A stretch of 29,561 nt of DNA from a virus: positions 1 through 29,561 of the IMG/VR virus record IMGVR_UViG_3300042523_000492; one strand, given 5' to 3'. The translations under genes were made by a program, and so were the position numbers. The notes beneath the pieces are model-generated. The model was not told the origin of the DNA. It made no database searches and worked only from the letters and a program-made list of their open reading frames with translations. This document shows positions 1-29,561 of this stretch, one piece after another. Position 1 is the first letter of the stretch. Each line of letters starts with the position of its first letter.

Positions 1-218
1 ACCTGATCGGCGCCGACCTGCGCGGCGCCAACCTGCGCGGCGTCAATCTGCGCGACGCCGACATGAGCGGCGTCAACCTGCGCGACGCCAACCTGAGCGG
101 CGCCAACCTGCGCGGCGTCAATCTGCGCGACGCCGACCTGAGCGACGCCAACCTGCTCGGCGCCGACCTGAGCGGCGCCAACCTGAGCGACGCCGACCTG
201 AGCGGCGCCGCTCTCTAA
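1..218 (+). CDS. Pentapeptide-repeat protein, C-terminal part (5' end outside window)
   Basis: The reading frame is open from the left edge and stops at TAA 216-218, giving 71 visible residues. These are 14 uninterrupted pentapeptides of the A(D/N)LxG type, for example [15 protein letters not shown] and LSDAD, which is the signature of the right-handed quadrilateral beta-helix family. Family members include the DNA-mimicking gyrase protectors Qnr and MfpA, but many have no known role, so the function here is not assigned. There is no C-terminal cap or dimerisation helix after the last repeat; the protein ends in Ala-Ala-Leu. The coding sequence is itself a near-perfect 15-base repeat and is much more GC-rich than the genes that follow, which suggests recent repeat expansion or acquisition. 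The family call is secure; length, start and role are unknown. Confidence 0.85.
3..212 (+). repeat. 15-base tandem repeats encoding the pentapeptides
   Basis: Fourteen consecutive 15-base units follow the pattern CTG-(C/A)GC-G(G/A)C-G(C/T)C-(G/A)A(C/T). Conservation is strong at synonymous positions as well as in the protein, so the DNA repeats have probably expanded by slippage or unequal recombination. One unit begins with ATG instead of CTG. Confidence 0.85.
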
Positions 219-233
219 TGATTCGAGTATCCC

Positions 234-740
234 ATGACCAATAACGACAACCCCACACCGACCGATCACGCGGTTTATCAAAGTGAAGATTTTGAGCTAG
301 CCGAAATTGACGCGCTGAGTTGGTCAAAAAAGAGAAAGCTCCACATTGAAAGCGAGCAAACCGTGAGCGACGATACAAAATTAAACAATCATCTCCCTTG
401 CCCGTTTTGTAGTGGCAATTTCATCGATACGTATGATCCCGATGACTACGCTGGGTGTGTTGCATACTGCACAGACTGCGGTACCGAGACGAGAGTCATC
501 AATCAACCTAAGCCGCAGACGCCAGCAGCCGCATTAAAAGTTTGGAATACTCGCCCCACGCCTGCCCCGGTGGTCGAGGTAACTGAAAAATGCACCTGGA
601 CAGAAGACGAAGACGGCGCTTACGACGGCACATGTGGCGTACGGTGGAATTTTGATGGAGGAAACGTTGAGCAAAACGGGGTTAAATTTTGCCCCTCGTG
701 CGGGAAGTCAGTTGTCGTCGCGATTGGGGTGAAGCTATGA
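234..740 (+). CDS. Lar-like restriction-alleviation protein with a second C-terminal zinc ribbon
   Basis: A 168-residue protein. An acidic N-terminus of about 50 residues is followed by a Lar-type zinc-binding domain at about residues 54-107. That domain starts LPCPFC, has a second Cys pair in CTDCG, and ends with the typical Ala-rich stretch and WNTR. A second ribbon at about 117-160 contains CTW, an Asp/Glu-rich turn, a TCG and a closing CPSCGK. The Lar family (named for the Rac prophage protein) modulates type I restriction-modification, and many phage homologues are annotated only by similarity. It is the first complete gene of the early operon, 15 bases after the pentapeptide gene, and its stop overlaps the next start. 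The family call is good; anti-restriction activity is an inference. Confidence 0.75.
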   Translation: MTNNDNPTPTDHAVYQSEDFELAEIDALSWSKKRKLHIESEQTVSDDTKLNNHLPCPFCSGNFIDTYDPDDYAGCVAYCTDCGTETRVINQPKPQTPAAALKVWNTRPTPAPVVEVTEKCTWTEDEDGAYDGTCGVRWNFDGGNVEQNGVKFCPSCGKSVVVAIGVKL

Positions 741-997
741 CCTATCCATTTCCCATCATTATCGCAGATTACGATCACCACGCGTGGCGCAATTGGGTTC
801 TAGAGTTCCCCTTTGCTCTCTTGGCGGATGCGGATGTGCGCCCATTGCAGTGGGTACATCACGAGGATCTGAAGCCATGCAAGAGGGTGGTCGTTGGTCT
901 GCACGTGACCCCTCAGTTTATTTCCGAACAGTTATGTTCGACGGTTCCTGTAACCCCTAACGACGTGCGTTATCACTTACTATCGGGCACCCCATGA
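737..997 (+). CDS. Hypothetical protein, 86 residues
   Basis: The ATG at 737 overlaps the preceding TGA (ATGA) and follows a GGGGTG ribosome-binding sequence, so it is preferred to an upstream in-frame start at 689 that would lie inside the previous gene. The product starts MTYPFPIIIADYD and is rich in aromatic residues and histidine (DHHAWRNW, WVHHEDLKP). No membrane segment, zinc motif or family was recognised. It is probably an accessory early protein translated by coupling with its neighbours. Confidence 0.7.
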   Translation: MTYPFPIIIADYDHHAWRNWVLEFPFALLADADVRPLQWVHHEDLKPCKRVVVGLHVTPQFISEQLCSTVPVTPNDVRYHLLSGTP

Positions 998-1110
998 TCC
1001 CACAAAATCCAATCGCCGTTCTTGTCATGGCTACGCTTGTTGCGCTGGTCTATGGTCTGATCTTAGGAATTCGTGCGCTTGTGCGCGTAATTAAAGAGAG
1101 AATCAAATGA
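994..1110 (+). CDS. Small single-span membrane peptide, 38 residues
   Basis: A short reading frame whose ATG at 994 overlaps the TGA of the upstream gene (ATGA) and whose TGA at 1108-1110 overlaps the ATG of the next gene in the same way. The product is a short N-tail, one hydrophobic helix (about residues 7-26, IAVLVMATLVALVYGLILGI) and a basic C-tail ending RVIKERIK, so a topology with the C-terminus in the cytoplasm is expected. The exact fit between both neighbours is the main reason to call it real. Function is unknown. Holin activity is possible by shape alone, but the position in the early operon argues against it. Confidence 0.65.
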   Translation: MIPQNPIAVLVMATLVALVYGLILGIRALVRVIKERIK

Positions 1111-1388
1111 AGACCGGCGACTTTTACCACAAAATGAATTCTACCGACAGACTTCGTGGGGTCGCCTGCAAAAAGTACGTCCTGCAAGAGGTGTATGCTT
1201 CCCCTGCTGAGATAGTTGCAGACCTTAAGATTATGGTCGCTCAAATCGACGCGCTAGAATCAAAGTTGTGTGATTCAAAGACTTCTTTGTCTAGGCTGAT
1301 AAATGCGAGATTTGAGATTGAAACGGAAATTTCCGCTGCGTTTAAGAAATGGCAGTTCCTTTATGCCGAAACGAAAGAAATCAAATGA
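1107..1388 (+). CDS. Hypothetical coiled-coil protein, 93 residues
   Basis: Starts at an ATG overlapping the previous stop, after the purine-rich stretch AAAGAGAGAATC. The second half (about residues 33-93) is mostly predicted helix with heptad-like spacing (IVADLKIMVAQIDALESKL), so a short coiled coil is likely. No catalytic or metal-binding motif is visible and no family is recognised. It is part of the small-gene run ahead of the helicase. Confidence 0.65.
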   Translation: MKTGDFYHKMNSTDRLRGVACKKYVLQEVYASPAEIVADLKIMVAQIDALESKLCDSKTSLSRLINARFEIETEISAAFKKWQFLYAETKEIK

Positions 1389-1816
1389 GTGAGCCTGAAT
1401 CTATCATGAATCCTGTGCCTGTGCGGCAGGTCGATCCTGATGAGGCACCGGAGGGACTTTACGCAACGCCTATAAAAATTCTGGCTAGTTCAGATAAAAC
1501 ACCATGCACCGCCTGTGTTTTTTACATGAAAGATTCCGGGGGGTATTGCGGAAATACCGATGCTGAATGCGATCGTAGGGTCCGTACTGATGGCTGCGAT
1601 GTGATTTTTAAAAAGAAGGAGGCTGATGCGATTATTGCGGATCTGGAAGTGAAGGGGCTTGGCTGGGACGTTGGTAACGCGGGACGTCTGATCGAGGCGC
1701 GCATCTGGCAATGGCCTTATGTCGTCGGGAGGTACCGGCCTGAGAGGGTCGAGCCGCTTGCAGCTATGTTGCGTGGGGCGATTGCGGATATGGAACGGAA
1801 TGGGGTGAATAAATGA
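1385..1816 (+). CDS. Hypothetical cysteine-containing protein, 143 residues
   Basis: The start at 1385 (ATGA overlap with the previous gene) is preferred to an in-frame ATG at 1349 inside that gene. Residues about 39-71 hold a cluster of five Cys (CTAC, then YCGN, AEC and DGC), which could bind a metal. The C-terminal half contains a Trp-rich segment (WDVGNAGRLIEARIWQWPY) and ends in a helix. No family is recognised. Its stop overlaps the start of the NrdR-like ribbon gene. Confidence 0.65.
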   Translation: MSEPESIMNPVPVRQVDPDEAPEGLYATPIKILASSDKTPCTACVFYMKDSGGYCGNTDAECDRRVRTDGCDVIFKKKEADAIIADLEVKGLGWDVGNAGRLIEARIWQWPYVVGRYRPERVEPLAAMLRGAIADMERNGVNK

Positions 1817-1950
1817 GCCTATCCTGTACCAAGTGCAAAGGGCCAACAAAGGTCTACGACACGCGAAAAGCAGGAGCGCACGGAACGTGGAGACGACTTA
1901 AATGTAAAATTTGCGGCCACAGGTTTACCACTATGGAAAAGCCTGTTTAA
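1813..1950 (+). CDS. NrdR-like stand-alone zinc-ribbon protein, 45 residues
   Basis: A 45-residue protein starting at ATG 1813 (ATGA overlap) behind a GGGGTG ribosome-binding sequence. It has two CxxC knuckles, CTKC and CKIC. The spacing and surrounding residues, TKVYDTR between the knuckles, then WRRLKC and GHRFTTMEK, match the N-terminal zinc ribbon of the ribonucleotide-reductase repressor NrdR (typically VxDSR, RRRxCxxC, RFTTxE). The ATP-cone that senses nucleotides in NrdR is absent. In NrdR this ribbon contacts DNA, so a small DNA-binding protein is plausible. Inference: it may bind NrdR-box-like sites or act as a phage regulator. It lies directly upstream of the replication genes. Confidence 0.65.
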   Translation: MSLSCTKCKGPTKVYDTRKAGAHGTWRRLKCKICGHRFTTMEKPV

Positions 1951-1988
1951 AAACCTTTTATCTCCTACTCACGGACACCTTGAGAAAC

Positions 1989-3644
1989 ATGAAGCTAAGA
2001 CCCTATCAAGAAGCAGCTATCGACGCTTTGCGCGGAGCATTGAATGACGGCATGGCGCGGCCTTTGGTGTGCATGCCAACCGGCAGCGGGAAAGGACCGA
2101 CCATCGCAACGTCGGTGCATCGCGTTCATCTTAAAGATCCATTTTCTAAGATCGTTATTGCCGTTCACACGCAAGAGCTGGTCGAACAGCTTTCCAAGAC
2201 CTACGAAGCGATCAGCGGGACAAAGCCTGCGGTTTATTCGGCTTCGCTTGGATCGCGCAAGATCGGCTCCGTGACCTTTTGCCAGATCCAATCGATTGCA
2301 AACAAGGCGTGCGATTTCGGAGCTATTAGGTTGCTGGTGGTGGACGAATGCGACCGGATGCCCCTTACTGGCGAAGGGCAATATCGTACGTTCATCAAAG
2401 AAGCCGCTATCGTTAACCCGAAGATTCGTATTGCAGGTTTCACGGCCACGCCGTATCGCATGGGGTCGGGCTTGGTGTATGGTGATAAGCAACCGTTTTC
2501 AGATATGGTATACGACATCGGAATCAAAGAGCTGGTCCACGAAGGGTACCTATCGCAGTTGGTATCAAAGGACGGCGGCGCTCCCGACCTGACTGGCGTT
2601 CACGTACGTCAGGGAGACTTCGTGGCGAGCGAACTGGAAGCGATCATGTCCGACGAGGACACCGTCGCCAAGGCATGCGCCGAGATCGTGCGCTATGGAC
2701 AAGACCGCAAGGCGTGGCTGGTATTCGCGTCGGGCATCAAGCACGCTAACCTGATCAGTGCCGCGCTAAAGACGCACGGCGTAGAAGCTCCGGTTATTGA
2801 GGGAAACATGGACAAGGCCGAACGTGCGCGATTGATCGCGGCGTATCGCAATAAAGAGCTTAAGGCGTTGGTAAACGTCAACGTCCTAAGCGTTGGTTTT
2901 GACGCCCCTCATGTTGATCTGCTGGCCTTGATGCGTCCAACAAAGAGTTGCGGCCTCTACTACCAGCAGATCGGACGCGGGCTTCGCCGTGCTGAAGGAA
3001 AAATTAACGCGATGGTGCTCGACCTAGCGGGTAACATCGCACGGCACGGCCCTATCGACACGTTGAACGAGCGCATCAAGAACAAGAAGAAATCCGATAA
3101 GGAAGGCGTTGCGCCTACCAAGACATGCCCCAAGTGCCAAGAGATCGTCGCAGCCGGTGTTCGGCTATGTCCTTGCTGCGAGTTTGAGTTCCCGCCACCG
3201 GAGATTGCCAAACACGACACCGTTGCTGCGTACGACAGCCCCCTATCTAACTCTGAAATACGCGAAATTCCGGTAGATGCTATGACGATTCGCGTGCATT
3301 CATCCAAAGATCCGAGCAAAGCGCCGACGCTGTGCGTCAACTACATGTGTGCATCAACCAAGATCAGCGAGTGGCTGTCGGTTGACGAAAAGGCGCATAC
3401 CTGGGCACGACACAAAGCCAAGCAGTGGTTTCGTGATACGCCATTGGAAAACGCCGACGGAAAGCAGATTGTCGTTCGTGATGATGGATTGTACGGAATT
3501 ACCGCAGGAAGCGAGATTCGGCTTACTACCGCTATGGCGTGCGTTCAGTTCCTGGCTTGCATTCCGAAACCCACACGCATACGCTTCCAGACCACACCGG
3601 AATCGTCCAAGTTCCCCAAGGTGTTGGGCCGGAGCTTCACTTGA
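1989..3644 (+). CDS. SF2 DEAD/DEAH-type helicase with C-terminal zinc ribbon
   Basis: A 551-residue protein. The start at ATG 1989 gives the usual opening MKLRPYQEAAIDAL; an earlier in-frame start would overlap the zinc-ribbon gene. Motifs in order: LRPYQ (3-7), Walker A PTGSGKG (30-36), VVDECD (117-122), FTATPYR (151-157), SVGFDAP (301-307) and motif VI QQIGRGLRR (326-334). A zinc ribbon follows at about 380-397 (CPKC and CPCC), then about 150 residues of unassigned C-terminal domain. Such phage helicases act in replication or recombination by remodelling DNA or RNA with ATP. Oddity: the residue after the Walker A lysine is Gly (GKG-P-T) rather than Ser/Thr. The stop overlaps the TTG start of the primase gene. 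Confidence 0.85.
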   Translation: MKLRPYQEAAIDALRGALNDGMARPLVCMPTGSGKGPTIATSVHRVHLKDPFSKIVIAVHTQELVEQLSKTYEAISGTKPAVYSASLGSRKIGSVTFCQIQSIANKACDFGAIRLLVVDECDRMPLTGEGQYRTFIKEAAIVNPKIRIAGFTATPYRMGSGLVYGDKQPFSDMVYDIGIKELVHEGYLSQLVSKDGGAPDLTGVHVRQGDFVASELEAIMSDEDTVAKACAEIVRYGQDRKAWLVFASGIKHANLISAALKTHGVEAPVIEGNMDKAERARLIAAYRNKELKALVNVNVLSVGFDAPHVDLLALMRPTKSCGLYYQQIGRGLRRAEGKINAMVLDLAGNIARHGPIDTLNERIKNKKKSDKEGVAPTKTCPKCQEIVAAGVRLCPCCEFEFPPPEIAKHDTVAAYDSPLSNSEIREIPVDAMTIRVHSSKDPSKAPTLCVNYMCASTKISEWLSVDEKAHTWARHKAKQWFRDTPLENADGKQIVVRDDGLYGITAGSEIRLTTAMACVQFLACIPKPTRIRFQTTPESSKFPKVLGRSFT

Positions 3645-5719
3645 CCCCCATTGAACTTGCACAGAAGGGCTGGCACCTCATCCCGTGGTCAAAGCGTGCT
3701 TCCTCAAGCCGCCAGCCGATGGTGAAGGGGTATCTCGGAACACTGCCAACACCGGAAGAAGTCGCTGAGTGGCATCGCAAGTGGCCGTCGTGTGATTGGG
3801 CGATCAAGCCTACGTTCCACGTCGTGCTTGATATTGAGATGAAGAAGGGCCTGGACGGGGAAGCCGAACTGATCGAAAAGTTTCAGTCGCTAGAGGGTTT
3901 CCCTAGTGCCAAGACTTTCAACGGCGGTCGCCACGTCTGGATGCGCGTACCTCACGACTGCACGCTCAAGGGCGGCGTGTGGATCGGTGACGCCCTGGAA
4001 GTTAAATTCAAAGCGAGCGTTCACATACCTCCATCGGAAGGGTACGAGTGGATAAGCCCGCTTGGATCGCTGACCGATGTTCCAATGGCTCCCGATTGGT
4101 TCATGGAAGCATGGGCTAAGGCCGCTCCCGTAAGCATCAAGGCCACAGAAACGGCATCATTCCCCGAGGGTCAGCGGCATGCGCTGCTATGCTCGGCTGC
4201 GGGCTCGTTGCGTAACCTGGGGTTGGGTGAAGAAGGCATCTTCCTTGGGTTGCAGGGCGTGCGTGCCGATCGCTGCGAAAACCCCGAGACGGTCACCGAT
4301 GACGAGTTGCGTGGAATCGCCAAATCGTACGCGGAAAAAGAAGCCAGCGAATCGTTCGATATGCGACTCGCACGAGGCGAAGAGCGGGCCGTGATGGTCG
4401 CCAATTTCATGGCGCGTAAGATTGTGCATAAGGACGAGCCCGACCGGCACGCTGACGAAAGCTGCCCCAGGCTGAACGATAGGCAGTTGCGCCCCACCCC
4501 AATGATTGCCGCGTGGGTCGATTGGGTTCTGGGCAACGCTGAGTGTCGTCAACCTGAATTGACTTTGCTTGCTGCGTGCGTAGGAATCGGTTGCGTTATG
4601 GGGCGTCGTCCGACGTGGAAGTTTACGCATGCGAATATCTACGGGCTTGGAATGGCATCCTCGGGGTCAGGTAAGGATGCTCCGCTTCACTCTATTGAGG
4701 AGGTCCTACGTGCAGCTGGATGGGACGACCTTATAGGCGCTGCAAACCTAGGCTCCGATGTGGGTATGCTCGACCAAATCACCCAGCATCCAGACATCGT
4801 GTGGCCTATCGACGAGATAGGTATTCTTTTTGAAAACTTGAACAAGGCGCAGGCTCCTACATACGTCTGTAACATCGTTTCCTACCTGTTGCAGCTGTCA
4901 TCATGCAAGGCGTTCAACGGTCGTGCTCTAAAGGGGGTAACACCACAACGCATCGAACAGCCGTACCCGTGTATCTTTGCATGCACGCAGCCGAAGATAT
5001 TCCTTGGTGCGTTCAATGAGCGCATGGCCGACAACGGGTTTTTCAATCGTTTCACGGTATTCCTAGGTGAAGACCTCCCCGAGCAACAGATTGACGTTCT
5101 TCGTGCAGCTCCGCCTGAGGATCTGATCGAAGCCTTGAAGTCAGCACGCGAGAAAGCAACTAACCCGTTGATGAACGGAGCGCACGGAGGAAAGCCGGGA
5201 CCGGCTGAGATTGCTGCAACACCGGAAGCACTGGCGCTATATCGAAATAAGATAATCCACTACAACAGCATCAAGATGGAACTACGTAGTAAGGACGTGA
5301 TGCGGGCCACACTTGCAGCGCGTACCTTGGAGCGGGCGAACAAATTTACGCTCATCTATGCATGGACGCTTGACCCCGAAAACCCCGTTGTCACCCCCGA
5401 AGCTGTAGAATGGGGTTGTGAGATAGCCGAGTTCAGCAACGCATGCTTACTTCACTGTTTAAAGAACCGTATTGCATCACCACATGATGAACTAGCGCGA
5501 AAGATATTGACCATCATTGAGAGCTACGAACAGACAGGGGTTTCTCAAAGCGACTTCACTCGACATGCACAAAGCATTGAGCGAAACAAACGCGAGTCGA
5601 TAATAGCGGACCTACAGCAAAGCGGAAAAGTGTACGTATTTACCAAGAAGAATGAATCAGGCCGAGTAGTTAAACGCTACAAGTCCGCTAAGTTTACCAC
5701 ACAAGAGGAGCGAACATGA
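3641..5719 (+). CDS. PrimPol-helicase fusion (primase/polymerase plus DUF3987/D5-type ATPase)
   Basis: TTG 3641 is chosen as the start because it overlaps the helicase stop (TTGA) and has GGAG six bases upstream; this gives 692 residues. N-terminal bifunctional primase-polymerase domain, about 1-155: AQKGWHLIPW, metal-binding DIE (64-66), the GGRHVWMR strand (95-102) and LEVKF with PPSEGYEW. A primase C-terminal helical segment follows at about 176-235 (EGQRHALL). The ATPase domain, about 285-480, has a P-loop GMASSGSGKD (337-346) and Walker B PIDEIG (389-394). A winged-helix-like tail lies at about 615-665. By family knowledge it primes and unwinds DNA at the phage fork. Oddity: Asp follows the P-loop lysine. 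It is coupled to the next gene by an ATGA overlap. Confidence 0.8.
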   Translation: MTPIELAQKGWHLIPWSKRASSSRQPMVKGYLGTLPTPEEVAEWHRKWPSCDWAIKPTFHVVLDIEMKKGLDGEAELIEKFQSLEGFPSAKTFNGGRHVWMRVPHDCTLKGGVWIGDALEVKFKASVHIPPSEGYEWISPLGSLTDVPMAPDWFMEAWAKAAPVSIKATETASFPEGQRHALLCSAAGSLRNLGLGEEGIFLGLQGVRADRCENPETVTDDELRGIAKSYAEKEASESFDMRLARGEERAVMVANFMARKIVHKDEPDRHADESCPRLNDRQLRPTPMIAAWVDWVLGNAECRQPELTLLAACVGIGCVMGRRPTWKFTHANIYGLGMASSGSGKDAPLHSIEEVLRAAGWDDLIGAANLGSDVGMLDQITQHPDIVWPIDEIGILFENLNKAQAPTYVCNIVSYLLQLSSCKAFNGRALKGVTPQRIEQPYPCIFACTQPKIFLGAFNERMADNGFFNRFTVFLGEDLPEQQIDVLRAAPPEDLIEALKSAREKATNPLMNGAHGGKPGPAEIAATPEALALYRNKIIHYNSIKMELRSKDVMRATLAARTLERANKFTLIYAWTLDPENPVVTPEAVEWGCEIAEFSNACLLHCLKNRIASPHDELARKILTIIESYEQTGVSQSDFTRHAQSIERNKRESIIADLQQSGKVYVFTKKNESGRVVKRYKSAKFTTQEERT

Positions 5720-6165
5720 ACACTGAACAAGCTATCATCTGGTTTACCGCTATGGTAGATCGTACTCACGAAGCCCCGCCTGAGATTGTGGCTAAGCTGC
5801 TGCCACACGTCAGCACCTTAAAGAAGTTTGCCGAAGCGATTGCCGAACGCGCTAACGAGCTGGCACGCTCTGACGAATTACCGGGCTACACTAAGGGCGA
5901 AGGTCGCGCTAAGGCACTGGCATGGGTAGACGACGCAGATCTGCCTGCTTTCCTGTATGAGAGCAAGCCGATGTCACCCGCTCAAGCGATTAAGAACAAG
6001 CTTGTATCTGAGGAAACGATCACCAAGCAGGGTTGGGCCGTGCGAAGTGCGAGCGAAGTGGTTGCTGTGAAGCTAGACGAGGTGAAGCCGATTGCGCCAC
6101 CGCGTAAGGTTGCGCCACCACGTAAGGTTGTGGAGCCCGTTATCCCCGATGACTGTCCGTTCTAA
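5716..6165 (+). CDS. Hypothetical replication-module protein with Pro-rich tail, 149 residues
   Basis: ATG 5716 overlaps the primase stop and sits six bases after AGGAG. The N-terminal two thirds are mostly helical and acidic. Residues about 55-92 (ELPGYTKGEGRAKALAWV, then KPMSPAQAIKNKL) weakly resemble the C-terminal part of DUF2800-type phage proteins found beside polymerases; this is low-confidence. The tail contains a tandem PPRKVAPPRKV repeat and ends in DDCPF, an acidic-aromatic end like those of single-stranded DNA-binding proteins, which suggests a tail that recruits partners. A partial copy of the 3' end lies 300 bases downstream. Confidence 0.7.
   Translation: MNTEQAIIWFTAMVDRTHEAPPEIVAKLLPHVSTLKKFAEAIAERANELARSDELPGYTKGEGRAKALAWVDDADLPAFLYESKPMSPAQAIKNKLVSEETITKQGWAVRSASEVVAVKLDEVKPIAPPRKVAPPRKVVEPVIPDDCPF
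6092..6127 (+). repeat. 18-base tandem duplication encoding VAPPRK
   Basis: Two adjacent 18-base units (6092-6109 and 6110-6127) beginning TTGCGCCACC differ at one base. They encode the repeated Ala-Pro-Pro-Arg-Lys motif in the C-terminal tail of the 149-residue protein and look like a recent slippage duplication. Confidence 0.8.
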
Positions 6166-6183
6166 TTAAAAGGATACAACACT

Positions 6184-6396
6184 ATGAATACGAATATGCA
6201 AAAACAGGCGCTTTTAAAACACCCAGCATGCTTTGGGCAGAAGATTTTTTCGCCTGACTGTGTAGTAAACATCTGGTCGGACTGGTGCGTAGAGTGTAGA
6301 ATAGTATACAAAGAAAGGTTGTGGGTGCGTGAAGGAAAAACGGTTGAAGATGCGCTTTATAACATGCTAGAAGCAATTACGGAGTATGAACAATAA
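6184..6396 (+). CDS. Hypothetical protein, 70 residues
   Basis: ATG 6184 follows the ribosome-binding sequence AAAAGGA and, unlike most neighbours, has an 18-base gap from the preceding gene. The protein has four Cys (PACFG, PDCVV, WCVEC) around a WSDWCVECRIVYKERLWVREG stretch, then a C-terminal helix. No family is recognised. It is more AT-rich than the replication genes and sits between a gene and a partial copy of that gene's 3' end, which suggests insertion by recombination. Confidence 0.6.
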   Translation: MNTNMQKQALLKHPACFGQKIFSPDCVVNIWSDWCVECRIVYKERLWVREGKTVEDALYNMLEAITEYEQ

Positions 6397-6401
6397 CAAT
6401 A

Positions 6402-6489
6402 GAAGGCTTTAGTCACAAACCACAAGGTTGTGGAGCCAGTTATTCCTGATCATGCAGCACTCAAACTACCAATACGATGAAGGCTTTAG
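6402..6489 (+). repeat. Short direct repeat GAAGGCTTTAG flanking the fossil copy
   Basis: The 11-base sequence GAAGGCTTTAG occurs at 6402-6412 and again at 6479-6489, one copy on each side of the duplicated 3'-end fragment. The second copy is inside the start of the next gene (encoding DEGFS). It could be the footprint of an illegitimate recombination event, but chance is possible at this length. Confidence 0.4.
6424..6450 (+). pseudogene. Fossil copy of the 3' end of the 149-residue gene
   Basis: These 27 bases match 6124-6150 at 24 positions, exactly 300 bases upstream. The three differences (6438, 6444, 6447) fall on third codon positions and are synonymous, so both copies encode KVVEPVIPD in the same frame. 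The copy has no start of its own; the frame opens after TAG at 6400 and ends at TGA 6478-6480. It is best read as the remnant of a homologous, separately evolved allele left by recombination. The sequence also contains an inverted repeat CCACAA-GG-TTGTGG at 6420-6433. Confidence 0.6.
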
Positions 6490-6655
6490 CGCCGGGCTTG
6501 CGGCTCGCCGTGACAAAGTGCGGTATCACAATCGCGATAAGGCTATTGCTCTGCGTGACCGCATCGCAACCTACATAAAATACGCACGCTTCGTCAAGAC
6601 TCCCGATGCGGAGATACTGGACGGGGTTGTCAAACTGTTGGAGATGGAAAAGTGA
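6452..6655 (+). CDS. Hypothetical protein, 67 residues
   Basis: Start ATG 6452 is chosen because the protein then begins MQHSNYQYDEGFSAGLAARR. No well-spaced ribosome-binding site precedes it; GGAG at 6432-6435 is too far, and an in-frame TTG at 6428 lies inside the duplicated fragment, so the start is uncertain. The rest is a basic helical protein (RDKAIALRDRIATYIKYARF) without recognised family. Its stop overlaps the GTG of the following gene. Confidence 0.55.
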   Translation: MQHSNYQYDEGFSAGLAARRDKVRYHNRDKAIALRDRIATYIKYARFVKTPDAEILDGVVKLLEMEK

Positions 6656-6837
6656 TACAAACTACTTTCAGCTTTATAAATCAGTACAAGGCATCACAAG
6701 GAATCTTTGAGAGCTATGAAGAAACCTTCAATAGTTTAATGGAATCGCCTCGCGCTACCTACATGGGCGACGGATGGTTTACGATCTACGAAAAGATTGA
6801 AGAAGGACACACCTCTAATTGGGAGCCGCCCACATGA
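6652..6837 (+). CDS. Hypothetical protein, 61 residues
   Basis: Uses GTG 6652, overlapping the previous stop (GTGA), with GGAG eight bases upstream. The product is acidic and aromatic (TTFSFINQYKASQ, then YMGDGWFTIYEKIEEG) and has no recognised family. Its stop overlaps the start of the next small gene, so it is part of the coupled accessory run ahead of the polymerase. Confidence 0.6.
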   Translation: MIQTTFSFINQYKASQGIFESYEETFNSLMESPRATYMGDGWFTIYEKIEEGHTSNWEPPT

Positions 6838-7016
6838 ACAAAGCAACCGTTGCCGATTTGCAAGCCCTTCTCAGCCACTTCAGGCCAGAAGATCCGCTAG
6901 TCATCGAATACACCAAGAGTGCGGACGAGGACGGCTACGAATACCGCAAGACGCAGCAAGTTGTACGCATATACCTACACGGAAACACTATAGCCTTTTT
7001 GACGAGCGGTGGATGA
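6834..7016 (+). CDS. Small TVxxLxxxL-type hypothetical protein, 60 residues
   Basis: ATG 6834 overlaps the preceding stop (ATGA) and follows GGGAG by seven bases. The opening MNKATVADLQALLSHFRPED and the following strand LVIEYTK resemble a common group of small phage and bacterial proteins that begin TVxELxxxLxxxPxD and then give a beta-strand; their function is not known. Residues about 37-58 form alternating strands. Its stop overlaps the DNA polymerase start, so the two are probably translationally coupled. Confidence 0.6.
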   Translation: MNKATVADLQALLSHFRPEDPLVIEYTKSADEDGYEYRKTQQVVRIYLHGNTIAFLTSGG

Positions 7017-9007
7017 AACTCAGTATCGACCTGGAAACCCGCAGCTTAGCCGACCTGTCCGAAGTCGGTGCCTGGAACTATTCGCTGCATGAAAGCACGG
7101 TCGTGCTGATGTGCGCTATTTCGGCTGAGGGGGGGAAGGCTACGTGCTTTGATTGCCGCCAGCCGGATGTGTTAAACGTCGTCAAGATCATGCTGCAAGA
7201 TGCGGACGAGATCCACGCTTGGAATGTCGGCTTTGAGTACGCCCTGATTACGAACGTGCTTAAGCTGGACATTCCGCTGCTGCGGTTCTTTGACACGATG
7301 GCAAAAGCGTGTGCGTTCTCAGTGCCCGCGTCTCTCGGCAAGTGCGGTGCGGCGTTGAACCTACCGATACAGAAGGATAAAGAAGGCGACCGGCTCATGA
7401 AGCTGTTCAGCATGCCCGCTACGGCAGGCAAACTGAAGGGGCAGTTGCGCGAGATGACGCCGGAACTCGAATCTGAGTATGCCCGTTATATGGACTACTG
7501 CCGCCAGGATGTGGAAGCCGAGATGGCGATTGATGCAGCGTTGCCGGATCTGACGGGTGACGATCTGGCGTTCTGGCGCACAACGTGGATTACGAACCTG
7601 CGCGGAATCCCTATCGACATGGAGCTGGTCACCTCGCTTCAGAAGATGGTCGAGCGTGGCGAGAAGGTCATCGGTTCTGCCGTCAGCGAGCGTACTGACG
7701 GAGCCCTTGATGGGTACGTGCTCAAGAACAACCACACCAAAGTGTCAAAGTATCTTGACTTGCCAAGCGTGGCTAAGGCGTACGTCAAGGAAGTTCTAGC
7801 GCGTGCTGACGTTGATCCGAAGACGCGCGAGCTGCTAGAAGCACGGCAAGCGTTGGGCCGTACCGCCGTGGCGAAGCTGCCGAAGTTCAAGAACTACGCA
7901 TCTGTTGTGGATCACCGCGTACGGGATGCACACCGGTTTAACGGCGCACAGTCGGGCCGCGATACGAGCCTTGGCATTAACCTGATGAACTTGCCACGCG
8001 GTGCGAAGTTCGATGTGCCGAAGCTGATTGCGTGTGCTAAGGCGGATGATTGGGAAGGCTTCTTTGAGGCGGCAAAGTATCACCTCGGGAAGAGCGGACC
8101 GGTTCCGGTGCTGTTTGATCCGCTGGGCGCGGTTGTTGCGTGTCTGCGCGGTTGCATCGCACCTAAGCAAGGCGTCCTGTATCAGTGCGACTATGCGAGT
8201 ATCGAGCCGCGTGTGTTGGCGTGGTATTCGGGCCAGGAGTGGGAGCTAGAGGCGTGGCGCAAGTACGACGCAAAGCAGGGGCCGGATCTGTACAAGGTGT
8301 TCGCTGGCAAGGCATGGGGCATTGAACCAGATGCGGTATCCGGCGATCAACGCCAGCTTGGTAAGGTAGGCAAGCTCGCTGCTGCGTACCGTACCGGATG
8401 GAAAACGCTTCAAACGCAAGCAAAGGACGTGTACGCACTCGTCCTAGCTGATGCAGAAGCACAGTTCATCATTGACGGATACCGTGCAACGCACCGTGAA
8501 AACGTGGCGTTCTGGCACAATACCGAGAAGGCCGCAGAGAAGGCCGTTGACAATCCAGGTTCCGTATACAGCATAGGCAAAGCAGCGTACCGATTCGACG
8601 GCTTGCACTTGCAATGCCGTCTCGCTTCTGGTCGCAAAATCACCTACCCCTATGCCACCATGGAAACCGTTGTGCATCCTGAGTATGGTCCTAAGCGCCA
8701 ACTGCACTACATGTGCGAAGACGGCCCCGGTAAGGTGTGGCGCAAGATCAGCACTCATGGCGGGGTGCTTACGAACCACATTGTGCAGGGTACTTCTGGC
8801 TGCCTGCTACGCTATGCTTGCAACAACCTGGAAGCGGCGGGGTTTAAGGTGATCCTTCGTATTTACGACGAGATCGTAGCCGAGATGCCCGACGCTTCAC
8901 ACTTTGACGAGTTTCAACGCATCATTCTCCAGCTTCCGGAATGGGCAGAAGGTCTGCCTGTCAGTGGCGCTGGCTGGATTGCTGAATGCTACAAAAAGGA
9001 CGGATAA
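7013..9007 (+). CDS. Family A DNA polymerase with 3'-5' exonuclease domain
   Basis: ATG 7013 overlaps the previous stop (ATGA) and gives 664 residues beginning MKLSIDLETR. Exonuclease domain, about 1-180: Exo I DLET (6-9), Exo II WNVGFEYAL (70-78) and Exo III YCRQD (162-166). Polymerase domain: motif A QCDYASIEPR (391-400), motif B from R447 with K451, L455 and Y459, and motif C IYDEIV (617-622). These are the metal-binding and dNTP-binding sites of the Pol I/T7 group. It is the replicative polymerase of the phage. Two deviations: Glu at the usual Asp of Exo II (E75), and Leu at the position of E. coli Phe762 in motif B. There is no 5' nuclease domain. Confidence 0.93.
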   Translation: MKLSIDLETRSLADLSEVGAWNYSLHESTVVLMCAISAEGGKATCFDCRQPDVLNVVKIMLQDADEIHAWNVGFEYALITNVLKLDIPLLRFFDTMAKACAFSVPASLGKCGAALNLPIQKDKEGDRLMKLFSMPATAGKLKGQLREMTPELESEYARYMDYCRQDVEAEMAIDAALPDLTGDDLAFWRTTWITNLRGIPIDMELVTSLQKMVERGEKVIGSAVSERTDGALDGYVLKNNHTKVSKYLDLPSVAKAYVKEVLARADVDPKTRELLEARQALGRTAVAKLPKFKNYASVVDHRVRDAHRFNGAQSGRDTSLGINLMNLPRGAKFDVPKLIACAKADDWEGFFEAAKYHLGKSGPVPVLFDPLGAVVACLRGCIAPKQGVLYQCDYASIEPRVLAWYSGQEWELEAWRKYDAKQGPDLYKVFAGKAWGIEPDAVSGDQRQLGKVGKLAAAYRTGWKTLQTQAKDVYALVLADAEAQFIIDGYRATHRENVAFWHNTEKAAEKAVDNPGSVYSIGKAAYRFDGLHLQCRLASGRKITYPYATMETVVHPEYGPKRQLHYMCEDGPGKVWRKISTHGGVLTNHIVQGTSGCLLRYACNNLEAAGFKVILRIYDEIVAEMPDASHFDEFQRIILQLPEWAEGLPVSGAGWIAECYKKDG

Positions 9008-9238
9008 ATGCACGACGCAGTTAATCACCCTTTACACTACACATCACATCCAGCTAAATGCGATTGCGGCACAGGCATCGAGTGCATTCAAATCACGGAG
9101 CACATGGGCTTTAATCTCGGCAACGCGGTTAAATACGTCTGGCGTGCTGATTTGAAGAATGACGCGATTGAGGATTTGAAGAAGGCTGTTTGGTACATTC
9201 AACGAGAGATCGCTAAACGCGAGAAAAAGGACGCTTAG
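9008..9238 (+). CDS. DUF3310 protein
   Basis: A 76-residue protein whose ATG directly follows the polymerase TAA, with AAGGA upstream. It contains the complete DUF3310 pattern: VNHPLHYTSH, the IECIQITEHM segment, FNLGNAVKYVWRA and EDLKKAVWYIQREI. DUF3310 is common next to phage replication genes and forms the C-terminal part of T7 gp1.7, a nucleotide kinase; whether the isolated domain is catalytic is not known. The extra CDCG between the His and IECI is a possible metal site. Association with nucleotide metabolism is inferred from context. Confidence 0.85.
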   Translation: MHDAVNHPLHYTSHPAKCDCGTGIECIQITEHMGFNLGNAVKYVWRADLKNDAIEDLKKAVWYIQREIAKREKKDA

Positions 9239-9239
9239 C

Positions 9240-9782
9240 ATGACCGAAATCCAAAAAGACGGCGATAAAAAGCCTAATAAAATGCAGTACATTATCAAAC
9301 TAGTAGACGACGCTTATGCGCTACCTAGTGACGCAATAGAGGAAGAACACAAAGATTTTGTTGCTATACACGATGAACTTGTCAAAAAAGCAACATGGTT
9401 TGACGAATTAAAAGAGATCCCTGCGTTTTTAAAACCGCCTGTAGAGTCTAGCTACGAACGCCCCGTAGATCACATTTTAACCCGTGAAAAACATTACGCA
9501 GAAACACTACTTTCTGACGGGTCGTGCATACGCACCGCCGTGTTTATGGACTACTTTGATAGTATAAAGCTGTTAAATTACGTGGGGTTCCCCATAAAGC
9601 GCATGCTTCCGAGCGTTCTTTTGCACGCTGTTGGCCGCAGTGACGTGCTTCGAGAGAAATACTGGTATACCGAAAGGACTGTAGTTGTTGCGACGTGGAC
9701 CGCTTCGGAAATGGCCGAACGGATCAAGCAGCACAAAGAAGCAGAAGAAGGCGAAGAGTGGAAAAAAGGAGAAAAACCGTGA
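9240..9782 (+). CDS. Hypothetical acidic protein, 180 residues
   Basis: ATG 9240 follows the DUF3310 stop by one base, with AAGGA 11 bases upstream. The protein is acidic at the N-terminus, has a central part with LLSDGSCIRTAVFMDYFDSIKLL and ends in a highly charged helix rich in Glu and Lys. No family is recognised. Base composition is noticeably richer in A and T than the polymerase gene, as in the two following genes, suggesting an accessory insertion. Its stop overlaps the GTG of the next gene. Confidence 0.65.
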   Translation: MTEIQKDGDKKPNKMQYIIKLVDDAYALPSDAIEEEHKDFVAIHDELVKKATWFDELKEIPAFLKPPVESSYERPVDHILTREKHYAETLLSDGSCIRTAVFMDYFDSIKLLNYVGFPIKRMLPSVLLHAVGRSDVLREKYWYTERTVVVATWTASEMAERIKQHKEAEEGEEWKKGEKP

Positions 9783-10012
9783 GCTTAAACACAGACGAGA
9801 TGTACGATTATCTTACGGAAGAAGGGTACATAACCGAGGATGAGGCGCGTGAACTTATTGAAGAAGCCGTTGTAGAATTAGAAGAAACTAATGACTTACA
9901 ATGGAGTAAAATAGAACACCTAGAAAAAGAAAACGAGTTTTTGCAAGAACAACTGCATGAGCTGTGTGCCCGAATAATCAAACTAGAGAAAACAGATGGG
10001 CGCGTACATTAA
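9779..10012 (+). CDS. Acidic coiled-coil protein, 77 residues
   Basis: GTG 9779 overlaps the preceding TGA (GTGA) and has an optimally spaced AAGGAG (9766-9771), so it is preferred to longer in-frame starts inside the previous gene. The product is strongly acidic (EEGYITEDEARELIEEAVVE), and residues about 40-70 form a leucine-spaced helix that looks like a coiled coil. No family is recognised. A small acidic coiled-coil protein could be a binding partner or inhibitor of a host protein, but nothing in the sequence proves that. Confidence 0.65.
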   Translation: MSLNTDEMYDYLTEEGYITEDEARELIEEAVVELEETNDLQWSKIEHLEKENEFLQEQLHELCARIIKLEKTDGRVH

Positions 10013-10481
10013 AGTTCGTGGAATATGGAACCCCTGCGCAACAGGGGTTCTGTACGATTTTACCGATGAAGTACTATGTGCGTCAGGAAGATATGAAGAG
10101 CGTCAAGAAAAGTGGCGCAAAGAGATGGCCGACGCGCAACAGCTACACGATAGCTGGCTAGAGCGCAAGCGAGACGAAGAGCGTTGGGCAGAAGCTAAAC
10201 GGCTAGAGGACGAGCGAAGGGCGCTAATAAAAAAGACACGGCTAAAGAAGCCAGCACCCCCGCCAGCGCCTGCGGTAGTTGCTGTTGATCTGCATGCCGA
10301 GTATATTGAAAACGCACGTAAGCAGCTCTCAAGCATGCCAAAAGACGATTGCGCGTGTTGCGGTGTGCCGTTAGTAAAAGAAGATAGGATACGCACTCGC
10401 ATGGGCGTTTCTTTCTGCACCACAGAATGCGCGTATAGTTTTGCAAAATCCTACTATGAGAAGAATCCGCCGCCGACATGA
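9996..10481 (+). CDS. Hypothetical protein with charged helix and C-terminal treble-clef zinc finger
   Basis: Starts at ATG 9996, overlapping the previous gene by 17 bases, with AGAG seven bases upstream. Residues 1-30 are beta-rich and 33-85 form a long, highly charged helix (EERQEKWRKEMADAQQ). A Pro-rich linker follows, then a zinc finger at about 118-147 (CACCGVPL and FCTTECA). The CxxC...CxxxC spacing resembles small MYM/FCS-like fingers, which bind proteins or nucleic acids. A stable stem-loop lies within codons 11-19. The stop overlaps the RusA start (ATGA), linking it to recombination functions. Confidence 0.65.
   Translation: MGAYIKVRGIWNPCATGVLYDFTDEVLCASGRYEERQEKWRKEMADAQQLHDSWLERKRDEERWAEAKRLEDERRALIKKTRLKKPAPPPAPAVVAVDLHAEYIENARKQLSSMPKDDCACCGVPLVKEDRIRTRMGVSFCTTECAYSFAKSYYEKNPPPT
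10028..10050 (+). other. Intragenic stem-loop, 9-bp perfect stem
   Basis: GAACCCCTG at 10028-10036 pairs perfectly with CAGGGGTTC at 10042-10050 across a five-base loop CGCAA. It lies 32 bases inside the treble-clef protein gene. A run of four T occurs at 10057-10060, too far and too short for a classical terminator. It could attenuate transcription or protect or process the mRNA, or it may be a by-product of coding. Confidence 0.5.
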
Positions 10482-10825
10482 AAATCCAACTACCCAACCT
10501 TGAACCCTGTGCCAAAGCCCGCCCCCGTGTCACAGCACGGGGAACGTACATGCCGAAACGCTACCAAGACTGGCGCAAGAAGTTCGTGGCGATGTGGCGT
10601 GCCACGGTTCCGCACTACCAATGGAACGAACCCGTGTGTATTAGCGTGCGGTGGACTACTACGACCGGCAAGTGTAAGCCGGACCTGGACAACGCGATTG
10701 CTGCCGTTTTCGATGCGTTGCAAGACGCAGGCGCGTTGTCGAATGACTCGCTTGTGCGGTCAGGAAGTTTCCGTATCGACGTAGGCCCGTTGGCGACCTA
10801 CGTTGAGATCACTCCTCACGTGTGA
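10478..10825 (+). CDS. rusA: RusA-family Holliday-junction resolvase
   Basis: A 115-residue protein, close to the length of E. coli RusA (120). It has the early basic motif KARPRVTARG and the conserved core KPDLDNAIAAVFDALQDAGA followed by SNDSLV. The acidic residues D69, D71 and D90 align with the catalytic D70, D72 and D91 of E. coli RusA. RusA is a dimeric endonuclease that cuts four-way junctions; in phages it resolves recombination and replication intermediates before packaging. The start overlaps the previous stop (ATGA). It is the last gene of the rightward operon and its 3' end overlaps the convergent 1493-residue gene by 17 bases. Confidence 0.9.
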   Translation: MKIQLPNLEPCAKARPRVTARGTYMPKRYQDWRKKFVAMWRATVPHYQWNEPVCISVRWTTTTGKCKPDLDNAIAAVFDALQDAGALSNDSLVRSGSFRIDVGPLATYVEITPHV

Positions 10826-13800
10826 ATTGTTCTACAATACGTTTAGCGTCGCTATCATGGCGCATGATGTAGCGACGCGCCTTTAACGGCATCGCTTCAA
10901 GGATCGCGTCCATGCGCTTAGTTCCGAAAGTGCTTACATAGGGAAGCCTACCCAAGAACTTCTTTTTGTCGGCTTCGCTAAGCGTAGGTAGGTAGCTACT
11001 CAAGACGGCTTGTGCGCCGTCTTCGTCGCCTGCAAGTAGGCGCTTACGGAAGTCAGAACGCGCTTTGCCGTCGTCCGATTGTTCTGCTGCCCCCATACGG
11101 CTTCCGTAGAGCTTTGAAGCGGTGCTATACATAATCTGCTGCGCTAGTTTTCCGCCGCGATCATCACTGGACAATGCTTCTTTAACACGCCGCGCCGCAG
11201 GGAACAGCCGCGACGGCTCGCCTTTGCTTGCCGCTGTGTGTATCAGGTTTCCGACCATAACAGGCCACGACAACATGGATGCCACAGCTACGCCTGGATT
11301 AGCAGAATCGCGACTCATGTAGTTGAGCATGCTACCTGGAACAGCTCCGCCTACGACGTTGGCCAAAAGAGGAACGTTTGACTCTTTGCTTTCCCAAAAC
11401 ATCCCCAAAGCGGATATGCCGTAGGTAAGCGCGCCACTGATGGCGGTTGCGGCGGATGCGCTGACGCCAAGACCTGCGGCAGATTGAGCCAGCATAGCCG
11501 ATGCGGTTGCTAATCGTACGCGCATAGGCGCTTTTTCGTTGGCCATGATGGCCTTGGCTCCGTCTATCGTGCGTAACATATTACGAACGCGGTTTTCACC
11601 GTAACGGCGGAAGAGCGCCCCCATCGTGTTAACTATCTCAAGCCGCGATCCGCGAGCCGTCTGTGCAAGATTCTTTTTAGCGCCGGTCATGTTCTCTGCG
11701 ATCATAGTCGCCAAGACTTTAACGTCTGTGTCCGATGCGCGTTTTTCACGGAAGCGCGCCTGCATTTCAGGCGATACCCGATTCGCGGTCAAAAAGCCTT
11801 CATCGAGTAAAGTTACGCCCTCTTCTTGCATATGTTTAGCCCACGCACGACCCCCCTCATAGCCTACCGTGTGCGTATAGCGGTTAACGGCATTACGTCC
11901 GGCTGCGCGTTGAACCCCTGCTGCAAAGTTGCCGGTAGCTTGAGTCGCAGCACCGCGCAAATCTACGCGGTTTTTAACGTCAGCATCAAGACCTCCCTCA
12001 GCCACTGCTCGCTTGTTACGAACAGCACTGTTTGCAATTCCCTCTAGTGCGTAGCTCAGTGGAACGTGGTTGACGACATTAATTACTTCCGACACGTCGA
12101 TGGGGGCCGTTGCGCTAGTTAGCAGGGAGCCTACAACGCGCTTGGCGTTGTTGATACCCTCAACCGCGCCACGATCCCCGGCATTCCACCGCAACTCACC
12201 AAACCCATTGTAAGCATTGATAGCACGGACTACGGCAGCCTTTTGTGCGTCGGCAACACCGTCCAGTTGCGGCATCAGCTTACTCAGATCGCTAACGTCA
12301 ACAGCGCCGCCAAAAGCCTTGTAGAATCCGATACGCCGGGCAGTGCCTTCAAACGTACTGCGCACGTACCGTGACGGGTCTGTTTCTAGTAGGCGGATGT
12401 AGTTGTCGCCGTCGCGCAAGTGCGATGGAAACTCTTTGTACTTGCGCCCTATTTCCATGGGGTCGAGCCGCACTCCTGCACCCTTGCCGAGCGCATCTAA
12501 TCCAAAGAAATCCTTCTTTATCTGCTCAGGCGCTACGCCGTTAAGTTCGGACATAACGCGAACAAACTTAGATCCAAGGACGCTATCAGAACCGCTAGCC
12601 AGGATGCCGTGCGTGTCTCCCGTAAAGTGACGGATGAACACGTTCTTTCCGGTGCCTTTGCCAATCGGTACGCCTGCTGCGAGAGCTTCGTCGCGAGTAG
12701 ATTGGTTGGCTATATCTTTAGCATCGACAAACTGTTGGAGATTTTCAGGAACTTCTAGCTTGCCTTCAAGCATCATCTTCCAAGGGCTATTAGCGTACTC
12801 CTGCTTAGGGTCCATCGGCTTTGAAGGCTGATCGGCTTCGTGAAGTGCCTTGGCCTTCCTAACGTCCATGGTAGCTGCGCCAGTCCGTGCTGTCTCCATG
12901 GCTTTGTGCATACGCTGCTGTGCAATATGCGACTCTTCAATAGCTTGATTGATACGGTCCCCCGCATCACGCACGGGAGCCGAGCTACTGCGTTTGAGTC
13001 GATCCGTAGCGTCGTCGCCAATCATTTCCATGACGGTACGCACTGCGCGGCCTGTATGGGTACTATCTCCGCTCAGCGCCTCCGACGCATTATCTACTAT
13101 CCGACCGACGCCGCGCTTAGCTACCTTAGCAGCACGACCGACAGCCTTAACCCCAGCGACAAGCGGAATCGCCGGATTAATAGCTGCACCGGAGCGCGTT
13201 ACGTCACGACCTGCAACCCGGCGCGACAGGTTCTTGGCCGCTACATCGACACGATTCCTCTGATCTGGCGTCAGATCGGAGTACGCGACCGTCTCCTTAG
13301 GATCTACGGTCATGCGATCAGTTACTAGCCGCGCTTTTCCAGTGGCGGGTTCTACGAGATAGCGCGGCTCGGGGGCTTGAACCGGCGTTCCCTCCTGTAC
13401 CGGTTCTTTCTTAGGCAGCGTTGAGCCTTCCCCCTCGGGAATCTGACGCGTGTGCGCTACCTGTTCCGGCTCAAAAGTAATGTAGACGCGGTGTTTTACG
13501 CCTTTTGATTTAGCCGAGCGCCCGCCCCCGACATGCGTGATGCTGTCGTGGCCTAGTGCTTTAATGTAGTCCTGTACGAGGTCTTGCGCCTCGTAGCGGG
13601 GTATGTCGCCTACGTCATGCATTGTGTCTTCGATACGGCGCAATACCTCCTCGTTGGTCTTCACCCCCTTGAGATCGACATACGGACCTACGTGATCAAC
13701 GCCCGAAGGATTGGCTTTAAGAACTTTGTCCCACGCCGCGATGTCCGCTGGCCGATCCATATCGAGCGGATTTTTGACGTTTACCTTGGCTTCATAAACA

Positions 13801-15290
13801 CCAGGAGCGCCGCCTTTACCCTTTGACATATACTCTCCCGCTATGCCGGGGTCCTGCGTCCAGTATGTGCCGCCGCCCATCAGACCATACTCACCGCCGT
13901 AAGGGTCGAAATTGGTAAAGCCCGCCTTGCTGGTGCCGTGATACAATGTGTGTTCGCCCGCAGCACCTTCTGGCACCGCAGGCGCTGGCGGAATGTCGGA
14001 TAACGAACGCGAGGGCATTGCCTCACTTACTACTTCCGATGGGGGAAGTACTTCCGCAAGCGGCTGCGCTTCCGCATCGCGCTGTGCCATTTCGGCATCC
14101 TGTTGCGCTGGCTCGCGAGCATACGGCTTTTGATCAGCAGCGTTGAATGCTTCTCGATCTGCTGCCATACGCTCGCGCAGTATGCGATCAGCTACGGACG
14201 TATTATCAACAGCACCCGCAACGCCTTCGTATTGCGCTTGGCGAATGTCGGCATCTATTCTTGCGCGTTCGGAAGCTATTTCTGGCGTAGCTGAAAGCGC
14301 TTCTTGTGCTTTTGCTACGGCTTGCTGCTGCGCATTTTCAAGGTCGATACGCTTACTCACAGCAGCATCATTCGCAGCAGCGCCCGCCAAGGCGATATCT
14401 CCCTGCTGAGTGGCAAGGAGCTGATCCATGTTGACTTGGCGAGCGGCTTCCCCCTCGCGAATAGCCTTTGGTGCGCCGAGAGCCGCTGCGGCGCTTCCGA
14501 TAGCTCCGCCTGCGGCAGCACCGCCGATAGTTGCGCCTTTTAGCTGCTCAAGGCTGTAGCCCTTCTGCAATCCAGCATTAATATCCACGCCCTGCTGTGC
14601 GGTGTCTTGAGCGGCACCAAGCACGCCGCCTTCAACGGCATTTCCAGCAATGACTCGTGCTCCGCGAACACCGAGATTGCCCGCCGCTGGTCCTGCTATA
14701 CGCCCGGCAATACCAATGCTGCCCGCGCTATTAAGTGCGTTCTCTAAGGCAAAGCCCGCGCCTGCCGAGGCGCGAGCCTGCGAGGGTGTTCCGCCTTGGT
14801 CGATAATCTCGTTTCCGCGCTGTACTAGACCGCCTACTGCGCCGGGGAAACCGGCTGCCAGTCCGCCCGCTACGCCGCCAACGGGACCGCCTACCGCAGT
14901 TCCTGCGGCAGCACCGGCCAACGGGGCAAGCGTTTGCCCAGCCATCCCGCCAATCTGCGCGGCAAGCCCGCCGTCTCGATTCAATCGTTGCCGCTCACGG
15001 TTGCCCGCGTCAATTACATCTTGATCGCCAAGCATAGACACGGGGCGAACGACGCCCTCGTTGTATAGGGCATTCCCAAAAGCAGCAGCCGCGCCCTGTT
15101 GTTCTTGTGGGACAAGGCGACGACGCGCCGCATCGCTGAGGCCCGCCATGTGATTGGCATTCATCTTGACGCCAATACTAGATAGCGCCTGCGCTGCTAC
15201 CTGCATGGCCTCGCGGGGGTCAGGAGTCACGCCATCGATACGCGCTTCGTCCAAGAGATCGGAAATGACGCCATCGTAATCTATAGGCAT
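10809..15290 (-). CDS. Very large ejection-type virion protein (1493 residues) with ADP-ribosyltransferase-like domain
   Basis: ATG 15290 lies nine bases after the upstream stop. The N-terminal 110 residues are helical. Gly/Ala-rich membrane-like stretches lie at about 108-155 and 250-272. A Glu/Gln/Ala-rich linker precedes an ADP-ribosyltransferase-like domain at about 447-611: LYHGTSKAGF (449-458), GGGTYWTQDPGIA (472-484) and RVYITFEPEQVA (601-612). This H...Y...E/Q arrangement is the pattern of ARTs in phage polyvalent proteins. A long unassigned region follows, then another hydrophobic cluster (about 1262-1350) and a basic helical C-terminus. Size, composition and position after three smaller Gln/Ala-rich genes match podovirus ejection proteins (T7 gp16 is about 1300 residues). 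Inference: it is injected with the DNA and could modify a host target early. No lytic transglycosylase motif was seen. Confidence 0.75.
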   Translation of the reverse strand: MPIDYDGVISDLLDEARIDGVTPDPREAMQVAAQALSSIGVKMNANHMAGLSDAARRRLVPQEQQGAAAAFGNALYNEGVVRPVSMLGDQDVIDAGNRERQRLNRDGGLAAQIGGMAGQTLAPLAGAAAGTAVGGPVGGVAGGLAAGFPGAVGGLVQRGNEIIDQGGTPSQARASAGAGFALENALNSAGSIGIAGRIAGPAAGNLGVRGARVIAGNAVEGGVLGAAQDTAQQGVDINAGLQKGYSLEQLKGATIGGAAAGGAIGSAAAALGAPKAIREGEAARQVNMDQLLATQQGDIALAGAAANDAAVSKRIDLENAQQQAVAKAQEALSATPEIASERARIDADIRQAQYEGVAGAVDNTSVADRILRERMAADREAFNAADQKPYAREPAQQDAEMAQRDAEAQPLAEVLPPSEVVSEAMPSRSLSDIPPAPAVPEGAAGEHTLYHGTSKAGFTNFDPYGGEYGLMGGGTYWTQDPGIAGEYMSKGKGGAPGVYEAKVNVKNPLDMDRPADIAAWDKVLKANPSGVDHVGPYVDLKGVKTNEEVLRRIEDTMHDVGDIPRYEAQDLVQDYIKALGHDSITHVGGGRSAKSKGVKHRVYITFEPEQVAHTRQIPEGEGSTLPKKEPVQEGTPVQAPEPRYLVEPATGKARLVTDRMTVDPKETVAYSDLTPDQRNRVDVAAKNLSRRVAGRDVTRSGAAINPAIPLVAGVKAVGRAAKVAKRGVGRIVDNASEALSGDSTHTGRAVRTVMEMIGDDATDRLKRSSSAPVRDAGDRINQAIEESHIAQQRMHKAMETARTGAATMDVRKAKALHEADQPSKPMDPKQEYANSPWKMMLEGKLEVPENLQQFVDAKDIANQSTRDEALAAGVPIGKGTGKNVFIRHFTGDTHGILASGSDSVLGSKFVRVMSELNGVAPEQIKKDFFGLDALGKGAGVRLDPMEIGRKYKEFPSHLRDGDNYIRLLETDPSRYVRSTFEGTARRIGFYKAFGGAVDVSDLSKLMPQLDGVADAQKAAVVRAINAYNGFGELRWNAGDRGAVEGINNAKRVVGSLLTSATAPIDVSEVINVVNHVPLSYALEGIANSAVRNKRAVAEGGLDADVKNRVDLRGAATQATGNFAAGVQRAAGRNAVNRYTHTVGYEGGRAWAKHMQEEGVTLLDEGFLTANRVSPEMQARFREKRASDTDVKVLATMIAENMTGAKKNLAQTARGSRLEIVNTMGALFRRYGENRVRNMLRTIDGAKAIMANEKAPMRVRLATASAMLAQSAAGLGVSASAATAISGALTYGISALGMFWESKESNVPLLANVVGGAVPGSMLNYMSRDSANPGVAVASMLSWPVMVGNLIHTAASKGEPSRLFPAARRVKEALSSDDRGGKLAQQIMYSTASKLYGSRMGAAEQSDDGKARSDFRKRLLAGDEDGAQAVLSSYLPTLSEADKKKFLGRLPYVSTFGTKRMDAILEAMPLKARRYIMRHDSDAKRIVEQFTREE
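10846..10878. other. Long stem-loop at the convergence of the two operons
   Basis: GCGTCGCTA at 10846-10854 is perfectly complementary to TAGCGACGC at 10870-10878. Inside it TCATG (10855-10859) pairs with CATGA (10863-10867) across loop GCG, leaving only a TG bulge. This gives 14 base pairs starting 21 bases after the RusA stop and within the last codons of the convergent gene. The symmetry means both transcripts would fold. There is no strong U-tract on either side, so it is a candidate bidirectional pause, termination or 3'-end protecting element rather than a textbook terminator. Confidence 0.55.
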
Positions 15291-15299
15291 GGAATAACT

Positions 15300-16241
15300 C
15301 TACGGCTGTACGTCAGGAGTCACGCGGCTTTTGAGTTTATCCACAAAGCGCGACTTATAATCCCCCTTTGGAGGCTGCGGTTGAGCGCTCCCACCAAGTG
15401 CGCCTGCCGCTCCGCCCATTGCTTTAAGCTCCGCCAACTCCATTTCTAGATCCTGCAATGCCGGGTCTGGCTCACTTTCGTGCGCTTTTCTAGCTGCTGC
15501 AATGTTCTTAAGCGCGGTATCCCTTGAAGTAAGCCAGTCGTCTTGCTCCCCGAGCGTCATGCCTTCCGCTGAAAGTTTCGCCGTAATGCGCTGTTCTTTG
15601 TCTTTTTTAGCGTTATTGATTAGTTTTGTAAGCTCCTTTATGCGATTTTCGCGTGCTTGGGCAGCATCGCGCTCTTCTTGGGCACGCTGCGTATCTTCGC
15701 GAGTCCTCGTACGTTCTTCTGGCGTAGTGCCGTAGAACGGCTTCGATTCCATTTTCTGCGTCAAAGCCTGACGCGCATTGGCAGCAATCTGCGCCTCGGG
15801 GGTGTACTGTCGTGCGCCTTCGCCCCATCCAGGAGACGGATCGTTTGGCCCAAACCTACCGAAAGCCTCTTGAGGATTCGGGTCTTTAAATTCAGCAACG
15901 CCCTCTGGAACAACACCTCTGTCCAAGAACGCCATGTTTCTGCGATACTTAGCTTCTTCCTGTGCGCGCTGCCGATCTTCAAGAGCCAATTGATCCATGC
16001 GACCAAGTCGTGCCTGCTGTTCGCCATACCGGCGATCCTCAAGCGCCATCCGTGCATCAGCACGTTCCTGCGCCTGCTGACGTAGCGCCATCTCGGCAGT
16101 ATAGCGATCATCGGCCATGCGGTCTCGCTGGCCTTGGTATTGCAGTTCACCCTTGCGAGCAAACGACTGCCCGAGGCCCGATAGACCACGGGTCAACTGG
16201 TCGGCAATACCGCCAGGGGTCATAATGGCTTCAGGATTCAT
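15300..16241 (-). CDS. Putative ejection/internal virion protein, coiled-coil rich, 313 residues
   Basis: ATG 16241 overlaps the stop of the previous gene (ATGA) and has TGAGG six bases upstream. Residues about 45-105 are a long Gln/Arg/Ala-rich helix (RQQAQERADARMALEDRRYG), and a second charged helical region runs from about 185 to 275. The ends are low-complexity. There is no signal peptide or recognised domain. Its place between the Gly-zipper proteins and the giant protein suggests that it is one of the set packaged in the head and ejected. Assignment rests on composition and context. Confidence 0.6.
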   Translation of the reverse strand: MNPEAIMTPGGIADQLTRGLSGLGQSFARKGELQYQGQRDRMADDRYTAEMALRQQAQERADARMALEDRRYGEQQARLGRMDQLALEDRQRAQEEAKYRRNMAFLDRGVVPEGVAEFKDPNPQEAFGRFGPNDPSPGWGEGARQYTPEAQIAANARQALTQKMESKPFYGTTPEERTRTREDTQRAQEERDAAQARENRIKELTKLINNAKKDKEQRITAKLSAEGMTLGEQDDWLTSRDTALKNIAAARKAHESEPDPALQDLEMELAELKAMGGAAGALGGSAQPQPPKGDYKSRFVDKLKSRVTPDVQP

Positions 16242-17095
16242 GCAGACCTCATATCATAGCCCGACATGTCGGAGTTACGGTACTGTTGATTAGGAGTTAA
16301 AGCCGGGTTGCCATACGCCTCGTTACGCAAGTTAGCCTGACGCTGCGCACTACCGTAGGCATTGGCAAGCTGCAAGGCGCTATTGGCGAATCCGCCGTAC
16401 ATCATCTGCTCGCTACCGGCATTCTGTGCGCGAGCGCGGGCGTTGCCGTAGTTCGCTTCTGCAATAGCGCGGTCACGATTGCTCAACGCAGATCCGACCC
16501 CGGCCTGCTGCTCGAACAGGTCGCGCTCACGACTAAGCGCACTAGTCGCAGTTTCGTAGTTACGGTTGTTAGCGTCACCAGCAAAGTCCTGCTTGCTCGT
16601 TGAGTAGTCCAGCGCCATTGAGTTAACGCTATTGCCCACGCGCTGATTCATTTCTTGCTGGTACTGCCCGGCAAGTGGACCCGCCAACGCAGGGGTTGGA
16701 GCCTGTGCAGCGTAGAGGGCTGACGATTGGTCTGCGGCATCCTGCTGCAAAGATGCTGATTGATCACCGGGCTTCTGGCCCATGTAGGTCTGAAAGTTAG
16801 TGTTCGCCTGTTGGCTCTGCTGAGTAAGCAAAGCCTCTCGTTGTGCGTTGCGTGCCAGCTCTTGCTGTTGGTACTGTGCAAGGGCCGCTTGGTATTTACG
16901 CCGTGCTTCGGCCTGTGCTTTACGGCGCTTCTTTGCGCCCATTCCACCAAGGTATCCAGACGCGCCGCCGACAAGAGCGCCAACGCCAGCGCCTACGGCT
17001 GTGCCAACACCAGGCGCGATCATTGTGCCTGCTACAGCTCCTGACGCTGCTCCACTTGCCGCACCTGCGCCCGCTGCACCGTATTCATCAGCCAT
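16238..17095 (-). CDS. Putative ejection protein with N-terminal glycine-zipper membrane segment, 285 residues
   Basis: A strong GGAGG lies seven bases before ATG 17095, and the start overlaps the previous TAA by one base. Residues about 6-52 are a Gly/Ala-rich glycine-zipper stretch (GAGVGALVGGASGYLGGMGA) that could insert in a membrane. It is followed by KKRRKAQAEARRKYQAALAQ and a long Gln/Asn/Ala-rich helical region. This layout is common in phage internal virion proteins thought to build the DNA-ejection channel across the cell envelope. No enzymatic motif is seen. The role is inferred. Confidence 0.65.
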   Translation of the reverse strand: MADEYGAAGAGAASGAASGAVAGTMIAPGVGTAVGAGVGALVGGASGYLGGMGAKKRRKAQAEARRKYQAALAQYQQQELARNAQREALLTQQSQQANTNFQTYMGQKPGDQSASLQQDAADQSSALYAAQAPTPALAGPLAGQYQQEMNQRVGNSVNSMALDYSTSKQDFAGDANNRNYETATSALSRERDLFEQQAGVGSALSNRDRAIAEANYGNARARAQNAGSEQMMYGGFANSALQLANAYGSAQRQANLRNEAYGNPALTPNQQYRNSDMSGYDMRSA

Positions 17096-17847
17096 TAGCC
17101 ACCTCCGTAGTAGTTAGCCGCTGCTCCAATTCCAGTACCGATAGCCTGACCGTAGAGCTGGCTCATATTGTTCTGATAGCTCTGTTCGTCTTGCATGCGC
17201 GACTGCTCAAGAGCGGCGTTGTTAGCGTACCCGCCGCCCTGGATGTTGGCGCTGTTGGCCATGTTCTGTGCGAGAGCATTCGTGTAGGGGTTGCTGTTCT
17301 GCTGCATGCGAAGCGACTGCGCCTGCGACTGATCATTACGGCGAAGGCCCTGCACGTAGTTCTGGTTCTGCTGCGCGGCCTGCGAGTCACGAAGCGCCTT
17401 TTCAGCGCCGAGAGTGGCGGTGTTGTACTGCTCTTGCGAACCTTTGCTGGTACCGCGCGACGCGTGCTGAAGCTGCATGCGCTTAGCCGCGTCGGCATAC
17501 GCTTGCTGATTGCTGGCTTGTGCCGCTTGGTTCTTAGCTTCGTACAGCGAAGCATAGTACGGGTTGCGGGATTGCTCCCACTGGTTGATCTGGTTGACAC
17601 GATCCGTGCGCTGTAGCTGGTCTTTGTACTGGGCTTGCGCTAGCTTGTACTGCTCCTTTGACCAAGCGGGTCCACCTTGCGCCATACCGCCTTGCTCTTG
17701 GTTCATGTACCAATCGCGTTCAGGTTGCGAGAGCTTGCTGTACTCGTCGTAAGATTGCGTCTGCTTGCCGACAAACGCAGCCGGACCCCAAAGCCGTTCT
17801 AGTTCAGCTTTACGCGCCGCTTCTCTTGCAAGTAGGCTAGGACTCAT
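17095..17847 (-). CDS. Putative ejection/internal virion protein, Gln/Asn-rich, 250 residues
   Basis: ATG 17847 overlaps the stop of the small zinc-binding gene (ATGA), with GGAGAG upstream. The protein starts MSPSLLAREAARKAELERLWG and is unusually rich in Gln, Asn, Ala and Tyr. It ends with a short glycine-zipper-like helix (GQAIGTGIGAAANYYGGG). It resembles its downstream neighbour in composition and probably works with it in DNA ejection. No known domain is recognised. The biased composition opens long antisense frames here, which are not considered genes. Confidence 0.6.
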   Translation of the reverse strand: MSPSLLAREAARKAELERLWGPAAFVGKQTQSYDEYSKLSQPERDWYMNQEQGGMAQGGPAWSKEQYKLAQAQYKDQLQRTDRVNQINQWEQSRNPYYASLYEAKNQAAQASNQQAYADAAKRMQLQHASRGTSKGSQEQYNTATLGAEKALRDSQAAQQNQNYVQGLRRNDQSQAQSLRMQQNSNPYTNALAQNMANSANIQGGGYANNAALEQSRMQDEQSYQNNMSQLYGQAIGTGIGAAANYYGGG

Positions 17848-18098
17848 GGCCGAGACTCTCCATTGTTACGAGGCCAAATACCCCGAGGACAAACGCTATA
17901 GTGATCGCGAGGGACGCCAGCACCAACGCATGGACAGCCAGTATCCGTGCAACGGCCAATAGAGAAGGCCGCGCATGTTTCACACACGGCGAGGCGTGCA
18001 GCCGCCAATGACTCGGTGGCGGGTTTCCGGTCAACTTGGAATGGTGCAAAGGAGTGACTACCTATGTCCATGGTTAGGTCTTGATGATGAAGGAGCAT
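17844..18098 (-). CDS. Small zinc-binding protein with CETC / CPRGIW motifs, 84 residues
   Basis: The stop overlaps the start of the next gene (ATGA). ATG 18098 has GGGG six bases upstream and lies 25 bases inside the tail-fibre gene; ATG 18071, two bases after that gene's stop, is a good alternative and gives 75 residues. The core LAVCETCAAF, then CTDTGCPC, and VCPRGIWPR matches a recurrent phage pattern of CxxC, CxxxGC and a final CPxGxW, typical of a small treble-clef-like fold found in virion gene clusters. Function is unknown. A different frame across the same DNA encodes a hydrophobic peptide (see findings). Confidence 0.6.
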   Translation of the reverse strand: MLLHHQDLTMDIGSHSFAPFQVDRKPATESLAAARLAVCETCAAFSIGRCTDTGCPCVGAGVPRDHYSVCPRGIWPRNNGESRP

Positions 18099-19453
18099 GT
18101 CAACCCCGGTTGCATCACGTTATGCGCCGAGCCGCCGCCTTGCGAAGTGGTGGTCCAAGTGCTGGGCACGCCGTTAAACACACATTCGACTGACGTAGTA
18201 CCACCGCCACCACCGCAGCCTGAGGGGAGGGTGTGCGTGTGGGCGGGAGTTTCCGCCAAGGTCAGGGTGTGCGTTTCTTCACCGAACCACTGCCCGACTG
18301 TGCGAGGGGTAAGTGCGGCACCACCCGTAACGACACCCGATCCAGTTGCACCGCCGCCAGCGCCAGTGCCTGCGCCTACAAGTACGCGACCCCGCGAATC
18401 AGGAACATTGAAGGTAGTCGTACCATCACCAGCCCCGTTGGTAGTTCCGATAGCCGCAAAAAGCGTTGCGTAAGTAGTACGCGACACCGCTGCACCGTTA
18501 CACAGTAACCATCCAGAAGGAGCTACCGTGCCGCCGAAACCGGAAATAAGCCCGGCAGGCGCAGCCCCGGCAAGAAGTGCATCAACGTACGTCTTGTTCG
18601 TCGCATCGGCCCCCGCACTTGGAGCCGCAACGTCGCTGATACGGAAGTTACCCGCATTCAGAATCCCGGTCATCGTGGTAGTTCCATCCTTACGGACGAA
18701 CGTATTGCCAAGATTACTGATGGTTGAATTGAGTGCCGACACCTGACCGACGGTAGCCGAATCCGTAGCAGCCGAGCCGTCTACCAAGCCGGTAAACTTG
18801 AACCCCCCCATCGGGATGTTAGCCGATGCCGCGTTGGTTCCGTCACGCTTCCACAGATTGCTGATCGTGCCAAGATTTGACAGCAAGGTGTTGAGGCTGG
18901 TGACAACTTCTGTCAGTGCGCCTTCCACCGTGGTAGCTGCGATCAGCGCGCCCGTGTCCTGAATGCCGATCATGTTCGCGCCATCGGCACCGGAGCCGGT
19001 GTTCGCCAACCGAGTTATCAAGCCAGCGCCAGACTCAAAAGCAGCGACAAAAACAACGTGCCCGGCATTCTGAACCGGAATCGTTACTTGCAGGAACCCA
19101 GCGTTGTTAGCTACGGTAACGAGATTCGAATCGATCTTGATGCCACGGTCGAACACTTCGACGTTAGTCGCGGTGAAGCTGGCCGAGTAGACGATGGTCG
19201 TGACGAAGACCGTCTGGCCCGCAGTCGCGACAAAACGCTGAGCGCCAGCAAGTGACTGAGCCGTGGCGGCTGATTGATTACGAAGCTGACCGGTGCTGGT
19301 CGTGATGCCGCGCACGAAAGTGTTAAGCTGATCGATCTGCTCGACGAAGTCGTTGTGCTCCGCATCCAACATGGACGGGGAGGGCGTAGTGGTACCGGCA
19401 TTGGCTGCCTGCTGGAAGCTCGTCCGGCGTGAGGGGCGGGGAGGGTAGGGCAT
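18074..19453 (-). CDS. Tail fibre / receptor-binding protein with phage tail-collar domain
   Basis: A 459-residue protein. Residues about 28-70 are helical (AEHNDFVEQIDQLNTFVRGI). About 70-145 form a beta-rich region (FVATAGQTVFVTTIVYSASF) like the attachment parts of short tail fibres. Central shaft-like repeats include IPMGGFKFTGLVDGSAATDS and MTGILNAGNFRISDVAAPSA. A phage tail-collar domain lies at about 301-360 (GLISGFGGTVAPSGWLLCNG, then FNVPDSRGRVLVGAG). The tip is Gly-rich with THTLTLAETPAHTHTLP and ends in QPGLTCSFIIKT. It is probably the trimeric host-recognition fibre. No clear ribosome-binding site precedes ATG 19453, which follows a 45-base gap. Confidence 0.8.
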   Translation of the reverse strand: MPYPPRPSRRTSFQQAANAGTTTPSPSMLDAEHNDFVEQIDQLNTFVRGITTSTGQLRNQSAATAQSLAGAQRFVATAGQTVFVTTIVYSASFTATNVEVFDRGIKIDSNLVTVANNAGFLQVTIPVQNAGHVVFVAAFESGAGLITRLANTGSGADGANMIGIQDTGALIAATTVEGALTEVVTSLNTLLSNLGTISNLWKRDGTNAASANIPMGGFKFTGLVDGSAATDSATVGQVSALNSTISNLGNTFVRKDGTTTMTGILNAGNFRISDVAAPSAGADATNKTYVDALLAGAAPAGLISGFGGTVAPSGWLLCNGAAVSRTTYATLFAAIGTTNGAGDGTTTFNVPDSRGRVLVGAGTGAGGGATGSGVVTGGAALTPRTVGQWFGEETHTLTLAETPAHTHTLPSGCGGGGGTTSVECVFNGVPSTWTTTSQGGGSAHNVMQPGLTCSFIIKT

Positions 19454-19498
19454 GGCGTTTCGTTAGTGTGCGTTCACTTACTTGGAGATCAAGCGCCG

Positions 19499-20401
19499 TT
19501 ATACAAGAACACCGTCAGAACTTGGCATGTGCCCAGAAGAAAGGGCGACCACCGCCGCAACCGATACCTTTTGACTGAGCACACATAGGTTATCGCCAAA
19601 TCCATCGGCAGACGAACTATTTGACGAATTAAACCCTGCGGTGAGGAACCGTTGCGTCCCTGTAGATGACGCCGTTGCGACGGACACGCCGTCGCGGTAC
19701 GCCGTTACAACCCCATCCGAGGCAGCCCATGTGAATGCGTAGTGATGCCAGTTAAAATCGCTTGCGGCCACCGTCGCAGAAAAGGAAAAGAAGGTCTGCG
19801 CATCGTTAATCCAAGAGTTTGCATTCAGCGCTACAAAACCAGTAAAAAGCAAAAATCCAGGGTCGGTACGCGTCACTCTAGTTGCCAGAACGTCCGGCAT
19901 ACCGACTGCCTTCTTTGCGAAGAAAGCTACCGTCAATTCAGTTGGGTTAACCTCAGTTGCAAGGGTAAAGGCTCTTCCCCGCGAAGAAGCGCCGACGTGT
20001 GAAATATCGACACACTGCGTCGATCCGCTTGGCCCCCCTGCGGTAAGAGGCGCTGTTCCTGCTACATTTCCAACATACAGGTACGAGTCTGCGGCGCTTC
20101 CCGGTGCGCTAGTTACAAGATTTGCCCCTGCTCCATCCTCCCAATTATACGCCCCAATCCATTTTGTAGGATCTACAAGAGGCTCTACTAGCCCAGTAGA
20201 CGGCGGCTTAACTCCGTAAAAATCTTGAAATACGACCTGCCCCGGCCTGCCGCCCAGAGCTATTTCGCTTGATACAACGGCATCATTAAACACCGACAGC
20301 CGATTCCGCCCACGCATAGCCGACCACCAGCGCGTACCCGTGTCGCCTTCTCTTGACAAGTAGCGAGCATCTAAGATACGCTCATCACGTTTGATGATCA
20401 C
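19499..20401 (-). CDS. Tail-surface protein: shared N-terminal module fused to LamG/concanavalin-like domain
   Basis: GTG 20401 overlaps the stop of the propeller-like gene (GTGA). The first 65 residues (MIIKRDERI, LSREGDTG, GGRPGQVVFQ, LVDP) match the N-terminus of the 180-residue protein two genes upstream. The rest (about 85-280) is beta-rich and contains FNWHHYAFTWAASDGVVTAY followed by RDGVSV, the typical WHH and xxDG pattern of LamG/concanavalin-A-like domains that bind sugars. It lies between structural genes and the tail fibre, so a surface-binding or decoration role in the tail is likely. Cell-surface polysaccharide as target is an inference. No catalytic residues were identified. 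Confidence 0.65.
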   Translation of the reverse strand: MIIKRDERILDARYLSREGDTGTRWWSAMRGRNRLSVFNDAVVSSEIALGGRPGQVVFQDFYGVKPPSTGLVEPLVDPTKWIGAYNWEDGAGANLVTSAPGSAADSYLYVGNVAGTAPLTAGGPSGSTQCVDISHVGASSRGRAFTLATEVNPTELTVAFFAKKAVGMPDVLATRVTRTDPGFLLFTGFVALNANSWINDAQTFFSFSATVAASDFNWHHYAFTWAASDGVVTAYRDGVSVATASSTGTQRFLTAGFNSSNSSSADGFGDNLCVLSQKVSVAAVVALSSGHMPSSDGVLV

Positions 20402-21024
20402 GGAACGCTCACGATAGCGCCATCTGCAAGGTAATACTTGGATGAACCGACCACGATGCCGCCGAACAAGGGCAACGTCACGTCGCCGCCCAGCGCCGTA
20501 GCGTTATTGTCAAGTCTCGTTACCGTGGTTGCGTCAACAACGCTTGTCAGTGTGTCGGCTTCGTAGCGCACGGCTGAGACGAACACCGGCACATCCGGGT
20601 CGGTCAGGCTAAAAGTGGCGAGGTAGTCGCGGTTTTCGCATGCGATGTACAGACTTGAGCCAGAGATGACGGCGTTGAGTGGATCGACCACAGCGGGTGC
20701 GTTAAATCGCTCGCCGACCGTAATAGCGCCGTTTGTAGCCACCGTAACTACGCGACCTTCGCCCTTGCCATCAAAGCAGTAAACACGTCCAGAAGCGCCA
20801 CCGATGGCCCATTCTACGCGGTCCATGACCCAGCGACGGGACTTCTCCACGCCGTTGCCGTCCAGTACGACGATTGACCCAGTTGGACCAGGAGCCACCA
20901 TCAGCAGATTGGTCGCGGTGAGCCAGGGTTCCGTCGCCCTGATGTCGACCGTCGTGCTGATGGTCGTGCCATCAGTCTTGTAGAGTTTGCCGTCATCGCA
21001 GACGGTCCAGGCGTATGTGGGCAT
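20398..21024 (-). CDS. Beta-propeller-like tail-associated protein, 208 residues
   Basis: ATG 21024 lies three bases after the preceding stop. The sequence is a series of four to five short beta repeats with Gly/Asp turns: WTVCDDGKLYKTDG, TGSIVVLDGNG, SGRVYCFDGKGEG, GSSLYIACENRDYLATFSL and VGSSKYYLADGAIV. This looks like a small beta-propeller or similar repeat fold. It sits between two proteins with the same N-terminal module, which suggests that the three form one surface assembly. No enzyme motif is seen. The fold call is moderate; the role is inferred from location. Confidence 0.55.
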   Translation of the reverse strand: MPTYAWTVCDDGKLYKTDGTTISTTVDIRATEPWLTATNLLMVAPGPTGSIVVLDGNGVEKSRRWVMDRVEWAIGGASGRVYCFDGKGEGRVVTVATNGAITVGERFNAPAVVDPLNAVISGSSLYIACENRDYLATFSLTDPDVPVFVSAVRYEADTLTSVVDATTVTRLDNNATALGGDVTLPLFGGIVVGSSKYYLADGAIVSVP

Positions 21025-21027
21025 CGC

Positions 21028-21570
21028 TTATACCGCAATCGTTATAGTTTGACCAACACAAGACGGGGCAAATACGTTGCTGGCGGAAAGAGTTAAAACA
21101 ACCGTCCCGGTTAAGAGTCCATCGACACACGAAATATTGAGAGTGTTGATGACGCACGCCAGATCAAAATTAAACTCTATTGAGAACAGTTCCGTTATGG
21201 TGTTGTACACAATGTTGAACGACGTATCTCCGTAGAGCCATCGACAAGTGGTTGCCGTTGGATTGTCAAATCCAACAAGCGCTTTGAATCCTGAGAAGAA
21301 GGTGGCGCATGAGCCACCCACTCCGCCGCTCATAGTTACCCCCGGGGCTCCCGAGCAAGAACAATTAGGATCAACCAAAGCCTCACCCCCGCATCGTACA
21401 GAGGTTCCGAGTGAAAATAGAATCTGTCCTGGGGCAGTCGTCAGATTCACCGCACTAGAAGCAGTGCCGATATTTTGCGAATCACGACAGGACCTCCAAA
21501 TGATGCTGCCCGTATCCCCTTGGCGGGAAATATACCCCCGGCCAACACGCGCATCTCTTGAGACCGTCAC
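21028..21570 (-). CDS. Cysteine-rich tail-surface protein with shared N-terminal module, 180 residues
   Basis: GTG 21570 is chosen: it overlaps the tail-hub stop (GTGA) exactly as in the paralogous gene downstream, and the resulting N-terminus MTVSRDARV...YISRQGDTG aligns with MIIKRDERI...YLSREGDTG. A longer GTG start at 21615 would overlap the tail hub by 49 bases. The shared module runs to LVDP at about residue 65. The C-terminal part differs: nine Cys in the whole protein (NCSCSG, GSCATFF, TTCRWL, LACVI, ISCVDG, PSCVG), beta-rich and possibly disulfide-bonded. Its role is unknown; context suggests an exposed tail component. Confidence 0.65.
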   Translation of the reverse strand: MTVSRDARVGRGYISRQGDTGSIIWRSCRDSQNIGTASSAVNLTTAPGQILFSLGTSVRCGGEALVDPNCSCSGAPGVTMSGGVGGSCATFFSGFKALVGFDNPTATTCRWLYGDTSFNIVYNTITELFSIEFNFDLACVINTLNISCVDGLLTGTVVLTLSASNVFAPSCVGQTITIAV

Positions 21571-23015
21571 GAATTGCCCACTTGCAGACGGAAGCTGAAC
21601 CCGTCCATCTGCCACGGCAGCGTGCCGGTCATCTTCGGGCTGATGGCGTCGGCAACGATGGTCAGCGGGATGTGGTTAATGCCGATGGTGCTGCCCGTCA
21701 CGGTAGGGCCGGGGTGGATTATCGCTTCGTTCCTGACGTTCGGGTAGATGGTGAGGTTCTGTGTTCCCGATTGCTGCGTTTCATAGGCAATCCATTGCTT
21801 CTTACGCCCTGGTTCCCCCGCGTAGAGATATGGGAATCGCGCCGTCCAAGCATAGCCGCTTTCTCCTGAATAGGCGTTGTCAAACACGTAGACCGTGTTG
21901 CCGCTGCGCACGTAGACCTTACCGCGGAACTCAACCATGTGGGTAATCGTGAACGGCAACGTGTACTTGGTCCAGCCCTTTACGTCTGCTTGCCGCGAAT
22001 TGGTCATGACGTACATAACCGAGCCGACAGCACACAGATACTGCGCACGAGAAGACGACCACAGCGACACGAGCTGCACCGCCGACGTGTCAATAAGCAC
22101 CGTCTCGGCTTGGATGTTAGCCCCGATGTCGCCGTCTTCAGCTTGGCCAGATGACACCGCCACGCTTAGGCTACGAAAGCCGCCTTGTGCAAAGTAGATC
22201 GAATCGCCCATCATGTTGGCAACCGATCCGCTTTGATCCGTACCCGCGCCGCCGATGATGTCAGAAACTTCGTTATCGGCAGGATCGGTAAAGAACCCCC
22301 ATAGCTGCACGTTATCGCGGAAGAATACCGCCAACTTGTTGCCAAAGTACGAGAAGCCGCGCACCTCGGGGTCGCCGTTCACATGCTGCGTAACTGGCAA
22401 ATACCCCGCATCGCCGCTGGTGCTCCAATCGGTTGGGCCGTTGATCGATGACGAGTACCATACGTCATTGGTCGATTGATCGTGCGAGATCAGCTTGCGC
22501 GACATGGCGAACAAGAACGGCCCCGGCGTGAACGGGGTCGTGACCGCCGTCTTACCAATCACCGCAATGCTGTAGGTCGATACTTCGGGGATGTAGTGGT
22601 GCTCGTACTGGAAGCCAAGGCCCGGGTTTGCCGGATCAAGGTACTTCTCAATTACGACGTACGGCACTCGGTCCCATACCTGCGATGCCGTCAGCCGTAA
22701 TGCCGTACCGAGATCGCCGCCAGTCGCCCGATTGCTGAACCAATCGTAGCGCATGCCGGGAGGTGGATTTGTAAAAACCCCCGATGCTGGCACCGGAAGA
22801 GCCGTACGCAAAAACCCATTAGCGACGTACAGGCCGAGACTCGTGGAATCCAGCACGGCAAAGGGTCGCAACTGCGCACGCGACCTCAAGCCGCCGCCCG
22901 TGGTCAAATCCAGATTCGTCGCTTCGCGCAACGAGTTGGGTGCGCTGGCATCGACACCGCGACGAAGATCGAGGCCGACAAAGTCGCCTACGGTTACGAC
23001 AGGTGGTTCACCCAT
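21567..23015 (-). CDS. Tail hub / packaged-DNA stabilisation protein (P22 gp10-like)
   Basis: ATG 23015 (TAATG overlap with the adaptor gene) is preferred to TTG 23030; this gives 482 residues. After the strand VGDFVGLDLRRGVD the protein is a large beta-structure with WYSSSINGPTDWSTSGDAG, GNKLAVFFRDNVQLWGFFTD and GVDA-type repeats. This is the layout of the P22 gp10 'phage stabilisation' family (GNRxVFFRxNSVQ-like motif), which forms the hexameric tail nozzle that closes the portal after packaging. Position directly after the gp4-like adaptor fits. Family call by pattern memory only. Confidence 0.7.
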   Translation of the reverse strand: MGEPPVVTVGDFVGLDLRRGVDASAPNSLREATNLDLTTGGGLRSRAQLRPFAVLDSTSLGLYVANGFLRTALPVPASGVFTNPPPGMRYDWFSNRATGGDLGTALRLTASQVWDRVPYVVIEKYLDPANPGLGFQYEHHYIPEVSTYSIAVIGKTAVTTPFTPGPFLFAMSRKLISHDQSTNDVWYSSSINGPTDWSTSGDAGYLPVTQHVNGDPEVRGFSYFGNKLAVFFRDNVQLWGFFTDPADNEVSDIIGGAGTDQSGSVANMMGDSIYFAQGGFRSLSVAVSSGQAEDGDIGANIQAETVLIDTSAVQLVSLWSSSRAQYLCAVGSVMYVMTNSRQADVKGWTKYTLPFTITHMVEFRGKVYVRSGNTVYVFDNAYSGESGYAWTARFPYLYAGEPGRKKQWIAYETQQSGTQNLTIYPNVRNEAIIHPGPTVTGSTIGINHIPLTIVADAISPKMTGTLPWQMDGFSFRLQVGNS

Positions 23016-23716
23016 TACCAAGGATTCCAATCAGTACGCCAGTAGCGCGAGCCACGTAGGCGCAAGTTATCGTACACCACCGGAACATATCCGCGCATGC
23101 TGATAGCGCGAATCTCGCCCTGCTCTTGCGAAGTGCGTTGCAGGTAGCGCATGTGGTCGGCCATGTCGGCCTTGTAGTCACCGCCGAGGCCCGTGTGACG
23201 CTTCAACAGATACGCCGCACGCTGAATCAATGCTTCAGGATCAACGTTGGTGCGATCCGTCTCGGACAGCAAACTGGCCGGGTTCTGGTAGTACTCAATA
23301 ACCAGCGTCACCCACGTAGATGTCGGAGCCGGGTACAGGCGCAAGGCCCGATCCACAATTTCATAAGCATACGGCATGCCGCTTGTCTTGGTAATGTTCC
23401 GCAACTGTGCGCCGTGATAGGCGGTAAGGTCGAACTCATTCCCTGAGTCATTGATGACGGCAATACGCCCAAGCCGTGACATCAAGGCGTCATCCGGCGT
23501 GTCGTAGACGGCTTGATCCGTAATCAGGCTGTACGTTGCCCGCGTGCGCTGCGTCAGCCACGGCGCTTCAAGGTGCAATTCGCGCTGTGCTTTTCGCAGC
23601 AACTCGTCAACAAGCGGATAGGCGTCAGCCGCCTGCCCGCCTGAGACCGAGTAGCCGCCTCGCACCAACACGGAGTTGCGTAGTTCAACAAGCGTAGGTG
23701 CGAGGGCTTCGGGCAT
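23015..23716 (-). CDS. Head-to-tail adaptor (P22 gp4-like / tail accessory factor)
   Basis: A 233-residue protein starting two bases after the previous stop. The N-terminal half has helices (YPLVDELLRKAQRELHLEAP) and the pattern Trp, then YSLITDQAVYDTPDDA, followed by VINDSGNEFDLTAY. This is typical of podovirus adaptor proteins, which have an N-terminal helical bundle and the phrase Y-x-LP-x-D. The middle part has strands (LRLYPAPTSTWVTLVIEYYQ) and the C-terminus is helical. Such proteins form a dodecameric ring on the portal. The order portal, scaffold, coat, adaptor, hub supports the call. Confidence 0.7.
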   Translation of the reverse strand: MPEALAPTLVELRNSVLVRGGYSVSGGQAADAYPLVDELLRKAQRELHLEAPWLTQRTRATYSLITDQAVYDTPDDALMSRLGRIAVINDSGNEFDLTAYHGAQLRNITKTSGMPYAYEIVDRALRLYPAPTSTWVTLVIEYYQNPASLLSETDRTNVDPEALIQRAAYLLKRHTGLGGDYKADMADHMRYLQRTSQEQGEIRAISMRGYVPVVYDNLRLRGSRYWRTDWNPW

Positions 23717-23718
23717 GA

Positions 23719-24279
23719 TTACTTCTTGGCTTCGACCTTGACTTCAGCCGCTGACAAGCGACCGGCAACGTCAATAGTGATGGTAGGCACACTGGCGAGA
23801 TCCACAAGACTCTGACCGACGCAGGAAGCGCGATCCACGAATCCGGCAGCTTGCAAAGCGCGGGCTTGATCTTCGGTAAGACCGAATGCAAGGAAGGTCG
23901 GATTAGCCGCCACCTGAGCGCGAGGCTTAGCCTGTTGACGCAAGCGATCGTGTTCCGCCACCAGCAAACGCTCAAACTCTTTCTTCAGGCTCTCAGGATT
24001 CCACACGGCATCGACATGGTACATGCCGTTCTCGCCCTTGTAGACCTTGCGAAGCCATCCGATTTCTTGCTCAACGCTGCTGACATCACGGTAGCGCATA
24101 GTCGGCTCGCCGTCTTCCGGATACGGCTGTACGTCAACGCCGTTGCCTGCTGCGGTAGGCTCCAAGCGACCACTGAATACACGACGCAACACGTTAGAAA
24201 CGTACGACGGGTAAATCAACGGGCCGTAGCCCATGCCGCTATGGCATCGAATGGTGATAAGGGAATTAGGGATATCCAT
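23719..24279 (-). CDS. Head-region protein of unknown role with helix-hairpin-helix-like tail, 186 residues
   Basis: ATG 24279 follows GGAG by ten bases and the intrinsic terminator by 24 bases. The N-terminal part (about 1-70) is beta-rich; then come charged helices (WNPESLKKEFERLLVAEHD). The C-terminal 55 residues (LTEDQARALQAAGFVDRASC, then LVDLASVPTITIDVAGRLS) resemble a small helix-hairpin-helix-like repeat, as at the end of some nucleic-acid or ring-forming proteins. It lies between the coat and adaptor genes, where head-decoration or connector proteins are usually encoded. No family is recognised. Confidence 0.6.
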   Translation of the reverse strand: MDIPNSLITIRCHSGMGYGPLIYPSYVSNVLRRVFSGRLEPTAAGNGVDVQPYPEDGEPTMRYRDVSSVEQEIGWLRKVYKGENGMYHVDAVWNPESLKKEFERLLVAEHDRLRQQAKPRAQVAANPTFLAFGLTEDQARALQAAGFVDRASCVGQSLVDLASVPTITIDVAGRLSAAEVKVEAKK

Positions 24280-24303
24280 AAAGGGTTTGCTCCGCGTGTC
24301 ACG

Positions 24304-24340
24304 CTACAAACAAACTCCCCCGTGGCAAGCCACGAGGGAG
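24304..24340 (-). terminator. Intrinsic terminator after the major capsid gene
   Basis: On the - strand CTCCCTCGTGG (24340-24330) pairs with CCACGGGGGAG (24325-24315) across a CTTG loop, followed by TTTGTTTG. All 11 pairs form in leftward RNA, one as U-G; in rightward RNA that pair would be an A-C mismatch, so the element is built for the late strand. It lies 36 bases after the capsid stop. Tail genes downstream have no obvious promoter, so it is probably partial and lowers their expression relative to capsid. Confidence 0.8.
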
Positions 24341-24376
24341 AACCTGTCGGGAGCAACGACGTACGGTTTTTACGGA

Positions 24377-25513
24377 TCAAGACGCCAATAGTACGATACT
24401 ATTCGCGTTCGGAGCCTTCGGCAGCAAGACGGCCTTGCTGTCGAGCGAGATACGGGTGACGCGAACGTCGCCAGCATCGGGCGGGAAGCTCATAACCTTC
24501 TTCTTGGCCGGGGCGTACGAGAGCTGCCACGTCTTGGTGTTCAGCATGTACATGCGGCGAGTCCACGAAGCGGCTGGGGCGAGCAGGGTATCCAGAACCT
24601 CAAAGGTCGGGTTGTGGATAATCGGGGTGCCTTCAAAGCTGACGCCGGTATCGGGGAAGCCGATGTCGGCCATACGCTTCTTATCGGCCAGCGTGGTCGT
24701 GAACTGGATGTTGTTCGTGGTGCAGTAATTAACGTAACGGTCGATAGCGCCAGCACCGGCCATGATGAAGTCAACGCCATCGGTGCCCATTTCCATGCCG
24801 CGAAGCGACAGGTTCGCCTGACGACGAGCGCGGGTGAGACCAGCACGCAGGGTGCCAGCAGCGCCGTAGGTCAAGCCGATTTCAGCGTAGTGCTGGAGTA
24901 CCGAGCTGGACGCGCGGAGCTTGGTACCGATAGAGCCGGTGGTGACGAGGCCGGTAGCAGCCGGGAACGGCAGGTACGCATCCAAGCCCTGGGCGAGCTT
25001 AGGATTAGCCGAGTTGTCGGACAGGAGCATCTGATCAAAGGAGATATCGAACTTGTCGTCCATCGCTTCGAGCTTGGCCATCCAGTAATCAACAAGCACC
25101 TGCGCCTGAGACTCAGAATCAACCTTGCCGATCTTGGTGCTGCGGGACTGATTAGGGACGATGGTCAGACCGCAAGCGGCTTCGATGTCCTCGTGGACGA
25201 ACTCTTGGCCCATGTGCAGATTGGCCCACTGGAACTGCGTTTCGAGTTCAATTGGCGACTCAGTAAAGCCGAGAACGTCACGACGCTCAAAGCCTTGCAG
25301 GTCGAATTCAGCGGTGAGCTGGTACTTGAGGATAGGGCCGTTGATACCGGCAGCCGAGACACCGGCAACAGGGGCCGAGCCTTCCAGCTTTTCCAGCAGG
25401 TTAAACCAAGGCATCGCTTTGCGATCAGCCTTGATCTGTTTCTTACGGTTGAGCACGCCAGGGTAGGCGGCGTAGGCGATGGATTGAAGAGCTTCGGGAG
25501 TGAAGGTAGTCAC
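24377..25513 (-). CDS. Major capsid protein
   Basis: GTG 25513 has AAGGA eight bases upstream and is chosen over a TTG at 25564, whose extra codons would run through a stem-loop; this gives 378 residues starting MTTFTPEALQS. Features typical of an HK97-fold coat protein include an N-terminal arm with NRKKQIKADRKAMPWFNLLE, a long central helix region (QAQVLVDYWMAKLEAMDDKF) and a C-terminal beta part with VSFEGTPIIHNPTFEVLDTL and MYMLNTKTWQL. The position after scaffold and portal supports the call. It forms the icosahedral shell. It is the only gene here bracketed by a leader stem-loop and a terminator, suggesting separate tuning of expression. Confidence 0.85.
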   Translation of the reverse strand: MTTFTPEALQSIAYAAYPGVLNRKKQIKADRKAMPWFNLLEKLEGSAPVAGVSAAGINGPILKYQLTAEFDLQGFERRDVLGFTESPIELETQFQWANLHMGQEFVHEDIEAACGLTIVPNQSRSTKIGKVDSESQAQVLVDYWMAKLEAMDDKFDISFDQMLLSDNSANPKLAQGLDAYLPFPAATGLVTTGSIGTKLRASSSVLQHYAEIGLTYGAAGTLRAGLTRARRQANLSLRGMEMGTDGVDFIMAGAGAIDRYVNYCTTNNIQFTTTLADKKRMADIGFPDTGVSFEGTPIIHNPTFEVLDTLLAPAASWTRRMYMLNTKTWQLSYAPAKKKVMSFPPDAGDVRVTRISLDSKAVLLPKAPNANSIVLLAS

Positions 25514-25534
25514 GAGACGATCCTTACCGCATAG

Positions 25535-25554
25535 CGGCGGGTTTGACCCCGCCG
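25535..25554 (-). promoter_or_regulatory. Leader stem-loop before the capsid gene
   Basis: CGGCGGG pairs perfectly with CCCGCCG (7 bp, all G-C) across a six-base loop. It lies 21 bases before the capsid GTG and ends about ten bases before the AAGGA ribosome-binding site. There is no U-tract, so it is not a terminator. A 5' stabiliser of the capsid mRNA after processing, or a translation enhancer, is possible. Confidence 0.5.
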
Positions 25555-25573
25555 ATATGGGCAAGGGTCGGGT

Positions 25574-26659
25574 TTAGCGAACGAACTTCCCAGCCGCGAT
25601 GTCCCGAATGAGCTGTGCTCGGGAATCTATCTCGACTGGCTTAGGAGCGGGTGCGGAGCTAGAACGGACCTGAGTCCCAGCTACCGGCTTGATTGGTTTT
25701 CTCTCGGTCACGGGCGACGCCTTACGGACTTCATCGCGCACAATGTCCTGATAAACCGCAGTCCACATGAGAGGGTTACTAGTGCGACTGGCTTGGCTAA
25801 GACGTTCGTTGACCGCAGTGGCGATCTTGGCGAAATTGGGAATCTTCGCCTCGTACTCTTTTTCCAAACGCACTACCTCCGCAATAGCAGCTTCCCGGAT
25901 AGGGTCGTGCCGTTGCTGGTCTTGTGGTGCGCGAGGCTGGATTTTTTCGGGTTCGGGGGCGGGTCTCTCGGCCTTGATTTGCAATTCCGCCAACCGGCGT
26001 GATTGCTTTCGGGCGACCTGCTCACCGATCTGAAGATCGTCTACTTCGGAAGCGAACTCCGCGTCGTAGATTTCCTTCGCAACATCGTCTACTGATTTGA
26101 CCTTGGGGGCTTCTACCGGGGCCGACTCTTTCCAGCCGAACGCCTTAGCAGTTGCAATCAAGGTGCCGATAGCCTCTTTGTCACCATTCTTGACCTGCGC
26201 CGCGAGAGCCGTCCAATTGGCAAACTCTTCTGGGCTGATCTTGTTTTTGGTGAGCATCTGCGTAATCACGTCGCCAAAGGCGGCAGCTTTTCGCAGCTCG
26301 TCAATCGTCTTCTTGGTACGTTCTCCAAGCCGCTTATCAGCAGCAAGGTCAGCACCAACAAGCGACTTAGGCTCATCGTCGTCCGACTTCTTCGAGACAG
26401 GTGCCGAGTCGCCTTCCGGCTCTTCGTCATCGTCGTCTTCGGAAACCTCTTCGGAAACTTCTTCTTCAGCCTTTTCTTCAACAGGCTTCTGAATTAGCGA
26501 CTGGATGAGGGATTCCCGCGAATGTTCGGCGGTATCAGTAGCATCGTTGCCGATTTCCGGCTTCGTGCTTTCCTCACCCTGGGACGTAGGGGCGGCTTGA
26601 TCGTTAACGTCCACTTCCCCATCAGGGGTGATCTGTTCTGTATTCATAGCGGCTTGCAT
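25574..26659 (-). CDS. Scaffolding protein
   Basis: A 361-residue protein between portal and coat, the usual place of a podovirus scaffold. The N-terminal 105 residues are extremely acidic (EEVSEDDDDEEPEGDSAP), followed by helical, charged segments (KRLGERTKKTIDELRKAAAF, RLEKEYEAKIPNFAKIATAV), a Pro-rich linker and a short basic C-terminal helix (RAQLIRDIAAGKFVR) that is a likely coat-binding end. Two ATGs are possible (26659 and 26647); AGGAG is two bases before the first and 14 before the second, so the exact start is unsettled. Scaffolds guide procapsid assembly and leave the shell before packaging. Confidence 0.75.
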   Translation of the reverse strand: MQAAMNTEQITPDGEVDVNDQAAPTSQGEESTKPEIGNDATDTAEHSRESLIQSLIQKPVEEKAEEEVSEEVSEDDDDEEPEGDSAPVSKKSDDDEPKSLVGADLAADKRLGERTKKTIDELRKAAAFGDVITQMLTKNKISPEEFANWTALAAQVKNGDKEAIGTLIATAKAFGWKESAPVEAPKVKSVDDVAKEIYDAEFASEVDDLQIGEQVARKQSRRLAELQIKAERPAPEPEKIQPRAPQDQQRHDPIREAAIAEVVRLEKEYEAKIPNFAKIATAVNERLSQASRTSNPLMWTAVYQDIVRDEVRKASPVTERKPIKPVAGTQVRSSSAPAPKPVEIDSRAQLIRDIAAGKFVR

Positions 26660-26674
26660 TGCTCCTGCAAGGGT

Positions 26675-28813
26675 TTATTGACCGAGGCGATTGCCCGGGT
26701 TGTTGGGAAGATTTTCAGGTGAAGGAACGCCGTCCATAGGGGGCGCTCCGCCCTCTTGGCCGCGTGATCCTTGCGCATTAGGGTCGCCGCCAGGCGCTGG
26801 CGCATTAGGCATTCCCCCTGGTTGCGCCATCATCGGATTCCAGAAATTGCGGATGTCTTCGGAGATGCCGCCAAGGGCCATGACCTTAGCCATCACGTTG
26901 CCGACATTGATGCCGGGGACGCTTTGCAACTTCATGAGAATGTCAGGGAAAGCCGTCCAAAACTGCATCTTTCCAGCGAAGTCCGGCGGTCCAGAAACAG
27001 CACCTTGAATTTCAATTTGGAAATTAACCGACAACTGCTCCGCCGATAGGGCGAGCCACACCGACTGCATGCCGCACATCGCCTTGATATTATCGGCGGG
27101 GAATACCTTAACGGCAACTTGCCCCATCCATTCCAGCAAGTCAGAGAACGTGCGGTTAAGCTGGGCTTGGCGACGGCTATTGGCTTTCTGCATGCCTTGG
27201 TTAGCAAGGGTCAGATCCGTAGCGACCTTGCCTTCGCCCTGCACGCCCATGCCCGTCAATGGCACGTTGGCCACCATCTGCATGTCAGCAACTACCTTGG
27301 AAGTGTCGTAGAGCCCCTGGTTATAGGGCGCTCCATTCATCTCCTTCATGTACTTGTTAACGTCGTCTGCCTTCTTGAGCATGACGGCTTGGAACGGCGC
27401 ACGGCCTTCAATGGCGTCAATATCGGCTTGATCCGCCGCACCGGCAGCGAGGGCAACCCACGGGTAACTAGCGCGTCGGCCCTGGCGGTCGTGCGTGCGA
27501 AGCAGGTTGTACTCGTCCTGAAGATCACGCTGCAACCGCACGTCCGAGATCGGCAAAGCCCGACCGGATACGCGATTGAAGTACACCGGAAACAGGCTGA
27601 ATGGATTTGATCCAACGGCCTGGAACACTTCGCTAGCGAGGAAACGACTGACGCCGTCAACCCACACGTAGCGACGCCCCATGACGCGGTGTTCCAGAGT
27701 CCAGACGGCACAGCGGTCATTGATCTGCTGGGCTTCAATGTCCGTGCGTTCATCCGGTCCGAGGATGCCCCAGCGGCGTTCAGTCTTCTTGCCGTCCGTC
27801 GTGTAAACCGTAATCGACTTGTACTCGTCCTGCTCTAGGGCGAACTTAGCGGCGATGTCTTCCTTCGACAGGTAGACGCGATACGCCATCCAAGCGCCGC
27901 GACGAAGCTCTTCCGGACGCTTAATGGACCAATCCCAGCGAACATCTTCCGGCAGCAACTGATCGACGCTAAAACCGAGATACCGCTCAAGCTCGGGGCA
28001 TCCCAGCAAATCTAGCTCTTCGCCATCGATGATCGCGGTCTTGCGCACGGTACGCGGATCAGTCGGATCTGGCACCATCTGCTCAGTAGGCATGCCGGTC
28101 ATGGGGTCCATGACGGTCTGCGGAATCATGGGCGGTTGCGCGATGATGCGATCCGCCATCCACACTTTGAGGGTGTGGTCCAAGTCCTTCAGCTTTTGAG
28201 CATCGGCGCTGTCATCGTTGAAGTCGCCGGCGGCCTTGGCTTCTTGAAGCCGCAGGTACTCAGCAACGTTTTCCTGCTGATCGTTGAAACGGTTCTGGCC
28301 GACAGGGTCTTTCAGGAAGTCTTCCTGTACGGATACCTTCAGCCACGCAATGCCGTTAGTCTGCGCATCTTGTGCGGCACCTTCCATCAATTCAGGAAGT
28401 CGCGTCTGCGTGATCATCCGATTGAGGAATAGCTCCATAGTCTCGGACATCGCCGTCATCGATGGATCGACAAGCCCGCCCGCCTGGGGCAGCACCTTGC
28501 ACGCTGCTTTAGGATCGTCTAAGCCAAGATTGGCAACTACCGTCTGCTGATTCTTGAGAACCTGATTGACGATAACCGTGTCTTGGTCTTTCGACCCAAT
28601 CAGCTCTTCCGCGACGTAGGCGCGGTCTTCCTGCATCTGCTCGAAAGCATCACGCAGAAACTGAGGGGTTTTAACGAGTTCGTTGAACTCCGTGATGAGC
28701 GCCCGCTCCGAGGCCGATGCCTCGGGGGTCTTCTCAGCAATAGGTTCGACTACTTCCGCCACTTCGGGGATGGCGGGGTCGACCGGAGTCATGGCGTCGG
28801 TGGAGGGGTTCAT
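26675..28813 (-). CDS. Portal protein (P22-like)
   Basis: A 712-residue protein close in length to P22 gp1 (725). ATG 28813 overlaps the previous stop (ATGA) and has AGGTAG seven bases upstream. The N-terminal domain contains DRAYVAEELIGSKDQDTVIV; the wing/stem region has YRVYLSKEDIAAKF, FPVYFNRVSGRALPISDVRL and then QRDLQDEYNLLRT, a hallmark of the family. The C-terminal crown part contains QAQLNRTFSDLLEWMGQVAV and a Pro/Gly-rich tail (PNAPAPGGDPNAQG) after about residue 660. It forms the dodecameric vertex ring through which DNA enters and leaves. The terminase genes usually found upstream are outside the window. Confidence 0.85.
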   Translation of the reverse strand: MNPSTDAMTPVDPAIPEVAEVVEPIAEKTPEASASERALITEFNELVKTPQFLRDAFEQMQEDRAYVAEELIGSKDQDTVIVNQVLKNQQTVVANLGLDDPKAACKVLPQAGGLVDPSMTAMSETMELFLNRMITQTRLPELMEGAAQDAQTNGIAWLKVSVQEDFLKDPVGQNRFNDQQENVAEYLRLQEAKAAGDFNDDSADAQKLKDLDHTLKVWMADRIIAQPPMIPQTVMDPMTGMPTEQMVPDPTDPRTVRKTAIIDGEELDLLGCPELERYLGFSVDQLLPEDVRWDWSIKRPEELRRGAWMAYRVYLSKEDIAAKFALEQDEYKSITVYTTDGKKTERRWGILGPDERTDIEAQQINDRCAVWTLEHRVMGRRYVWVDGVSRFLASEVFQAVGSNPFSLFPVYFNRVSGRALPISDVRLQRDLQDEYNLLRTHDRQGRRASYPWVALAAGAADQADIDAIEGRAPFQAVMLKKADDVNKYMKEMNGAPYNQGLYDTSKVVADMQMVANVPLTGMGVQGEGKVATDLTLANQGMQKANSRRQAQLNRTFSDLLEWMGQVAVKVFPADNIKAMCGMQSVWLALSAEQLSVNFQIEIQGAVSGPPDFAGKMQFWTAFPDILMKLQSVPGINVGNVMAKVMALGGISEDIRNFWNPMMAQPGGMPNAPAPGGDPNAQGSRGQEGGAPPMDGVPSPENLPNNPGNRLGQ

Positions 28814-29097
28814 CCGAGTGCTACCTGACAGAGGGTACCCGAGCCGCCTGCGACTACGTAGAATGTAGTCGTTGACTCAACGGGAAAACGAAAAGGAATA
28901 TTAGCCGCTACCGGATACGACGGCCCTGCGGACGTGCTACGGAAGCTCCAAGCTACGTCGCCAGTCAACTCTAGCGTCGAAATGCCGTTGCGTTGGTCGG
29001 TGTAGGTGTAGCTATCTTGAGCTGCCGAAAGGGGTTGCGGGGTGAATACTTTGGTAAGCGGCTCGCCCAAAGAACGCATCAGCGTGTAGACGGCCAT
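28810..29097 (-). CDS. Hypothetical beta-rich protein, 95 residues
   Basis: ATG 29097 follows the previous TAA directly and has GAGG six bases upstream; its stop overlaps the portal start. The sequence is mostly short strands (ISTLELTGDVAWSFRST, PFRFPVESTTTFYVVAGG) and contains one Cys. No family is recognised. Its location just before the portal gene, coupled to it, suggests a minor virion or assembly protein, but this is context only. Confidence 0.65.
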   Translation of the reverse strand: MAVYTLMRSLGEPLTKVFTPQPLSAAQDSYTYTDQRNGISTLELTGDVAWSFRSTSAGPSYPVAANIPFRFPVESTTTFYVVAGGSGTLCQVALG

Positions 29098-29265
29098 TTA
29101 GTACCTCGTCCCGTACGGAATCCACGCGCCGGCGCGGCGATGTGCCGCCGCGCCGGGATAGCCCGCGTAACGCCAAGTCTCGTACAACCGCGATTCTGGG
29201 ACCGCCGTAACCGGAGGCAGAACGCCGTTGCTGCCGTCAAACCAACGAAGTACGAAAGTGATCAT
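29098..29265 (-). CDS. Hypothetical protein, 55 residues
   Basis: ATG 29265 overlaps the preceding stop (ATGA), so the shorter form beginning MITFVLRWFDGSNGVLPPVT is chosen over a longer frame inside the upstream gene. It is small, aromatic and basic at the C-terminus (YETWRYAGYPGAAAHRRAG). No family is recognised and no ribosome-binding site is strong, so it probably depends on coupling. Confidence 0.55.
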   Translation of the reverse strand: MITFVLRWFDGSNGVLPPVTAVPESRLYETWRYAGYPGAAAHRRAGAWIPYGTRY

Positions 29266-29561
29266 GCGGGGTCTACGCTTTGCAGTGCGTCGCGGGCTAC
29301 TGTCGCGATTGCGGCAGTCCACGCAGCGGTGGTGTCATCCTCTGCATACACGGTAAGAGTACTTCCCGAAATAGCGACCCTATTACGGCTGGCGCGAAGT
29401 GCGTCCCTCACAGTACGACCCCCGTTAGAGCCACCTGACAAATTGCGCCCTAGGATTGCGTCTGCTATCTGATCGGCCGTCGGTACGTTTGCTGTCACCG
29501 CCGTTGCGGCTGCCGATAAATTGATCGTCACCTGCGGACCGCCGACTACGTCTTCGACGGG
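29262..29561 (-). CDS. C-terminal part of a phage structural-region protein (5' end beyond window)
   Basis: The frame is open to the right edge of the window; an internal GTG at 29531 is possible but the ten codons before it are also open, so the gene is treated as partial. The visible end has a conserved-looking pattern seen at the C-terminus of several phage head-region proteins: ADQIADAILGRNLSGGSNGG, then RTVRDALRASRNRV, SGSTLTVYAEDDTTAAWTAA and a final SVDPA. Function is unknown. Its stop overlaps the next start (ATGA). Confidence 0.6.
   Translation of the reverse strand, partial: PVEDVVGGPQVTINLSAAATAVTANVPTADQIADAILGRNLSGGSNGGRTVRDALRASRNRVAISGSTLTVYAEDDTTAAWTAAIATVARDALQSVDPA

What the first reader, a model, noticed from the sequence alone, without database searches (positions are those of the whole stretch)
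13458..13952. ADP-ribosyltransferase-like domain inside a putative DNA-ejection protein
Seen: residues about 447-611 of the 1493-residue late protein carry LYHGTSKAGF, then GGGTYWTQDPGIA followed by AxxYM, and end with YITFEPEQVA. Known: the H...Y...E/Q order, the 'YHGT' start and the 'F-x-P-x-Q' end are the pattern of ART domains described in phage and mobile-element polyvalent proteins. Inference: if the protein enters the cell with the DNA, as large podovirus internal proteins do, the enzyme could modify a host protein, tRNA or DNA within the first moments of infection. T4 Alt is a precedent for an injected ART.
Basis: partly seen in the sequence, partly recalled or inferred. Interest (0 to 1): 0.75.

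Follow-up and report, generated by a model that had tools for sequence, protein, structure and literature searches.

The report
Swappable ADP-ribosyltransferase in phage ejection protein
A short-tailed phage carries a real ADP-ribosyltransferase enzyme domain inside the large protein it probably shoots into the bacterium ahead of its DNA, and near-identical sister phages carry something else, or nothing, at exactly that spot, so the enzyme looks like exchangeable cargo aimed at the host.

Summary
The domain is real. Residues 445-617 of the 1493-aa minus-strand late protein match Pfam ART-PolyVal (PF18760; E 4.9e-10, above cut-off) and a leave-one-out profile of four homologues (168 bits; best of 500 shuffles 5). 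A confident model (pLDDT 83, pTM 0.80) is nearest in the PDB to cyanophage A-4L's pre-ejectosome protein, then to the anti-CRISPR ADP-ribosyltransferase AcrIF11, tankyrase and diphtheria toxin. H451, Y476 and an acidic E607 are present.

Flanking arms are 87-94% identical at the DNA level, but the slot between them holds an unrelated ~185-aa domain (low GC, also in a distant phage), an Ala/Arg-rich segment, or a ~57-aa linker. So it is a cargo slot in a mosaic protein.

Gene order (portal, scaffold, podovirus capsid, SU10-type adaptor ... Gly-zipper protein, coiled protein, 1493-aa protein) and hydrophobic segments on both sides of the slot fit a T7 gp16-like ejection protein with the slot facing the cytoplasm. 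The scaffold itself has no detectable homologue and its model failed.

ARTs in virion effectors are already described; the new part is the within-group exchange. Catalysis, target and injection are untested.

The parts
10809..15290 (-). 1493-aa late protein, last gene of the late operon; proposed gp16-like ejection protein
   Evidence: ORF and translation; synteny; no Pfam/PHROG match as a whole
13440..13958 (-). ART-PolyVal domain, residues 445-617
   Evidence: PF18760 E 4.9e-10; leave-one-out HMM 168 bits, envelope 445-617; AF2 pLDDT 82.6; Foldseek
13938..13940 (-). codon of H451 (YHGT), strand-1 NAD-site histidine
   Evidence: aligned in homologues; sequence
13863..13865 (-). codon of Y476 (GxYxT), strand-2 tyrosine
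   Evidence: invariant in homologues
13470..13472 (-). codon of E607 (F-E-P-E-Q), position of the family's catalytic D/E
   Evidence: D in L151, L143, L058; E in L152; H-Y-D stated for the family in PMC5512222
13404..14022 (-). exchangeable slot (about residues 424-629): no DNA match in any of seven relatives. Against the short-linker relatives the non-shared part is 13378-13981 (604 nt against 73 nt in L006)
   Evidence: blastn block edges; per-40-residue identity map; slot sequences
14023..14441 (-). conserved upstream arm of the slot (residues 284-423), 87-94% nt identity in relatives
13131..13370 (-). conserved downstream arm (residues 641-720), 82-97% aa identity in all close relatives, 55-77% in distant L011
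14442..15083 (-). second hypervariable block (residues ~70-283), Ala/Gly-rich with hydrophobic stretches 137-155 and 255-273
11241..11453 (-). C-terminal hydrophobic stretches (residues 1280-1298 and 1332-1350)
   Evidence: hydropathy
15300..16241 (-). 313-aa coiled, charged protein; proposed second ejection protein
   Evidence: translation; position; no relevant family match
16238..17095 (-). 285-aa protein with N-terminal Gly-zipper; proposed gp14-like membrane-pore protein
   Evidence: PF13441 E 1.8e-4, below its cut-off
17095..17847 (-). 250-aa Gln/Ala-rich late protein next to the ejection genes
   Evidence: no family match
23015..23716 (-). SU10-type head-tail adaptor
   Evidence: PF24175 E 4.1e-12
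24377..25564 (-). podovirus-type major capsid protein
   Evidence: NF033394 capsid_maj_Podo, 86.6 bits over cut-off 80
26675..28813 (-). portal protein
   Evidence: tblastn to annotated portal of Microcystis phage Mae-Yong1326-1 E 3e-10

Best explanation
The domain is a catalytically competent PolyVal-type ADP-ribosyltransferase carried as exchangeable cargo in the middle of a T7 gp16-like ejection protein of a podovirus. Proposed mechanism: the protein is packed in the capsid, leaves through the tail before or with the DNA, and inserts its N- and C-terminal hydrophobic regions in the inner membrane. That exposes the linker-borne slot to the cytoplasm, where the ART uses host NAD+ to modify one host protein at the start of infection, most likely a defence component (AcrIF11-like) or a transcription/translation factor (Alt-like). 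Phages of the group swap the slot content by recombination between the conserved arms, as host defences change. Shown: ART family membership, fold and conserved H/Y/acidic residues; slot replacement between near-identical relatives; podovirus capsid/adaptor; late-operon position. Inferred: ejection, membrane topology, activity, target, and recombination through the arms as the way of exchange.
For: PF18760 above cut-off; leave-one-out HMM 168 bits; AF2 pLDDT 82.6/pTM 0.80; Foldseek PDB: 9k3a_B cyanophage A4 pre-ejectosome E 3.0e-8, AcrIF11 6kyf E 1.9e-4, then tankyrase, NatRT, ParT, diphtheria toxin; profile against PDB sequences finds PARP10 and cholix first (weak). 9k3a_B is A-4L ORF27, a virion protein with LYHGT..GSGTYFSK at 1422-1460. 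Slot replaced in 7/7 close relatives with 87-94% identical arms. Cargo B 67% identical between L002 and L011 although the C-terminal scaffold is 31-37% identical, and 40.9% GC against ~55%: movement of a cassette. Gene order as in A-4L, RHph_N65 and Microcystis phage; in the last, the protein in the same position has an LPD1 polyvalent domain. Hydrophobic stretches flank the slot as TMH I/II flank the cytoplasmic part of T7 gp16 (PMC8954989). T4 Ip1-3 are a precedent for a variable set of injected anti-defence proteins (PMC12373910).
Against: No experiment. The scaffold has no detectable homologue among solved or known ejection proteins and its model is unusable (pLDDT 44.8), so 'ejection protein' rests on gene order and architecture. 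Hydrophobic peaks are modest (mean 1.27-1.38). The ART occurs in only one of nine slots seen, so selection on its activity cannot be measured. Slot contents B and C have no known function. The DNA is a 29.6-kb fragment of an uncultured phage, host unknown.
Confidence: 0.6

Rival explanations
1. The ART fold is kept only as a structural or spacer element of the ejection protein and is catalytically dead; variation in the slot reflects tolerance of a flexible linker region to inserts rather than effectors.
For: Three relatives do with a ~57-aa linker, so the slot is dispensable for ejection; insert C is low-complexity and Ala/Arg-rich; a homologue, L086, has Ala at the acidic position.
Against: H451, Y476 and an acidic residue are all present here and across homologues at 35-47% identity; inactive copies would be expected to lose them. 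The same domain recurs in large phage proteins: 96 of 120 pattern hits lie in ORFs of 600 aa or more.
Confidence: 0.17
2. The protein is a late-expressed, non-injected (or only assembly-stage) protein, and the ART acts late in the producing cell, for example on host translation or against superinfecting phages.
For: It is in the late operon; no virion proteomics exist; the scaffold has no known homologue.
Against: Position next to tail and Gly-zipper proteins at the end of the late operon as in A-4L, where the equivalent protein is seen inside the virion (9k3a).
Confidence: 0.13
3. The ART modifies nucleic acid (DNA or tRNA) rather than protein, like DarT or some TA-system ARTs.
For: ARTs as a fold modify proteins, RNA and DNA (PMC5512222); TA-system ARTs NatRT and ParT are among the fold matches.
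Against: Best fold matches (AcrIF11, tankyrase, diphtheria toxin) are protein modifiers, and the Tox-ART-HYD2 clade is grouped with protein-modifying ARTs. Fold does not fix substrate.
Confidence: 0.1

Closest known systems
ART-PolyVal (Pfam PF18760; Tox-ART-HYD2-like ARTs of polyvalent proteins, Iyer et al. 2017, PMC5512222)
   Same: Sequence profile above cut-off, YHGT / GxYxT / F-[DE]-P-E-Q motifs, embedded in a large late phage protein.
   Different: Host protein shows no second recognised polyvalent domain; E instead of D at the third site (also E in L152); the domain is absent from the same slot in sister phages.
Anabaena (cyanophage) A-4L ORF27, pre-ejectosome protein, PDB 9k3a chain B
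   Same: Best fold match in the PDB (E 3e-8, TM 0.60 by query); ART-like motifs at 1422-1460; same kind of gene order, large gene near the end of the late operon.
   Different: No scaffold homology; its ART lies near the C-terminus, not mid-protein; PF18760 does not call it.
Roseovarius Plymouth podovirus 1 vRNAP (prototype of the family)
   Same: PF18760 domain inside a virion protein of a podovirus.
   Different: Fused to an N4-like RNA polymerase and a metallopeptidase-like domain; none of these here.
AcrIF11 (phage anti-CRISPR ART, PDB 6kyf; PMC12421852)
   Same: Second-best PDB fold match (E 1.9e-4); phage enzyme that modifies one host defence protein.
   Different: Free small protein made after infection; no sequence relation detected; key residues H-F-H-D.
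T4 Alt
   Same: Virion-packed, injected ART (literature): same proposed logic.
   Different: Different ART clade (R-S-E active site), free head protein, not a slot in an ejection protein.
T4 internal proteins Ip1-3 (PMC12373910)
   Same: Variable set of injected proteins that share only the packaging part and block different host defences.
   Different: Separate genes with a leader peptide; inhibitors, not enzymes.
T7 gp16 ejection protein (PMC8954989)
   Same: Size class, last of the ejection genes, hydrophobic regions on both sides of a large middle part.
   Different: No sequence homology detected; T7 gp16 carries an N-terminal transglycosylase, not an ART.

Membership tests
ART-PolyVal (PF18760) | Profile match above the curated cut-off | tested here: met
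   40.8 bits against 31.2, E 4.9e-10, positions 8-130 of 140
ART-PolyVal (PF18760) | ART fold | tested here: met
   AF2 pLDDT 82.6; Foldseek to PARP/diphtheria-type ARTs and to 68 viral models at E <= 0.001, many named ART-PolyVal
ART-PolyVal (PF18760) | H in strand 1, Y in strand 2, D in strand 5 (PMC5512222) | tested here: met
   H451, Y476 as in homologues; E607 in place of D, as in homologue L152. Conservative change; spatial position not measured.
ART-PolyVal (PF18760) | NAD+-dependent ADP-ribosyl transfer | not testable with these tools
   needs enzyme assay
Polyvalent protein (Iyer et al. 2017) | Several distinct effector or LPD domains in one polypeptide | tested here: inconclusive
   Only the ART is recognised; rest of the protein has no Pfam match; three relatives lack even that
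Podovirus gp16-like ejection protein | Gene at the end of the late ejection cluster, after gp14- and gp15-like genes, in a short-tailed phage | tested here: met
   capsid_maj_Podo, SU10 adaptor, Gly-zipper protein and coiled protein upstream, compare A-4L
Podovirus gp16-like ejection protein | Hydrophobic membrane regions on both sides of a middle domain | tested here: met
   res 137-155, 255-273 and 1280-1298, 1332-1350; moderate hydropathy, prediction only
Podovirus gp16-like ejection protein | Homology to a known ejection protein | tested here: not met
   no match by profile to PDB sequences or to A-4L ORF26/27; AF2 model too poor for fold search. So it is proposed to work like gp16, not filed as a homologue.
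Podovirus gp16-like ejection protein | Presence in the virion and entry into the cell | not testable with these tools
   needs virion proteomics and fractionation
Alt/VIP2 clade ART (T4 Alt) | R-S-E active site | tested here: not met
   H-Y-E motifs and PF18760 instead
AcrIF11 | Sequence family membership | tested here: not met
   AcrIF11 not among PDB sequence-profile hits; only the fold is similar

The most novel reading that the evidence does not exclude
Podovirus ejection proteins of this group carry a dedicated, cytoplasm-facing cargo slot bounded by conserved recombination arms, through which phages exchange injected early effectors (an ART here, other domains or nothing in sisters), so that each phage delivers a different pre-made weapon before any phage gene is expressed.
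Probability: 0.35. Interest if true: 0.75.

Novelty: new variant of a known kind. Interest (0 to 1): 0.52.

Why it matters
ARTs in virion-borne polyvalent proteins were proposed in 2017 to be injected effectors, but I found no report of a target for one. A phage group in which the ART is present, replaced or absent while the surrounding ejection protein stays nearly constant gives natural controls: the effector's benefit on different hosts could be read off closely matched phages. It also marks the middle of the largest ejection protein as a site that tolerates foreign domains, and gives a way to find other injected effectors: compare slot contents between close relatives.

Tried and rejected
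Whole-protein Pfam and PHROG scans found nothing; the domain must be cut out. ART-only tblastn of INPHARED and PLSDB: no useful match. ART-only pattern searches in viral contigs failed until a degenerate DNA pattern was used. The genome search with PF18760 on the relatives gave no match but also misses the window itself, so it was discarded; absence of ART in relatives rests on their slot sequences. Scaffold: no relative in GTDB genomes or INPHARED; profile comparison with A-4L, L143, L151, L153 negative; AF2 unusable, so the third fold search was not spent. Cargo B found nowhere else in IMG/VR or INPHARED; cargo C not in INPHARED. PADLOC and NCBIfam: nothing for ART or cargos. Considered the LPD38 C-terminal domain of L153 as a relative of the scaffold C-terminus; not supported. 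The paper behind PDB 9k3a was not in the library, so whether its authors name the ART is unknown to me.

Full report
Observation. The finding's motifs lie on the minus strand in the ORF 10809-15290, 1493 aa; the plus strand of 13458-13952 has stops.

It is an ART. Cut out on its own, the segment matches Pfam PF18760, 'ADP-Ribosyltransferase in polyvalent proteins', E 4.9e-10, 40.8 bits over a cut-off of 31.2. The whole-protein scan misses it, probably a filter effect and worth knowing for annotation pipelines. An HMM built from four homologues without the window sequence gives 168 bits at residues 445-617; of 500 shuffles of the same protein the best scored 5.1 bits. The nearest sequences are in a Pantoea sp. 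18069 genome contig (47% over the domain, a 2825-aa ORF), a Bacteroidetes MAG (44%), and two phage contigs (41% and 35%). A six-sequence alignment gave an AlphaFold2 model with pLDDT 82.6 and pTM 0.80. Its best PDB match is chain B of 9k3a, 'Cyanophage A4 pre-ejectosome' (E 3.0e-8, TM 0.60 by query length), then AcrIF11 (E 1.9e-4), tankyrase, NatRT, ParT, PARP1 and diphtheria toxin; in the viral library it matches many proteins named ART-PolyVal. Sequence profiles against the PDB put PARP10 and cholix toxin first, weakly.

An ART in a solved pre-ejectosome. Chain B of 9k3a is ORF27 of Anabaena phage A-4L, a 1717-aa virion protein with GSLYHGTRVKGW...GSGTYFSKSSQAA at 1422-1460 and a profile match there of E 3.5e-5, probability 72%, although Pfam does not call it. 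So an ART-fold domain in a podovirus ejection protein, physically inside a virion, has a structural precedent. The prototype of the Pfam family is likewise a domain of a podovirus virion RNA polymerase (PMC5512222).

The slot. Seven IMG/VR contigs hold the same protein. By blastn they are 82-97% identical to the window over most matching late and early blocks, but window 13404-14022 has no counterpart in any. The per-40-residue map shows: residues 281-400 and 641-720 are 77-97% identical in the close relatives that cover them; residues 70-283 are hypervariable; residues 721-1493 come in two types (about 97% or about 45% identical); and residues 424-629 are the slot. Slot contents: the ART in the window; a ~185-aa domain 'B' in L002 and L003; an Ala/Arg-rich ~216-aa segment 'C' in L004 and L005; a 57-aa Pro/Ala/Glu-rich linker in L006, L007 and L008. 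In L006 the arms are 73 nt apart, in the window 604. B also sits at the same place in the distant L011, 67% identical to L002's B although the C-terminal scaffold is 31-37% identical, and B's GC in L002 is 40.9% against about 55% in the window's scaffold. A more conserved and foreign-looking insert on a diverged scaffold is what cassette transfer predicts; stronger constraint on B alone would explain the identity but not the GC. The ART's GC (55.6%) is like its surroundings, so its own arrival cannot be dated.

Is the carrier an ejection protein? For: podovirus capsid family NF033394, SU10-type adaptor PF24175, portal similar to that of a Microcystis phage, and an order portal-scaffold-capsid-adaptor-...-Gly-zipper protein-coiled protein-large protein like that of A-4L, RHph_N65, which annotates a 'putative injection protein', and Microcystis phage Mae-Yong1326-1, whose protein in this position carries a polyvalent LPD1 domain. 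Hydrophobic stretches lie at 137-155 and 255-273 and again at 1280-1298 and 1332-1350, echoing the two membrane regions around the cytoplasmic part of T7 gp16 (PMC8954989). Against: no homology to any known ejection protein, no useful model, no proteomics. I therefore say it is likely to work like gp16; I do not file it as a gp16 homologue.

Mechanism. If ejected with gp16 topology, the slot would face the cytoplasm, where NAD+ is. Known precedents are T4 Alt (injected, another ART clade), AcrIF11 (one specific defence target; PMC12421852) and T4 Ip1-3 (variable injected anti-restriction proteins; PMC12373910). The presence/absence pattern, with sisters living without it, fits a host-dependent benefit better than a housekeeping role, which is why I favour a defence target slightly over RNA polymerase. 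This last step is inference.

Breadth. Cultured relatives of the domain (found with the Pantoea homologue) are in Caulobacter phages Jess A, RapA, SR18 and BL94 and Pseudomonas phage F116, in large late genes where inspected, which makes tests practical.

Novelty. ART-PolyVal domains in virion proteins are known. What I have not seen described, within the library searched, is the exchange of the domain between near-identical podoviruses at a fixed slot with conserved arms. The sample is small (nine slots, one ART) and the contigs are metagenomic.

Noticed in passing
window 14442-15083 (residues 70-283): A second hypervariable block in the same protein: at least three dissimilar Ala/Gly-rich hydrophobic versions among relatives, while residues 1-40 come in two types (window identical to L008, 32% to others).
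   Followed up: partly
L002:11333-11887, L003:1200-1754, L011:2349-2897: Cargo B, a highly conserved ~185-aa domain of unknown function with low GC (41% in L002) found only in this slot in IMG/VR; a candidate injected effector.
   Followed up: partly
window 1-215 (+), frame 3: The cut-off start of the record encodes a pentapeptide-repeat protein ([16 protein letters not shown]...), seen as a 15-nt DNA repeat; a similar repeat is at L003 13749-13903.
   Followed up: no
L156 (A-4L ORF27), residues about 1290-1410: Sequence upstream of the ART-like domain in the A-4L ejection protein looks ParB-like by eye, suggesting an unannotated polyvalent architecture in a solved virion structure.
   Followed up: no
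L159 (Caulobacter phage Jess A, JessAGP_039c) and L160 (Pseudomonas phage F116, F116p60): Large late proteins annotated 'lysis protein' or 'hypothetical' contain an ART-PolyVal-like domain; cultured models for testing injected ARTs.
   Followed up: partly
L151, Pantoea sp. 18069 contig NZ_CACSJA010000044.1: Closest ART homologue (47%) in a 2825-aa ORF of a bacterial genome contig, possibly a prophage.
   Followed up: no
L011 about 13312-13896: Long simple repeat (reads as Ala-Val repeats in one frame) in the distant relative.
   Followed up: no
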